From Bacteroidota bacterium (GTDB lineage Bacteria; Bacteroidota; Bacteroidia; Chitinophagales; UBA10324): DNA of 64,000 nt. Where the stretch lies: positions 77,382 to 141,381 of the forward strand of contig BJGQ01000002.1 in assembly GCA_014190575.1 (NCBI GenBank), written 5' to 3'. The notes beneath the pieces were generated by a model that saw only the letters and a program-made list of their open reading frames with translations, searched no databases and had not been told where the DNA came from. Below are positions 1-64,000 of this stretch, piece after piece; the first letter of the stretch is position 1; every line of letters begins with the position of its first letter. A program made the translations under genes and the position numbers.

Positions 1-2092
1 CAACTTTAACAAGTATCAGCGGATGTGATTCAGTTATTACAACCAACCTGACTGTAAATCCTGTTTATACATCGACTGTGAATACAGCAATCTGCAATGG
101 TGCTTCATACACTTTACCGAATGGTACTTCAGTATCAGCAGCAGGAACCTATACTTCGACCTTAACAAGTATCAGCGGATGTGATTCAGTGATCACAACC
201 AACCTTTCAGTTAACTCAGTGTTCGCAGCAACTGTAAATGCAGCAATCTGCAATGGTGCTTCATACAGTTTGCCAAACGGCACTTCAGTATCAGCAGCAG
301 GAACCTATACTTCAACATTAACTTCAGTGAGCGGATGTGATTCAGTGATTACAACCAACCTGATAGTGAATCCTGTTTATGCTTCGACTGTTAATGTAGC
401 GATCTGCAATGGAGCATCATACGCTTTACCAAATGGTACATCAGTATCAGCAGCCGGAACTTACACTTCAACTTTAACAAGTATCAGCGGATGTGATTCA
501 GTGATCACAACCAACCTGACTGTAAATCCTGTTTATACATCGACTGTGAATGCAGCAATCTGCAATGGTGCTTCATACACTTTACCGAATGGTACTTCAG
601 TATCAGCAGCAGGAACCTATACTTCGACCTTAATCAGTATCAGCGGATGTGATTCAGTGATTACAACCAACCTTTCAGTTAACTCAGTGTTCGCAGCAAC
701 TGTGAATACAGCAATCTGCAATGGCGCGACTTATACTTTACCAAGCGGAACAAGTGTATCAGCTGCCGGAACATATACATCAACTTTAACAAGTATCAGC
801 GGATGTGATTCAGTGATTACAACCAACCTTTCAGTTAACTCAGTATTCGCAGCAACTGTAAATGCAGCAATCTGCAATGGTGCTTCATACACTTTACCAA
901 ATGGTACTTCAGTAAACGCAGCCGGAACTTATACTTCAACATTAACAAGTGTGAACGGATGTGATTCAGTGATCACAACTAATTTGATTGTGAACCCTGT
1001 TTGTGCTTCAACAGTAAATGCAGCTATTTGCAACGGTGCTTCTTACACTTTACCTAATGGAACAAGTGTAACAGCAGCCGGAACTTATACATCAACATTA
1101 ACTTCAGTAAGCGGATGTGATTCAGTGATCACAACCAACCTGATAGTGAATCCTGTTTATGCTTCGACTGTTAATGCAGCGATCTGCAATGGTGCTTCAT
1201 ACACTTTACCGAATGGTACTTCAGTATCAGCAGCCGGAACATATACTTCAACATTAACAAGCGTGAGCGGATGTGATTCAGTGATCACAACCAACCTGAC
1301 TGTGAATCCGGTTTATGCTTCGACTGTGAATGCAGCAATCTGCAATGGCGCGACTTATACTTTACCAAGCGGAACAAGTGTATCAGCTGCCGGAACCTAT
1401 ACTTCAACTTTAACAAGTATCAGCGGATGTGATTCAGTGATCACCACCAACCTTACTGTGAATCCTATTTATGCTTCGACTGTGAATGCAGCGATTTGCA
1501 ACGGTGCTTCATACACATTACCAAACGGAACTAGTGTAAACGCAGCCGGAACATATACATCGACCTTAACCAGTATCAGCGGATGTGATTCAGTTATTAC
1601 AACCAACCTTTCAGTTAACTCAGTGTTCGCAGCAACTGTGAATACAGCAATCTGCAATGGCGCGACTTATACTTTACCAAGCGGAACAAGTGTATCAGCT
1701 GCCGGAACCTATACTTCAACTTTAACAAGTATCAGCGGATGTGATTCAGTGATTACAACCAACCTTTCAGTTAACTCAGTGTTCGCAGCAACTGTAAATG
1801 CAGCAATCTGCAATGGTGCTTCATACACTTTACCAAATGGTACTTCAGTAAACGCAGCCGGAACTTATACTTCAACATTAACAAGTGTGAACGGATGTGA
1901 TTCAGTGATCACAACTAATTTGATTGTGAATTCAGTTTTGACTTCAACTGTTAATGTACAAATCTGTTCAGGTGGAAATTATGTTTTACCAAATGGTACT
2001 TCAGTGAACGCCGCAGGACAATACATCACAACATTAACAAGTGTTAGCGGATGTGATTCAGTGATCACAACCAACATTTCAGTTGGAGGATT
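1..2092 (+). repeat. Tandem array 1: thirteen full 156-bp (52-codon) repeats plus a partial one
   Basis: Units start at 78, 234, 390, 546, 702, 858, 1014, 1170, 1326, 1482, 1638, 1794 and 1950, exactly 156 bp apart, with a partial unit before 78. Each codes AICNGASY / LPNGTSV / AAGTYTSTL / GCDSVITTNL and has two cysteines. The last unit (1950) switches to the QICSGGNYVLPNG subtype found in the second array. Nucleotide identity between units is very high, including at synonymous sites, which points to recent duplication or gene conversion. Confidence 0.95.
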
Positions 2093-5000
2093 TACACTTG
2101 CAACAATAAATACTAATTCAACTTGTGGTACACAGAATGGAAATATTAATTTGAGTGTAGTTGGCGGAATTGCACCTTTTAATTATAACTGGTCAAATGG
2201 AAACACCAATCAGGATTTGCAAAATATTTCATCAGGGAATTATTCTGTAACAGTATCAGATAACTCAGGATGTTCTTCAACACTTACAACTATTTTGAAT
2301 AATACTGGTGGAGTAATAGGAGTGAACCTCACAATTAATTATCCGACCTGTACTGTTTTGACAAATGGTTCTGTAATTGCGAATGGAAATGGTTCATCAG
2401 CTCCTTACACCTATCATTGGTCAACCGGTTCAAATTTGCCATTCATATTCGGAGTTTCAACAGGAAATTATTATTTGACAGTGACTTCAGCATCAGGATG
2501 TTCTATAGATACTTCAATTTATATTCCGTCACCTGTTCCAATTTTTGTGATTGACTCTGTAGCACCATCGGTTTGCGGAAACTTTGCCGCACAACTATAT
2601 GTATCTGTAACAGGTGGTTCAATGCCATACCAATATCACTGGTCGAATGGTGCGACAATTGAAGACTTGCTTTATGTAAATGGTGGAGTTTATAATTTGA
2701 CAGTTACTGACTCTCATAATTGTATGGGATTGTTATCAGTAAATATTCCAAATATTTTGTTGCCTTACCTTGCTGAAACACATGTTGATGCTTCTTGCGG
2801 CAATGCTACTGGCAATATTGACCTGGTGCCAAGCGGAGGAAATCTTCCTTATCATTTCCAATGGTCTAATGGTGAAACAACTGAGGATGTGGCTAATCTT
2901 ATTGCAGGTATTTATACTGTAACTGCATTCGATGCAAATGGTTGTACTTCATCACTAAATGTTACAATCAATAATTCAAATGGTCCCGTGTTAACCGAAA
3001 CTCATCAGGATGATTATTGTGCTCATTCAATTGCAAGTATTGATTTAACAATTTCTGGTGGAGCAACTCCTTATCAAATTAATTGGTCGAATGGAAGCAC
3101 TACTGAAGATTTAAATACTATTTCTTCCGGAAATTATAATGTAACAGTTGTGGATGCGAACGGATGCAGTGTTACAACAACTATAAATGTAAATGGATTG
3201 AATGGACAAACAGTTTCGCTTACCGCAATTTCACCAATGTGTAATGGAGCTTCAAATGGTTCTGTTACGGTTGATGTTTTTGGCGGTGTTCCGAATTTAA
3301 GTTTTATGTGGAGCAATGGAATGACATCGCAAAATCTTAATAATGTTGGTGCAGGAAATTATTCTATAACAGTAACAGATGGTTTTGGGTGTGTGGTTTC
3401 GAATAATACAACATTGATTAATCCAGCAGCGCAAACAGCCACAATCGTAAATACACAAATCTGTTCGGGTGGAAATTATGTTTTACCTAATGGAACATCA
3501 GTGAATACAGCCGGAACTTACACTTCAACTTTAACTTCAGTAAGCGGATGTGATTCTGTAATCACCACTAATCTTTCAGTGAATTCAATTCTAACTTCAG
3601 CTGTGAACGCACAAATCTGTTCGGGTGGAAATTATGTTTTACCAAGCGGTGCTTCGACAAGCTCAGCAGGACAATACATCACAACATTAACAAGTGTGAG
3701 TGGATGTGATTCTGTTATCACAACTAATCTTTCTGTGAATTCAATTCTGACTTCAACTGTGAATGCACAAATCTGTTCAGGTGGAAATTATGTTTTACCA
3801 AGCGGTGCTTCGACCAGCTCAGCAGGACAATACATCACAACATTAACTTCAGTAAGCGGATGTGATTCTGTTATCACAACTAACCTCTCTGTAAATTCAA
3901 TCCTGACATCAACAGTCAATGCACAAATCTGTTCTGGTGGAAATTATGTTTTGCCAAATGGTACATCAGTAAGTGCAACAGGAACTTACACTTCAACTTT
4001 AACAAGTGTGAGCGGATGTGATTCAGTTATCACCACCAATCTTTCAGTGAATTCAATTTTAACTTCAATAGTGAATGCACAAATCTGTTCAGGTGGAAAT
4101 TATGTTTTACCGAATGGAACTTCGGTGAATGCAGCCGCAACTTACACGACGACATTAACTTCAGTAAGTGGATGTGATTCTGTTATTACAACAAATCTTT
4201 CGGTGAATTCAATTTTGACTTCAACTGTGAATGCACAAATCTGTTCTGGTGGAAATTATGTTTTACCGAATGGAACTTCGGTGAATGCAGCCGCAACTTA
4301 CACGACAACATTAACTTCAGTAAGTGGATGTGATTCTGTTATCACAACTAACCTCTCTGTGAATTCAATCCTGACATCAACAGTCAATACTCAAATCTGT
4401 TCAGGCGGAAATTATGTTTTGCCAAATGGAACATCAGTGAATACAGCTGGAACTTATACTTCAACTTTAACAAGTGTGAATGGATGCGATTCAGTAATCA
4501 CAACAATTTTAAATGTGGGAAGTCCTACAGCTTCAGAAACTCATATCGATGCGGCGTGCGGAATGGCAAATGCAAGCATTAATTTGAATGTAAGCGGTGG
4601 AATTTCTCCATACAATTATACCTGGAGCAATGGTGCAACCACAGCAAATATTTCGATGCTTTCTGCTAACAATTACTTAGTAACTGTAACTGATAATAAT
4701 TCTTGCCAATCAATTTTAAGTGTAAATATTAATAATATCAATGGACCTGTTCTTACCGAAAATCATTTGAATTCATCTTGTGGAAACCCGAATGGCGCTG
4801 TTGATTTAACAGTAGCCGGTGGTGTTCCTCCAATGAATTTCATTTGGAGTAACGCAGCAGTAACCGAAGATATAAATAATATTCCACAAGGAATTTATAG
4901 TGTTACAGTTTCTGATGCTAACAATTGTGTTGCGTCATTAAATATTTCAATTGGTGGAAATAACATTCCTGCAGTTTCTGAAACACATATTGATGCAAGT

Positions 5001-8000
5001 TGTAACGGAAATAATGGGTCGGTTAATTTAACAGTTGGTGGAGGCGCTCCAATTTACACATACATCTGGAGCAATGGTATTACAACCGAAGATCAGCAAA
5101 ATCTTTCTTCAGGAAATTACTTGGTAACTGTAACAGATGCCAATACCTGTAAGTCGATTTTGAGTGTGAACATTAGTAACCAGATTTCAACTCTTACTAT
5201 TGGTGAAACGCATGTTGCTCCCGTTTGTGGTCAAAGTAATGGAAGTATTGATGTAACAGTTTCAGGTGGTGTAACTCCTTATGATTACGAGTGGGATAGT
5301 AATGCAACCACAGAAGATTTATCCGGAATTACTGCTGGCATTTATATCATTGAAGTTGTAGATGCGGTTGGTTGCCAGGCAACACTTCCTGTAGCAATAA
5401 TTTGTGTCTCGGCTCCGCCATGTTTATTATCTGTTAGTGCGTCGGCAATAAATACTTCATGTTCAAATCCGAATTCAGGTGGAGCAAATCTTTTAATTAC
5501 CAATTCTGTTTCATCATTATCTTATCTATGGTCAAATGGGCATACAACTCAAAATTTAAACAGTATTGTAGCCGGAAACTATTCGGTTACCGTCAACGAT
5601 GCAATCGGATGCTCAGCAACAACGACTGTAAATGTGTTAAATACAAATGGTCCTTCTGTAATTGATAGTCATGCAAATACCTCATGCGGAAACAGTAATG
5701 GTTCCATTAGTTTGACTGTAGGTGGCGGAACTTCTCCTTACAATTATTTATGGACCAATGGATTTACAACTCAGAATTTAAATAATCTTTCAGCGGGAGA
5801 TTATTTTGTAACCGTTGCTGATGCAAATAACTGTATTGCAACATTGCATGTTTATATAGAAAATTCTACTGCAACAACATTTATTGAATCACACGCAAAT
5901 GCATCGTGCGGAAACAGCAATGGTTCAATTGACCTAACCGTTACAAGTGGAGTTGCTCCATACAGCTTTATTTGGAATTCAGGTGCTACTGCTGAAGATC
6001 CGATTAATATGTCAGCTGGAAATTATATTGTAACAGTTACAGATGCATTTGCATGTTCAGCTTCTGCTTCAATAACAATTTCAAATACAAACAGTCCTGT
6101 ATTAAGTGAAACACATGTTGATGCAAGTTGCGGTAACTTTAATGGATCCATTAATTTAACAGTTAGTGGTGGTGCAAGTCCATACTCTTATCAATGGAAT
6201 AATTTTGCTACCACTCAGGACATTACAAATCTGATGACCGGAAATTATGTGGTAACGGTAACCGATGCCAATAACTGTGTGGCAATTATGAGTGTGCTGA
6301 TTGATAACTTAAGTGGTCCGTCATTAAATGTAAGCACAGCCAATCCAAGCTGCGGACAAAACAATGGCGCAATAGATTTACAAGTAAGTGGTGGAATACC
6401 TCCATATACATTCAATTGGATAAACGGGGCAACTACATCTACTCTTACCAATCTTGCTGCTGGTAATTATGCGGTAACAGTTTCTGATCAGAGTGGATGT
6501 TCGTTGTTTACTACCACTTCTTTGATTTTAACTTCGTCACCTTCAATAAATCTGAATTCAATTTCAAATGCAATTTGTGTTGGAAATGCAACAACAATTT
6601 CTGCAAGCGGTGCAACAACTTATGCATGGTCACCTTCAGCAGGATTAAATGTTACAACAGGGAATAATGTGGTTGCGAATCCTACTGTTACAACTACTTA
6701 TTCAGTAACCGGAAGTACTGCCGGTGGTTGCAGCGCATCTTCAACCATTGTGATAACTGTTTCTGCAAGCCCGATAATTTCAGTAGTACCTACTACATCG
6801 TTTATATGTGCTGGTGGTTCAACTTCAATAACCGCAAGTGGCGCAACTTCTTATTCATGGTCGCCATCTGCAAGTTTATCATCAGTAACTTCGGCAACTG
6901 TAACCGCATCCCCAAACAATACAACTACTTATACTGTTACAGGAATTAGTAACGGATGCAGTGCACAGGCAACAACAGTTGTTAATTTAATTTCAGCAAC
7001 TACAATTAATTTAAATACAATTGATACAGCAATTTGTCTTGGTAATTCTATAGTGATTACTGCATCGGGAAGTGGAACAAATTATACCTGGAGTCCTACA
7101 ACCGGGTTGTCGTCAACAACCGGGAATTCTGTTTCGGCAAATCCAATTGCAACAACAGTTTACAATGTTGTTTCAACAAATGCAGGAGGTTGCAGTTCAT
7201 CAGCAAATGTTTTAGTAAATGTAAATGCATTACCAAGTGTAAATGTTTCTTCAAACAACAATAGCATTTGCGCGGGTGGAACAGTAGTGATGAATGCAAG
7301 CGGAGCAGGAACTTATTCTTGGTCGCCATCAACAGGGTTGAATAGTAATTCGGGTACACAAGTAGTTGCAACGCCAAACAACACTATTACATACACAGTT
7401 ACCGTAATTGATTTAGCAACCGGTTGTTCAGCTCAGGCAACAACTATTATTTCAATAATTGCTGCACCTGCTGTCACTGTTTCGGCATCATCAACAAGTA
7501 TTTGTTCAGGTCAAAATACTATACTCACAGCAAGCGGAGCAAGTGCTTATGCATGGTATCCATCAACAGGATTGAGTGCAACCAATGGTATAAGTGTTAT
7601 TGCACAACCTGATTCAAACATGACTTACATTGTTGTTGGTTCAGTTCCAACCGGATGCACTGATACTGCAAGCATTATCATAACTGTTGGAACACTGCCT
7701 GATATTATTGTGGATGTATTGCCTGATGAAGGTTGTGAACCATTGACAGTAACTTTTGATAATCATACAACAGGAGCAGCAACATTCAATTGGTCATTCG
7801 GCGATACTAATTCTTCAACCAATGTTAGTCCTGTTCATACTTACACTTCACAAGGAACTTATCCGGTATCATTTGTTGTAACAAGTGCAGCAGGTTGCTC
7901 TGACACATTGAGCAATCTCGCTACAATAAAAGTTCATCCAACACCTGTTGCTGATTTTACTGTGAATCCTGCGCTTGGAGTGGTAACTACAATTAATGAT

Positions 8001-8471
8001 GCAACATTTACTTTCCTCAATCACTCCACCAATGCTACAAATTACAAATGGTTGTTTGGCGATGGAGCAACTGATACTTATATGAACACTTCACATACTT
8101 ATCTTAACGCAGGAGAGTTTAATGTTACGCTTATTGCATCTGCCGATTATGATTGCGCTGATACACTAACGCTTTATCCGATTATGATTGTGGAAGATGG
8201 AACAGTATTTATTCCGAATGCTTTTACTCCGAATGGAGATGGAATGAATGATGTGTTCAATATTTTCGGAACAGGAATACAGCATTTCACACTTACAATT
8301 TTTGACCGGATAGGAGAGATGGTTTATCAGGGTGATGAAGCATCAGCAGGCTGGGATGCAACATTTAAAGGGCAACCTGTTAACCTCGGTGTGTTTGTTT
8401 ATGTTGCCGATATTACTTACGACGATGGAACAAAAGCAAACAAGAAAGGTGATGTAACTGTGGTGAGATAG
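1..8471 (+). CDS. Giant T9SS type B surface protein with SprB, Ig-like and PKD domains (5' end outside window)
   Basis: The frame is open from base 3 to the TAG at 8469-8471, so about 2,820 residues are visible and the N-terminus lies upstream. Domains in order: 13 tandem 52-residue repeats (to about 2092); six SprB-type modules, each with a W(S/T)NG core and a closing GC (2093-3430); seven more 52-residue repeats (3430-4515); nine further SprB modules (4520-6530); five Ig-like modules built around C(V/A/L/S)G and WSP (6540-7695); two PKD-like domains with the F(N/K)W-FGD pattern (7700-8190). The last ~88 residues carry IPNAFTPNGDGMNDVF, the signature of the T9SS type B (CHU_C) sorting domain. 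Known for the family: such proteins cross the outer membrane by T9SS and act as adhesins or motility-associated surface proteins. Inferred: a surface or secreted filamentous adhesin. No catalytic domain is seen. Confidence 0.9.
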   Translation, partial: TLTSISGCDSVITTNLTVNPVYTSTVNTAICNGASYTLPNGTSVSAAGTYTSTLTSISGCDSVITTNLSVNSVFAATVNAAICNGASYSLPNGTSVSAAGTYTSTLTSVSGCDSVITTNLIVNPVYASTVNVAICNGASYALPNGTSVSAAGTYTSTLTSISGCDSVITTNLTVNPVYTSTVNAAICNGASYTLPNGTSVSAAGTYTSTLISISGCDSVITTNLSVNSVFAATVNTAICNGATYTLPSGTSVSAAGTYTSTLTSISGCDSVITTNLSVNSVFAATVNAAICNGASYTLPNGTSVNAAGTYTSTLTSVNGCDSVITTNLIVNPVCASTVNAAICNGASYTLPNGTSVTAAGTYTSTLTSVSGCDSVITTNLIVNPVYASTVNAAICNGASYTLPNGTSVSAAGTYTSTLTSVSGCDSVITTNLTVNPVYASTVNAAICNGATYTLPSGTSVSAAGTYTSTLTSISGCDSVITTNLTVNPIYASTVNAAICNGASYTLPNGTSVNAAGTYTSTLTSISGCDSVITTNLSVNSVFAATVNTAICNGATYTLPSGTSVSAAGTYTSTLTSISGCDSVITTNLSVNSVFAATVNAAICNGASYTLPNGTSVNAAGTYTSTLTSVNGCDSVITTNLIVNSVLTSTVNVQICSGGNYVLPNGTSVNAAGQYITTLTSVSGCDSVITTNISVGGFTLATINTNSTCGTQNGNINLSVVGGIAPFNYNWSNGNTNQDLQNISSGNYSVTVSDNSGCSSTLTTILNNTGGVIGVNLTINYPTCTVLTNGSVIANGNGSSAPYTYHWSTGSNLPFIFGVSTGNYYLTVTSASGCSIDTSIYIPSPVPIFVIDSVAPSVCGNFAAQLYVSVTGGSMPYQYHWSNGATIEDLLYVNGGVYNLTVTDSHNCMGLLSVNIPNILLPYLAETHVDASCGNATGNIDLVPSGGNLPYHFQWSNGETTEDVANLIAGIYTVTAFDANGCTSSLNVTINNSNGPVLTETHQDDYCAHSIASIDLTISGGATPYQINWSNGSTTEDLNTISSGNYNVTVVDANGCSVTTTINVNGLNGQTVSLTAISPMCNGASNGSVTVDVFGGVPNLSFMWSNGMTSQNLNNVGAGNYSITVTDGFGCVVSNNTTLINPAAQTATIVNTQICSGGNYVLPNGTSVNTAGTYTSTLTSVSGCDSVITTNLSVNSILTSAVNAQICSGGNYVLPSGASTSSAGQYITTLTSVSGCDSVITTNLSVNSILTSTVNAQICSGGNYVLPSGASTSSAGQYITTLTSVSGCDSVITTNLSVNSILTSTVNAQICSGGNYVLPNGTSVSATGTYTSTLTSVSGCDSVITTNLSVNSILTSIVNAQICSGGNYVLPNGTSVNAAATYTTTLTSVSGCDSVITTNLSVNSILTSTVNAQICSGGNYVLPNGTSVNAAATYTTTLTSVSGCDSVITTNLSVNSILTSTVNTQICSGGNYVLPNGTSVNTAGTYTSTLTSVNGCDSVITTILNVGSPTASETHIDAACGMANASINLNVSGGISPYNYTWSNGATTANISMLSANNYLVTVTDNNSCQSILSVNINNINGPVLTENHLNSSCGNPNGAVDLTVAGGVPPMNFIWSNAAVTEDINNIPQGIYSVTVSDANNCVASLNISIGGNNIPAVSETHIDASCNGNNGSVNLTVGGGAPIYTYIWSNGITTEDQQNLSSGNYLVTVTDANTCKSILSVNISNQISTLTIGETHVAPVCGQSNGSIDVTVSGGVTPYDYEWDSNATTEDLSGITAGIYIIEVVDAVGCQATLPVAIICVSAPPCLLSVSASAINTSCSNPNSGGANLLITNSVSSLSYLWSNGHTTQNLNSIVAGNYSVTVNDAIGCSATTTVNVLNTNGPSVIDSHANTSCGNSNGSISLTVGGGTSPYNYLWTNGFTTQNLNNLSAGDYFVTVADANNCIATLHVYIENSTATTFIESHANASCGNSNGSIDLTVTSGVAPYSFIWNSGATAEDPINMSAGNYIVTVTDAFACSASASITISNTNSPVLSETHVDASCGNFNGSINLTVSGGASPYSYQWNNFATTQDITNLMTGNYVVTVTDANNCVAIMSVLIDNLSGPSLNVSTANPSCGQNNGAIDLQVSGGIPPYTFNWINGATTSTLTNLAAGNYAVTVSDQSGCSLFTTTSLILTSSPSINLNSISNAICVGNATTISASGATTYAWSPSAGLNVTTGNNVVANPTVTTTYSVTGSTAGGCSASSTIVITVSASPIISVVPTTSFICAGGSTSITASGATSYSWSPSASLSSVTSATVTASPNNTTTYTVTGISNGCSAQATTVVNLISATTINLNTIDTAICLGNSIVITASGSGTNYTWSPTTGLSSTTGNSVSANPIATTVYNVVSTNAGGCSSSANVLVNVNALPSVNVSSNNNSICAGGTVVMNASGAGTYSWSPSTGLNSNSGTQVVATPNNTITYTVTVIDLATGCSAQATTIISIIAAPAVTVSASSTSICSGQNTILTASGASAYAWYPSTGLSATNGISVIAQPDSNMTYIVVGSVPTGCTDTASIIITVGTLPDIIVDVLPDEGCEPLTVTFDNHTTGAATFNWSFGDTNSSTNVSPVHTYTSQGTYPVSFVVTSAAGCSDTLSNLATIKVHPTPVADFTVNPALGVVTTINDATFTFLNHSTNATNYKWLFGDGATDTYMNTSHTYLNAGEFNVTLIASADYDCADTLTLYPIMIVEDGTVFIPNAFTPNGDGMNDVFNIFGTGIQHFTLTIFDRIGEMVYQGDEASAGWDATFKGQPVNLGVFVYVADITYDDGTKANKKGDVTVVR
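3430..4515 (+). repeat. Tandem array 2: seven 156-bp repeats of the QICSGGNY subtype
   Basis: Seven units of the same 52-residue module follow the first six SprB modules. All carry QICSGGNYVLP followed by NGTS or SGAS, then GCDSVITT. Two adjacent units share the SGASTSSAGQYITT variant and another two share VNAAATYTTT, a pattern expected from local tandem duplication. Confidence 0.93.
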
Positions 8472-8549
8472 CTTTATTAAATTAAAAATTATCAATGAAA
8501 ATTGAAAAAATATTGAATAGTTAAGAATTGATTTGTGCTGAATGAATTG

Positions 8550-8600
8550 AAGAGCCTGTATCCGACTGCTACCCCGGATATCAGGCTCTTTTAATTTTTG
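8550..8600 (+). terminator. Rho-independent terminator after the giant surface protein
   Basis: AAGAGCCTG (8550-8558) pairs with CAGGCTCTT (8582-8590). The inner stem is extended by TATCCG/CGGATA, and a T-rich tract follows. It lies about 80 bp past the stop. Nothing else recognisable was seen in 8472-8761. Confidence 0.8.
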
Positions 8601-8761
8601 AATAATTATTTCTGTTGGATTTAAAAACGCCGACTTTTGATAACACAGTTAAAAATTAACAGCTACAAATATCATAATGATAATATCATTCAAGTGCTAC
8701 ATTCGTATGCATTATGAAAAATGATATTAAAAATTTACCATTCATTTTAAATAAATAGAGG

Positions 8762-10117
8762 ATGAAAAAACTACTTTTTGTTTTTTTACTTACAACCGCT
8801 GTTAAATTTGATTATGCACAAGCGTGGTTACCGATGGGAGCCGGGACTTTAGGATATGTAAAAACTATTGCAGCCGATACTATCAATAATCGAATATTTG
8901 TTGGTGGACAATTTGATGCGATGGACACCTTACAACAAGTAGGTAATGCTGCAATATGGGATGGAGTAAAATGGAGTAGATTTATTCATGACGGGGGGAC
9001 TACTGGCTTTACAGACTTAATTAGCAAAATGATAATTAAGGATAATTTTTTGTATTATTCACTTAGAATAGGAGTAGGAATTTATTCAATTTACCAATTA
9101 GACTTGAATAATTTCACATCACAATATATTAATCAATTTGATGGAGGAATAACTGATATGCTATTTTATCGTGATACCTTGTACGCATGTGGAGATTTCA
9201 CCGGAATGATCTCAAAATATGATGGAGTTAATTGGATTTCAATTACTGATAACATGAGTTTAGGCAATGGTTGGGGATATGGCATAAGTGACATGGAAGT
9301 ATATAACGACAAACTTTATGTAGCCGGAGATTTTGAAATAACCAGCCCGTGGCAAATGAAGGGTGCAGCCGCCTGGAACGGCACCATTTGGGAAGATATA
9401 GATTCAAACCTTACTGCTAATATTGGTGATTTTGGAGTTTTTTATAATGCGATAAAATCTTATCATGATAAGATTTATTTAGGAGGGTTATTTGATACCT
9501 CACATGGATGCCCTGGAAATGGTTTTCTCGTTCTTAATAATGGTCAGTGTGAAAATACGGGTCAGGATTTTTGGATAATTCAAACTATGACCCTTTTTAA
9601 CGACAAATTATTTATTGGCGGTTCTCTCGAGAGTAATGGTGCCCCTTATGGTCATAGTATAATCATCTATAATGATACTACTTATCATATTGCATATTAT
9701 GATAGCTTGTGTCCCGGAGGACCTATAAATTGCTTCGAAAGTATGAATAATGATTTATTTGTTGGGGGAGATTTTTCAATTGTTGACAATTTAAATTCTA
9801 CAACTTATGCAAGGGCAATAGCTTTTCTTGATCCTGATACAATTATAAGTGGAATAAAGGAGAATTTAATAAAAGAAGAAAAAGAAGATATAAAAATTTA
9901 CCCCAACCCTGCAAACGAAGAACTAACAATTAAGTGGCATGGTAGAGATGTAAAACTGAAAATAACTGATATGCTTGGCAGAGAAATAATTTCATATAAA
10001 CCTAATTCAAATGCTGATCAGTTAACTATTACTGTTGCTGAATTACAGGCAGGTATTTATTTCTGTACTGTAATTAGTAGCAATGGAAAAATAACACGGA
10101 AGGTGGTGAAGGAGTAA
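8762..10117 (+). CDS. T9SS type A secreted protein with propeller-like repeats
   Basis: 451 residues starting with a signal peptide (MKKLLFVFLLTTAVKFDYAQ). The body contains recurring blades of the form 'WDG-x-W' / 'YDGVNW' / 'WNGTIW' alternating with 'NDKLYVAGDF' / 'NDKLFIGGSL', at roughly 40-50 residue spacing. That is a beta-propeller-like pattern common in Bacteroidota secreted proteins. The last ~75 residues (from IYPNPANEELTI to KVVKE) form a T9SS type A sorting domain. Predicted to be exported by Sec, then T9SS, and left on or released from the surface. The ligand cannot be told from sequence. A possible -7 element (TACATTCG) lies just upstream, with no matching -33 box. Confidence 0.8.
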   Translation: MKKLLFVFLLTTAVKFDYAQAWLPMGAGTLGYVKTIAADTINNRIFVGGQFDAMDTLQQVGNAAIWDGVKWSRFIHDGGTTGFTDLISKMIIKDNFLYYSLRIGVGIYSIYQLDLNNFTSQYINQFDGGITDMLFYRDTLYACGDFTGMISKYDGVNWISITDNMSLGNGWGYGISDMEVYNDKLYVAGDFEITSPWQMKGAAAWNGTIWEDIDSNLTANIGDFGVFYNAIKSYHDKIYLGGLFDTSHGCPGNGFLVLNNGQCENTGQDFWIIQTMTLFNDKLFIGGSLESNGAPYGHSIIIYNDTTYHIAYYDSLCPGGPINCFESMNNDLFVGGDFSIVDNLNSTTYARAIAFLDPDTIISGIKENLIKEEKEDIKIYPNPANEELTIKWHGRDVKLKITDMLGREIISYKPNSNADQLTITVAELQAGIYFCTVISSNGKITRKVVKE

Positions 10118-10170
10118 AATCTTAATTTCAACGCTACCAAAATTTCATGTTGGCAACCTTTAATCTTCGG

Positions 10171-10201
10171 TTTGGAATATAGCGTGATGCCGTTATATTT
10201 G
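10171..10201 (+). promoter_or_regulatory. Bacteroidota sigma-ABfr-type promoter of rplU-rpmA
   Basis: TTTG at 10171-10174 and TATATTTG at 10194-10201 are separated by exactly 19 bp, a full match to the Bacteroidota consensus TTTG-N19-TAnnTTTG. The predicted transcription start is near 10208, leaving a very short leader that contains AAGGAG upstream of the rplU ATG. Confidence 0.75.
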
Positions 10202-10223
10202 CCGTCCCAAAAAAGGAGTTACC

Positions 10224-10529
10224 ATGTACGCAATAGTAGATATAGCCGGTCAGCAGTTTAAAGTGGAAAACGGAAACGAGATTTTCGTTCACCGTTTAGA
10301 AGGAGAACCAGGCGCTAAATTAGAATTTGAAAAAGTGATGCTTACCGGCGATGCAGCCAAAATAAATATCGGCACACCGTATTTAAGCACTAAAGTTTCA
10401 GCAACCATTATTGAGCACATGCGCGGCGATAAAGTGCTGGTGTTTAAAAAGAACAAGCGCAAAGGATACCGCAAACTGAATGGTCACCGTCAGGATTTGA
10501 CCAAGATTAAAATTGAAACCATTAAATAA
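10224..10529 (+). CDS. rplU: 50S ribosomal protein L21 (bL21)
   Basis: 101 residues, the normal length for bL21. It opens with MYAIVDIAGQQFKVENG and has the C-terminal KKNKRKGYRKLNGHRQ segment that contacts 23S rRNA. It is followed 13 bp later by rpmA, the usual bL21-bL27 pair. The start is preceded by AAAAAAGGAG at 8 nt, a clear Shine-Dalgarno-like sequence, unusual for a phylum in which most genes lack one. Confidence 0.97.
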   Translation: MYAIVDIAGQQFKVENGNEIFVHRLEGEPGAKLEFEKVMLTGDAAKINIGTPYLSTKVSATIIEHMRGDKVLVFKKNKRKGYRKLNGHRQDLTKIKIETIK

Positions 10530-10542
10530 TTAAGAACTTAAC

Positions 10543-10818
10543 ATGGCACATAAAAAAGGTGAAGGAAGTACCCAGAATGGCCGGGATAGTCACGGTCAAC
10601 GGAGGGGAGTAAAAATATACGGCGGTCAAAGTGCAGAGCCGGGCAACATTATTGTTCGCCAGCGTGGCACTCAGTTCTGGCCGGGTAAAGGCACGATGAT
10701 GGGAAAAGATTTTACCATTTTCGCAGTTGAATCAGGTAAGGTTGAATTTAAAATGAAAGCCAAGGAGCGTCAGTTCATCAACATCATTCCTGTTGCTGTT
10801 GCAACTACTGAAGTATAA
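10543..10818 (+). CDS. rpmA: 50S ribosomal protein L27 (bL27)
   Basis: 91 residues beginning [16 protein letters not shown], so there is no cleavable N-terminal extension of the Firmicutes kind, and the basic N-terminus can reach the peptidyl-transferase centre directly. The conserved [16 protein letters not shown] and GKDFTIFA segments are present. It is co-transcribed with rplU and ends just before a terminator. Confidence 0.97.
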
Positions 10819-10839
10819 CATTTTTTTAAATAATAATAG

Positions 10840-10872
10840 AAACCCTGTTCATGAAAATGGATGGGGTTTTTT
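10840..10872 (+). terminator. Terminator of the rplU-rpmA operon
   Basis: AAACCC (10840-10845) pairs with GGGTTT (10864-10869) and a run of T follows. It lies 22 bp after the rpmA stop. The rest of the gap to mltG (10873-11045) holds no clear feature. Confidence 0.65.
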
Positions 10873-11045
10873 GTTGAAGGAATGGAACGCAGATTGTTAT
10901 GATTTTTATGATTTTCACTGAAGAAATTTTTAATGAATCTAATAAACAAGTGTTTCAACTATTCATCATATACGATGATATCTAATGATGATAAAATGAT
11001 TTGTAATTCTTTCTTCAACTGCCATATATCCAATAACATTGCTGC

Positions 11046-12104
11046 ATGATTAAGAAGAAGAAAAATTCTTCCTTAAAAAAAATACTGATTTCGTTTGCTG
11101 TGCTTGCTTTCTTTTCATTGGTTGGAATGGGAGTATCGTTGTATCAGAAAATATATTCGCCCAATGTTATTGGCAATGAAGACAAACGGTTTCTATATAT
11201 TCCAACAGGCACCACTTTCAGTCAGCTCGTTTCAATCATTATGGAAAATAAATTTGTATTGAACACCGAAACTTTCAGATGGGTTGCCGAGCAAATGAGT
11301 TTGCCTGAACATATTATTCCCGGACGCTACGAGGTAAGACCGGGCATGAGCAATTTTGCATTGGTGAAACTATTGCGGAGCGGAAAACAAAATCCGGTGA
11401 AAATTGTCATCAACAAATTCAGAACACCGGAAGAGTTTGCGCTATTCATTTCCACCAAACTGGAAATTGATGAAAAAGTTTTTATCGAATTGTTAAATGA
11501 TGAAGCAATACTTGCAAAATTTGGTTTCACACCATCAACCGTATTGTGTTGTTTCATTCCGAACACTTATGAATTTTACTGGAACACTTCACCCGAAAAA
11601 TTTATGGTGCGGATGAAAAAAGAATATGATTTATTCTGGAACGAAAACAGAAAACAAGAAGCAGCACATTTAGGAATTTCGGTAAACGATGTATGTACAC
11701 TCGCATCAATATTGGAAGAAGAAACAAATCGCAATGATGAGAAGCCTACAATTGCTTCAGTCTATCTCAATCGCCTGAATAAAGGAATGTTGTTACAAGC
11801 CGACCCGACCATAAAATATGCGATGGGCGATTTCACCATAAAACGGGTGACAGGTTTTTACATTGACGAAACAAAAAATTCGCCTTACAATACTTACCGC
11901 AAACAAGGATTACCTCCCGGACCAATTTGTACACCATCTGTTGCAAGTATTGAATCAGTATTGCAACCGGCACAAACTGATTATTTATATTTTTGCGCGA
12001 GCGTGAATAAACCGAACTATCATGATTTTGCAAGTACTTATTCAGAGCATCAGAAAAATGCAAGATTGTATCAGCAGTATTTAAATAAACGGGGGATTCA
12101 TTAA
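11046..12104 (+). CDS. mltG: Endolytic murein transglycosylase MltG (YceG-like)
   Basis: 352 residues, the family's usual size. A basic N-terminus is followed by one membrane anchor (about residues 11-32), then a LysM-like segment and the YceG catalytic domain. The motif LASILEEET gives the predicted catalytic Glu224, equivalent to the essential Glu of E. coli MltG. QADPTIKYA and SPYNTYRKQGLPPGPI are typical family motifs. Known role: cleaves nascent peptidoglycan strands at the inner membrane and so sets glycan length. yihY and a glycoside hydrolase follow on the same strand. Confidence 0.93.
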   Translation: MIKKKKNSSLKKILISFAVLAFFSLVGMGVSLYQKIYSPNVIGNEDKRFLYIPTGTTFSQLVSIIMENKFVLNTETFRWVAEQMSLPEHIIPGRYEVRPGMSNFALVKLLRSGKQNPVKIVINKFRTPEEFALFISTKLEIDEKVFIELLNDEAILAKFGFTPSTVLCCFIPNTYEFYWNTSPEKFMVRMKKEYDLFWNENRKQEAAHLGISVNDVCTLASILEEETNRNDEKPTIASVYLNRLNKGMLLQADPTIKYAMGDFTIKRVTGFYIDETKNSPYNTYRKQGLPPGPICTPSVASIESVLQPAQTDYLYFCASVNKPNYHDFASTYSEHQKNARLYQQYLNKRGIH

Positions 12105-12135
12105 ATGAAATTATTTTTCCATTAGTATTGAAGTC

Positions 12136-13071
12136 TTGATAGCCCTGATAAAAACATACAGAGATAAATTTATAGAGCGAACAAAGCATTGGAGTCTTCC
12201 GGGTTTTGATGGTCAGAGTATTTATGATGTATTCAGTTTTCTGTTTAAAGAATTTCAACGCGATGCCATTAATGTAAGGGCAGGGGCGGTGGCTTATAGT
12301 TTTATGCTCTCGCTGTTTCCGGCAATGATGATAATCTTCAGCATTATACCATACATTCCAATTCAGGCATACAGAGATACACTGATGACAAGTTTGCAAC
12401 AGTTTTTGCCACACAATGCTTACCAGGCAATTTATACTACGATATATGATATTATAAATCACCAACGAACAGGTGTGTTATCCATAGGAATTATTCTCGC
12501 ACTTTATTACAGCAGCACCGGAGTTATCGGACTTATAAATTCGTTTGATAAAGTTTATCCTTCATTCCGGCAACGCAATTTCTGGATGAAAACATTGGTG
12601 AGTTTTAAAATCACCATTTTTCTTTTTCTGTTATTAATTCTTTCAGTTGTATTGATTGTTGCCGGAGAATTTGTAATTCAATTCATCATGAATTGGCTGG
12701 GAGTTGAAGGTGCAATTGCGTATTTCTTTTTGGCATCAATAAAATGGTTAATTATTGTTCTGCTTTTTTATTTCAGCATAAGTATGATTTATTATTATGC
12801 GCCCGCCATGCACCGCCGGTTCCGGTTTTTTTCTGCAGGTTCAACCGTTGCTTCCTTTTTAAGTATTCTTACATCGTTGGGATTTTCCTTTTTCATCAAT
12901 AATTTTAGTAACTACAATAAATTATATGGTTCTATTGGAACATTAATAGTAATCATGTTGTGGCTCTATTATAATTCACTTATTTTGTTAATAGGTTTTG
13001 AATTGAATGCCAGTATTGAAATTAATAAGCATCTTAAAAATGAAACGCAATCTGAAATTGATATTGAATAA
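12136..13071 (+). CDS. YihY/BrkB-family inner-membrane protein
   Basis: 311 residues with about six hydrophobic segments after a ~45-residue polar N-terminus. The sequence around NVRAGAVAYSFMLSLFPAMM and the later YYYAP motif are typical of the YihY/BrkB (formerly 'ribonuclease BN') membrane family. Its function is still unclear; some members have been proposed to be transporters. No ATG precedes the conserved region in frame, so TTG at 12136 is the most likely start, although an ATT slightly upstream cannot be excluded. The 3' end overlaps the next gene by 32 bp, which suggests coupled translation. Confidence 0.85.
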   Translation: MIALIKTYRDKFIERTKHWSLPGFDGQSIYDVFSFLFKEFQRDAINVRAGAVAYSFMLSLFPAMMIIFSIIPYIPIQAYRDTLMTSLQQFLPHNAYQAIYTTIYDIINHQRTGVLSIGIILALYYSSTGVIGLINSFDKVYPSFRQRNFWMKTLVSFKITIFLFLLLILSVVLIVAGEFVIQFIMNWLGVEGAIAYFFLASIKWLIIVLLFYFSISMIYYYAPAMHRRFRFFSAGSTVASFLSILTSLGFSFFINNFSNYNKLYGSIGTLIVIMLWLYYNSLILLIGFELNASIEINKHLKNETQSEIDIE

Positions 13072-14626
13072 ATTATTTTCTTGTTTTTTTTTCCTTTTAA
13101 TATTGAAATCAAGTGTGTGTTTTTCACAAACTGATTCCAGTAAAATTTTTAAAACCATACTTGTAAAAATCACTATTGACAGTGCTGAAACGAATTATGC
13201 TGTAAATCCTTATCTATATGGCTTTTCAACTGAAAATATTTTCGCTGAAATAAAAAATGTTGCTGATACATCATTTGTCAATCAAATAAAAAAAATAAAC
13301 CCTGTAGTATTAAGATGGCCCGGTGGTATGCTATCCAACTTTTATCATTCATCGGGAAACGGATATGGTTTAAAGAAAAATGAAATTGCAGGGATTTATC
13401 TTCAATACGCGCAACAATTGGAATCACAGGGAATATTTGCAACACAAGCAAGGTTGAATCATTCCTATCAGCAGGACTTTTTAGGGCTTGCACAAAAACT
13501 AAATACGAAGGTTTTAATTACCGCAAATATTTTAACTGGTACTCCGGAAGAGTTATTGGACCAGCTAAATTATTTTAACGACAATAACATTGAAGTGGCA
13601 GGAGTAGAGTTGGGTGATGAAATGTATATGAATATTTACCGTGCTGTTTTTCCTTATCCTGGAAGTTATATTTCGAAAGCTGAAACCTTTGTTATTGCCA
13701 TAAAAAAATATTTCCCGAACATAAAAATTGGAGCCTGTGCAGCTCCCAATCCAAGGCTGAGCGATTTGGATGGAACGGCAGCGGGTGAGTTTGTTTATTT
13801 CAGAGCATGGAACGATGCATTGTCAAAATCACATTTTTTTGATGCCGTAGTAATTCATTCCTATACACCAATTCAGATCATTCCAAATCAATCTGTTGAT
13901 TCTGTTTTTCAACGAGCAATTATTGAAGAGAAAAAAACTTTTTCAAAAAGTGGAGTAATGGTGCAGTCGCTCGATTATTTTAAAGAGGAATTTCCAAAAT
14001 CAAAAATCTGGATTACAGAATGGAACCTTGCCATCAGAAGTACAAATAGTTATTTTTTAAATACACTTTACCAAGCAATGTATATAGGTTCTTATATAAA
14101 TTTTATCAATCAATTTAATAGACTTAATAAGAATCCGGTAGAGATGGCCATATTTCAAAGCCTAGCAACCGGAGGTGTTTACAATCATTTTGGAGTCATT
14201 GATTTAAAAGCTGAAAAAGAAAAATCACAGTCATTGATTATTAAACGAACTCCATGGTATGCGTTTAAAAATATTAATCAATTGTATTCCGGGAACTATT
14301 TTTTACATACCAGTTCAGTGAATACCGATTTAAAGCTTGATGTATTTGCTTATCGCGATACATCTACAAACGAAATTCTATTAGCATGGATGAATTACAG
14401 CGCTAAAGAATTTAAAATTGATTCTTTGATGTTTAAACAAATTAATTACTCAGGCAGTAATGCTACAATTGATTACTTAAAAGGAAATCTTCAAGACAGT
14501 TATGGATGGACACGATTTTCGCGTAACAGTTACAACACAGCACCCATTGAAAAATCAGAACAAAAAAAATTATCGGATTGGGTTTTCCCTCCATTTGGAA
14601 TGGGAACAATACGCATTAAGCAATAA
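13040..14626 (+). CDS. Secreted glycoside hydrolase-like protein of clan GH-A (GH51/39/79-like)
   Basis: 528 residues from ATG 13040, chosen because it gives a clean signal peptide (MKRNLKLILNKLF...SVCFSQ); an upstream in-frame ATG at 13007 would bury it. LRWPGGMLSNFY (about 91-102) resembles the RxPGG segment of GH51/GH79 enzymes. GVELGDEMY places a putative acid/base Glu at 194, and KIWITEWN places a putative nucleophile Glu at 327. The ~133-residue spacing and a C-terminal beta domain fit clan GH-A exo-enzymes. The usual Asn before the acid/base is Asp here (GDE rather than GNE). Inferred: a periplasmic or surface glycosidase of unknown substrate. No T9SS sorting domain is present. Confidence 0.6.
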   Translation: MKRNLKLILNKLFSCFFFLLILKSSVCFSQTDSSKIFKTILVKITIDSAETNYAVNPYLYGFSTENIFAEIKNVADTSFVNQIKKINPVVLRWPGGMLSNFYHSSGNGYGLKKNEIAGIYLQYAQQLESQGIFATQARLNHSYQQDFLGLAQKLNTKVLITANILTGTPEELLDQLNYFNDNNIEVAGVELGDEMYMNIYRAVFPYPGSYISKAETFVIAIKKYFPNIKIGACAAPNPRLSDLDGTAAGEFVYFRAWNDALSKSHFFDAVVIHSYTPIQIIPNQSVDSVFQRAIIEEKKTFSKSGVMVQSLDYFKEEFPKSKIWITEWNLAIRSTNSYFLNTLYQAMYIGSYINFINQFNRLNKNPVEMAIFQSLATGGVYNHFGVIDLKAEKEKSQSLIIKRTPWYAFKNINQLYSGNYFLHTSSVNTDLKLDVFAYRDTSTNEILLAWMNYSAKEFKIDSLMFKQINYSGSNATIDYLKGNLQDSYGWTRFSRNSYNTAPIEKSEQKKLSDWVFPPFGMGTIRIKQ

Positions 14627-14713
14627 ACTCCGACAAAATAACTTTATTAATCGACAATAGATTTTTTATAAAAGGGTTTGTAAAATATCTTCGGCAACAG
14701 AAAAACAAGCATT

Positions 14714-15277
14714 ATGAAAAAATTAGTCTTTACCGCTACACTCTTCTCTTTAGCAATTGGTGCAAATGCACAAATGAAAAGTAAGTATACCAATGTAACT
14801 TCATTCGGAGGCCACGATGGTACAATTGACATGCGCGTTGAAGGTGGAAACCCACCATATTCTTATTTATGGAATGATGGTTCAACTGCCGAAGACCGCA
14901 CCGAATTAAAAAGCGGAGCTTACACAGTTTTAATATCTGATCAATCAGGTTGCGCTGTTACTGCAAGCTTTAATATCACCCAACCTGAACAGTTTTCTAG
15001 CCCATCTAATTCAGTAAATCGATTCACTTCACAAATTGATGTGTTTCCAAACCCAACAGAAGGTTTAGTTAACATTCATTTCACCGGAGATAATGCAAAC
15101 AGTTTTTTAATTCGTGTAACCGATGCAAGTGGTCGCCTAGTAAGCGAAAAACAATTTGGAAAATTCAGTGGTCAGCTAACTGAAAAAATTGATCTCACCA
15201 AGCAGTCAAAAGGAATTTATATGGTTGAGGTTATTACTGAAAGAGAATCCTACAATACGAAAGTTGTGCTTCAATAA
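14714..15277 (+). CDS. Small T9SS type A protein with one SprB repeat
   Basis: 187 residues: signal peptide (MKKLVFTATLFSLAIGANAQ), a single SprB-like module (about 25-90, with GTIDMRVEGGNPPYSYLWNDG and a closing SGC), a short Ser/Asn linker, and a C-terminal T9SS type A sorting domain (from IDVFPNPTEGLVNI to KVVLQ). It is essentially one repeat of the giant adhesin type attached to a secretion signal. Predicted to be exported and surface-associated; no enzymatic motif is visible. Confidence 0.82.
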   Translation: MKKLVFTATLFSLAIGANAQMKSKYTNVTSFGGHDGTIDMRVEGGNPPYSYLWNDGSTAEDRTELKSGAYTVLISDQSGCAVTASFNITQPEQFSSPSNSVNRFTSQIDVFPNPTEGLVNIHFTGDNANSFLIRVTDASGRLVSEKQFGKFSGQLTEKIDLTKQSKGIYMVEVITERESYNTKVVLQ

Positions 15278-15312
15278 TTTTTCACTCGTCTCTTTTAGTT
15301 CTTCACTAAAAA

Positions 15313-15969
15313 TCACATTCCCATTTTCGATAATTGGTCCATCGTCATTTCGGTGTATCCTGATTCTGGAACCACAAACATATCGTCACTCACAGGTTTA
15401 AAATCAATTGAAGTACAACTCATTGTCATGGTGTTTCCTTTTTGTTCCATGGTATATTCCATCAACACACCATCAATTTTTGAGTAAGGTCCATCATAAG
15501 TTGAGGTAGTTGCGCGCTTAAGATCGCTTGTGAAATACGCATAAAAAGATTTTCCGTCCTTAGTTTTTATAATGGCTTTTTTACAATTGTATCCGGCAAT
15601 CACTTTCGTATCTTCAGTTACTATAACGGAATAACTATCCGGATTTAATTTTTTGCTGTCATATTGTTTTTTATCCATTGTCATTTTCATCTTTTGCCCC
15701 ATCATATCCATCAGCATCACAAATTTATTATCGTCCAATCTTACGGTTCTTGTTTTAATCATTCCCATATCCATTACCGAAGCGAATTTGTCGTTCTTAA
15801 TATAGATGCTGAGCATCATATTCTGCATCATTGCCTGCGCTTGTGGGTCAGTTACACCACTCACACTTACTTTATATGTTATACTTCCTTCAGTAAAAAC
15901 CTTTTGTGCGAAGGATGATTGTGCTGTTACAAAAAGAAGTGCAGCAAGAATTGTTTTAATCCGGTTCAT
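15313..15969 (-). CDS. Secreted DUF4412-like protein
   Basis: 218 residues with a signal peptide (MNRIKTILAALLFVTAQSSFAQ) and a Met-rich middle. The arrangement of GSITYKVSV near the N-terminus, AGYNCKKAIIKTKDGKSFYAYFT in the middle and a C-terminal FKPVSDDMFVVPESGY is that of the DUF4412 / GLPGLI-like periplasmic family of Bacteroidota. Function unknown. The stop is TGA, evidence that TGA is a normal stop codon here. Confidence 0.65.
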   Translation of the reverse strand: MNRIKTILAALLFVTAQSSFAQKVFTEGSITYKVSVSGVTDPQAQAMMQNMMLSIYIKNDKFASVMDMGMIKTRTVRLDDNKFVMLMDMMGQKMKMTMDKKQYDSKKLNPDSYSVIVTEDTKVIAGYNCKKAIIKTKDGKSFYAYFTSDLKRATTSTYDGPYSKIDGVLMEYTMEQKGNTMTMSCTSIDFKPVSDDMFVVPESGYTEMTMDQLSKMGM

Positions 15970-16009
15970 GTTTTTTGATTTAATGTGTATGTAAAATTAA
16001 TTGTTGAGT

Positions 16010-16786
16010 TTACCACTTCAAATTTTCTTTATTTAAAAATGCGGCTATTCCTTTTTTGCAATCTTCTGTTCCGCGAGCTTTTGCATTCATCTCTGCGGCA
16101 TAACTCAATGCTTTCTCCAATGAAAGTTCCTGCACTTTGCCAATCATTTCTTTTGTTGTTGAAAGAGATTGAGCTGAAGTTTCGTTGCAAAGTGTTGTTG
16201 CAAATTCTTTAACCTTTAAATCAATTTCTTCTTTTGAAAAAACTGAATTCACCAATCCAAATTGAACAGCTTGTGATACATCAATCAATTTCCCGGTGAG
16301 TAAAAGTTCTTTTGCTTTTGCCTCACCGATTTTCCGTAACAAGAAAATTAGAACGATTGCTGGAACAAAACCAATCTTCACTTCAGTATATCCAAACTTT
16401 GCTTCCGGTATTGAAAAAGTGAAATCGCAAACAGTGGCTAATCCGCAACCTCCAGCAATAGCAGCTCCTTCAACCTGCGCAATAATAATTTTCGGGTGTG
16501 TGTATATCTGTTCAAATAATTCTTTCAGGAGAATACTATCAGCTAAATTTTCTTCGTATGAATTTTTTTGCAGTATTTGTAAATGTTCCAAGTCAGCACC
16601 TGCACTGAAAACTGTTCCGCTGCTTTTAATTACAATCACTTTTGCTTCATCATCATTCTTTGCTTTTGTTAATGCATTTTTCAACGCACTGATCATTTCA
16701 GGATTCAATGCATTCCGTTTATCAGGTCGGTTAAGCGTGAAGTAAGCAATTCGGTTTTCTGTATGATATAAAACTAGATTATCCAT
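16010..16786 (-). CDS. Enoyl-CoA hydratase/isomerase family protein, LiuC-like
   Basis: 258 residues with a crotonase fold. The oxyanion-hole segment SAGADLEHL and the AGGCGLATVCDF helix are present. The position of the first catalytic Glu of rat mitochondrial hydratase is Gly here (GGCG), while the second Glu is kept in GYTEVKIGFVPA. This TEV-x-(I/L)GxxPA pattern resembles the bacterial LiuC/methylglutaconyl-CoA hydratase-like subgroup used in leucine/isovalerate breakdown. The exact substrate is an inference. It starts 2 bp after the comEC stop, so the two are co-transcribed. Confidence 0.8.
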   Translation of the reverse strand: MDNLVLYHTENRIAYFTLNRPDKRNALNPEMISALKNALTKAKNDDEAKVIVIKSSGTVFSAGADLEHLQILQKNSYEENLADSILLKELFEQIYTHPKIIIAQVEGAAIAGGCGLATVCDFTFSIPEAKFGYTEVKIGFVPAIVLIFLLRKIGEAKAKELLLTGKLIDVSQAVQFGLVNSVFSKEEIDLKVKEFATTLCNETSAQSLSTTKEMIGKVQELSLEKALSYAAEMNAKARGTEDCKKGIAAFLNKENLKW

Positions 16787-16788
16787 TA

Positions 16789-18891
16789 TTAAAATTCTTT
16801 AATCCACGGACCATCAATTGGTAAGTAGTGAAGTGGTAAACTTAAAGAAGCACATTCATTTTTTAATGATTTGAAATTAAAGTTTTTTACATCGCTGTCG
16901 GCAATCCATTTTTCTGGGAAGAAATTCTTTTTTATTTCAGAAGCTTTTGTTAATGAAAATTTCCCGATTACAAAATCAACGAATAATTTTTTTGTTGCAA
17001 ATGGGAAATCAGTATTGATTAAAACTCCTTTCATTCCAATGAATGAAATAAATTTTCCATAGCTGTGAAATTTTTCCCAGCTTAGTGACGATGTATCGTT
17101 GATGCTTTTAATGGGAATGATTTGTAAATTGGAAACAGGAGTGTGTTTTAAAAAACTGCTGGTATATTGACTGAAGTAGGCATCGTTTATTAAAGTATCA
17201 TCAGCAATCATTATCGCATTATCCTTTTCTCTGAAAATATATACATCGCCTTTTCCAAAGTGAAGAAACAGCATTTGCTTTTTTGAGAGGTAATTTATGT
17301 TGTCATAAGTATTTATTAAAATTACAATCATCATTGCTGATAAACTGTAAATAATTTTTCGTGGAATTTTTCTTTCAATAAAATCAGAAAAGAAAATCAA
17401 AGCAAGTGCTGTGAGAATTAAACTTATAATCCCGAATGAAGGAATATTTATGGTTGAGAATGAAAATGATTGCACCCAGTTAATGTATTCATCTAATAGT
17501 TGAGTGGCTGATTTTAACAGTTCACCTGCGTATTGTGCAACCACAACAAAAGGAGAGAGAATAAATAAAATTAATCCCCCATAAAGTATTCCGGTGGAGA
17601 GTGGAACACCTATCACATTAGCTACAAGAAATAGCAATGGAAACTGATTGAAATAGAAAAGTGTGAGAGGTAAAACTCCCAATTGCGCAGCCATACTCAC
17701 ACTGCACATTCGCCATACTAATTGCAACAAAGGATTTCGCCACTCAATCATCTGACTGAAATTTCGTTCCCATAATGCGATTCCAACTAGCGCCGAAAAT
17801 GATAACTGAAACCCTGCATCAATAAATGTGAATGGAGAAATCAACAGAATTAAAAATGCAGATGAACAAAGCGAATCAATAATATCCATTCGCCGTTTCA
17901 GGTTTCTCCCTACAATTAATAAACTAATCATTGCAGCAGCTCTGACTATTGAGCCACCCAAACCTGTAATCATCGCGAACAACCAGATTAGGCAAACAAT
18001 TATTATGACTTTTATAATTTTTGTGGTTGCATTTCTATTGAGGAATTTCAATAGGAATTCTAACAGCATGTAAAGCAAACCAACATGCATTCCGGAAACA
18101 GCAAGTATATGAATGACACCGGCTGACGAAAATGATTGAACAATATCCTGCGTTACCTCATCACGATATCCAACTGTGAGCGCGGAAACAACTGCGGCTT
18201 CTTTTGGTGAGTTAACATATTTTTTAATACATTTCACACACCTGTCGCGCAGGGTATAGGCAATTCTTAATAATGTGTATCCATCATTTTCATTCAGTGG
18301 AATGAATTCTTTCTCTCGAAGAAAAATACTGAAATGAATATTCATTTTATCGAGATAACCTTTGTAATCATATTGATATGGAATATCCGGCGCATCCAAT
18401 CCTGATGGTTTGTTTTTCACCAAAACCAAATCACCATAATGAAATTTCATTGACTGATTGGTGATGCTGAAATAAGCGACCGCATTTCCTGATGCTTTAT
18501 GAAACTGATTTTGATTACCGGCTTGCTCGGCCTGCACCACGCAACGAACAAATTTTTCTTTGAAAACCGGAGGCTGATTAATTTTTACAATGAGGTAATT
18601 TTCCCTTTTATAATTGATAAAATGATTCGCGTGATGCAAATCATACGCATCAGAAAATAGTGCGAAGCCCGCAACAAACAAAAACACATTCACACTTAAA
18701 CCATATGCCCAAGCATAACGAATAGTGTACAAATATTTTTTATGAATGAGAAAATAAACTATCGCCAATAAAAACAACGAAGGAATCAACAGACAAACAG
18801 GAAAATTTATTCCGCTGATATAAGCGACAAGCATACCACCTGCAAATGGAAGAATGAGTTTAAGAAATATCCGTTGCTTGTTCTGATGCAT
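16789..18891 (-). CDS. comEC: ComEC/Rec2-family DNA-uptake channel, without metallo-beta-lactamase domain
   Basis: 700 residues: several N-terminal membrane segments, a soluble DUF4131-like OB region (about 95-200), then the Competence domain with HILAVSGMHVG (261-271) and many membrane helices. The C-terminal ~170 residues after the last helix are soluble, but show no HxHxDH metal motif, so the nuclease-like metallo-beta-lactamase domain of Firmicutes ComEC is absent, as is common in Bacteroidota. Known role: passage of single-stranded DNA across the inner membrane during natural transformation. It lies in the yidC-comEC-hydratase run. Confidence 0.88.
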   Translation of the reverse strand: MHQNKQRIFLKLILPFAGGMLVAYISGINFPVCLLIPSLFLLAIVYFLIHKKYLYTIRYAWAYGLSVNVFLFVAGFALFSDAYDLHHANHFINYKRENYLIVKINQPPVFKEKFVRCVVQAEQAGNQNQFHKASGNAVAYFSITNQSMKFHYGDLVLVKNKPSGLDAPDIPYQYDYKGYLDKMNIHFSIFLREKEFIPLNENDGYTLLRIAYTLRDRCVKCIKKYVNSPKEAAVVSALTVGYRDEVTQDIVQSFSSAGVIHILAVSGMHVGLLYMLLEFLLKFLNRNATTKIIKVIIIVCLIWLFAMITGLGGSIVRAAAMISLLIVGRNLKRRMDIIDSLCSSAFLILLISPFTFIDAGFQLSFSALVGIALWERNFSQMIEWRNPLLQLVWRMCSVSMAAQLGVLPLTLFYFNQFPLLFLVANVIGVPLSTGILYGGLILFILSPFVVVAQYAGELLKSATQLLDEYINWVQSFSFSTINIPSFGIISLILTALALIFFSDFIERKIPRKIIYSLSAMMIVILINTYDNINYLSKKQMLFLHFGKGDVYIFREKDNAIMIADDTLINDAYFSQYTSSFLKHTPVSNLQIIPIKSINDTSSLSWEKFHSYGKFISFIGMKGVLINTDFPFATKKLFVDFVIGKFSLTKASEIKKNFFPEKWIADSDVKNFNFKSLKNECASLSLPLHYLPIDGPWIKEF

Positions 18892-18945
18892 CGAAGAAAT
18901 ATTCTTCGAACAATGTAAACAGAAAAGGAAAAACTAAAACGAAAA

Positions 18946-20814
18946 TTATTTTTTCATTCTGTCTCTCTGTGCAGCTTTTTGTTTTTTCTGCATGTCTTCA
19001 AGTCGCGCCATAAACCCCGATTTTTTCGGAGTCTTCTTTTTGTTTTCCTGAATTTGTGCGTGAATGGCTTTTTCGTCAATCATGTATTTCTGAACTCCCC
19101 ATTGCATAATGATGGAGAAAAGATTGAACAGAAAATAATAGTAAGTTAGGGCAGCAGGCAGATTATTAAATATTCCGAGCAGCATGACAGGAAAAATGTA
19201 TTGCATCCATTTCATTTGGCCGGTTACATTGTTCATCTGGCTGGTGTATATGGCCATGATGATTTGTGTTGCGGTCATGAGTAGAGTGAAGAGACTGACA
19301 TGGTCGCCATAAAACGGCAATGAAAAATGATTCGGAAAATTGAAGACACTATCATAAGACGATAAATCTTTTGCCCAAAGAAATGGTTGCATGCGCAACT
19401 CAATTGCATTGGGGAACAAGCTGTACATGGCGGTAAGAATAGGAATTTGAATAAGCAGAGGCAAGCAGCCGCCCAATGGATTTACTCCGGCTTTACCAAA
19501 CAATTTCATTTGTTCTTGTCCGAATTTTCCCTGGTCGTCTTTGTATTTTTCTTTTAACTCATCAATCTCAGGTTTCAACACTTTCATTTTTGCGGCCGAT
19601 ACCATTGACTTGTAAGTAAGTGGTAGGGTGATTCCGCGAATGAGCAGTGTCATTATCAGAATAATGATTCCGTAGTTACCGATAAAATCATTTAACAAGT
19701 TGAATAACGGAAGAATAAAATATTTGTTGATAGGTGTGGCAAACCATGAAAAGATTCCCCAGCCAAGCGGCACAATCTGTTCCAATCCTATTCCGAATTT
19801 GCGAAGACTTTGATAATGGTTAGGCCCGAAATAAAAATTCATGGCATACGAATTTTCTTTGTTGTGGATGTATGGCATAACCAATTCGGCGGTCATGGTT
19901 TTTACATACACTTTACCGGTATCGAGTGTGACTTTTGTGTTTCCCTGTTCAAAAATTTTAGGAGCAATAATGGCTGAATTAAAGAAGTGTTGTTTGAAAG
20001 AAATCCATTCCAATGCAGCAGGAAATTTTTCGGTTGATTCGGCAGTAAGTGAAAGACTGCTTGCATTTTCATTTGGATACTTGAAATAAACAGTAGAATA
20101 ATTTTTATTGTCGGTGATGGTGTGCTCGCCGTTTAACAAACGCTGTTTCCAAAGCAGCGTTATAAACTGATTGTTCTGAGTGATGATACTATCCAGACCT
20201 TTTAGGTTTAAGTTGTAACCAATCATGTATGAACCCGGGCGAATGGTATAGGACTGTTCAATGTATTTATCAGCACTGAGGTATGCACGGTACTGAATGC
20301 TTGATGAATCTTTACCTGTTACTAAAACAGATTTATTTTCTGTTTTAAAATAGATGTCGCTTGTATTTATCTGGTTGGTGCCTGAAAAGAATACATATGA
20401 AAATTCAGAACTTGAACTTTCAAACAGCACCATGTTTTTTCCTTCGTGAGTTTTATATTTTTTTAATTCAACGGAATAAACTCTCCCTCCTTTATTTGTT
20501 AATGTAACTTTCAGCACATCATTTTCAAGTGTCAGAAAATCTTCGTGTGTGTTGGTGCTGTCAGAAAAATATCCTGCATTTACAACTGCAACTTTTTGTT
20601 TGGTTGTATCAGTTGCCGATAGTTCTGAATTATTTTTTTGTACACCCGCTGATTTGGCTGTTTCTTCTTTTTGCGTTTTCTGATTCACCAGTTCAATTGA
20701 ATCCTGAACATGCTTCTGAAGAGCTAATTGTTCCTTTGATGGTTGGTTGTAAATACTCCAGGTCAATAACAAAGCACCAATCAGCACCATGCCGATAATC
20801 GTATTCTTATCCAT
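18946..20814 (-). CDS. yidC: Membrane protein insertase YidC
   Basis: 622 residues, the long Gram-negative form: an N-terminal membrane segment (IIGMVLIGALLLTWSIYNQ), a large periplasmic beta domain, then the conserved insertase core starting near GWGIFSWFATPINKYFILPLFNLLNDFIGN with the cytoplasmic coiled coil, and a very basic tail (KKTPKKSGF...QRDRMKK). Known role: Sec-linked and Sec-independent insertion of inner-membrane proteins. It follows pyrG by 39 bp. A -7-like CAAACCTA on this strand (20849-20856) overlaps the pyrG stop and might give yidC its own promoter. Confidence 0.96.
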   Translation of the reverse strand: MDKNTIIGMVLIGALLLTWSIYNQPSKEQLALQKHVQDSIELVNQKTQKEETAKSAGVQKNNSELSATDTTKQKVAVVNAGYFSDSTNTHEDFLTLENDVLKVTLTNKGGRVYSVELKKYKTHEGKNMVLFESSSSEFSYVFFSGTNQINTSDIYFKTENKSVLVTGKDSSSIQYRAYLSADKYIEQSYTIRPGSYMIGYNLNLKGLDSIITQNNQFITLLWKQRLLNGEHTITDNKNYSTVYFKYPNENASSLSLTAESTEKFPAALEWISFKQHFFNSAIIAPKIFEQGNTKVTLDTGKVYVKTMTAELVMPYIHNKENSYAMNFYFGPNHYQSLRKFGIGLEQIVPLGWGIFSWFATPINKYFILPLFNLLNDFIGNYGIIILIMTLLIRGITLPLTYKSMVSAAKMKVLKPEIDELKEKYKDDQGKFGQEQMKLFGKAGVNPLGGCLPLLIQIPILTAMYSLFPNAIELRMQPFLWAKDLSSYDSVFNFPNHFSLPFYGDHVSLFTLLMTATQIIMAIYTSQMNNVTGQMKWMQYIFPVMLLGIFNNLPAALTYYYFLFNLFSIIMQWGVQKYMIDEKAIHAQIQENKKKTPKKSGFMARLEDMQKKQKAAQRDRMKK

Positions 20815-20853
20815 TTAATTTTTTAACTTCTTTTTTTAATAAGGGGCGCAAAC

Positions 20854-22521
<1,668 letters not shown>

Positions 22522-22538
22522 TTATTAGTTACGGGCTT

Positions 22539-22546
22539 CAAAGGTA
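22539..22546 (-). promoter_or_regulatory. Possible -7 element of the pyrG operon
   Basis: On the minus strand this reads TACCTTTG, matching TAnnTTTG, 30 bp before the pyrG ATG. No good TTTG lies 19 bp further upstream, so the call rests on the -7 box alone. Confidence 0.35.
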
Positions 22547-22654
22547 AACGAAACCAACAATACTTTTTGCCGGACTTTAAATTATTGTTATAAAAAACTT
22601 GATTAGGATATTTTCCTTTGGGAAAAGACAGTTAGTAAATATTAATTGTAAATT

Positions 22655-23581
22655 TTATTGCTTAGTAATTTCGCTTGTATAAATAATTCTTCCAGCTTCA
22701 TCAAGAACATTGATATAATAAATTCCGGAAATAAAATTGTTAATGTTTATAGAGTTTTCAAGTTTTGAATATGCTTTATGATAAAACACATACTGACCAG
22801 AATTATTATTTATTGTTATCAATAATTTTTTAGATAAAAAAGCAGGGGAAATCAGCTTAATAAAATCTGTTGCAGGATTTGGATAAGTTGAAAAAATAAA
22901 TTTTTCATTTTCAACCTCTCCAATTGCAAGTTCAAAACATCCAAACGAAGGTTCTAAAATATATGTTCCGTTCTCCCAGTAACATAACAGTTGAACAAAA
23001 GGGGCTTCTTGCGGTGTATTAAAAGGCGCAGAACGATATCCAGAAAAGCCTAATTTACTTCCGATGCCTTCAATAATATAATTATTATCATCTTGAAATC
23101 CCCAAATCGGTTCTATCGCATTTGAAGATTGAATTTTAAATCTTCTTCGTGTATCAACTAAAGTTTGAATGGTATCAATTTGAGTAACGACTGAATACAA
23201 TGTGTCATTATTTGAACCACAACAATATTTTAATAAAGTATCGCCGATTGATAATCCAAAACTATAAAACAAATAATCAGGGGCAATTCCAACAAAAGAA
23301 GGTTGAAAAAAAATCTTTCTCAACGAATCCTCCCTAAAAAAATCCAGTTAAATATGGAGCATAATTAGTATCGTAAGGTGAAGTGTAAAATTTATTATAA
23401 GTTTTTCCGTTTATTATTGAATCTCCATTTAAAATATTATAAGTTATGGAAATAAAATTAGGGTAAAATCCTTCTGCTTCAACCCAAAAAGCATATCCTA
23501 CTGGAAATGGATGATAAGTATAAACCTGTGCATTTACTTTTAAAGAAAAAATTAATAAGAAAATAATTAAAGTTTTTTCAT
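22655..23581 (-). pseudogene. T9SS type A protein gene broken by two homopolymer indels
   Basis: An intact reading frame of 222 residues (TTG at 23323 to 22655) ends in a T9SS type A sorting domain (STYPNPATDFIKL to the C-terminus) but has no signal peptide. Upstream, ATG at 23581 is followed by six A. One extra A would open MKKTLIIFLLIFSLKVNAQ, a clean signal peptide, and about 60 further residues in the same style. That segment then meets a run of seven T (minus strand, 23336-23342) where six would rejoin the downstream frame at FFREDSL. With both indels corrected the gene is 308 residues and complete. Either these are consensus errors in homopolymers, or the gene is a recent pseudogene or slippage-controlled. 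Function unknown. Confidence 0.75.
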
Positions 23582-23669
23582 TTATAAAAAAATATTTCTT
23601 CGCCTCGGTTCATGTATTTTTGAATCATAATTTTTATTTAAACATGTTGCAAGGTAATATTCCAATCTC

Positions 23670-23999
23670 CTATTCAAACAAAAAATACAACCCAACAAAT
23701 AAAATAAGAATGGCAATTGGAGTAATGCCATAAAGAAAAACAGAAAACATAACCGGAACAGGATTAAGAATGGCAAGCAGGCAAGATAAAAATCCCATCA
23801 CGGCACCAACAATCACACAAGTAATTCCAATAGAATGCTTACCTGCATTTTTTATTTTTTTATAAGCTCTGATACCCGCAGCAATTTCATCTTCATTAAA
23901 TCCTGCTTCATATAATTCCATTTCAATTTCATTTACAGGAATATGTTCCTCCACCCAATATTTAATTCTCAAATCATCCACAACTTTATTTTCATTCAT
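23670..23999 (-). CDS. Small two-helix membrane protein, unknown function
   Basis: 109 residues: a ~50-residue acidic, helical N-terminal part (MNENKVVDDLRIKYWVEEH..., possibly a small UBA-like helical domain) followed by two membrane segments (about 56-78 and 82-107). No family recognised. It lies alone between hairpin repeats and the broken T9SS gene. Confidence 0.55.
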   Translation of the reverse strand: MNENKVVDDLRIKYWVEEHIPVNEIEMELYEAGFNEDEIAAGIRAYKKIKNAGKHSIGITCVIVGAVMGFLSCLLAILNPVPVMFSVFLYGITPIAILILFVGLYFLFE

Positions 24000-24035
24000 A
24001 AAATAATTTTTTTGTCAAAAATTTTCGCATCAGTT

Positions 24036-24158
24036 CCCTTCTCCTTAGGAGAAGGGTTAGGGATGAGGCTTTTTTCGCGTCCATTCCCCTCTCAAAAATA
24101 AAATCCTTGGCCATTATTCCTTCTCCATTTTTGGAGAAGGTGCTGAAAACGGATGAGG
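24036..24158 (-). repeat. Pair of hairpin repeats with GGATGAGG tails
   Basis: Two short palindromes lie between genes: CCTTCTCC-TTA-GGAGAAGG from 24037 and CCTTCTCC-ATTTTT-GGAGAAGG from 24119. Each is followed by a GGATGAGG box (ending 24068 and 24158). The hairpin-plus-TGAGG layout recurs in the longer elements at 53.7-56.1 kb, so this looks like a diverged member of the same repeat class. The strand is arbitrary. Confidence 0.6.
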
Positions 24159-24184
24159 AGAGAGAGGTGTTAAGTTTTGAGGTT

Positions 24185-25783
24185 TCAATTCCCTGCATAA
24201 ATCCAAACATCATAAGTGTAAGTAATGTCTTTCTTTTGGTTACCTGAAAGTTCAATGTTCCATTCCGAAGAAGTATTCGGATTCAGTCCTGTAAATTTTC
24301 CGGGCTTGGTAATTACACCACTATCCGATACTTCAGTTATCTCACCCATAATTGCCTTGGTTACATTGAGCGTAATGTTTTTATCCTGCAGATTTTCTAA
24401 ATGAACAGTTCCCTTGATGGTGACTTTACGATACTGCGCGTTATTAAATTTCTTTAAATTATCAGAGCGGCTCAGTTCCGTTTCATCGCCTTTCACCTGC
24501 ACATCCACCGCTTTACTCAGTTGCACTTTTACTTTACTTCCCTTCGGCGTATATTTTATCTGATCTTGCGCCAGCGGATTTAATTTTTCATCCTGCACAA
24601 AAACCGGTGCAGTAGTAAAAGGAAAATTAGTAGAGTTGGTAATCCGCAAACTGTGATACACATCAAAATACCGGCCATCATTTTTCTGAATGCTTTGAGT
24701 GGAATAAAAATTTACATAATCATTAATGTTCACTTCATACAAATCTTCATAAGGAATGGTGGATGAAAAAATACTGAACGATGACTTCGTGTTTTTCGGA
24801 AGAGAAACTTTTCCGAGTTTATAGATATATAAATCATTGGTCTTTTCACCTTCAGTATTGTAAGTGTAATTCAAATCACCGGCATATCCATCGTAACTTT
24901 TTTCTTCCGACACTGCTGAATTATCATACATCATCATAGGGGCAGATTGCTGCGACATTGCGCCATAATTGTAAACCGGATTAACAGTATAACCACCTGT
25001 TCCTCCGGTGAAATAATCATTTGCAATCGGGTCTATGGTTGTTCCATAAAGCATTTGTGGTTTACCAACCGTAAGCACCACATCAGCATTTGAAATTCCT
25101 TCAGCATAATTTTCAATCAATGCTTTCATCTCCAATTGTAATTTCCCTGCTTCACTCAATCTAATACTATAAGATGGTAACCATTGTATTCCTGAACTCA
25201 TATAAGAAAGTAAAATGGGTTCGTCAGTTACAGTTTGTTTAAAATAAACTTTTGCAATTCGCATGGTTGAGTCAGTGGTGAATTTCAAATTCTCTTTTTC
25301 CTTTAGGCTGAATTCAAGAATGTTCTGCATATTAATAAAGAGTGGTAACCCTGAACTGCTTTCCAATTTCAGCATGTTAAACAAAAAATCTTTTATCACA
25401 CCTTCAGCAGTTCTTACTGTACCATTTTGCCCGAATGTGTAAGTGATGGTTGCCTGTTTTCCTTTATTTGCAATTATATAATCATTAAGTGAAAAAGTTT
25501 TTTTTGAAACCTTAACAGTATCGGTCAACACATCAATTCGGTTTATCTTGTTATCCTTAGTAGTGTAAATCCAGTAAGTGCTTTGCAGCGGACTAGGAGG
25601 AACCGGAAACTTGGCAACATCGCCACTTGCTTTTGCTTCCTTTGCAATAAAGTAAGTTCCGTTCTTAAAAATATTTACCTGCAATGCTTTCAACTCATTG
25701 GTTTGAGCGAAAGCGGATTGATAAATAAATGAACCCACAATACCAAGAACTGTTGTGAGTGAGATGATGAACTTTTTATTCAT
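24185..25783 (-). CDS. Secreted DUF4139-domain protein
   Basis: 532 residues with a signal peptide (MNKKFIISLTTVLGIVGSFIYQSAFAQ). The order of an N-terminal segment about gaining 'KNGTYFIAKEAK', a central SYMSSGIQWLPSYSIRL / IENYAEGISNADVVLTVGKPQ stretch, and a beta-rich C-terminus with a DITYTYDVWIYAG end matches the DUF4139 family (mucoidy-inhibitor MuiA-like). Biochemical role unknown; periplasmic or outer-membrane facing. A Tyr/Gly/Met-rich insertion lies around residues 265-320. Confidence 0.7.
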   Translation of the reverse strand: MNKKFIISLTTVLGIVGSFIYQSAFAQTNELKALQVNIFKNGTYFIAKEAKASGDVAKFPVPPSPLQSTYWIYTTKDNKINRIDVLTDTVKVSKKTFSLNDYIIANKGKQATITYTFGQNGTVRTAEGVIKDFLFNMLKLESSSGLPLFINMQNILEFSLKEKENLKFTTDSTMRIAKVYFKQTVTDEPILLSYMSSGIQWLPSYSIRLSEAGKLQLEMKALIENYAEGISNADVVLTVGKPQMLYGTTIDPIANDYFTGGTGGYTVNPVYNYGAMSQQSAPMMMYDNSAVSEEKSYDGYAGDLNYTYNTEGEKTNDLYIYKLGKVSLPKNTKSSFSIFSSTIPYEDLYEVNINDYVNFYSTQSIQKNDGRYFDVYHSLRITNSTNFPFTTAPVFVQDEKLNPLAQDQIKYTPKGSKVKVQLSKAVDVQVKGDETELSRSDNLKKFNNAQYRKVTIKGTVHLENLQDKNITLNVTKAIMGEITEVSDSGVITKPGKFTGLNPNTSSEWNIELSGNQKKDITYTYDVWIYAGN

Positions 25784-25852
25784 GATTTGAATTTGTTTAG
25801 TGCAAAGAGAAATTTAAAAATCTATTCCACAAAAATCAGAATAAAATATTAA

Positions 25853-25977
25853 AGCCACAGATTCACAGATTAATTGGTCAAAGTTTTTTTTGAAAAGAAT
25901 TTTTGACATTGCTGATAAAAAAATTACACAGAACAGAATAACAGATTGAATAAAAATAATTCTGCGAATCTGTGGCT
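25853..25977. repeat. ~125-bp element bounded by 17-bp inverted repeats
   Basis: AGCCACAGATTCACAGA at 25853-25869 is the near-perfect reverse complement of TCTGCGAATCTGTGGCT at 25961-25977 (one mismatch). The ~90-bp interior is AT-rich and has no ORF. It sits in the divergent gap between the DUF4139 gene and msrB. It has the size and shape of a small MITE-like insertion, but no target-site duplication was confirmed. Confidence 0.5.
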
Positions 25978-26031
25978 TCGGAAAATCCAAACATCTTTCT
26001 TACTTCGTAAATGATTGCAAACAATTTACAA

Positions 26032-26556
26032 ATGATAAAATTAAAATTTCTACCGGCGCTGTTGATGCTCATGAGCATACTGCCTGCCTGCGCTCAAACA
26101 CAAACCACCGAACAACAAAACAAAAACGCAATGGAAAACAAAAATCAAAAACCTGAAGTTGTAGTGAACAAAGAGGAACTGAAACAAAAATTATCGGAAG
26201 AACAATATGCTGTAACGCAAATGTGCAGCACCGAACCACCTTTTAAAAACAAGTACTGGGATAATCACATAACAGGAATGTATTACTGCGTTGTTTGCAA
26301 TTCGCCCTTGTTTAATTCCAATACCAAGTTTGATTCAGGCACCGGATGGCCAAGTTTTTTTAAACCGGTAAGTGATTCATCCATCATCGAAATAAAAGAT
26401 ACTGCTTACGGAATGGTGCGTACCGAAATTCAATGTGCGAAATGTCACTCTCACTTAGGTCATGTGTTTGACGATGGTCCACGACCAACCGGTTTGCGCT
26501 ACTGCATGAACTCTGCCTCACTCAATTTTATTCCTGATGTAGTAGGGGAGAAGTAA
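26032..26556 (+). CDS. msrB: Peptide-methionine (R)-S-oxide reductase MsrB, predicted lipoprotein
   Basis: ATG 26032 gives 174 residues with a lipoprotein signal ([20 protein letters not shown]); an in-frame ATG at 26011 is the alternative. After a Gln/Asn/Lys-rich linker comes the SelR domain: [10 protein letters not shown], two CxxC pairs (CVVCNS and CAKCHS) that bind zinc, GTGWPSFF, and the catalytic Cys in RYCMNSASL. Known role: reduction of methionine-R-sulfoxide in proteins. The signal sequence suggests that this copy repairs envelope proteins. Confidence 0.93.
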
Positions 26557-26600
26557 CAATTAAAATTCATTTCGTTGGAAACACGAACAGAAATAAAATG

Positions 26601-26638
26601 AAAAACCACACTCAATGCTTGAGCGTGGTTTTCTTTTG
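26601..26638. terminator. Bidirectional terminator between msrB and the response regulator
   Basis: AACCAC-A-CTCAA pairs with TTGAG-C-GTGGTT, with an A-rich tract on the left and a T-rich tract on the right. It serves two convergent genes. Confidence 0.75.
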
Positions 26639-26652
26639 TAAAAATATTTTTT

Positions 26653-27348
26653 CTAATCCACAAACTTATATCCAACACCTCTGATAGAAAAAAAGTGTTT
26701 TGGATTGCGTGAATCTTTTTCGAAGTATCTGCGGAATGCAAGAATGAAATTGTCTATGGTTCGTGTGCTAGGTGTAACATCATAACCCCATGCAGTTTGT
26801 AAAATATGTTGACGAGATACTACTTGATTCTTTCGATCAATTAATAATTTTAAGAGCGCGGCTTCTTTTTGAGTGAGTTGAATTTTTTTACCACTTGTTC
26901 CTTTTGCTGTGAAGGTTTTAAAATCAACCATGCAATTTCCAAATTCTACAGTAGCCGATTTTCTATCCTTGCTTGTTCCTTTCAAACTGTGCTTCACCAA
27001 TATTTTTACACGAAGTAATAATTCTTCAAGGTTAAATGGTTTGGTGAGGTAATCATCAGCTCCTAATTTTAATCCCATCACTTTGTCTTCATGCGTATCT
27101 TTTGCAGTGAGAAATAAAATGGGAGTTTCAGAATCTGATATTCTTATTTTTTCGCAAACCTGAAAACCATCCATCTCAGGCATCATCACATCGAGAATGA
27201 TTAAATTAAATCGCTGCTCTTTAAAAACTTTCAATGCTTCCAAACCATTGGTGGCTATTACCACTTCGTAATCTTCCATTTCAAGATTCATGCGAATGGC
27301 ATCGAGTAAACTCTTCTCGTCTTCAACAACTAAAATTCTGTTAAGCAT
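26653..27348 (-). CDS. OmpR/PhoB-family response regulator
   Basis: 231 residues. The receiver domain has acidic residues at 9-11, phospho-acceptor Asp53 (IILDVMMPEMDG), Thr in FLTAKDTHED and Lys in DDYLTKPF. A C-terminal winged-helix domain ends in NPKHFFSIRGVGYKFV. It is 43 bp downstream of the histidine kinase gene, so the two form a two-component pair. The signal and target genes are not evident. Confidence 0.95.
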   Translation of the reverse strand: MLNRILVVEDEKSLLDAIRMNLEMEDYEVVIATNGLEALKVFKEQRFNLIILDVMMPEMDGFQVCEKIRISDSETPILFLTAKDTHEDKVMGLKLGADDYLTKPFNLEELLLRVKILVKHSLKGTSKDRKSATVEFGNCMVDFKTFTAKGTSGKKIQLTQKEAALLKLLIDRKNQVVSRQHILQTAWGYDVTPSTRTIDNFILAFRRYFEKDSRNPKHFFSIRGVGYKFVD

Positions 27349-27391
27349 GTGATGTTGATTTAAGGGTGAACAAAAAATTTTATCAAACTGA

Positions 27392-28390
27392 TTATGTCAA
27401 TTGTGCTTTTGGTAAACTGATTTCAAACACGGTTCCTTTCGGCGAATTATTTTTTACTTCCACTTTTCCTTTCAGTAATTTCAGTAACTCTTTCACCATG
27501 TACAATCCAAGTCCGGTTCCGGTTGTGCTTCGTGTGTCTTCATTTCCTACTCTGTAAAACTTGCTGAATATTTTTTGCTTTTCAGCATCCGGAATTCCGT
27601 ATCCATCATCAGCAACTGCAAGCACCACTTCATTTACATCTTCATACAAATGACAATGAATTGTAGCTCCATCGGGGGTATATTTAATGGCGTTGTCAAT
27701 CAGATTGTTTACGATGGTTTGTAAAGCAAGCGTATCGCCACTCACCAATAAATTCGGTTGAATATTGAATTCAATTTTTTTTCGTGAAGAATAAACCATA
27801 CTCGACTTACTGAAAATTTCGTCGGTGATATCAGAAATATTACACAACTCAAAAGATGGCTGGTAAGTGTGGTCTTCAATTCGTGCGGAGAGTAAAAGAT
27901 TGTCAACTAAAATTTTTAATCGCTCCACATCATTCAAACTGTTTGATATCAGTTTGAAATATTTTTCATCATCCAGTTTGTTGCGTTTCATTAATGTTTG
28001 CAATGAAAGCTTGGTAGATGATAATGGGCTTTTTAATTCATGTGTAATGGATAAAAGAAAATTTTTCTGTCGTCGGTTCAATTCCATTTCCTTGGTGAGG
28101 GTTCTGAATAATTGAAATGTTCCCGCCATTAATAATATCATCATCACTACAGCCTCACTTAATATCATTCGTCGTTGCTGACCATATTCTTTTTCCAACG
28201 ATTTTAATCGAATCTCATTCATTAAACTTTTTCCTGAATCAGGCAACAATGAATTTTGCAATTCAATTGAAGTTCGTTCATGAATATAGGCGTCGTTATT
28301 TTTTTCAAGTAATAAAATGGTCCACCAACTGAATGAGATAAACATGTAGGTCACCATCACATAAAATAAAATCACCGAACCTTTTCTCAT
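27392..28390 (-). CDS. Membrane sensor histidine kinase, partner of the adjacent regulator
   Basis: 332 residues with two membrane segments (about 5-27 and 77-95) flanking a ~50-residue periplasmic loop too small for a known sensor domain. The H-box SITHELKSPLSS places the phospho-accepting His at 117. N (NNLIDNAIKYTP), G1 (DDGYGIP), F and G2 (GTGLGLYMVKELL) boxes of the ATPase domain follow. No HAMP domain is obvious. It lies 74 bp downstream of the NtrY-like kinase gene. Confidence 0.94.
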   Translation of the reverse strand: MRKGSVILFYVMVTYMFISFSWWTILLLEKNNDAYIHERTSIELQNSLLPDSGKSLMNEIRLKSLEKEYGQQRRMILSEAVVMMILLMAGTFQLFRTLTKEMELNRRQKNFLLSITHELKSPLSSTKLSLQTLMKRNKLDDEKYFKLISNSLNDVERLKILVDNLLLSARIEDHTYQPSFELCNISDITDEIFSKSSMVYSSRKKIEFNIQPNLLVSGDTLALQTIVNNLIDNAIKYTPDGATIHCHLYEDVNEVVLAVADDGYGIPDAEKQKIFSKFYRVGNEDTRSTTGTGLGLYMVKELLKLLKGKVEVKNNSPKGTVFEISLPKAQLT

Positions 28391-28464
28391 GCAACTAACT
28401 TAAAACTTGTTTGTGAAGAATACTTATTTCAGGAATGAAACTGACAAGAAGATGACAAATCATT

Positions 28465-31400
28465 TCACGCATTTAAAACCGGAAGTGTTACATAAAAGGT
28501 AGTTCCTGAATTTTCAACAGATTCAAATCGAATAGTTCCACCTGCGAGTTCAATTATGTTTTGAGTGATGGCTAATCCCAATCCCATCCCCGAAGATTTA
28601 GTGGTGAAATTCGGTACAAAAACTTTTTTTGCTTTCTCTTCGCTGATGCCGATTCCATTGTCACTTACACTGACAATAATATTATTTTCATGATTGATTG
28701 CTTTCACTAACACTTCACCATTTCTGTCTTCAGGTATTGCCTGAATGGAATTTAAAATAAGATTATTGAACACACGAAGCAATTGATTTTTATCACCGAA
28801 TACCAAATCATTTATTTTTCCTTCTGTTTGAACAGTCACATTTACTTCTTCATTTTGTTTGTACAAATTAGCTGAATGATAAACCACTTCAAGTAAGTGC
28901 ATTTTTTCATTTTCAGGTTGTGGCATTTTTGCGAATGAAGAAAACTCAGTTGCAATTTTTGATAAGTTTTCAATTTGTTCAATCAAGGTTTTTGAAACTC
29001 TTGCTGCTAATTCAGGAGCGCGTGGGTCGTTGTTATCATAAGCTCGCTGCAAATGCTGAATGCTCAATTTCATTGGAGTGAGTGGATTTTTTATTTCGTG
29101 TGCTACCTGTTGAGCCATTTCTCTCCATGCTGATTCTCGCTCAGAGCGTGCAAGTTGTTTCGCACTCTCATCCAACTTCATAATCATTTTATTGAACTCA
29201 TTCACTAATACAGCTAACTCATCACGAGCCTGCCATTGTATGGGTTCATTCTTTCCGCCAATAGTTACCTGCTTAAATTTTTGTGCAATGTGCGAAAGCT
29301 TTCCTGTTATCTGTCGCGAAATAAATGGCGCGAGAAAACCTGCAAGAATTAATGCAGTTACTAAAATATTTATAAGTGCAGAAAAGAAAACTCCGATTTG
29401 TTCATTAAGCAAACGGTAAGTATTGAAATATGGAATATTTAAGTATGCAAGCAATTGTCCCTCTTCATTGTAAACAGGTTTGTATCCGCTTAAATATTTC
29501 AGCGCACCAATTTTTTCTTCCTGAATAATTTCTGATGGAAGTTCAGCACGCATTTTACAAAATGCCTTTGCATCCATCATTCTCGATTGCAATCCTTTTT
29601 CAAAAATACTTGGCTGCGATGAAGTGAGTAAAGCTCCGTGCATGTCGTAAAAATTCACATCCATATCATGCAGCTCACTGAAATCATTAATGTTTATATT
29701 AAGAATAGTTGAAAGGTCGCGCGGAGTAAAACCACAGAGTGAATCGAACGAAACAGTATTGCTCACCACATACCGAACTGATTGTTCCACCTCTTTTAAT
29801 TTCTCCGAAAGTTTTTCAGAAGTGTTGTTGTTGAACTGCGCTTTAAATAAATTTCCAATGGTGATTCCAAGAAATATGACTGAAAGAAAAATGATAAATA
29901 CAAATGACAACTGAATAATATTTCGGAACGATGCTTCGGCAAAACTGAAAAAGTGAGCGGCTCCTTTTGAATACAAATACACATAAAGTAAAAATGCAAT
30001 GAGCACCACAAATAAAAACGCAGCAACAAAAAGATAGGAAAATGCAGAGAAGAATTCTTGCAGTATATCAATCTCTTTTGAAATAACAACAGTGTCACCA
30101 TCATCCTGTTTTAAAATTATGTGTTCCAGATTTCCTTCGTGATAAATTAATGGCTCATTCACCTCAACAGTCATTGGCCCATAAATATCATTTACCGGGT
30201 ACGCTACATTACCGCTACTTTCATTCAGCCGATGATTATTTTCATAAATGGCAAATGAATATCCTTCAGCCTCAGCTGGAATTTTATCTTTTTCTTCGAG
30301 CAACAATTCAGGATACACATTTATGCGATTCAATAATTTACTTCGAAGCACAATGAATAATCTTCCGATATAATTTCCATCAACAATGATGGGGTAAAAG
30401 GCAGCATAACCACTGCCTGTTGAATTGCTATTGAAATAATAAAGTTTACCTGAAATTAATGTTTGCGCATTTCTGAAAATTTCATTTCCGAAATTATTTG
30501 CACTGGCACTTTCTTCTGCGTTGAGTGGTAATCCTATTGAATTGAAAGCAACAAAATCGACTTCGTATCTGCTGTAGCCGAATGCAAAATATAATTGACG
30601 CAATCGGTCAGAAAATTCTTTGTACGAAAGCAGAGGATTCATAAAATAATTTTTTATGAAAGCATCAGTTTCAATTTGCGGTCTCATGTCAGATAACAAA
30701 TACTCAGTTACATTATCACGCTCGTTTATGAGCTTGTGTGCAAGTGTTAATCGCGAATTCAAATCTTTTTCCTGACGGAAATAAGTGGTAAGCATTGCAC
30801 ATGAAACAGAAAAAACAATTAATAAAATAAACAAGCGAACCAAATCAATACGCGCTACATTTTTTACTCCCAATAAATAAATGATGATGCATACGATGCA
30901 AATTCCCAGCGCAATCCAAACCGGTGATAGGTCAAAATGAAAGAGTGGGATATAAAGAATTGCTATAGTTGTGACTGATAACAGCAAAGCAATTTTTGTA
31001 CTGAATGACAATGAAAGTAAACGAATGTATTCAGCAGTTTTTTGCGCAAGCAGATACAAACAAAACGCAAAAACACTAATGCAAAACAATGCTACGATGG
31101 AGAGATAATCCGGGGTAATCGGGTTTAAAAAACCAATCAATAATTTAGAATCTCTCGACAGTCCTTTGATGGAATAAACAAAGTAAACACCAATGAAAAA
31201 TATAAATGTCATCCATAAAAAAGCCAGGAGCCATTTTGCAATTCTTTCTTTGGGTATCGGAATTTTTATAAAGAAATTAATATAAATCACTGACCAGATT
31301 GCAGCAATGCATTCGATGAATAAACAACCAAGCGATGAGCCAATATCAGGAGAAGCAAAAACATCGGCGGCAAATAATTTCCAATTCGATACGCCTACGG

Positions 31401-32226
31401 GAATGAAGTATGCATGATTTAATAAATAGAAAATAAGAATTGGAACTGAGAGTGCAAATAATAATTTTACCTGCCACCATATGGTAACTAATAAATGAGT
31501 AAACAGGTGGTGAATGAATGCAATCAATAAAAATAAACTCAGAAAATAAAATGCAATGGCGAGGGGTTGTGGTTCTTGATTATTGAAGGGCAATGAATAG
31601 CTGAGATAAAATAATGTTTTACCAGAAACTGATTTTACTTCTTCTGACAATGGAGTTTCAGTCGCTGAAATTTCTACCCACTCCGGAATTGAAAAGAATG
31701 AATTGTATTCGTGTTTCAGGTATTGGTTTTCGGTTACATATGCATCACGAACCGGAATCATCATAATTAATTCGCGCTTATGGAATACTGATTTCTCTAT
31801 TGTTTTATTTATTAATAAGTAATAACCGTTTTTGTATTTCTGAAAATCATACCCCTCAGTTCTTGTTCCATTAATATTTCGAGGAAGAATTTTATTGTTG
31901 TTCCAATAAACCAGTGAGTCGTTTACATAGTACAGTATAGTGAATTGTGAGTCAAATATATTTTCTTCTGAATCGGATTTGCCTAAATAATTTCCATCAG
32001 TTTTTAATTTATCAGAATAGTGCTCAAACTTATTTTCGAGTTCTGTAATTTTTGATTCAGTACTAACTACTGCTTTATGCAATTCATCCAGCGGATTATA
32101 AAATGATGGCAGATAAAAAGATAAGAGTAAAGAAATTGCTCCGAAAAAAATCAGCGCAACCGGAATCCAGCATTTAAATTTTGATAAATTAAATTTCACG
32201 GAACCTGATTCTTGGTTTGATTCCAC
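28465..32226 (-). CDS. Large NtrY-like multi-spanning sensor histidine kinase
   Basis: 1,253 residues. An N-terminal anchor and extracytoplasmic region (to ~210) is followed by a block of about nine membrane helices, a second large extracytoplasmic region, another helix pair around a third periplasmic domain, and HAMP (SRQITGKLSHIAQKFKQV). The catalytic core has His1043 (AHEIKNPLTPMKLS, the NtrY-type H-box), NNLILNSIQAI, SDNGIGI and GMGLGLAI. NtrY-type kinases usually act with NtrX, but no such partner adjoins it; the nearest regulator is downstream behind a second kinase. Its start overlaps the mazG end by 31 bp. Confidence 0.88.
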   Translation of the reverse strand: MESNQESGSVKFNLSKFKCWIPVALIFFGAISLLLSFYLPSFYNPLDELHKAVVSTESKITELENKFEHYSDKLKTDGNYLGKSDSEENIFDSQFTILYYVNDSLVYWNNNKILPRNINGTRTEGYDFQKYKNGYYLLINKTIEKSVFHKRELIMMIPVRDAYVTENQYLKHEYNSFFSIPEWVEISATETPLSEEVKSVSGKTLFYLSYSLPFNNQEPQPLAIAFYFLSLFLLIAFIHHLFTHLLVTIWWQVKLLFALSVPILIFYLLNHAYFIPVGVSNWKLFAADVFASPDIGSSLGCLFIECIAAIWSVIYINFFIKIPIPKERIAKWLLAFLWMTFIFFIGVYFVYSIKGLSRDSKLLIGFLNPITPDYLSIVALFCISVFAFCLYLLAQKTAEYIRLLSLSFSTKIALLLSVTTIAILYIPLFHFDLSPVWIALGICIVCIIIYLLGVKNVARIDLVRLFILLIVFSVSCAMLTTYFRQEKDLNSRLTLAHKLINERDNVTEYLLSDMRPQIETDAFIKNYFMNPLLSYKEFSDRLRQLYFAFGYSRYEVDFVAFNSIGLPLNAEESASANNFGNEIFRNAQTLISGKLYYFNSNSTGSGYAAFYPIIVDGNYIGRLFIVLRSKLLNRINVYPELLLEEKDKIPAEAEGYSFAIYENNHRLNESSGNVAYPVNDIYGPMTVEVNEPLIYHEGNLEHIILKQDDGDTVVISKEIDILQEFFSAFSYLFVAAFLFVVLIAFLLYVYLYSKGAAHFFSFAEASFRNIIQLSFVFIIFLSVIFLGITIGNLFKAQFNNNTSEKLSEKLKEVEQSVRYVVSNTVSFDSLCGFTPRDLSTILNININDFSELHDMDVNFYDMHGALLTSSQPSIFEKGLQSRMMDAKAFCKMRAELPSEIIQEEKIGALKYLSGYKPVYNEEGQLLAYLNIPYFNTYRLLNEQIGVFFSALINILVTALILAGFLAPFISRQITGKLSHIAQKFKQVTIGGKNEPIQWQARDELAVLVNEFNKMIMKLDESAKQLARSERESAWREMAQQVAHEIKNPLTPMKLSIQHLQRAYDNNDPRAPELAARVSKTLIEQIENLSKIATEFSSFAKMPQPENEKMHLLEVVYHSANLYKQNEEVNVTVQTEGKINDLVFGDKNQLLRVFNNLILNSIQAIPEDRNGEVLVKAINHENNIIVSVSDNGIGISEEKAKKVFVPNFTTKSSGMGLGLAITQNIIELAGGTIRFESVENSGTTFYVTLPVLNA

Positions 32227-32972
32227 AGTGCATCCATTTCTTCCAGTTTCATTTCGTGCAATTTTTTCTCCTGTTCGTTCGCCATTTTCTCCATCAGATT
32301 AAAACGATTATAAAATTTCAAATTCGTTTTTTCCAGCGCTGCTTCAGGGTCAATATTCAAGTAGCGAGAGAGATTTACCAATGAAAAAAGCAAATCGCCA
32401 AATTCTTTTTCCAAATGTTCCTGGTGAATTTCAGTGGCAAATGCTTCTTCTTTAAATTCATTTAATTCTTCTTCCACCTTCTCCCAAACTTGGTGTTTGT
32501 TTTCCCACTCAAAGCCAACTTGCTTTGCTTTTTCCTGCATGCGATATGCCTTCACCAACGCAGGTAATGACACAGGTACACCAGCCAACATTGACTTCTT
32601 TGATTTCTTTTGCTTTATCTGTTCCCAGTTTTGTTTTACCTGTTCATCATTTTCAACTATCACATCACCGTAAATATGCGGATGGCGCTCAATCAGTTTT
32701 TCACATAAATCATTCATCACATTTGCAATGGTAAAGTCGCCGTTTTCAGTAGCGATTCTTGAATAGAAAACAATGTGTAATAACAAATCACCTAACTCTT
32801 CTTTCAGCGAAGGCATATCTTTTTTAGTGATTGCATCAGTCAACTCATAAGTTTCTTCAATGGTTAAAATGCGCAATGACTCAATGGTTTGTTTTTTATC
32901 CCACGGACATTTTGTTCGTAAGTCATCCATAATATTCAACACCCGTTCAAATGCTTTTAACTTTTCTTCCAT
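32196..32972 (-). CDS. mazG: Nucleoside triphosphate pyrophosphohydrolase MazG
   Basis: 258 residues from ATG 32972, chosen because MEEKLKAFERVLNIMDDLRTKCPWDKKQT is the usual family N-terminus; the reading frame runs further upstream without conserved sequence. It holds two MazG domains, each with the Mg-binding pattern: EETYELTDAI...EELGDLLLH and EEELNEFKEEA...KEFGDLLFSLVN. Known role: hydrolysis of (d)NTPs to monophosphates, which cleans aberrant nucleotides and lowers (p)ppGpp. It is first in a run with the NtrY-like kinase. Confidence 0.95.
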   Translation of the reverse strand: MEEKLKAFERVLNIMDDLRTKCPWDKKQTIESLRILTIEETYELTDAITKKDMPSLKEELGDLLLHIVFYSRIATENGDFTIANVMNDLCEKLIERHPHIYGDVIVENDEQVKQNWEQIKQKKSKKSMLAGVPVSLPALVKAYRMQEKAKQVGFEWENKHQVWEKVEEELNEFKEEAFATEIHQEHLEKEFGDLLFSLVNLSRYLNIDPEAALEKTNLKFYNRFNLMEKMANEQEKKLHEMKLEEMDALWNQTKNQVP

Positions 32973-33122
32973 TCCAATGCTTTGCAACAAATGTATGATT
33001 GCTGAATTGATTTGATAAACGAATGAAAAGGATTTTACCAAGTTGCAGCTCTTCCTAAATTTTTTATCATAAAGTGAATGGCTCCTGATTACATTTGTCA
33101 CTCTTAAAAAATCAAAAGCACA

Positions 33123-33593
33123 TTGGAATTATTCATCATCATCGCACTATTAGCTATCGGTTGGTTGCTTGTGTATCTCGAAATATTTTTCATACCAGGT
33201 ATTACTGTTTTTGGAATTCTGGGTGGAGCCATGATGATTGCCGGATATTACTATTCGTTTTCAAATTATGGAAATTCAGGGGGATGGATGACGATTGGAA
33301 TATCAGTAGTGTTTATGATTGCCTCCTTGGTTATAGGTTTTAAATCTGGCTTATGGAATAAATTAAGTTTGAAAGAATCATTGGAAGGAAGCAGAATGAA
33401 TGAATGGGAAGCTGGAAGTGTGAAAGCCGGGGATATTGGAATCTCGGTAAGCAAAATTGCATTATCCGGAACAGCGAGATTTAATGATGTGAATTATGAA
33501 GTAAACTCAGAAGGAGAATTTATAAACCCAAATACTGAAATAGAAATTGTAAGAATAGAAAACAGAAAAATAATAGTTCAAACCAAAAAATAA
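33123..33593 (+). CDS. NfeD-like membrane protein
   Basis: 156 residues, TTG start. The N-terminal half has two to three hydrophobic segments (FIIIALLAIGWLLVYLEIFF..., a Gly-rich MIAGYYYSF region and a third at ~58-73). The C-terminal ~60 residues form an NfeD OB-fold (GDIGISVSKIALSGTARFNDVNYEV to the end). It ends 6 bp before floA. NfeD and flotillin genes are commonly paired and their products are thought to act together in membrane microdomains. Confidence 0.8.
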   Translation: MELFIIIALLAIGWLLVYLEIFFIPGITVFGILGGAMMIAGYYYSFSNYGNSGGWMTIGISVVFMIASLVIGFKSGLWNKLSLKESLEGSRMNEWEAGSVKAGDIGISVSKIALSGTARFNDVNYEVNSEGEFINPNTEIEIVRIENRKIIVQTKK

Positions 33594-33599
33594 ACACAC

Positions 33600-34574
33600 A
33601 TGGAACCTGTAATGATTGCGTTAACCGCGCTCGGAATTTTTGTCTTTATCATTTTATTTTTTTACATCATTCCGCTAAACCTTTGGATTACGGCTATTTT
33701 CAGTGGAGTAAAAATCAGCATTGCCAATCTGATATTCATGCGCATTCGTAAAGTGCCACCCTCGTTGGTTGTAAATGCTTTAATAAACAGTACAAAAGCA
33801 GGATTAAAAGTTACCAGCAACGATGTGGAAACTCACTACCTCGCAGGAGGAAATGTGAATTCAGTTATTCGTGCAATGATTTCTGCTGATAAAGCAAACA
33901 TTGCATTGGATTGGAAAGCAGCTACTGCCATTAACCTTGCAGGCCGTGATGTATTGGAAGCGGTACAGATGAGTGTGAATCCGAAAGTAATTGATACACC
34001 ACCTGTAACAGCGGTGGCAAAAGATGGTATTCAATTAATTTGTCGTGCACGAGTTACCGTTCGCACCAACATTAATAAATTAGTAGGTGGCGCAGGAGAG
34101 GAAACCATTTTGGCGAGAGTGGGTGAAGGAGTAGTAAGTACAATTGGTTCAGCAGCATCTCATAAAGAAGTTTTGGAACATCCTGATTCTATTTCGAAAG
34201 TGGTGTTGGCAAAAGGCTTGGATGCAGGAACTGCATTTGAAATTCTCTCCATTGACATAGCTGATATTGATGTTGGAAAAAACATTGGTGCTTATTTACA
34301 AATGGACCAGGCGAATGCTGATAAAAATATTGCGCAAGCAAAAGCGGAAGAGCGTCGCGCAATGGCTGTTGCATTAGAGCAGGAAATGAAAGCGAAAGCA
34401 CAAGAAGCGCGTGCGAATGTGATAGAAGCAGAAGCACAAATTCCACAGGCAATGGCTGAAGCTTTCCGAAGTGGCAACATGGGAATCATGGATTATTACA
34501 AAATGAAAAATGTGCAGGCTGATACTGAAATGCGCGAGAGTATTGCTAAACCAATACCAAAGAAAGATAGCTAA
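33600..34574 (+). CDS. floA: Flotillin-like protein FloA
   Basis: 324 residues, near the family length. One N-terminal membrane hairpin (about 6-33), then the SPFH-type core with [21 protein letters not shown] and [20 protein letters not shown], and a C-terminal Ala/Glu-rich helical region ([19 protein letters not shown]). This is the UPF0365/FloA family found in many Bacteroidota and Firmicutes. Known role in model species: it organises functional membrane microdomains. It is translated just after the NfeD-like gene. Confidence 0.95.
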
Positions 34575-34649
34575 AAATTGAGTCAAATTTCAGAGCAATA
34601 TTCTTGCTTTCAAATTGGTTTCTTATTATTGCGCTCCCAAATAAAAATT

Positions 34650-34723
34650 GGCCCTGTAGCTCAACTGAATAGAGTATCTGACTACGGATCAGAAGGTTCA
34701 AGGTTTGACTCCTTGCAGGGTCA
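34650..34723 (+). tRNA. tRNA-Arg (ACG)
   Basis: 74 nt. The acceptor stem GGCCCTG/CAGGGTC has one G-U pair. D stem GCTC/GAGT, anticodon stem TCTGA/TCAGA with loop CTACGGA (anticodon ACG), and T stem CAAGG/CCTTG. The 3' CCA is not encoded. Confidence 0.95.
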
Positions 34724-34733
34724 CAAAAAATTA

Positions 34734-34772
34734 AAAAGGGTTTCATTTATTTTAATGAAACCTTTTTTTTAT
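34734..34772 (+). terminator. Terminator after tRNA-Arg
   Basis: GGTTTCATT pairs with AATGAAACC around a TATTTT loop, followed by eight T. Confidence 0.8.
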
Positions 34773-34810
34773 TTCTCTTAACAGTTATATATCAAATATT
34801 AAATTCAACC

Positions 34811-35896
34811 ATGAAATTATTTATCTGTGCTATTTCAATATTTATAATTTCTTGTACACCATTGCATGATATTTATAAAATTCAATCTGACAGGCGAATT
34901 AAAAAAACAGAAGACCTTAATTTTACGGGTGAAAAGGCTTTAACTCAATGGTGGTATTATGATTGTGTATTTGAAGATGGTTCTGTATTGGTTATTCTTT
35001 TTACGCCCTACAAATGGTGGGACGAAACGGTAAATTTTCCAGCTAACAAATCGCTATTTTATTTAAGTTATATGAAGACGAATGGCGAAGTAGTAACCAA
35101 TCAAAAGACTATTGATGTTTCTGAGATTATTTATTCTAATGAAAGTATTAAGTCTCCATATTTTGAAATAATCAGAACACATGAAAAGCAAAATAGAAAT
35201 TATACTGTAAATTTTTATCTGGATAGTATTAATGGTTCAGTTAAAATCAAGGGTGATGAAAAGGCCTTTTCACCATTTCCGAGAGGAAGTATGAGCGCAA
35301 CAATTACTCAACTATTTAAAAAGAATGCTAAGGGATTAGCCTATCGATATTCAGCTCATGTAACCGAAGGAATTGTTCAATGCAAAATTGAACTTAAAAA
35401 AAAGGTGATTGAATTATCGGGTAAAACTTATCATGAACAGGGTTGGTTCACCGGTCGACCTGATCAAATGGGAGATGGATGGGTATGGTTTCATTTTGTT
35501 TCAAAAAGCATGAATGTTTTCGGTACAGCTGGAAAATTCTTCTGTCTTGAAAAAAATGGTAAGTGCATAATTGGTGGACTTGAGAAAAAATGTTCTTTTT
35601 CAGAAATGACCTATTCAGGTACTCAGAAAAATCTATTAATTGGTGGAAAGCTTATCTTCAATTCAAAAAAACTTTCCTTTAAAGTTAGCCCAAATGGAAA
35701 AATATCAAATACACTTATAAGTCTTCCATCTGTTGATACCGACCAATTGTGGGGTACAGTATTACAGGAGTCTGGTATTGAATATACTTCCAAGAAAAAT
35801 GTTTTGAATGAAGCCGGTGTAATGTTTATTGAAACCTGCATAATGAGTGAAGGTGGGAATAAGATAAATAGCAACCGGCCAAACAAAAAAAAATAA
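34811..35896 (+). CDS. Lipoprotein with AttH/CrtC-like (lipocalin-type) fold
   Basis: 361 residues with a lipoprotein signal (MKLFICAISIFIISC, Cys15). LTQWWYYDCVFEDGS early on and TYHEQGWFTGRPDQMGDGWVWFHF in the middle resemble the paired 'EWWY-DG' and 'GYHDHNWG...WYWG' segments of the AttH/hydroxyneurosporene-synthase (CrtC-like) superfamily, which has a double-lipocalin fold. The similarity is at motif level only, so catalytic activity is uncertain. The C-terminal tail (NSNRPNKKK) is polar. It stands alone between the tRNA-Arg terminator and the cytochrome gene. Periplasmic or surface-anchored role inferred. Confidence 0.5.
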   Translation: MKLFICAISIFIISCTPLHDIYKIQSDRRIKKTEDLNFTGEKALTQWWYYDCVFEDGSVLVILFTPYKWWDETVNFPANKSLFYLSYMKTNGEVVTNQKTIDVSEIIYSNESIKSPYFEIIRTHEKQNRNYTVNFYLDSINGSVKIKGDEKAFSPFPRGSMSATITQLFKKNAKGLAYRYSAHVTEGIVQCKIELKKKVIELSGKTYHEQGWFTGRPDQMGDGWVWFHFVSKSMNVFGTAGKFFCLEKNGKCIIGGLEKKCSFSEMTYSGTQKNLLIGGKLIFNSKKLSFKVSPNGKISNTLISLPSVDTDQLWGTVLQESGIEYTSKKNVLNEAGVMFIETCIMSEGGNKINSNRPNKKK

Positions 35897-35992
35897 GCTA
35901 ACTATTTTTAGATCCTTATTTATAAGCTGTTTTCATTTTCATTTTCATTTTTATCTTTCGGAAGAATTATTTAACAAAATCCCTGCTTCAAA

Positions 35993-36946
35993 ATGAAAAA
36001 GATTTTAAAAGTTTTATTTATCATTCTAATTGTAGTTGTAGTACTTGCCGGAGGTTTCGCACTCTTTATTTCAATAAGAGGAATTCCAAACTATGGAGCC
36101 AAGGACCCCGGAATAAAAATTGTTTCTGACTCTACACGAATTGAGCGTGGACAGATTTTAGCCAGCATGCTTTGTGCTGACTGCCACAAAAATCCTGAAA
36201 CAGGTAAACTCACAGGAGGCGATATGGACCCTGATCATAAATTGCCATTCGGTAATTTGTTTTCGCAAAATATTACGCAGGATAAAACTGTAGGAATAGG
36301 TGATTGGACTGACGGGCAAATAATTTATTTACTGCGCACCGGAATAAAACGCGATGGACAATATGCTCCGCCCTGGATGGCGAAATTGCCGAACATGAGC
36401 GATGAAGATGTTGCTTCCATCATTTCATTTCTTCACTCCAATGATCCAATGGTTCAGGCTGATGCTACGCCCGATCGCCCGTGTGAACCAAGTTTTCTTG
36501 CAAAGTTTTTAGCATTGGTTGCATTCAAACCTTTTCCATATCCCGATCATGTAATTGCCCAACCCGATACAACTGACAAGCCTGCATAGGGAAAATACTT
36601 GGTTTGGAATTTAGATTGCTTCAGTTGTCATTCGCTTGATTATGCAAAGAATGATTACCTGACTCCATCTAATTCTGTTGGATATTTAGGAGGTGGAAAT
36701 AAAATGCCTGAAGGAATTTTTTCAGCTAATCTCACCCCTGACAACGAAACCGGAATTGGAACATGGACTGAAGAAAAGTTTATACAATCATTTCGGTATG
36801 GTATTAAACCTGGAGGAGGAACCAATCGGCTACCAATGAAACCTTACAACATGTGGAGTGAATCGGAGGCAAAGGCAATTTATGCTTACCTGCGAACAGT
36901 ACCGCCCATTCATAATGCGGTGAATAGAAATGTTATTGCAGAATAA
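35993..36946 (+). pseudogene. Dihaem cytochrome c gene interrupted by an in-frame TAG
   Basis: The first part (198 residues) has an N-terminal membrane anchor (residues 5-27) and a class I haem site CADCH near residue 60. It ends in TAG at 36587-36589. The same frame continues without a gap as GKYLVWNLDCFSCHSLDY, giving a second haem site CFSCH and a C-terminal Met-containing domain to 36946. The two halves repeat each other (SQNITQDKTVGIGDWTDGQI against SANLTPDNETGIGTWTEEKF), as in dihaem cytochromes of the PF13442/PF00034 kind. The TAG replaces a residue where Tyr would fit before GKYLV. Read as one gene of 317 residues with a nonsense change or base error. If translation stops, only a monohaem protein is made. 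Three TTTTCA tandem copies lie upstream at 35930-35947. Confidence 0.8.
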
Positions 36947-36965
36947 AAAATATTTTTTTTGAATT

Positions 36966-37004
36966 AAAAAAAAGACCGCTACTATATTTAGTAGCGGTCT
37001 TTTA
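36966..37004. terminator. Bidirectional terminator between cytochrome and glutamate dehydrogenase genes
   Basis: AAAAGACCGCTACT pairs with AGTAGCGGTCTTTT around ATATTT, with A and T tracts on both sides. It serves two convergent genes. Confidence 0.9.
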
Positions 37005-37029
37005 ACTTCTATTATTATTTTTAATTTGT

Positions 37030-38457
37030 TTATGGCCAGATACCAAGAGACATGTATGCTCCAGCAACTTTGTTTATAGAAACCACAAAAGCAGCAGTAC
37101 GATGATCTTTTATTTTTTTGCTGCCTTTCAATACTCCTCTGATATCGTGGAAGGCACTGATCATGGTTTCTTCTAATCCGCTGTTTACCAAATCAACTTC
37201 ATCGGCACCGTGAGTTAAACCTGCGCGTTCGCCATCAGTAATTTTTTCACCTGTTATTCTTTCAATGGCGCTTACAAATTTCATGTTGCTGTTTTCAGTA
37301 AATCGTTTGTCCATTCTTCCGAAGCGAACATGCGATAAATTTTTCAGCCACTCGAAATATGAAACGGTTACACCACCAGCATTCAAATACATATCAGGAA
37401 TAATGTAGCAACCTTTCTTCAATAATATTTCTTCAGCATCAGGTGTAACAGGTCCGTTAGCACCTTCGGCAATAATTTTTGCTTTCACTCGCGGAGCATT
37501 TTCTCCGGTGATAACATTTTCCAAAGCGGCAGGAACCAATATATCACAATCAAATTCCAAACAAGCACCTGCATTCTTAAATACTTTAGCATTCGGATAA
37601 GTCAGGAGTGAACCGCGTTCAGCTTTGTACTTCATCACATCATTCAAATCCAAACCCTTCGCATTGTACAGTGCGCAATCAATTTCAGCTAAACCAACAA
37701 TGGTAGCACCGGCTTCCCAGAAAAATAATGCAGAGTGATAGCCAACATTTCCAAGCCCTTGAACTACTACACGCTTGCCTTCAATTCCCATTGATAAACC
37801 AAGTGCCTTCATGTCTTCAGCCACATTGCACAATTCACGAATACCGAAGAACACACCGCGACCGGTAGCTTCTTTTCTTCCACGAACTCCACCTTGACTA
37901 ACAGGCTTACCTGTTACACAACCGTAAGCTTCTACTTGCCCGGGATTGAATGCAACATAAGTATCCAATATCCAACTCATTTCTCTTTCACCGGTTCCAT
38001 AATCAGGAGCAGGAACATCTATACCTGGGCCAATGAAACCTTTCTTCATCAACTCAACTGTGTAACGACGAGTGATTCTTTCAAGCTGATCTTCAGTATA
38101 TTTTTTAGGGTCAATTTTAATTCCGCCTTTAGCTCCACCAAATGGAACATCAACGATGGCGCATTTGTAAGTCATGAGAGATGCAAGCGCCATTACTTCA
38201 TCTTGGTTTACACCCAGGCTATAACGAATTCCACCTTTACATGGAACTTTGTGCTGGCTGTGTTGCACGCGATAAGCTTCAATAACTTCAACGCGATCGC
38301 CAATCTTAATTGGGAAACGCATTTGGTAAACACTGTTGCAAGCTTTGATTTGATCCAGTAAACCTTTTGGATACTGGGTGTGTGCTGCTGCCTTGTCGAA
38401 ATACCTTTCTACATTACCGAAGAAACTGTATTCATGATTAGCTGCGCCTTTTTTCAT
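37030..38457 (-). CDS. gdh: Glutamate dehydrogenase (Glu/Leu/Phe/Val dehydrogenase family)
   Basis: 475 residues. [25 protein letters not shown] and [11 protein letters not shown] carry the substrate-binding and catalytic lysines, and [15 protein letters not shown] holds the catalytic Asp. The Rossmann motif GLGNVGYHS is near 235. It converts glutamate to 2-oxoglutarate and ammonium; cofactor preference was not assigned. Its ATG overlaps the ccmD-like stop as ATGA, so it may be read in the same transcript as the ccm genes although the pathways are unrelated. Confidence 0.93.
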
Positions 38458-38699
38458 TGATTAGTATTTTGGTTTGAAATGTGGTTATTTAATTTTTTTT
38501 CCATTCGCTTTAATCGAAATTCCTGAGAGATTAAAAATATCAGAAGGCCGGCAAAAATAGTAAGCAGCACTGCAATCACAACATAGATTTTTCCATTGCT
38601 GCGCATTAAATCAGCCATATCAACATTTGCATCAGGCCGCTGGGCAAATGCAGTAACAGCAATGATTTGGAGAAGAAGAAATGAAATTAGTTTTTTCAT
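38454..38699 (-). CDS. ccmD: CcmD-family small membrane protein
   Basis: 81 residues: a hydrophobic start that may be a signal peptide ([16 protein letters not shown]), a short polar segment, and one membrane helix (about 39-60) followed by a basic tail ([12 protein letters not shown]). Size, layout and position next to ccmC and ccmB fit CcmD, the small subunit that helps release holo-CcmE from the CcmABC haem exporter. The sequence alone is weakly conserved. The stop is TGA. Confidence 0.7.
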
Positions 38700-38748
38700 A
38701 GCATGGAAAAATTGTGAATAGTCATTGTTGAAATGTGAATTGTAATCA

Positions 38749-39480
38749 TCAGAATTTACTATCTAATTGTTTAGAAGAATTATTCATTGAACTATTGTTC
38801 AAACTGAATTGAAGTTCTCGATTAATAATTTCTGATCGGGAAATTATAGTTGTTATCCAGGTTCCTAATAACGACCAACCAATTACTGCAGGATAAAAAA
38901 CCTTGCGCATGTTACTATCTAAATCATAAGCATTGAAGCCAGGGTTACCGCCATTACCCGGATGCAACGAATCAGTTAAACGGGGAACAATAAAAATGAT
39001 TGGGATAAAAGTAAAGTAGAAAATAATATTTGCCACTGCCGAAACACGAGCGCGCTTGTCCAAATCATCCATACTGTTGCGTAAAACAAAGTAGGCGAAG
39101 TATAAAAGTAAACCAACCGCTGCTGCATTTTCTTTCGGGTCGTTGTTCCAGAAAACTCCCCAGGTGCTTTGCGCCCAAATCATTCCGGTTGAAATTCCGC
39201 AACAACCAAACAACAAACCTACTTTGGTGAACGAAGCTGCTATAATATCATCTTCCATTCTCCCATTTCTTAAAAACTTAATGCTGAAAATCATTCCTAA
39301 TAACAACATTAAAGTCATTCCGAACCACATTGGAACATGGTAAAAAAGATTACGAATGGTTTCGTGCAAAATCGGAAGTGCAGGAACTGTTGCCATCATT
39401 CCCATAATAATTGTAAAAAGCATCAGCGCTATTGCTAATACTTTCCACCATCCCTTCCGCATCCAGTTGTTAGTATTCAT
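38749..39480 (-). CDS. ccmC: CcmC/CcsA-type haem transporter of cytochrome c biogenesis
   Basis: 243 residues with six membrane helices. HVPMWFGM holds the first conserved haem-ligand His. WAQSTWGVFWNNDPKENAA is the WWD-type motif that presents haem, and the second conserved His lies in SLHPGNGG. Known role: delivers haem to CcmE in system I maturation. It is followed by the ccmD-like gene and preceded by ccmB; ccmA, ccmE and ccmF are not in the window. Confidence 0.92.
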   Translation of the reverse strand: MNTNNWMRKGWWKVLAIALMLFTIIMGMMATVPALPILHETIRNLFYHVPMWFGMTLMLLLGMIFSIKFLRNGRMEDDIIAASFTKVGLLFGCCGISTGMIWAQSTWGVFWNNDPKENAAAVGLLLYFAYFVLRNSMDDLDKRARVSAVANIIFYFTFIPIIFIVPRLTDSLHPGNGGNPGFNAYDLDSNMRKVFYPAVIGWSLLGTWITTIISRSEIINRELQFSLNNSSMNNSSKQLDSKF

Positions 39481-39598
39481 TTATAAGGCGGCGCAATAAT
39501 AAGATAGTCTTAGAGTTTTCAAAGAGATTTTTATCATCAATAAATGACGACGAAATATTCTGATTTTTCATTTTCACTTTATGTTTTTCACTACTTAA

Positions 39599-40288
39599 TT
39601 AGTCTCTCCACAAAAATGGAAATAACAGCATTGCTAAAACAAGCATAACAGCATCTAATGAAATTAACAATGCAAAGTCTTTCACCGGCCATTCTAATAT
39701 TCCACCATACAATGCTTCGCGCGATAATTTTACCAGGAGCAAAAGTATTGGAACTACAATCGGGAAACTTAAAATCGGCATTATCATGGCGCTGTTACCG
39801 GCTTTGGATGCGAGCGCACTCATGAGTGTGAAGGTGAGTGAGAAACTAAAACTTCCAATAATTACAACCAGCAAAAAATAAGTTGGATGTAGTAACGGGT
39901 TGCCAAGAACCACGATGTAAATTATTAAACCAATGAGGCATAAAATTAACATCAGTGTTAAGTTGTAAATCATTTTTGCTACAATGATTGCATACGGACT
40001 TGCAATTGAATAATAGTAAAGCCATCGTGCTCTTCCTTCCTGCAAAAAACTTTTCGCAACAGCATTAACCGAAGTAAATAACATCACTATCCAAAAAAGG
40101 GTCAGCCACATTTCGGGTTTCAATTCCATGAACGAAACATAAATCAGAAATACAACTGATGCGAGATAAAGTAGTATTCCATTGAACGCATATCGTTGTC
40201 GCCACTCAATAAGCAAATCTTTTTTGATTAAAAACCACACCGATTTTGAAAATGTCATTCGTTCAGCGAAAGTATTAAGTAAATACAA
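39599..40288 (-). CDS. ccmB: Haem exporter membrane subunit CcmB
   Basis: 229 residues with about six membrane helices. WFLIKKDLLIEWRQRYAFNGILLY near the N-terminus and the ABC-2-type permease layout are typical of CcmB. It forms the CcmABC complex with CcmC. First gene of the ccmB-ccmC-ccmD-gdh run. The reading frame begins with MYLLNTFAERMTF, so the true start may be the second Met at residue 12. Confidence 0.9.
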   Translation of the reverse strand: MYLLNTFAERMTFSKSVWFLIKKDLLIEWRQRYAFNGILLYLASVVFLIYVSFMELKPEMWLTLFWIVMLFTSVNAVAKSFLQEGRARWLYYYSIASPYAIIVAKMIYNLTLMLILCLIGLIIYIVVLGNPLLHPTYFLLVVIIGSFSFSLTFTLMSALASKAGNSAMIMPILSFPIVVPILLLLVKLSREALYGGILEWPVKDFALLISLDAVMLVLAMLLFPFLWRD

Positions 40289-40336
40289 ATACTAAATTCA
40301 AAAATAGTATCAACTAAAACATTTTAAAAAGTAGAA

Positions 40337-40370
40337 ATAAAAAAGGGTTTCAGTTTCGTCTGAAACCCTT
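40337..40370 (-). terminator. Terminator after tRNA-Val
   Basis: On the minus strand AAGGGTTTCAG pairs with CTGAAACCCTT around a 6-nt loop, followed by a T run. It begins 13 bp past the tRNA 3' end. Confidence 0.85.
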
Positions 40371-40382
40371 GTGGTTGTAGGG

Positions 40383-40457
40383 TGGGAGCTACTGGGTTCG
40401 AACCAGTGACCCTCTGCTTGTAAGGCAGATGCTCTGAACCAGCTGAGCTAAGCTCCC
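40383..40457 (-). tRNA. tRNA-Val (TAC)
   Basis: 75 nt. Acceptor stem GGGAGCT/AGCTCCC, anticodon stem TCTGC/GCAGA with loop CTTACAA (anticodon TAC), T stem CTGGG/CCCAG with loop TTCGAAC, discriminator A. CCA is not encoded. Confidence 0.97.
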
Positions 40458-40468
40458 ATTGGGGTGCG

Positions 40469-40499
40469 CAAATGTATATTAGTAATTCAGTTTTCCAAA
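40469..40499 (-). promoter_or_regulatory. Promoter of tRNA-Val
   Basis: On the minus strand TTTG (40499-40496), a 19-bp spacer and TACATTTG (40476-40469) match the Bacteroidota consensus exactly. The -7 box ends 11 bp before the tRNA 5' end. Confidence 0.75.
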
Positions 40500-40515
40500 T
40501 TACACTATAAAATTT

Positions 40516-41223
40516 CTAAAATTTATATCCGATACTGATTCGATTAAACGGAGAAGGCTCAACAGAAAAATGTTGTGACGAATTTAAACCGGAATTTATA
40601 ACCGATTGAGGATAAATACGATTACCGTGTTCACTAATACAAAGAAGCGAATAGGCTGATTCAACAGCAATTTTTATTTTCTCTTTTATTGTAAATCGAA
40701 TTCCAAAAAATAATTCTGTTCCAATCGCATAAGAATTAGTTTTCTGTTGAAAATTCATTTCATTAAACATAGATGAACCCGAGCCTGAAAATCTATGCTT
40801 ACGGTAAACAGCATCAGCACCCCCATAAAAACTAAAATAATTTTGCTCAAATAAAAGATGTTCAAATCCTAATTGCATTCCTGTGTTTTTCCAGTGACCA
40901 TTCAGATTTACGGTATCCTTTATTTCATAATATTGTTTGGCCACATGATTTATCTGACCACTTGAAGAAATGAACGACAAACGAAATGCTTCATTCTTGT
41001 TTTCAAGGCGATAATAAATTCCCTTTTTTAATTGCAATCGAAAACCTTCTAAATAAAAATCAGGAGCAAATTGGTCGTAGGTATAAGAGCCGGTTACAAA
41101 GCCAACTTCTCCTATAAACTTAAAAGTGCTGTCGCTGGTTCGCTCAACAAATATTTGTGCACTTGAAGTATTTGAAATAAGTGCGAAAACAAACAGCAAG
41201 ATTGATGTTTTAATGTATTTCAA
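40516..41223 (-). CDS. Probable outer-membrane beta-barrel protein, unknown function
   Basis: 235 residues with a signal peptide (MKYIKTSILLFVFALISNTSSAQ). The rest alternates short amphipathic strands with polar turns (EGFRLQLKKGIYYRL, FFGIRFTIKEKIKIAVES) and ends in ISIGYKF, a terminal Phe as in many barrels. No family was recognised. A full consensus promoter lies just upstream. Confidence 0.6.
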   Translation of the reverse strand: MKYIKTSILLFVFALISNTSSAQIFVERTSDSTFKFIGEVGFVTGSYTYDQFAPDFYLEGFRLQLKKGIYYRLENKNEAFRLSFISSSGQINHVAKQYYEIKDTVNLNGHWKNTGMQLGFEHLLFEQNYFSFYGGADAVYRKHRFSGSGSSMFNEMNFQQKTNSYAIGTELFFGIRFTIKEKIKIAVESAYSLLCISEHGNRIYPQSVINSGLNSSQHFSVEPSPFNRISIGYKF

Positions 41224-41242
41224 GTTTTGATTTTAAAGGCCG

Positions 41243-41273
41243 CAAATGTATCAGTTACATGTACTCAGCCAAA
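41243..41273 (-). promoter_or_regulatory. Promoter of the beta-barrel gene
   Basis: On the minus strand TTTG (41273-41270), 19 bp, then TACATTTG (41250-41243), again a full match. The divergent gap (41224-41486) also holds a short AT-rich palindrome at 41404-41423 (TATAATCT/AGATTATA). Confidence 0.7.
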
Positions 41274-41486
41274 TTATTTGTACTTTTATAAATATCAAAT
41301 TATCAACAGTTTTTAATGTGCAATTTTATGCATGGTTTAAATAATTGTCAGTTCAATATTTTTCTTTTATGAAAAACAAGCATCATTTTTTTTGATAGAT
41401 TTATATAATCTTGAAAAGATTATAAAATAGGTTTTATTAATTCACTTTATTTGAACCATTATTTTTCCATCTTAGAATAATTTTCA

Positions 41487-42899
41487 ATGAAAAAAAAACT
41501 CCTTCTGATTTTTAGCATTTCCATTCTTTCATCAAAATTAATTTTTGCTCAGAATGTTGATTCACTTCAGATTTCAAAAATATTTTCTACTGCATTGAAA
41601 GATGACGAAGCCTATCATGCCTTGTATGATTTGTGCAAGCATGCAGGCAAAAGAATCAGTGGCTCACCATTGGCTGATACAGCTGTTAATCGCATGTCGG
41701 GGTGGTTAAAAAAATGGGGAGCCGATACTGTTTGGTTACAGGAATGCATGGTTCCACATTGGGTGCGTGGTGAAAAGGAGCAGGCGATAATTATTTCTTC
41801 AGTTTTAAAAATGAACGAATCGGTTCCTGTATGTGCACTCGGTATGAGCATTGGAACTTCTGCCGATGGAATTAAAGCCGGAGTAATTGAAGTGCATGGA
41901 ATGGGTGAGTTAAAAAATTTAAATCCGGCTGATATAAAAGGTAAAATAGTTTTTTACAATGGTCCAATGCCTCCTGAATCGATTTATACTTTTAATGCTT
42001 ATGGTAATACTGTTGGTCAGCGATGGGGTGGTGCAATGGAAGCAGCAAAGTTTGGAGCTATCGGCGTTGTTATCAGAAGTGTTGCAACTCATATTGATTC
42101 CCATCCTCATACCGGCTCAATGGGATACAATGATTCAATTCCCAAAATTCCGGCTGTTGCAATCAGTACTGAAGCCGCGGAAAAATTAAGCGCTTCATTG
42201 AAGAAGGATAAAAATTTACAGTTCTGGTTTAAATCGTCGTGTCAAACTTTGCCTGATGTTAAATCGCATAATGTGATTGCAGAAATTAAAGGTTCAAAAT
42301 ATCCAAATGAAGTAATTGTAGTTGGCGGTCATTTAGATGCATGGGATATGGCTGAAGGTGCTCACGACGATGGAGCAGGAGTGGTTCATTCGATGGAAGT
42401 GCTTCGTTTATTTAAAACACTCGGAATAAAACCGCAGCGAACAATTCGCGTTGTATTATTTATGAACGAAGAAAATGGAACAAGAGGAGCGAAGGCATAT
42501 GCTGAGTGGGCAAAAACCTCAGGCGAAAAATACATTGCTGCAATTGAAAGCGATGCAGGCGGATTTACTCCCCGCGGATTTTCATTGGACTGCGGCGAAG
42601 CTTATCGCGATTTTATTCAAATGAAATTTCAACCTGTGCTTTCTCATTTTGGTATTTATGATTTTACGCGTGGAGGAAGCGGTGCTGATGTTGGTCATTT
42701 AAAAGATGAATGTCCGGTGTTATCAGAACTCTCACCTGATTCGCAGCGTTATTTCGATCATCATCATTCCGAACTTGATGTTTTTGAAGAAGTTAATGAT
42801 CGCGAGTTAGAATTGGGTGCTGCTGCAATGGCATCGTTCGTTTACCTTTTAGATAAATACGGAAATGGTACAGATAGAATTAAAAGTGGCGAAGAATAA
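41487..42899 (+). CDS. Secreted M28-family zinc aminopeptidase/carboxypeptidase-like protein
   Basis: 470 residues with a signal peptide (MKKKLLLIFSISILSSKLIFAQ). A PA-type inserted domain is followed by the M28 core. The expected zinc ligands are visible in order: His (GGHLDAWD), Asp (AHDDGAG), Glu pair (FMNEENG), Asp (IESDAGG) and His (FDHHHSELD). Overall it is closest in style to the carboxypeptidase Q / PGCP group. It probably trims peptides in the periplasm. A GldM-C-like gene follows 31 bp later. Confidence 0.9.
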   Translation: MKKKLLLIFSISILSSKLIFAQNVDSLQISKIFSTALKDDEAYHALYDLCKHAGKRISGSPLADTAVNRMSGWLKKWGADTVWLQECMVPHWVRGEKEQAIIISSVLKMNESVPVCALGMSIGTSADGIKAGVIEVHGMGELKNLNPADIKGKIVFYNGPMPPESIYTFNAYGNTVGQRWGGAMEAAKFGAIGVVIRSVATHIDSHPHTGSMGYNDSIPKIPAVAISTEAAEKLSASLKKDKNLQFWFKSSCQTLPDVKSHNVIAEIKGSKYPNEVIVVGGHLDAWDMAEGAHDDGAGVVHSMEVLRLFKTLGIKPQRTIRVVLFMNEENGTRGAKAYAEWAKTSGEKYIAAIESDAGGFTPRGFSLDCGEAYRDFIQMKFQPVLSHFGIYDFTRGGSGADVGHLKDECPVLSELSPDSQRYFDHHHSELDVFEEVNDRELELGAAAMASFVYLLDKYGNGTDRIKSGEE

Positions 42900-42930
42900 T
42901 TCATTAAATAATTTCAGAAAAGTAAATAGT

Positions 42931-43635
42931 ATGAAAAAAATTGCAATCACCTTTTTATTTTTTTTTTCTATCTATAATTCCTCCGCCCAGCAGATTTCTG
43001 AGGTTACCACTTTAAACTGGAATATTTTTTTTGCAAGCACCGGAAATTATTTTTCATTTAATTCAAATGGATTCGATCCGAATTTAATTGAGATAAAATT
43101 ATCTGATGGAGAGGTACAACGGTATTATACTATCAATTCATTGAAACATCAATTGGATACTGCGCGAATTCCGAATCATGTTAAATTGGAAAGCGCATTA
43201 AATTTTCAGGCCGGAAGTATTAATAAAAGAGTTACAGTAAGTATTCATTATAAATTCGGAGTGAAAGATTCAATTATTTGGCAGAAAAAATATTATGTGG
43301 TTCAGTTACCTGACCCAACCGTTTACATTGGCGATTCTCTCACCGATGCAACTTTCACTAGAGATGAAATGCTTAAGATGTACAACCTTGGAGCATACAT
43401 GCCTGATTTTAAACCCTACACATCGTGGTTTATTACAGCATATGATTGCCAGTATTTACCACCTGATGGAAACAGCAAATCTTATCATGTAGAAAAAAAT
43501 ATTTTTACACCTGAATTGCATAAGCAAATTGAAGCTTGCAAACCAGGCGACACATTTATTTTCAGAAATGTTAGAGTGGATGGATTAGATGCGTACACAC
43601 GATATGTAAATTCTGTATTCGTAACTATAAAATAA
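42931..43635 (+). CDS. Secreted protein with GldM C-terminal-like domain
   Basis: 234 residues from ATG 42931, chosen for its signal peptide (MKKIAITFLFFFSIYNSSAQ). The C-terminal half reads PDPTVYIGDSLTDATFTRDEML, then a strand-rich segment, then GDTFIFRNVRVDGLDAYTRYVNSVFVTIK. This is the pattern of the last domain of the gliding/T9SS motor protein GldM, but the GldM membrane helix and long periplasmic stalk are missing. Inferred: an accessory periplasmic protein using a GldM-type beta domain. It lies between the M28 peptidase and dxr. The similarity was judged by eye. Confidence 0.5.
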   Translation: MKKIAITFLFFFSIYNSSAQQISEVTTLNWNIFFASTGNYFSFNSNGFDPNLIEIKLSDGEVQRYYTINSLKHQLDTARIPNHVKLESALNFQAGSINKRVTVSIHYKFGVKDSIIWQKKYYVVQLPDPTVYIGDSLTDATFTRDEMLKMYNLGAYMPDFKPYTSWFITAYDCQYLPPDGNSKSYHVEKNIFTPELHKQIEACKPGDTFIFRNVRVDGLDAYTRYVNSVFVTIK

Positions 43636-43638
43636 AAA

Positions 43639-44820
43639 ATGAATACAGAATATAATTTAAAGAAGCGGGTTGTGGCAATTTTAGGTTCTACGGGTTCAAT
43701 CGGAACGCAAGCACTTGAAGTGATTGCTGGGCATAAAATTTTTTTTGAACTAGAACTCATTACTGCGAATTCAAATGCAGATTTATTAATTCAGCAGGCA
43801 AAAAAATATTTACCTTCAACAGTTATCATTGGTGATAAAGAAAAATACAATGAGGTAAAAAACGCACTGAGTTCTTTACCCATAAAGGTTTTTGCAGGTA
43901 ATGATGCAATTCTTCTTTGCGTGCAAAATGAAAACATCGAGATAGTTTTAACTGCCATGGTTGGTTACGCAGGGTTAGCACCAACAATCGCAGCAATAAA
44001 ATCAGGTAAGCACATTGCTCTTGCAAATAAAGAAACACTTGTTGTGGCCGGCGAAATCATTACACGACTCGCTAGAGAATATGGTGTAAATATTTATCCG
44101 GTTGATTCAGAGCACAGCGCCATCTTTCAATGTTTATTGGGTGAATGGAAAAATAAGATTGAAAAAATTATTCTCACCGCTTCAGGTGGACCTTTTCGTG
44201 GTAAAACAATTAATGAATTAAAGCTAATTACCAAAGTACAGGCACTCAAACATCCGAACTGGAACATGGGGGCAAAAATCACTATTGATTCTGCAACCCT
44301 TATGAACAAAGGATTGGAAGTGATTGAAGCAAAATGGTTATTTAATTTACTGCCAGAACAAATTGATGTTATCGTTCACCCGCAAAGTATTATACATTCA
44401 ATAGTGCAGTTTGAAGATGGAAGTATGAAAGCCCAAATGGGTTTGCCCGATATGAAATTGCCAATACAATTCGCTCTTGGATATCCTGATAGATTAAAAT
44501 CTGATTTTCCAAGATTCAATTTCTTTCAGTATCCGACGCTCACTTTTGAACAACCTGATAAAAAAACTTTCCGAAGTCTTTCACTTGCCTATGAAGCACT
44601 TGATAAAGGCGGAAATATGCCTTGCATTTTAAATGCTGCCAATGAAATAGCGGTAGCAGGTTTTCTTTCAGATAAAATTTCATTCTTAAATATGACAGAT
44701 ATAGTTGAAACTTGCATGCTGAAAATTCCTTTCATTGTTTCGCCCTCGATTGAAGATTATATACAAACCGATGAGGAAACTCGAAGAATGGCTGTAGATT
44801 TAATCAACAAACAATTATAG
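43639..44820 (+). CDS. dxr: 1-deoxy-D-xylulose-5-phosphate reductoisomerase
   Basis: 393 residues. NADPH-binding GSTGSIGTQALEVI near the N-terminus, LANKETLVVAGE, the metal-binding PVDSEHSAIFQ, the flexible loop around LTASGGPFRG, and HPNWNMGAKITIDSATLMNKGLEVIEA are all intact. Second enzyme of the MEP isoprenoid pathway. It starts 3 bp after the previous stop and is followed by rseP, a common dxr-rseP pairing. Confidence 0.97.
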   Translation: MNTEYNLKKRVVAILGSTGSIGTQALEVIAGHKIFFELELITANSNADLLIQQAKKYLPSTVIIGDKEKYNEVKNALSSLPIKVFAGNDAILLCVQNENIEIVLTAMVGYAGLAPTIAAIKSGKHIALANKETLVVAGEIITRLAREYGVNIYPVDSEHSAIFQCLLGEWKNKIEKIILTASGGPFRGKTINELKLITKVQALKHPNWNMGAKITIDSATLMNKGLEVIEAKWLFNLLPEQIDVIVHPQSIIHSIVQFEDGSMKAQMGLPDMKLPIQFALGYPDRLKSDFPRFNFFQYPTLTFEQPDKKTFRSLSLAYEALDKGGNMPCILNAANEIAVAGFLSDKISFLNMTDIVETCMLKIPFIVSPSIEDYIQTDEETRRMAVDLINKQL

Positions 44821-44848
44821 ACTTTTACAAAATCAACAAATTTCATTA

Positions 44849-46168
44849 ATGATCATTTTAATAAAAGCACTTCAACTCATTCTCAGTTTATCAATTTTAG
44901 TAATAGTACATGAGTTCGGACATTTCATTGCAGCTCGCATTTTTAAAACCAAAGTCGAAAAATTTTACCTTTTTTTCGATTGGGGATTTTCAATTTTGAA
45001 ATATAAAAAAGGAGAAACCGAATATGGTATTGGTTGGCTTCCACTTGGAGGTTATGTTAAAATTGCCGGAATGGTGGATGAAAGCATGGACAAAGAACAA
45101 ATGAAACTCCCTGCTCAGCCTTGGGAATTTCGTAGCAAACCCGCCTGGCAGCGATTAATAATTATGATGGGTGGTATTGTTATGAATGTTATACTCGGTA
45201 TTTTTATTTATTCGATGATATTATTTGCCTGGGGCGAAGAATACATTCCGGTTGCAAACATGCAAAACGGAGTTTCAGTTGATAGCACAGCCATGAGAAT
45301 GGGATTGCAGAATGGAGATAAAATTATATCTGTTGACGGTGGTTCAGTAGAGAAACTAAATGATGTGTTTGTAAAAATTGTTTTCGATGGTGCAAAAACA
45401 ATTCAGGTTGAAAGGGCTGGGCAAAAAGTTGACATCACTATTGCAGCAGGTTCGCTAAAAGAAATTATTTCAACTGCAAAAGGGGATTTAATCAAAGAAA
45501 GATTTCCATTTTATATTGACAGCGTATTATCCGGTGGAGGAGCAGAAAAATCTCATATAAAAAAGGGAGATCAATTTATTGGAGCTAATGGTGTTTTAAT
45601 GCCTTACCATGATCAAATATTTCCGTTTATTGAAGCTAATAAAAATAAAACTTGTGAATTTACAATTATTCGTAATGGTGATACAATAATTGTTCCTGTA
45701 AAAATTTCTGAAGAAGGACTTGGAGTTCACATTGTATTACCAGGAAAATTATACGGTACTAAGAAAATTGAATACGGCTTCTGGGCATCGTTTCCTGCTG
45801 GATACAATAAAACATGGAACACACTTGGCAATTATGTTAAGCAGTTCAAATTAATTTTTTCTCCTGAAGTTCAGGGGTATAAACAAATCGGCGGGTTCAT
45901 TACCATGGGAAAAGTAATGTCACCTACTTGGGACTGGCAATCGTTCTGGAGCTTCAGTGCATTCCTGTCTATTGCTTTAGCGTTCATGAATTTTCTTCCA
46001 ATACCTGCACTTGATGGTGGGCATGTTCTTTTTACATTGTATGAAATGGTTACAAAAAGAAAACCGAGTGATAAGTTTTTAGAATATGCGCAGGTTGTTG
46101 GAATGGTTTTTCTTTTAGCACTCATGATTTTCGCCAATGGAAATGATATTATAAAACTGTTCCGTTAA
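44849..46168 (+). CDS. rseP: RseP-type site-2 intramembrane metalloprotease
   Basis: 439 residues. HEFGH at 21-25 gives the two zinc-binding His and the catalytic Glu, and PALDGGH near the C-terminus provides the Asp ligand. Four membrane helices frame two PDZ-like domains (around GLQNGDKIISVDGG and KKGDQFIGANG). Known role: regulated intramembrane proteolysis, for example of anti-sigma factors or remnant signal peptides. It lies 28 bp after dxr. Confidence 0.95.
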   Translation: MIILIKALQLILSLSILVIVHEFGHFIAARIFKTKVEKFYLFFDWGFSILKYKKGETEYGIGWLPLGGYVKIAGMVDESMDKEQMKLPAQPWEFRSKPAWQRLIIMMGGIVMNVILGIFIYSMILFAWGEEYIPVANMQNGVSVDSTAMRMGLQNGDKIISVDGGSVEKLNDVFVKIVFDGAKTIQVERAGQKVDITIAAGSLKEIISTAKGDLIKERFPFYIDSVLSGGGAEKSHIKKGDQFIGANGVLMPYHDQIFPFIEANKNKTCEFTIIRNGDTIIVPVKISEEGLGVHIVLPGKLYGTKKIEYGFWASFPAGYNKTWNTLGNYVKQFKLIFSPEVQGYKQIGGFITMGKVMSPTWDWQSFWSFSAFLSIALAFMNFLPIPALDGGHVLFTLYEMVTKRKPSDKFLEYAQVVGMVFLLALMIFANGNDIIKLFR

Positions 46169-46229
46169 AAAATTTACTGACAAAAAGATTTAATAAACAA
46201 ACTGAATAGATAAAAGTCTGAAGCAACAA

Positions 46230-46607
46230 ATGGAAACAAAGCCACCAATCGAAAGCATTTTAATATTGACAGGTACAGAATATCCTCAACGGGCATCACT
46301 CATTTTTAAGAAATATTTTTTTGATAAGAACCGATCAATTGAATTGTTGTTGTCAGTTGAAGGCCTGAATAAAGTTTGGATAAAAGACCAGAAGACTATT
46401 GATGAACTTAATGCAATAGTTGATAAAAGAAATACTGAATTCAAGGCAAAAGCACTTGAATCATCATCGAAATTAAAAGAGCAGGAGTGGAGTTTAATTG
46501 CAAAACTGAGTGGTGTAAAAGATGACTTTAATTTTTACACCAATAGAAGCGGAGCAATCATTGAACACTCGCGAGTTTATCTTGCTTTCAGAGAACCAAA
46601 GCATTGA
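46230..46607 (+). CDS. Conserved-looking small cytoplasmic protein, unknown
   Basis: 125 residues, no signal peptide or membrane segment. It starts with METKPPIESILILTG and contains a charged helical middle (DELNAIVDKRNTEFKAKALESSSKLKEQEW). No family recognised. It follows rseP by 61 bp on the same strand. Base composition and length suggest a real gene. The stop is TGA. Confidence 0.5.
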   Translation: METKPPIESILILTGTEYPQRASLIFKKYFFDKNRSIELLLSVEGLNKVWIKDQKTIDELNAIVDKRNTEFKAKALESSSKLKEQEWSLIAKLSGVKDDFNFYTNRSGAIIEHSRVYLAFREPKH

Positions 46608-46630
46608 ACAAAGGAATAAAAAGCGGATAT

Positions 46631-46948
46631 TTATTTCGTAGTAACAGGCTTTTGCAAATTATTATAAATAAAATATTTTATTTGGTTCTGTTGTGTTGAG
46701 TCAGTCAATTTTGCTTTTTTATACATCACGGGCAAAACAGCATCCCATTTTTCTTTAGGAAATTTATAAGGAACACGAAATTTGTGACACGATGTGCAAT
46801 ACTTGGTTTCAAGATTCAAACCTGAAGTTGCTTTTGCATCCATTACGGAATACAATATAGTAGTATTTGCCCCTGAAGTTGGAGTGCTTTTTTTTGAGCA
46901 TGCAACAATACTTATAATAATTATTGAAAGCAGAAAGTATTTTTTCAT
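46631..46948 (-). CDS. Monohaem cytochrome c-like lipoprotein
   Basis: 105 residues. Lipobox signal MKKYFLLSIIIISIVAC (Cys17), a short Ser/Thr linker, then CTSCH, a c-type haem site, followed by KFPKEKWDAVLPVMYKKAKL with a Met that could be the axial ligand. It is short for a class I cytochrome. Probably an electron carrier or sensor tethered in the periplasm. It would depend on the cytochrome c maturation genes found at 38.4-40.3 kb. Confidence 0.7.
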   Translation of the reverse strand: MKKYFLLSIIIISIVACSKKSTPTSGANTTILYSVMDAKATSGLNLETKYCTSCHKFRVPYKFPKEKWDAVLPVMYKKAKLTDSTQQNQIKYFIYNNLQKPVTTK

Positions 46949-47023
46949 TTTAAAAGCGGTTGATTTTAATTTGGCAAATGTAATTTTTAGAAATCGTTAT
47001 AAATGTGAAATGAAAAAAAACAA

Positions 47024-47827
47024 CTATAAATTAAATGAAAGTAAAACCCTCGATTCAAATCTTTCGTGCTCTGATAAATCCATATTTTGAGGAAACTCTT
47101 TCGTCATTTTTAGATTTCTGATTTGTGGCATACATGATAAGTTAATGTACCAACCATCTCCATTGAAATTAAATGCCGGTCCAGCGAAAAGCAAACTGCT
47201 TTCCCAGCCTTCATCAGGTGATATATCATTAAAATTTTTTGCCTCTATTCCTATCCCAATATGGTTACTTATTGAATACATCCAACCTAAATTTATATTA
47301 ACCGGATATTCCATTACCTTTTTAACCTTATCGTTTTCAAATACAAATTCCATTTCAGTTTCCTCAGCAATATTTAAAGCAAACAAATTATTGTTGATTT
47401 GTTTATCAAGTAACAACTTTCCTTCTAATTCCCATTCCTCTCCATTGGTGCCAATCTCTGCATAAAGAGCTGAACCAATTTTGTTAATTGTTGGGTCGCT
47501 TAATTTCCATTTAAATTCTGAACTGAAGCCAAAAGAATTATCGTGTATAATTTGTTTAGAAGTTTCGTCAAGCAATGTTTTACTGTTGAAGTTGAGGTAA
47601 AGCGAAGTTTGAATATTTTTTCCTAAACCAACTTCAAACTCCACTCGTTGTTCTAATGAATTATAAAAATTTGAACGACCGGTATTCCATTTCACCTGGT
47701 ATTCCAAATCTTTAACTCCTGAAGGAAGTACATTGGTTTGATAAGTATTTGTGAAAACTCTATCTTGAGCTGAAGTATTAAGCGAAATAATAAATATCAA
47801 TAGAAGCAGAACAAGTTTGAATCTCAT
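47024..47827 (-). CDS. Probable outer-membrane barrel protein, unknown
   Basis: 267 residues with a signal peptide (MRFKLVLLLLIFIISLNTSAQ). Long amphipathic strands (EFEVGLGKNIQTSLYLNFNSKT, FESRVLLSFNL at the C-terminus) suggest a barrel of 10-14 strands. It lies 75 bp upstream of the haem lipoprotein on the same strand, so the two may function together, for example in extracellular electron transfer or metal handling; that link is only inferred from position. Confidence 0.55.
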   Translation of the reverse strand: MRFKLVLLLLIFIISLNTSAQDRVFTNTYQTNVLPSGVKDLEYQVKWNTGRSNFYNSLEQRVEFEVGLGKNIQTSLYLNFNSKTLLDETSKQIIHDNSFGFSSEFKWKLSDPTINKIGSALYAEIGTNGEEWELEGKLLLDKQINNNLFALNIAEETEMEFVFENDKVKKVMEYPVNINLGWMYSISNHIGIGIEAKNFNDISPDEGWESSLLFAGPAFNFNGDGWYINLSCMPQIRNLKMTKEFPQNMDLSEHERFESRVLLSFNL

Positions 47828-47893
47828 GATTGTATTTTTTCGGCAAATGTATAAATCGAATCAAGCTTTAATAATGATAAACTTGCGTTAGTT

Positions 47894-48355
47894 TTAATTT
47901 TTTGTTGATTGATAACCTGAATCAATTTGTAATTCATATCCATCGGCGGCTTCTGTTGCCAGTACATCGCATCTTTCGTTTTCAGGATGCGCATTGTGAC
48001 CTTTTATCCAATGAAATTTAACTTTATGTTTGGCATAGATGTTCAAAAACCGTTTCCATAAATCAGGATTTTTCTTGTCTTTAAAATCTTTTTTCACCCA
48101 ACCAAAAACCCATTTCTTCTCCACCGCTTCCACTACATATTTTGAATCGGAATAAATATGAACTTCACTTCCGAGAATTTTTATTGACTCCAATCCGATT
48201 ATTACAGCAAGCAATTCCATGCGATTGTTGGTAGTTAGTTTGAAGCCCTGCGATAATTCTTTGAGATGGTTTCCTGATTGTAGAATAACTCCATATCCAC
48301 CAGGGCCGGGATTACCTCTTGAAGAGCCGTCAGTATAAATATTAATGTGATTCAT
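47894..48355 (-). CDS. rnhA: Ribonuclease HI
   Basis: 153 residues, the standard size. The catalytic DEDD set is visible: Asp9 (YTDGSSRGNPGPGG), Glu47 (NNRMELLA), Asp70 (IYSDSKYV) and Asp130 (ENERCDVLA), with the basic handle around KKWVFGWVKKDFKDKKN. It removes RNA from RNA-DNA hybrids. Confidence 0.96.
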   Translation of the reverse strand: MNHINIYTDGSSRGNPGPGGYGVILQSGNHLKELSQGFKLTTNNRMELLAVIIGLESIKILGSEVHIYSDSKYVVEAVEKKWVFGWVKKDFKDKKNPDLWKRFLNIYAKHKVKFHWIKGHNAHPENERCDVLATEAADGYELQIDSGYQSTKN

Positions 48356-48446
48356 TTTGTTATTTAGAAAGTAAATATGAAAAATTATAAATGCTATTCA
48401 TCAAAAATTATTTTCACTTTTACCTTTTCACTTTTAATTTTTAACG

Positions 48447-49226
48447 ATGCACATCTCTCTGCAAAATAAAAGCACTAAAGTTTTCATGGTGCTCAGTTCT
48501 TTCTTTGTTGCCAACGCATTGATTGCTGAATGCATCGGTGTAAAAATATTTTCGCTTGAAAAAACTTTGGGATTAAATCAACTTAACGCTACTGTTTTTG
48601 GTGAACATGGAATTTCTTTCAACTTAACATGTGGAGTTTTATTATGGCCATTGGAATTTATTATGACAGATATTATAAATGAATATTTCGGGCCTAAAGG
48701 GGTGAGGCGTGTTTCTTATATTGCGGTTAGTTTGATTGCCTATGCGTTTATCATGTTTTATTTTGCCATGCAACTTTCACCGGCTGATTTCTGGACAGGT
48801 GTAAACGCGGCTAAGGGTGTTCCTGATATGACGGCTGCTTTCAATTCAATATTCGGTCAAGGTATGTGGATTATTTTCGGTTCGCTTACTGCTTTTCTTG
48901 TTAGCCAGGTGGTTGATGTTACAGTGTTTCATTGGGTGAAGAGGAAGACAGGCGAAAAGAAAATGTGGCTTCGTGCTACAGGAAGCACTTTGGTTTCTCA
49001 ATTGGTTGATAGTTTTATTGTGCTGTTCATTGCATTTTACATTGGGCAGGGATGGAGCATGAGTCTGGTACTGGCTATTTGTTTATTCAATTACACTTAT
49101 AAGTTCATGGCTGCAATTGTACTTACTCCTGTTATGTACCTCGTTCATAATTTTATTGATAATTATCTTGGCGCTGAACTAGCGCACGAAATGAAACAAG
49201 CAGCGATGAAAAGAGTTAATGAATGA
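48447..49226 (+). CDS. yhhQ: Queuosine precursor transporter, YhhQ family
   Basis: 259 residues with six to seven membrane helices. FNLTCGVLLWPLEFIMTDIINEYFGPKGVRR is the family signature (PF02592 type), and the later SQVVDVTVF and QLVDSFIVLF helices carry the paired Asp residues. Known role: uptake of queuosine precursors (preQ0/preQ1) for tRNA modification. No que genes or preQ1 riboswitch were seen nearby. Confidence 0.9.
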   Translation: MHISLQNKSTKVFMVLSSFFVANALIAECIGVKIFSLEKTLGLNQLNATVFGEHGISFNLTCGVLLWPLEFIMTDIINEYFGPKGVRRVSYIAVSLIAYAFIMFYFAMQLSPADFWTGVNAAKGVPDMTAAFNSIFGQGMWIIFGSLTAFLVSQVVDVTVFHWVKRKTGEKKMWLRATGSTLVSQLVDSFIVLFIAFYIGQGWSMSLVLAICLFNYTYKFMAAIVLTPVMYLVHNFIDNYLGAELAHEMKQAAMKRVNE

Positions 49227-49440
49227 GTACAGAAGGAAATCAGATCTGCTATGGAACATAGTTAAAGTGATTTGATTTATAGTAGGTATCGCAGAGGCTT
49301 CAGCGGATTTGATTTGGTATATGTCAGATTTGATAACGACTGGTTGTACTATACAATGCTTCTTTTTTGATTGTGAATAATTAGCCGAAAGATTTTTACT
49401 GAACAAAGAAAAGATTATGCTTGGCTGGTTACATTCGCAC

Positions 49441-49605
49441 CGTTGTGGTTTCCTGAACCAAGTAAGGAATGAAAAGGGAATGAGGTGAGATACCTCAACA
49501 GTCCCCGCTGCTGTGAATCTTGAATTAGTAAACTAAAAATTGCCACTGATTAAAATCGGGAAGGCGGTTTACTTTAAGGATAAGTCAGAAGACCTGCCAC
49601 TGCAA
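49441..49605 (+). promoter_or_regulatory. Cobalamin (B12) riboswitch
   Basis: The order of conserved blocks is complete: AAGGGAATGAGGTGAGATACCTC at 49474-49496 in two parts (the core and a GAGGT/ACCTC stem), then AGTCCCCGCTGCTGTGAAT, GCCACTG at 49542-49548, CGGGAAGGCG, and the B12 box AAGTCAGAAGACCTGCC at 49582-49598. A short outer stem (GTGG 49445-49448 with CCAC 49597-49600) closes it. A -7-like TACATTCG at 49430-49437 would start transcription right at its 5' end. A CTGTTG/CAACAG hairpin at about 49671-49698 separates it from the next ATG and may be part of the expression platform. Nothing else was recognised in 49227-49440. Confidence 0.9.
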
Positions 49606-49727
49606 AAGGAATGAATGCGCTTTCGGAGGAAGGGCTGCTCAGATTTCAGTTGAAAGTTATTTCACTGATTGCTGTTGCACCTATCTTCTTACAACAGATT
49701 AAACTAAAAAACAAAAAATAAATCACA

Positions 49728-51035
49728 ATGAAAAAGACAATGAAAATTAAAGCAATACTAAGTGCATTGGTTTTTTGCACAGTTAACGCATTTGCGCAGC
49801 AATCGCTTCACCAGGTTATTGTGTTAAACGAAGGACGATACAATTACATACTTCAGCAAATTGACAAGCCTGTAACCATTGGAACTTATAACCCTCAAAC
49901 AAATGTGTATTCGGTATTTGATACCATTGATAATGCCCGTTTTGCTTCTGATGTGGTTGTTGATGATGCGAATATTTATGTATCGGCTGATAACACTTTG
50001 TTAAAGTATGATTTGAATACGCATCAATTGATATCTACTCAAACCGTTAATGGTATTCGTAAACTCGCTTTGTGGAATGATAAAATTTTATTGACCCGCG
50101 GAGAATACCAAACTACTTATGATTCCTATTTTCAGGTTTATAATAAAGCTGATTTAAGTTTTGTTTATCAGCTTGATACTTTGAACGGACCGCATTATGC
50201 ATCGGATGGTATTGTGGTAAAAGATAACACTGCCTACATTGCCATCAACAATGGTTTTGTGTGGGGAGGTGCGGTTGGAATTGTTGGTCGTGTTGATTTA
50301 TCGAATCAAAATTATCTTGCTGAAATATCACTTGGTGTTGATGGAATTAATCCTGAAAACATTCTGATTGATAACAATAAAATTTACACAGTGAACAACC
50401 GCGATTATTCGTATGCATCTATCAGCAGCGTGGATATTTCAAATGCGAGTGTGATTACTACCAACCTTAACAATGCGGGCGGTTGCCAGGGTTCTGCTCT
50501 TATTAATTCACGCATTGCATACCAGACTTACAACGAAAATTTCATTGGTCGATTTGATGTGACTACACAAAACATAAGCGATTCACTTTTTATTAACCGA
50601 TCAGTTTATGCAATGGCTACTGATGTGGTAAACGAACAACTCTATGCTTCAGAAACTGATTTCAGTTCTTATGGTTTGGTTTTGATTTATTCATCCAATG
50701 GAAACCTGATGAATGCATTTGTTGCAGGTGTTACTCCCGGTAAATTTGCTTTTGATTATCGCAGCGCAACCGGAATGAGCAATGCGATTGTTCTTTCACA
50801 ATTAATGGTATTCCCGAACCCTGCTACTTCGCAATTAACAATTGCAGGTACCTGCACTGAAAAAAATTCTTCCATTGTTATAACTTCAATTGATGGTAGA
50901 ATAATGTATGAGGAAGTTGTGAATGAAAACAACTTTGTTCGACACATTGATATTGCAGCTTTTGCATCGGGCACTTACTTACTCAGTATAAAATCAGAAC
51001 ATAACTCTTCGGTTCAGAAAGTTGTGAAGTATTAA
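49728..51035 (+). CDS. B12-riboswitch-controlled T9SS type A beta-propeller protein (YncE/BtuG-like)
   Basis: 435 residues: signal peptide (about 1-26), a ~320-residue propeller, then a T9SS type A sorting domain (MVFPNPATSQLTIAG to KVVKY). The propeller begins with VIVLNEGRYN and has blades such as DVVVDDANIYVSADNTLLKYDL, DGIVVKDNTAYIAI and ENILIDNNKIYTVNN, in the style of the YncE/DUF5074 group that includes the surface cobalamin-binding lipoprotein BtuG of Bacteroides. The only gene after the cobalamin riboswitch and before a terminator, so it is expected to rise when B12 is low. Inferred: a surface cobalamin- or corrinoid-binding protein anchored by T9SS rather than by lipid. No TonB receptor adjoins it here. 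Confidence 0.75.
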   Translation: MKKTMKIKAILSALVFCTVNAFAQQSLHQVIVLNEGRYNYILQQIDKPVTIGTYNPQTNVYSVFDTIDNARFASDVVVDDANIYVSADNTLLKYDLNTHQLISTQTVNGIRKLALWNDKILLTRGEYQTTYDSYFQVYNKADLSFVYQLDTLNGPHYASDGIVVKDNTAYIAINNGFVWGGAVGIVGRVDLSNQNYLAEISLGVDGINPENILIDNNKIYTVNNRDYSYASISSVDISNASVITTNLNNAGGCQGSALINSRIAYQTYNENFIGRFDVTTQNISDSLFINRSVYAMATDVVNEQLYASETDFSSYGLVLIYSSNGNLMNAFVAGVTPGKFAFDYRSATGMSNAIVLSQLMVFPNPATSQLTIAGTCTEKNSSIVITSIDGRIMYEEVVNENNFVRHIDIAAFASGTYLLSIKSEHNSSVQKVVKY

Positions 51036-51045
51036 TTCTTTAAAC

Positions 51046-51093
51046 AGAAAAAAAAAGCCGCTTCAAAATTATTGGAGCGGCTTTCTGTTTTTT
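51046..51093. terminator. Bidirectional terminator between the propeller gene and carbonic anhydrase
   Basis: AAAGCCGCT (51055-51063) pairs with AGCGGCTTT (51076-51084). A CAGAAAA/TTTTCTG-type extension gives A and T tracts on both sides. Confidence 0.9.
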
Positions 51094-51116
51094 ATGCTGT
51101 GCAGTTTTGAAAGAAA

Positions 51117-51740
51117 TTATTCGTAGAAGGTTACATGACCGGTGTCTAAATCATAAAGGCCACCAACGATTTTAATTTGATTGGATTGCTCCATCTCGGC
51201 TAAGAGGCTGCTTTGTTCTTTTATTTTTTGAACAGTTATAAATACATTGTTGGCAGTAACATTATTTACAAAGTGTTTATTGTTTCCATTGCGGTTGTCA
51301 ATGGTTTTGGTCTCTAAATTTATTGCAGGCTTTATCTTGTTTAATAATGTAGTTACATGACCCAACTCAATATTGTTGCATGCTCCTTCAATGGCGCCAC
51401 ATTTTGTATGACCAAGTACTACAATCAATTTTGACCCAGCTATTTTACAAGCGAACTCCATGCTACCCAGTATATCATCATTCAAAATATTTCCGGCAAT
51501 GCGAATGCTGAATATATCGCCCAATCCTAAATCGAAAATGAGTTCGGCTGATGTTCTTGAATCAATGCAACTTAAAACGGCGGCAAATGGAAACTGACCC
51601 GATGAGGTTTCGTTCACCTGCTCGAGCAAGTTTCGGTGCGCTTTAATATTGCTAACGAAACGAGCATTGCCCTCCTTTAATATTTCAAGAGCAGTTGCGG
51701 GTGTCAGGTTGCCCTGTGTGTCTTTGGTATGAACCCTCAT
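51117..51740 (-). CDS. Beta-class carbonic anhydrase
   Basis: 207 residues. Zinc ligands Cys58 (LSCIDSR), His111 and Cys114 (LGHTKCGAI), with the Asp60-Arg62 dyad of beta carbonic anhydrases. It interconverts CO2 and bicarbonate. No signal peptide, so cytoplasmic. Single gene. Confidence 0.93.
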   Translation of the reverse strand: MRVHTKDTQGNLTPATALEILKEGNARFVSNIKAHRNLLEQVNETSSGQFPFAAVLSCIDSRTSAELIFDLGLGDIFSIRIAGNILNDDILGSMEFACKIAGSKLIVVLGHTKCGAIEGACNNIELGHVTTLLNKIKPAINLETKTIDNRNGNNKHFVNNVTANNVFITVQKIKEQSSLLAEMEQSNQIKIVGGLYDLDTGHVTFYE

Positions 51741-51935
51741 TCTATTCCGGTAGGTTTTGAAAACACAATTATACAGTATGTTTTTACAGTAAGTGCCGTT
51801 GAATAAAAAACCCGTGTTAAGAATTTTTATTCATACAACCTTAGCGTTGTCAGTTTTCAAAAAATTATTGAAAAACAACTCTTAACAAAGTTGGGCTGAT
51901 TTAAGATTTTAAAAATCGGGATGATCGAATTTTAT

Positions 51936-53570
51936 TTACTCCTTCACCAATTTTATGGTTTGGGTAATTGAATTTCGTTTCGCCTTCAATAAATAAATTC
52001 CATTGGGCAGATTGGAAAAATCATGTTGCTCAATTTGTTTTCCCTCCCAAATTAATTGTCCAACAGCGTTGTGTAATTGAAAATTATAGCCTCCGGTAGG
52101 TTGGATGATGACTATATTTTTTGTGAACACACTGTTGCACAATAACACATCGGCCGGGTTCATTACTTCCTTGATGTCGATACCTGTGATGTTTATGCAA
52201 ACTGAAGTATCGCTGCAATTAACATGACCAAGTACAACTGCATAACTTCCATTTTGCGTGGCGGTATAACTCATATTGGTGGCTCCGGGTATATTTTGAT
52301 TGTTGTTGGAACAATCAATCCACTGATAGTTCTGACCGCCGATTGCAGTGATTGTATTTCCTGTAACGGTTACTGAATCATTGTAGGTTTGAAGTAATGC
52401 TTGTATCCCGAATCGTGTTGCGCTCTCGCAGCCATTAATGGTTTGTGTGGCCCAATAATAAATTCCCATCACCAATGGAGTGGTAGATGGTATTTGCTGA
52501 CCACCGGTGAATGCATTGTACCATAAAATATTTACTCCTGAAATATCCAGACTATCAACTGTACCTGAATGACAGATTACCTGCATGCCCTGACCTGTTG
52601 GTTCAGGAGTAACTGTAATGGCAACTGTTACATCAAAGCTGTTAGTGCTTTCGCATGTGCCGATCGTTTGTGTTGCATAATAATGCGAACCATCAACCAA
52701 CTGAACGGTATTGTTTAAAGGAGTGCCGCCTGTAGCAAGATTGTACCACTGCACACCTGTTCCGGTTGCAGTTAAATCAGCCACTGTTGCAGCATTGCAA
52801 AATGTTTGATTTGAATTGCCGGTAGGAGCAGAAGGGGAAGTGCAGGTTGACCATGAAATCAAAACATATCCATTTGCTCCGGTGCCAGGTGCGCCTCCAT
52901 TTCCATTGCCGCCGCCGCCGCCGCCGCCAAAGTTAGAACCGCCAGCAGCAGGGTCAGTGACATTGCAATTAGGGTCAGTGAATCCTGCACCTTTGCCACC
53001 GTTACCACCGGGTATTCCACCGGAAGCACCACCAGTTCCCCCGGGAGTTAAGCAGATGCCTGTCCATGCAATGGTATTTCCTCCATTAAATCCATTACCG
53101 GCAGCGCCTGCGGCACCGCCACCACCTCCACCAAAATAAGTGTAGTATCCACCACCACCTGTTCCGCCTGTGTGATTAATTGTTCCGCCAACTCCGTTAC
53201 CTCCTGCACCGCCGCCACCAATATTTGGATTGGATACTGAAACTCCGTTTGCTCCGGCTAACCCGAATATTGATAAAGTTGAAATGCCGGTTGAGGTTCC
53301 GTTTCCTCCTAAACCAATTGTTACATTATAATTTGTTCCTGCAACTACTGGGAAAGTTTTTTTTGCATAACCACCGCCACCACCGCCTCCGGTTCCATTT
53401 CCACCACCGCTTCCTCCTGCGCCAACACATTCAACGGTCATGGAATCTATTCCGACAGGAACTGTAAAAATTCCGCTTGATGTAAAAGGCTGTGAGCCAC
53501 TTTGTGCTTTGGATACATAACTGATGATGGTGATTAGTACGCAAATGGTGGTGAGAAAACTATTTTTCAT
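51936..53570 (-). CDS. T9SS type A protein with glycine-rich domain and Ig-like repeats
   Basis: 544 residues. Signal peptide (to about 22), then a ~230-residue Gly/Asn-rich region beginning FTSSGIFTVPVGIDSMTVECVGAGGSGG, a pattern of the bacterial glycine-rich receptor-binding-like domain. Two or three Ig-like modules follow, each with W-Y/NxxTGG and a paired Cys (VQWYNLATGGTPL, ILWYNAFTGGQQI). The C-terminus (from FQLHNAVGQLIWEGK to KLVKE) is a type A-like sorting domain, slightly divergent in its first half. Predicted surface protein, possibly adhesive. The Gly-rich part is GC-richer than its surroundings because of GGN codons. Confidence 0.82.
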   Translation of the reverse strand: MKNSFLTTICVLITIISYVSKAQSGSQPFTSSGIFTVPVGIDSMTVECVGAGGSGGGNGTGGGGGGGYAKKTFPVVAGTNYNVTIGLGGNGTSTGISTLSIFGLAGANGVSVSNPNIGGGGAGGNGVGGTINHTGGTGGGGYYTYFGGGGGGAAGAAGNGFNGGNTIAWTGICLTPGGTGGASGGIPGGNGGKGAGFTDPNCNVTDPAAGGSNFGGGGGGGNGNGGAPGTGANGYVLISWSTCTSPSAPTGNSNQTFCNAATVADLTATGTGVQWYNLATGGTPLNNTVQLVDGSHYYATQTIGTCESTNSFDVTVAITVTPEPTGQGMQVICHSGTVDSLDISGVNILWYNAFTGGQQIPSTTPLVMGIYYWATQTINGCESATRFGIQALLQTYNDSVTVTGNTITAIGGQNYQWIDCSNNNQNIPGATNMSYTATQNGSYAVVLGHVNCSDTSVCINITGIDIKEVMNPADVLLCNSVFTKNIVIIQPTGGYNFQLHNAVGQLIWEGKQIEQHDFSNLPNGIYLLKAKRNSITQTIKLVKE

Positions 53571-53736
53571 TGGAAGATGGAGTGTGTTTTAAAGTTGAAC
53601 TTTTCTTTTAAAAAGCAGATGCAATATAAAATAATATTGATGCTGTTTTATAAAAACAAATGGTAGAGTGTTTCAATTTATTTCTATACGAGTTATTCTT
53701 TTCATACTTATAACTAAAAGTCACCGACTTGCGAAT

Positions 53737-53846
53737 CCTCCCTCTCTGTTTTCCATCCAAAACTTTTACTTCTGCTTTAACTCTGAAAATGGAGCGGGTG
53801 GGTTTTATTAACTCCTTTGTTTATCAGGCGTAGGTGAGGAACAAGG
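53737..53846 (+). repeat. Palindromic element, copy 1 (subtype I)
   Basis: A ~110-bp element with CCCTCTC...TTTTCCATCCA at the left, ACTCTGAAAATGGAGCGGGTGGG in the middle and a GTGAGG box at the right. It is a close copy, in reverse orientation, of the one at 55859-55970. It fills most of the non-coding gap 53571-53939; the rest shows nothing recognisable. Confidence 0.7.
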
Positions 53847-53939
53847 TAATGAATCTTAAATGGGATAATTAAAATACAAATTCGTACATCCATGGCATAC
53901 TTCATATATTACCATCACTATATCTTTCGTTATTCATTT

Positions 53940-54173
53940 ATGAAACAATCCGAAAACATACCCGAATTAAAAATAATGGCGCGTACCATGGCTGCCTTTA
54001 TCAGTTCATTAAAACATAAGCCTACTTTCGTTTTAAAGCAAGCGCATGTCAATTATTCGAACTACATGAACGGCCGCATCAGCCTTACCGATGAAACAAA
54101 GCTCAATATTTTTAAGCTGCTTAAATGCTCGCGAAAAGATTTTTCGAGATTCGAAATTGAAAAGGATAAATAA
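53940..54173 (+). CDS. Small protein, possible helix-turn-helix, unknown
   Basis: 77 residues from ATG 53940 (MKQSENIPELKIMARTMAAF...); an in-frame ATG at 53892 is less likely. It is rich in basic residues, and VNYSNYMNGRISLTDETKLNIFKLLKCS looks like the second half of an XRE-like helical DNA-binding fold, but the call is weak. The next ORF starts one codon on (TAA-ATG), so the two are translationally linked. First gene of the repeat-rich island. Confidence 0.5.
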   Translation: MKQSENIPELKIMARTMAAFISSLKHKPTFVLKQAHVNYSNYMNGRISLTDETKLNIFKLLKCSRKDFSRFEIEKDK

Positions 54174-54347
54174 ATGAAAGCGCAAATGCGTGCTATCAGG
54201 TTATGCAATGGCCAGCGCAATGCTTCTGACACAAGTAGCAATGTTGCTATCAGGCAAAGGAAATGTTCGGAAGCCGACAATAATGTTGAGGGTAGCCAAA
54301 GTGAAAGTGAAACGATGTCATTTATTAATTTATTTGACGAGCGGTAA
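54174..54347 (+). CDS. 57-residue repetitive ORF, possibly the remnant of a longer repeat protein
   Basis: Starts immediately after the preceding stop. The peptide is built of a 14-residue pattern, for example SSNVAIRQRKCSEA then DNNVEGSQSESE. The same 42-bp pattern continues past its stop codon in a shifted frame (+1) to about 54600, with another stop at 54481. Either it is a decaying repeat gene or the DNA or RNA repeat matters rather than the peptide. No family recognised. Confidence 0.3.
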   Translation: MKAQMRAIRLCNGQRNASDTSSNVAIRQRKCSEADNNVEGSQSESETMSFINLFDER

Positions 54348-54600
54348 TTAGCGGAGCCTCTCCAAAGAGGTTGATGACCGGCAAAGGTAAGTTGCGGAGG
54401 CCAATAGCAATGTTGCAAACAGGCAAAGTAAATCAGAGATAGTCATCATGAATGTCATCAGAAGTCAAAGGAATTTCGCTTAAGCCAATAGCAAGGATGC
54501 CGTCAGGAAAAGCAAATCTTCGGAGGCAGTTAGCACTATTGACAGCCAAGTGCGCAGTACTGATGAAGCTTCTTGCAATGTTGTTTATCAGTTAGTTAGT
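54180..54600 (+). repeat. Degenerate 42-bp tandem repeats
   Basis: Units at 54234, 54276, 54403, 54445, 54487 and 54529 (each 42 bp), plus partial units at both ends, share a core like TAGCAATGTTGC-TATCAGGCAAAG and a tail like CGGAGGCC. Unit-to-unit identity is roughly 50-70%. The stretch 54318-54370 is poorly alignable. Spacing between well-aligned copies is a multiple of 42 except for one 1-nt slip, which breaks any common reading frame. There are no unique spacers, so this is not a CRISPR. The stretch 54348-54663 has no other gene. Confidence 0.65.
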
Positions 54601-54663
54601 TCGTTTTACATCAATTTCACTTCATAAATCAATTTTCTTCATTTAAAAACAAACACCAAACAC

Positions 54664-55599
54664 ATGTCAACAATTTCACGCAAGAAACCGAACTCCATTG
54701 ATGGTCGTTTTTCGGCCCTTCAAAAAGCAAAGAACAGGCACGATTCAGTTCCGCCTGCACAAGATGTGCTCACTGCAGCCACTGTTACACGGCTCGATTT
54801 AATTTTTCCGAAATACCAAACCGCCATGAATGATCTGGCGGTTGCAAAAGCTGCATCGGGCACCAGCACCGGAACCAATTCGCCTGCACTTGCAAAAAGC
54901 GCTTTGTTTACCAATCACTTCATTCAGGTATTTAACTTAGGGGTTACACGCGGTGTTTATACAAAGGAACAACGCGCATTTTTTGGTCTCGATATAAATC
55001 AGGCAAGTGTGCCCGACCTTAAAAGCGAGGCCGATGTGCTCATGTGGGGACAAAAACTAAAGGACGGCGACCCGCTTCGTGTTACAGCCGGTGGTGCTGC
55101 CATGGCCAATCCAACAATTGCACAATGCAATACTGCTTACGATGGTTTTGTAACAATCAATAACGCTCACCTTACTACAAAAGAATCGTTTGACCTTGCA
55201 CAGGAAGCATTGGATGCGCTTACTACCGAAGCCGATAGAGTGATACTAAAGGTCTGGGATGAGGCCGAAACTTTTTACAACGAAGAAACACCTGCCAGCA
55301 TGCGCAATAACTGCCGCTTATGGGGAGTGGTGTATGTAAGCCAGGGACCGGCTGCAATAGTTAATATTACTGTTGAAGATAATGTAACCGGCGTGCCGAT
55401 CACCACGGCATTCGCAAAAATTGAAGGAGTAAATGACGAAAAACCGGTTGATGCTGATGGAAAAGTAAAACTAACCACACATGTGGTGGGTGATGAAATA
55501 CTGGTGGCCAATGCCCCCGATTACATTGAAAATAAAATACCGCAAACCATTGAAGAAGGCGGCATTTACGATGTGGTGATTAAGCTGACACATGTTTAG
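54664..55599 (+). CDS. Unrecognised 311-residue cytoplasmic protein with carboxypeptidase-regulatory-like C-domain
   Basis: No signal peptide or membrane segment. Residues 1-220 look mostly helical (IDGRFSALQKAKNRHDSVPPAQDVLTAATV, a TNHFIQVFNLGVTRGVY core, and VWDEAETFYNEETPASMR). Residues ~228-311 form a beta-sandwich like carboxypeptidase-regulatory/transthyretin-like domains (VNITVEDNVTGVPITTAFAKIEG...YDVVIKL). I cannot name the family. It is slightly richer in GC than nearby genes, and it lies between the 42-bp repeats and three palindromic elements, suggesting an accessory or acquired unit. It is followed by its own terminator. Confidence 0.75.
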   Translation: MSTISRKKPNSIDGRFSALQKAKNRHDSVPPAQDVLTAATVTRLDLIFPKYQTAMNDLAVAKAASGTSTGTNSPALAKSALFTNHFIQVFNLGVTRGVYTKEQRAFFGLDINQASVPDLKSEADVLMWGQKLKDGDPLRVTAGGAAMANPTIAQCNTAYDGFVTINNAHLTTKESFDLAQEALDALTTEADRVILKVWDEAETFYNEETPASMRNNCRLWGVVYVSQGPAAIVNITVEDNVTGVPITTAFAKIEGVNDEKPVDADGKVKLTTHVVGDEILVANAPDYIENKIPQTIEEGGIYDVVIKLTHV

Positions 55600-55628
55600 G
55601 TAGCGCAAAATTTTTGTTTCAAAGTTCA

Positions 55629-55670
55629 AAGTCCTGTCACCCGCATTTGTGTCAGGACTTTTTTATTTTT
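55629..55670 (+). terminator. Terminator after the 311-residue protein gene
   Basis: AAGTCCTG (55629-55636) pairs with CAGGACTT (55653-55660), followed by TTTTATTTTT. Confidence 0.8.
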
Positions 55671-55717
55671 AAGCAACACATATAAATTTTTAAATAGATT
55701 TCTCTCTAGTCAATTTA

Positions 55718-55822
55718 ACTCCCTCTCCATTTTCATATCCATCTCCGATTGATAGTTGCGCGCCGAAAAATGGAGAGGGTGGTTTCTCTTGTGGCTAACT
55801 GTTAGTTGCGCGCGGGTGAGGC
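55718..55822 (+). repeat. Palindromic element, copy 2 (subtype II)
   Basis: A perfect inverted repeat, CCCTCTCCATTTT with AAAATGGAGAGGG, separated by ~34 nt that include GATAGTTGCGCGCCG. It is followed by a second GTTAGTTGCGCGC and a GGGTGAGG box. About 90% identical to copy 4. Confidence 0.8.
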
Positions 55823-55858
55823 AAATGATTAATTGCCGCAATAGCAGAAAACTTCACT

Positions 55859-55970
55859 CCTTAGTTCCTCACCCACGCCTGATAGACAAGTAAGTTAATC
55901 AAACACACCCTCTCCATTTTCAGAGTTATTTCAGAAGTAAAAGTTATGGATGGAAAACAGAGAGGGAGTT
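55859..55970 (-). repeat. Palindromic element, copy 3 (subtype I, inverted)
   Basis: Read on the minus strand it matches the element at 53737-53846 almost base for base (CTCTCTGTTTTCCATCC, AACTTTTACTTCTG, CTCTGAAAATGGAG, TATCAGGCG, GTGAGGAAC). Confidence 0.8.
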
Positions 55971-56012
55971 TCACCTCATTCAGAGCAGTAGTTTTTCTCT
56001 TTTGTTTATTCC

Positions 56013-56116
56013 ACTCCCTCTCCATTTTCATATCCAACTCCGATTGATAGTTGTGCGCCGAAAATGGAGAGGGTGGATTCTCTTGTCGCTGACTGTTAGT
56101 TGAGCGTGGGTGAGGC
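56013..56116 (+). repeat. Palindromic element, copy 4 (subtype II)
   Basis: Same layout and orientation as the copy at 55718-55822, with about nine differences. Copies 2-4 fill most of the non-coding stretch 55600-56275; the ~160 bp before the next gene show no clear promoter. Confidence 0.8.
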
Positions 56117-56275
56117 AGTGATTTTGTTTTGTGACCCATCGGTGACAATAAAACTTTGCATCTGCAATATTCTGTTTACTTTTAGGAGATAAATAATTTC
56201 ATTATAAAAAACACATTTATACTTCGCAAGTTATTTTCTTCAATTTCTTTAATAGGTAAAATCAACCTTGGTCAA

Positions 56276-58210
56276 ATGAAAAGACATTATAAACTTATTG
56301 TGGTTTTTACCAGTGTTATTTTTTTACTTTCAGGAGGTAAAGCAATTGCTCAGCCTTTTGCTGACTTTGTTTGGAATCCTAGTATTCCAATTGTAAATCA
56401 AACAGTAGATTTTACTAACCAGAGTTTCGGAACAATTGTTAGTTCTTATTGGGATTTTGGTGGCGGATGCACCCCAAATTATTCTACACTACAAGACCCA
56501 ACTGTTATTTTTGATTCAGCAGGTAATTATGTTGTCTCACTTACTGTTTATGATAATTTTGGGGATAGCAGCACAAATGCTTTAATGATTATTGTTTTTG
56601 ATTCAGGCACGACCAATTCAAATTATTTCTATACATACATTATTGCTTCCAATCCAAACTGTTCTAATAATGGATCATTAACTGCTAATATTTATGGAGG
56701 CATACAACCAGTCTATTTTTATTGAAGCAATGGTGATACAACACAAACCATAATAGATTTGGGGGCTGGAAATTATTCAGTGACAGTTACGGATGATTCA
56801 GGTCAAATTCATTATGGAGCCTATACTTTATATTCTTCTTGCTATAATGTTTTGGAAGGGTATATTTTTGAAGACTTAAACAGCAACTGCATTTCAGATT
56901 CAGGAGAAACACCTTTACTCGATGTATATGTAACGGCAAGCAATGGAAGCCAGAGTTATTATGGAAATGCTGATGCAAACGGAAAATACTCCATCAACAT
57001 TCCAGCTGCAGGTACATATACTGTAAGTGCCTATTCATATAATTGGGGTTACGGCAGTTGCGGAAACTTAACACCATGCGGTGGCAATACAGTTACATTT
57101 TCATCAGTAGGAGATACCTCATCAGAAAACAATTTTACAAATACATCAACCGGCAATCACGATTTAGGAATTTATGCAACATGGTCCGGAGCAAATCCGG
57201 GCTTTCAAATGCACTTCAATTTGTATCCATATGATTTCTCCTCTACACAATTTACAGGATTAGAATATGTTACCTTTCAATATGATCCACAGTTAGTATT
57301 CGATTCAAGCAACAATGCGCAGGTTGCCAATAACAGTTTAACACATACTTTATCCTGGGTAGGCGCAAATGTTCCTTCATGGTTTTTTGGTGGAACTCCA
57401 ATCACCTGTTACTTCACTGTTCCGGTTACCACACCAACTAACTACATTGTTCAATCTGATTTTTATATTAGTCCTGTAATAAACGATTGCGATACCAGCA
57501 ATAACCACCTGCATACATCAGACATTGTAACCGGTAGCTTTGACCCCAACGAAAAAACAGTTTCGCCCGCCGGAAATATTTCAACTGCTGATTCTGTTTT
57601 AACATATAATATCCACTTCCAAAATACAGGCAACGATACCACACACTTTGTAATCGTGACCGATACATTACCATCAGCACTCGACCCAACCACTGTAGTA
57701 AACCTTGCAGCAAGCGCGCCGTTCAGCGAGTTCAGTGTATCAGGCGCCGGAGTGTTGAAATGGGTTTTCAATCCAATGTTTCTACCCGACAGCGCAACCA
57801 ACGAACCTGCAAGCAAGGGCTTCGTTATGTTCAAAATAAAAGTGAAACCTAACTTGCCATTCGGCACAACCATCAATAACAAAGCGAGTATTTATTTTGA
57901 TTACAACCCTGCAGTAATAACCAACTACGCAACTAACTCAATTATCAATGGAGTAGAGGAGTTAACAGTGAATAGTGAACAGTTAATAGTGTATCCGAAT
58001 CCTGCCACTGACCAACTCACCATATTCAGCAACAAGCAAAGCATAAATACTTTGGTCATCACCGATGTGTTAGGGCGAGTAATTTATTCTGATATGGTCA
58101 ATACAAAATCTGCCAACCTCAATGTGAGTTCATTTTCTGCGGGTGTTTACTTTGTTAAAGTGCAGCTGCAAAACGGTGATGTGGAAGTGAAAAGATTTGT
58201 GAAGGAATAA
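56276..58210 (+). pseudogene. T9SS type A PKD/SprB protein gene interrupted by an in-frame TGA
   Basis: One frame of 645 codons with a single internal TGA at 56723-56725 (codon 150). Before it: signal peptide (to ~25), a PKD domain (ADFVWNPSIPIVNQTVDFTNQS) and the first half of an SprB module. The TGA sits exactly where the module's conserved Trp should be (Y-F-Y-stop-S-N-G), so TGG to TGA is the simplest change. After it: the rest of the SprB module, an SdrD-B-like domain (GYIFEDLNSNCISDSGE), a DUF11/DUF7619-like domain (FDPNEKTVSPAG...IYFDYNPAV) and a type A sorting domain (VYPNPATDQLTI to RFVKE). TGA is an ordinary stop elsewhere in the window. Nonsense mutation or base error. Confidence 0.82.
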
Positions 58211-58354
58211 CCATTTTCAGGGCACAATTATTCAATTGATTGGAGGTTAAAATTTTTAACTTCAACAATTAGCATTTCTTATTCAGCATTCATTTTACAA
58301 TAACACATTGTTTTATTTATGTTTGGCAGGTTATAAATTAAACCCAATACCATT

Positions 58355-59491
58355 TTGAAATCAGCTGAAGATCCACGCTACTTTCCGCAGCTAACAGGTG
58401 TGCGCGCTATGGCAGCTTTCATGGTTTATTTGTTTCACTTTAATCCGTTTGCAAGCAAATTCTTTCCTCCTTTCGTCAATAGTTTTTTTCACGAGTTTCA
58501 TATCGGAGTAAATTTATTCTTTGTGCTAAGTGGCTTTCTTATCTGTTATCGCTACTACGATTCGTATTTGTTTAACCGCAAATGGTTTTATGGTTTTACG
58601 GTTCGCAGGGTTGCGCGCATATATCCTGTTTATTTGTTAATCACCACCGTTACATTCATTGCGTTTTACTTTCAAAACAAATTTGAATTCAACAGCCTCA
58701 TTGCACAGTATATTTTAAACATCACCTTCCTTAGAGGGTTTTTTGAAGGGCTTCATTTTTCAGGTGTGGTACAAGGCTGGTCATTGACTGTTGAAGAGTG
58801 CTTTTATTTTTCTGCGCCATTAATTTTTCTGTTCTCAAAAAGAATGAAACTTTATGTTCAGCCAATTATGCTGTTGTTAACCGGAATTATTTTAGTGCTT
58901 ATATTCCGGCAGATTCCATTTCATGGTTTCTTCGGAAGCATGCGATTCATGCTTGGATATACTTTTTTTGGAAGGTGCATTGAATTTTATTGCGGTATCT
59001 ATTTAGCGCTGCATTATAAGAAACGACAAAACAATTCAATTGAAAATAAAAATAGCAATAGTCTTTATACCATTTTAGGAATGGGGTCCATCATTTTATG
59101 CATGAGTGTTTTCGCATGGGTGGGCGAATTCTCTTTTGCTTCCGGAAATATTAAAGAAGTTGGATTACTCATCAACGATTTGTTTATGCCTTTTGGAATA
59201 GCATTGTTCTTTTGGGGTTTACTAACTGAGCACTCTCTAATTCGCAGAGTGCTTTCCACTCCGATATTTGATTTGCTTGGAAAAAGTTCATATGTATTCT
59301 ACCTCATTCACATGGGAGTAATTCAGCAGTTGGTGGTGCATACTATTCCCGGTTCGGCGCTTATAAAAAAGGCATTGGCATTTGTTGTTCTTAATATTCT
59401 ATCTATTCTGATTTATAAATTGATTGAATCCCCAATGAACAAATGGATTAAAAAAACAGCTCTTCCGAAAAAGCAAATTGAGTTTAGTTAA
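58355..59491 (+). CDS. Membrane acyltransferase (OafA/YrhL, acyltransferase-3 family)
   Basis: 378 residues with a TTG start (no ATG is available before the conserved part). It starts LTGVRAMAAFMVYLFHF with the family His near residue 27, then FFVLSGFLICYRYYD, a later HMGVIQQLVVH, and 8-10 membrane helices. Known family role: transfer of acetyl or other acyl groups to cell-surface carbohydrates. The substrate is unknown. A -7-like TATGTTTG lies at 58318-58325. Confidence 0.88.
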   Translation: MKSAEDPRYFPQLTGVRAMAAFMVYLFHFNPFASKFFPPFVNSFFHEFHIGVNLFFVLSGFLICYRYYDSYLFNRKWFYGFTVRRVARIYPVYLLITTVTFIAFYFQNKFEFNSLIAQYILNITFLRGFFEGLHFSGVVQGWSLTVEECFYFSAPLIFLFSKRMKLYVQPIMLLLTGIILVLIFRQIPFHGFFGSMRFMLGYTFFGRCIEFYCGIYLALHYKKRQNNSIENKNSNSLYTILGMGSIILCMSVFAWVGEFSFASGNIKEVGLLINDLFMPFGIALFFWGLLTEHSLIRRVLSTPIFDLLGKSSYVFYLIHMGVIQQLVVHTIPGSALIKKALAFVVLNILSILIYKLIESPMNKWIKKTALPKKQIEFS

Positions 59492-59596
59492 TTACTAATC
59501 AATTCACTTTTCAATTTTGCTTTGGTTTTTCTTCAGCTGCATTAATTATTTCCTCATTTAGCTTTTCAACTATTTGTTTTTTCAATCTTGCTTATA

Positions 59597-59625
59597 TTGA
59601 TACTTGTTTTGAACTATTACATTTG
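59597..59625 (+). promoter_or_regulatory. Promoter of pruA
   Basis: TTG at 59597-59599 and TACATTTG at 59618-59625 are 18 bp apart, close to the Bacteroidota consensus. The pruA ATG follows 22 bp after the -7 box. Confidence 0.6.
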
Positions 59626-59647
59626 CCGCTCAAAATAAATTGAGCAA

Positions 59648-61279
59648 ATGAGCAATGGATTTTATAAAGTTCCGATAGCAGTTAACGAACCGGTATTAAA
59701 CTATGCAGCAGGATCGGCAGAGAAATTGGCACTGAAGGCGGCATTAAAAAAATTAAAATCTGAAACGGCTGATCTTCCAATGATTATTGGCGGAAAAGAA
59801 ATACGCACCGGAAAAACAGCAGAGATGCGACCTCCACATGAGATAAAACATTTATTAGGTACTTATCACAAGGGTGAAGCAATTCATGTAAACAACGCAA
59901 TAGATGCTTCATTAAAAGCAAAACACAATTGGGAGCACATGCCATGGGAAAGTCGCGCTGCTATATTTTTAAAAGCAGCAGACTTATTAGCCGGTCCTTA
60001 CCGCGCAAAGATTAATGCCGCAACAATGTTGTGTCAATCCAAGAATGCTTTTCAGGCAGAGATAGATGCCGCTTGTGAGTTAATTGATTTTCTTCGGTTC
60101 AATGTGCAGTTCATGACTGAAATTTATTCGCAGCAACCGCAATCATCAAAAGGAATATGGAATAGAACAGAACATCGCCCACTTGAAGGATTCACCTTTG
60201 CCATTACTCCATTCAACTTCACAGCCATTGCCGGAAATCTTCCTACATGTATGGCCATGATGGGAAATACTGTTGTATGGAAATGTGCCAACGCACAAAT
60301 TTATTCTGCCTATGTAATTATGGAAGTATTGCGCGAAGCCGGATTACCTGATGGAGTTATTAATTTAGTTTACACTCCTGGCCCGGTAACAGGTGATATT
60401 ATTTTCGGCCATAAAGATTTTGCAGGAATTCATTTCACCGGTTCAACTGAAGTGTTTCAAGGATTCTGGAAAACAATCGGAACAAATATTTCCCGATATA
60501 AAACTTATCCGAGAATAGTAGGAGAGACGGGAGGAAAAGATTTTGTAATGGTGCATCCGAGCGCTGATGCTTCTGCTGTTGCTACAGCTTTAAGTCGCGG
60601 TGCATTTGAATACCAGGGGCAAAAATGTTCGGCTGCATCACGCGCTTACATTCCTTCTAACTTATGGAAAGAAGTTTCGGAAAGAATGGTTGCTGATATC
60701 CGTAGTATGAAAATGGGAAGCACCGAAGATTTTACCAATTACATAAACGCGGTGATTGATGAAAAGAGTTTCGATAAACTTTCTGGATACATTGATAGTG
60801 CAAAAGCATCGAATGAAGCAAAGATTATTGCAGGTGGAAATTACAATAAGACAGAAGGATATTTTATACAGCCAACAGTAATACAAACCGAAAATCCGAA
60901 TTATGTAACCATGTGCGATGAGTTGTTTGGACCTGTGCTCTCCATTTATGTTTACGATGAAACTAAGTTTGAAGAAACATTAAACATAGTTGACAACACA
61001 TCCGCATATGCATTAACAGGAAGTATTATTTCGCGCGACAGAAGTGCAATTGATGTAGCAACAAAAAGTTTGAGCCATGCAGCTGGTAATTTTTACATTA
61101 ACGATAAACCAACTGGAGCTGTTGTTGGTCAACAGCCATTTGGTGGCGCAAGAGCATCGGGCACAAATGATAAAGCCGGTAGTGCAATAAATTTATTGCG
61201 TTGGGTTTCGCCACGAAGCATAAAGGAAACTTTCGTTACGCCAACCGATTATCGTTATCCGTTTTTGAATGAATCATAA
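59648..61279 (+). CDS. pruA: L-glutamate gamma-semialdehyde (1-pyrroline-5-carboxylate) dehydrogenase
   Basis: 543 residues, the length of the free-standing eukaryote-like P5CDH. Aldehyde-dehydrogenase motifs: ITPFNFTAIAGNLPT, FTGSTEVFQGFW, VGETGGKDFVMV with the general-base Glu, and the catalytic Cys in YQGQKCSAASR. DELFGPVLSIYVYD and QPFGGARASGTNDKAG are family-specific. It oxidises glutamate semialdehyde to glutamate in proline breakdown. No proline dehydrogenase gene is nearby. Confidence 0.96.
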   Translation: MSNGFYKVPIAVNEPVLNYAAGSAEKLALKAALKKLKSETADLPMIIGGKEIRTGKTAEMRPPHEIKHLLGTYHKGEAIHVNNAIDASLKAKHNWEHMPWESRAAIFLKAADLLAGPYRAKINAATMLCQSKNAFQAEIDAACELIDFLRFNVQFMTEIYSQQPQSSKGIWNRTEHRPLEGFTFAITPFNFTAIAGNLPTCMAMMGNTVVWKCANAQIYSAYVIMEVLREAGLPDGVINLVYTPGPVTGDIIFGHKDFAGIHFTGSTEVFQGFWKTIGTNISRYKTYPRIVGETGGKDFVMVHPSADASAVATALSRGAFEYQGQKCSAASRAYIPSNLWKEVSERMVADIRSMKMGSTEDFTNYINAVIDEKSFDKLSGYIDSAKASNEAKIIAGGNYNKTEGYFIQPTVIQTENPNYVTMCDELFGPVLSIYVYDETKFEETLNIVDNTSAYALTGSIISRDRSAIDVATKSLSHAAGNFYINDKPTGAVVGQQPFGGARASGTNDKAGSAINLLRWVSPRSIKETFVTPTDYRYPFLNES

Positions 61280-61331
61280 TAATATTTTCTTGAATCAGTA
61301 ATACACTTTAAAATAAATTAATGACATTGTG

Positions 61332-61360
61332 TTGAAGCATCATATTCATTCTTACCTTTC
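61332..61360 (+). promoter_or_regulatory. Probable promoter of the downstream T9SS type B gene
   Basis: TTG (61332-61334), an 18-bp spacer, then TACCTTTC (61353-61360), one base from TAnnTTTG. Confidence 0.45.
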
Positions 61361-61415
61361 GTACCTGTAAAGTTGTTTAATGAATTCAAAGGCTCTCTGA
61401 GGCTTAAAAATCAAA

Positions 61416-63317
61416 ATGAAAAGTATGAATAAAAAATTTTTCCTTCTTTCAATTATTAGTTTAATAAGCTTTTCATCTTTTGCTACCCATATTATCGGAG
61501 GAGATATTACTTACAAGTGCCTAGGAAATAATTTGTATCAATTTACAGTAAAAATTTATCGTGATTGTTACAATGGGGTGCCTCCACTTGATAGTCCTGC
61601 CCATTTTACTATTTACAAGAATCTTGATAATACCTATGAAACACTTGATGCATTTTTTACAACCGACACAATAATTCCACCTGTTTCTCCAAGCCCTTGT
61701 TTAACTGTTCCACCTGAGATTTGTGTGGAAGAAGGTACTTATATTTTTTATAAAACTTTGCTTCCATCACCTGGCGGTTATACTATTGCCTACCAAAGGT
61801 GTTGCAGAAATGGAAGCATTTTAAATATAACTTCACCAGGAGCCACTGGTGCAACTTATACTTGTGAAATAAATGATGCATGTTTATCACTCTGTAATAA
61901 CAGTGCCTATTTTAAAAATTATCCTCCAATTGTTATTTGTGCCAACCAACCTTTAGTTTTTGATCACTCAGCAATTGACCCTGATGGTGATGAATTAGTT
62001 TATGAATTATGTCAACCGTTCAGTGGAGCCGAAGTAGATAACCAGCCTATTGTGGCGAGTCTTCCTCCTTATACTGGCGTATCATATGTATCTCCATATA
62101 CCTATTCAAATCCGATGGATGGTTCACCTCCTCTTGCGATTGATCCTGTTACAGGTTTGCTCACTATTATCCCAACTCAATTAGGCCAGTTTGTTGTAGG
62201 TATTTGTGTTAACGAATTTCGTAACGGAGTTTTTTTAGGGAGGCATCTCCGCGATTTTCAATTCAATGTTGTTGATTGTCATCCAAGTGTTGTTGCTGCT
62301 ATTCCTTCCTTATTAAATAATTGTTCAGGGTTTAGTTTTTCTTTTCAAAACAATAGCTATCCGGTTAGTAATATAACAGGTTATCATTGGGACTTTGGAG
62401 TGGCGGGTATTAATAGTGATACGGCAAATGTTGAATTTCCAACCTACACTTATTCTGATACCGGAATTTATACTTTAACACTTATTGTTTATTCTCCAAT
62501 TCCATTGTGTAATGACACTGGAACGGCGCAGGTATATGTATATCCGAATTTAACCGGAGGATTTATTTCAACGGATGGATGCCGAAATGATATTATAAAT
62601 TTTCAGGACACTTCTGTTTCTACTTATGCTGACATAAATGATTGGCTCTGGACTTTTGGAGATGGAGATTCTTCTACAATTCAGAATCCGACTCACAGTT
62701 ATCCTAATTCGGGTATTTATAATATTAAATTAATTATTCAAACGGAGAAGGGTTGTTCGGATACAATAAATCATGTTGTTACAATTTATTCTTCCCCGAT
62801 TTTATTAACCTCTCCTAAAGATACTACCATTATTTTTGGAACCTCAACAAACATATTGTGCACAGTTGATATTATCGGGTGCACATTTTCATGGTATCCG
62901 GTTGATGGCTTAAGTGATACAACTGTTTTAAATCCGGTAGCAACACCTACTGTAACAACAACCTATTACATCACTGTTATTTCACCTGATGGTTGCAAAA
63001 CAATAGATTCAATTATTGTGAGAGTTAATTTTATACCGAATGTTAATATTCCAACAGCTTTTTCACCAAACAACGATGGCGTGAATGATTTCTTTCATCC
63101 ATTGATTAAAGGGGTGGTTGAAAATGTTGATTTCAGAATTTACAATCGATGGGGCGAACTAATTTATCAAAGTACCGATGCATTTGCTCCCGGATGGAAT
63201 GGAACATATAAAGGTGTGCCACAGGAAATAGGCGTATATGTTTTTGTATTTAATTGCAAAGCTGCGGTAACAGGAACCCCGCATAACTTTAAAGGAAATG
63301 TAACCTTGCTTCGATAA
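61416..63317 (+). CDS. T9SS type B secreted protein with PKD domains
   Basis: 633 residues. Signal peptide ending near SFAT, then a conserved N-terminal block (HIIGGDITYKCLGNNLYQFTVKIYRDCYNG) seen in many Bacteroidota gliding-associated proteins. It is followed by a Cys-rich cadherin-like stretch (DPDGDELVYELC), two PKD domains (GYHWDFG and DWLWTFGDGDSST), an Ig-like module (CTFSWYPVDGLSD) and the T9SS type B sorting domain (NIPTAFSPNNDGVNDFF to VTLLR). ATG 61425 (MNKKFFLLSII) is an alternative start. Predicted surface protein with no catalytic motif. Confidence 0.88.
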   Translation: MKSMNKKFFLLSIISLISFSSFATHIIGGDITYKCLGNNLYQFTVKIYRDCYNGVPPLDSPAHFTIYKNLDNTYETLDAFFTTDTIIPPVSPSPCLTVPPEICVEEGTYIFYKTLLPSPGGYTIAYQRCCRNGSILNITSPGATGATYTCEINDACLSLCNNSAYFKNYPPIVICANQPLVFDHSAIDPDGDELVYELCQPFSGAEVDNQPIVASLPPYTGVSYVSPYTYSNPMDGSPPLAIDPVTGLLTIIPTQLGQFVVGICVNEFRNGVFLGRHLRDFQFNVVDCHPSVVAAIPSLLNNCSGFSFSFQNNSYPVSNITGYHWDFGVAGINSDTANVEFPTYTYSDTGIYTLTLIVYSPIPLCNDTGTAQVYVYPNLTGGFISTDGCRNDIINFQDTSVSTYADINDWLWTFGDGDSSTIQNPTHSYPNSGIYNIKLIIQTEKGCSDTINHVVTIYSSPILLTSPKDTTIIFGTSTNILCTVDIIGCTFSWYPVDGLSDTTVLNPVATPTVTTTYYITVISPDGCKTIDSIIVRVNFIPNVNIPTAFSPNNDGVNDFFHPLIKGVVENVDFRIYNRWGELIYQSTDAFAPGWNGTYKGVPQEIGVYVFVFNCKAAVTGTPHNFKGNVTLLR

Positions 63318-63452
63318 AAAACTGAAAGGAGTTAGTAAAATTCCATTGCAATATTGAACTAACATTTTCATACGCACATACTCAGGAATATTCATTATTT
63401 TCTATTCAAATACTCATCAATAAAAAATTTAGATTTGCTGCATTAATAAATT

Positions 63453-64000
63453 ATGGCAGCTAAAGCAGTGAAGAAATCTTCTTCTAACAAACCACTGATA
63501 CTTATTACAAACGATGATGGCATTACATCAACAGGTATTAGGGCATTGGTAGAAGCTATGAGAGAACTAGGGAAAGTTGTAGTCGTGGCTCCTGATTCTC
63601 CGCAATCCGGAATGGGGCATGCAATAACGCTCGATGATCCGTTACGAATAGAGCCACTTCACATTTTTGAAGATGTTGACAGTTATCAATGCAGCGGCAC
63701 TCCGGTTGATTGTGTAAAATTAGCAGTGAATAAAATTCTGAAAAGAAAACCTGACTTGTGTGTGAGTGGAATTAATCATGGCAGCAATTCATCTATCAAT
63801 ATATTATATAGCGGAACAATGTCAGCAGCAATGGAAGCATCAATTGAAGGAATAAAGGCAATTGGGTTTTCATATCTGAATTATTCTTTTGATGCGGATT
63901 TTACTGCCCCTAAGAAATATGCAAAACAAATTGCAGCAAGTGTTTTATCAAAAGGCCTTCCAACAAATACATTATTGAATGTAAACATTCCGGATTTACA
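63453..64000 (+). CDS. surE: 5'/3'-nucleotidase SurE (3' end outside window)
   Basis: The first 182 residues are visible. ILITNDDGITSTGIRAL carries the metal-binding Asp pair, followed by VVAPDSPQSGMGHAITL, CSGTPVDCVKLA and SGINHGSNSS with the metal-ligand Asn. Known role: a metal-dependent phosphatase for nucleoside monophosphates. It starts with a 13-residue Lys/Ser-rich extension (MAAKAVKKSSSNK). The gene runs past the window end. Confidence 0.95.
   Translation, partial: MAAKAVKKSSSNKPLILITNDDGITSTGIRALVEAMRELGKVVVVAPDSPQSGMGHAITLDDPLRIEPLHIFEDVDSYQCSGTPVDCVKLAVNKILKRKPDLCVSGINHGSNSSINILYSGTMSAAMEASIEGIKAIGFSYLNYSFDADFTAPKKYAKQIAASVLSKGLPTNTLLNVNIPDL

Follow-up and report, generated by a model that had tools for sequence, protein, structure and literature searches.

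A cobalamin riboswitch precedes a BtuG-like propeller gene with a T9SS export signal in a clade of Bacteroidota

In published descriptions, BtuG homologues are surface lipoproteins linked to btuB (PMC6143338, Wexler 2018; PMC10404256, Abellon-Ruiz 2023). The locus considered here lies in a 64,000-nucleotide stretch of DNA from a Bacteroidota bacterium (the window), and raises the question of what a propeller protein with a T9SS tail does under a cobalamin riboswitch. It is probably a stand-alone, B12-repressed and T9SS-exported corrinoid-capture protein of the BtuG type, a reading that presupposes a B12 response, corrinoid binding, a surface location and a receptor. This reading draws on the strength of the riboswitch, the conserved riboswitch-propeller pair, the kinship to BtuG, the aligned pocket aromatics, the btuB and BtuF-like context, the B12 need of the genome, and the T9SS tail together with the translocon gene SprA. 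The features of the locus are collected in Table 1.

Table 1. Features of the riboswitch-propeller locus in window coordinates
Feature	Position	Strand	Basis
Cobalamin riboswitch aptamer	49429..49615	+	RF00174, 113.5 bits, E 1.2e-27, model 1-189 (full length)
Covarying hairpin, GCUUU-CGGAGGA-AGGGC (probable P13-like element)	49619..49635	+	14-locus covariation
BtuG-like propeller gene with predicted T9SS export, 435 aa	49728..51035	+	ATG 49728, stop 51035; domain searches, AF2, Foldseek, VIA-align, hhalign
Signal peptide region, about residues 1-25	49728..49802	+	Sequence inspection, alignment A1
Seven-bladed propeller domain, about residues 25-348	49800..50771	+	VIA-align to 3dsm, 8bmz
Type A T9SS C-terminal sorting domain, residues 361-433	50808..51026	+	PF18962, TIGR04183
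Intrinsic terminator	51054..51084	+	13-bp stem plus T run

The complete B12-riboswitch core claimed by the first-pass annotation was recovered by Infernal with the Rfam model, at a score that exceeds the gathering score of 31.5 bits and with a start slightly earlier than the previously given 49441. It is the single cobalamin riboswitch found by cmscan in the window, and no second one was found in the window genome (3.19 Mb in 91 contigs, 98% complete). RF00174 riboswitches permit expression at low intracellular cobalamin. The 5' neighbour (48447-49226), a queuosine-precursor/Vut_1 transporter gene, stops about 200 bases before the aptamer, and the 3' neighbour, a carbonic anhydrase gene (51117-51740), lies on the minus strand and converges on the terminator, which is placed just past the end at 51035 of the region annotated first. 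Given these neighbours, the unit consists of the riboswitch plus one gene, and the earlier description of one gene followed by a strong terminator stands. It contains no TonB receptor, and the btuB linkage is thus absent. A queuosine-precursor-transporter gene is found just 5' of the riboswitch elsewhere in the window genus as well (L034, L036, L037), and a similar-looking one occupies this place in L066, which belongs to a different family.

The protein had been described as carrying a signal peptide and a type A T9SS sorting domain, and both were found. Inspection shows an ordinary signal peptide at the N-terminus, which ends in ...NAFA before QQ. A conserved lipobox is absent, the sole nearby cysteine, C17, not being kept in relatives such as L036. 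At the C-terminus, Por_Secre_tail (PF18962) scores 48.5 bits against a cut-off of 27 and TIGR04183 scores 39.6 bits against a cut-off of 23, in line with the proposal of a T9SS export signal in place of a lipid anchor. The window genome (G000) encodes the T9SS translocon protein SprA (SprA_N, 514 bits) and numerous further T9SS-tailed proteins. The tail of type A T9SS cargo is removed while the protein becomes surface-attached or released. As a sub-case of the capture reading, the propeller could be a released B12 scavenger, forming an extracellular corrinoid store, rather than the lid of a cell-surface receptor. This is unlikely: although release of type A cargo is possible, the operon has no BtuB gene and none was recognised elsewhere in the genome, many such proteins remain attached to the surface, and retrieval of a binder set free in this way would again require a receptor.

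The AF2 model of the window protein, built from nine aligned sequences (pLDDT 82.4, pTM 0.82), is a propeller, as had been proposed from the sequence under the label YncE/DUF5074; the fold was upheld, while the DUF5074 label was not, since PF16819 has no Pfam match in the window protein, though relatives match. An olfactomedin (OLF) match of 25 bits was taken as a generic propeller match. The suggested relation to BtuG was supported by Foldseek, in which ranks 1-13 are all BtuG1/2/3 or the homologue 3dsm (best E 2.7e-18), and by phmmer against the PDB, in which BtuG entries rank first at E about 1e-3. VIA-align gives Z 33.4 to 3dsm and 33.3 to BtuG2 (8bmz) over about 300 residues, and Z 33.4-31.8 for 11 entries of BtuG and its homologue; nitrous oxide reductase reaches only 28.4 and YncE 27.4, and the archaeal YVTN propeller 1l0q has Z 29.7, but with an rmsd of 7.6. 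In hhalign, the profile of the window family matches that of the riboswitch-linked BtuG lipoproteins with a probability of 99.2% (E 7.7e-20, 299 columns).

Five aromatic residues have been named in the corrinoid pocket of BtuG2: W194, Y239, W272, Y316 and Y335 (PMC10404256). After a shift of 31 positions into the numbering of 8bmy, all five residue letters agreed. In a 56-sequence alignment, at less than 20% identity, W194, Y239, Y316 and Y335 align with F177, Y227, Y294 and F312 of the window protein, so that four of the five have aromatic counterparts; Y294 is invariant in the nine-sequence alignment. W272 has no counterpart, and it is likewise not retained by other aligned lipoprotein BtuG-like proteins. 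The correspondence is no more than suggestive.

Propeller folds serve many ligands, and the gene might instead encode a B12-repressed secreted propeller with a role other than corrinoid binding, for example one that binds a different nutrient or a metal, or that acts as an enzyme or adhesin required only under B12 scarcity. The common fold, together with an identity to known BtuG of only 15-19%, counts against corrinoid capture, and the unconserved W272 and the lack of an adjoining btuB point the same way. Such a role is nevertheless improbable, as Foldseek and VIA-align both place the BtuG entries well ahead of every other propeller, most pocket aromatics have aromatic counterparts in the alignment, and relatives have BtuF-like and btuB neighbours.

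The known system closest to the proposed capture protein is that of BtuG1/2/3 of Bacteroides thetaiotaomicron (PDB codes 8blw, 8bmy, 8okv), whose seven-bladed propeller is the best structural match. The window protein shares with them, by sequence alignment, several pocket aromatics, and also a predicted B12 riboswitch control and a B12-dependent host, but it carries a T9SS tail and not a lipobox with a lipoprotein export signal, and it is not encoded with btuB. YncE-type propellers (PDB code 3vgz) have the same common general fold, although their Z score is lower and their context differs. The DUF4465 proteins BtuJ1 and BtuJ2, which bind B12 (PMC13398666, PMC12751083), are likewise accessory extracytoplasmic binders under B12 riboswitches, but they have a jelly-roll fold unrelated to the window propeller; the forms described are lipoproteins and periplasmic proteins, and T9SS is not mentioned (PMC13398666). 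The first-pass annotation knew of no description of T9SS cargo under B12 control, and none of the open-access papers searched, which cover neither bioRxiv preprints nor most subscription titles, connects T9SS cargo with B12 binding or with cobalamin riboswitches.

The search for the same pair in related genomes showed that the riboswitch lies directly 5' of the propeller gene in 26 of the 31 T9SS propellers of the window clade, three of the 31 being from Crocinitomicaceae or unplaced Bacteroidota records. A propeller relative is present in 52 of the 150 genomes of the order, and the variant of riboswitch plus T9SS propeller is widespread in related bacteria. The five loci that lack the riboswitch are L070, L071, L074, L077 and that of genome G012 (L037/L058). 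The UTR of the latter aligns with that of the sister species with the aptamer core deleted and the gene intact and, to judge from this alignment, represents a decayed switch. These five loci count against the capture reading.

Exactly one cobalamin riboswitch was found in 13 of the 16 genomes of the window's family. What follows it is the T9SS propeller in the window genus and in genus g3, a btuB-like TonB receptor in genera g4, g5, g7 and g8, and in genus g2 a TonB receptor with a lipoprotein BtuG-like protein next in line (genes in the sister genera were named from the look of the sequence and from BtuB searches). In family f14, a BtuF-like gene lies directly 3' of the riboswitch-linked T9SS propeller in L065, L067, L068 and L069, the Peripla_BP_2 Pfam match behind this name having been tested for L067 and L068. 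In a second subclade the riboswitch-linked T9SS propeller of L075 is followed by a gene (2971-3960) that shows a weak FGE-sulfatase-type domain in Pfam, which was run for this locus; L076 and L080-L084 look similar to L075.

Between the aptamer and the start codon, a 5-bp hairpin is common to 14 UTRs, with 98.6% of cells paired. Double changes occur at four of its five pairs (15 double-change cells versus 4.2 in shuffles), and the pairing is lost when the partner strand is slid. These compensatory changes and the sliding control support the hairpin as a maintained regulatory element, and it is probably a P13-like regulatory hairpin. The complementarity of its loop to a putative kissing partner extends over 7 nt in f14 relatives and only 5 nt in the window. 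A riboswitch that is a mere relic, or whose target is some transcript other than this gene's, is very improbable, since order and spacing are constant in the 26 loci across families and the covarying hairpin lies in the leader, even though G012 shows that the switch can be lost with the gene kept.

The first-pass annotation suggested that the change of anchor may belong to this lineage, and here the tree gives a different picture. With the tails removed, all 31 T9SS propellers group together (100/100) as a single old clade, separate from the BtuG-like lipoproteins; the tree is unrooted and agrees with either direction of the anchor change in this main clade. A separate T9SS-tailed group occurs in family f55, where the propellers of L218 and L223 directly follow btuB under a riboswitch and fall among the lipoproteins, which indicates that the T9SS tail was there either gained separately or kept. 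A further T9SS protein, L180, has a very long branch and an unreliable placement.

The phylum was surveyed with 60 high-scoring riboswitch loci, mostly one per genus, a sample that favours high scores and is not a rate estimate. TonB receptors dominate, often followed by BtuG-like lipoproteins, and seven of the 60 loci contain a T9SS-tailed gene (L177, L180, L183, L218, L219, L223 and L224). In L183 (2352-3317) the second gene after a TonB receptor under a B12 riboswitch encodes a DUF4465 protein with a T9SS tail (Pfam), and L177 has a similar protein by the look of its sequence; the two are candidates for a further kind of T9SS-exported B12-binder. In L219 (568-1515) and L224, the first gene under the riboswitch encodes a T9SS-tailed protein with no assigned domain, with a TonB receptor gene 3' of it and then the beginning of a BtuG-looking lipoprotein gene; the L219 protein has no relative in the PDB. 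In L193 and L208 the first or second plus-strand ORF resembles, on sequence inspection, an acyl-CoA thioesterase and not a transport gene.

The window genome needs B12, because it encodes MetH and the acyl-CoA mutases (IcmF and the methylmalonyl-CoA mutase C-terminal subunit). In searches with sister-genus BtuB, a short-BtuB alignment and the plug domain, BtuB was not recognised in the window genus and generic TonB receptors alone were obtained, leaving the receptor step of the capture model unaccounted for. The best BtuB candidate, G000 C31, has an HmuY gene next to it and probably serves as a receptor for haem. A divergent BtuB may be present among the some 18 TonB receptors of the genome.

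FecCD (BtuCD-type permease) was recognised in none of the ten family genomes searched, and all ten encode DUF6580 (PF20221), a small membrane protein. Its gene in the window genome is found at G000 C22:38509-39006 (L281:7007-7522), and in other genomes (L054, L046, L047, L181, L189, L192, L221, L229) it often adjoins btuB, as in sister genera, or a B12 riboswitch. DUF6580 is a candidate inner-membrane corrinoid carrier; none of the open-access papers searched mentions it. A B12 route of the genus without BtuB and BtuCD, in which the T9SS propeller would capture, an unrelated TonB receptor would import and DUF6580 would provide passage across the inner membrane, is offered only tentatively and at low confidence.

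For the capture protein itself, low intracellular cobalamin would let the riboswitch permit expression of the gene. The signal peptide would direct the product across the inner membrane and the T9SS across the outer membrane, where the propeller would lose its tail as it becomes fixed at the surface or is set free. The pocket face of the propeller would bind cobalamin or other corrinoids, which would then be passed to a putative outer-membrane receptor encoded elsewhere. The propeller would in this manner take on the role of BtuG, with T9SS export where BtuG has a lipid anchor and with no set btuB partner in its operon.

So far, descriptions of B12 capture at the surface of Bacteroidota concern BtuB-tied lipoproteins from species of the gut. 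Here, an entire clade, made up mostly of uncultured Bacteroidota, places a B12 riboswitch on a BtuG-like protein with a T9SS export signal, often with no btuB nearby. If the capture reading is true, it would link T9SS to vitamin acquisition, predict that B12 binders, whether secreted or attached to the surface, also occur in settings other than the gut, and pose a testable question on the route by which these cells take up B12.
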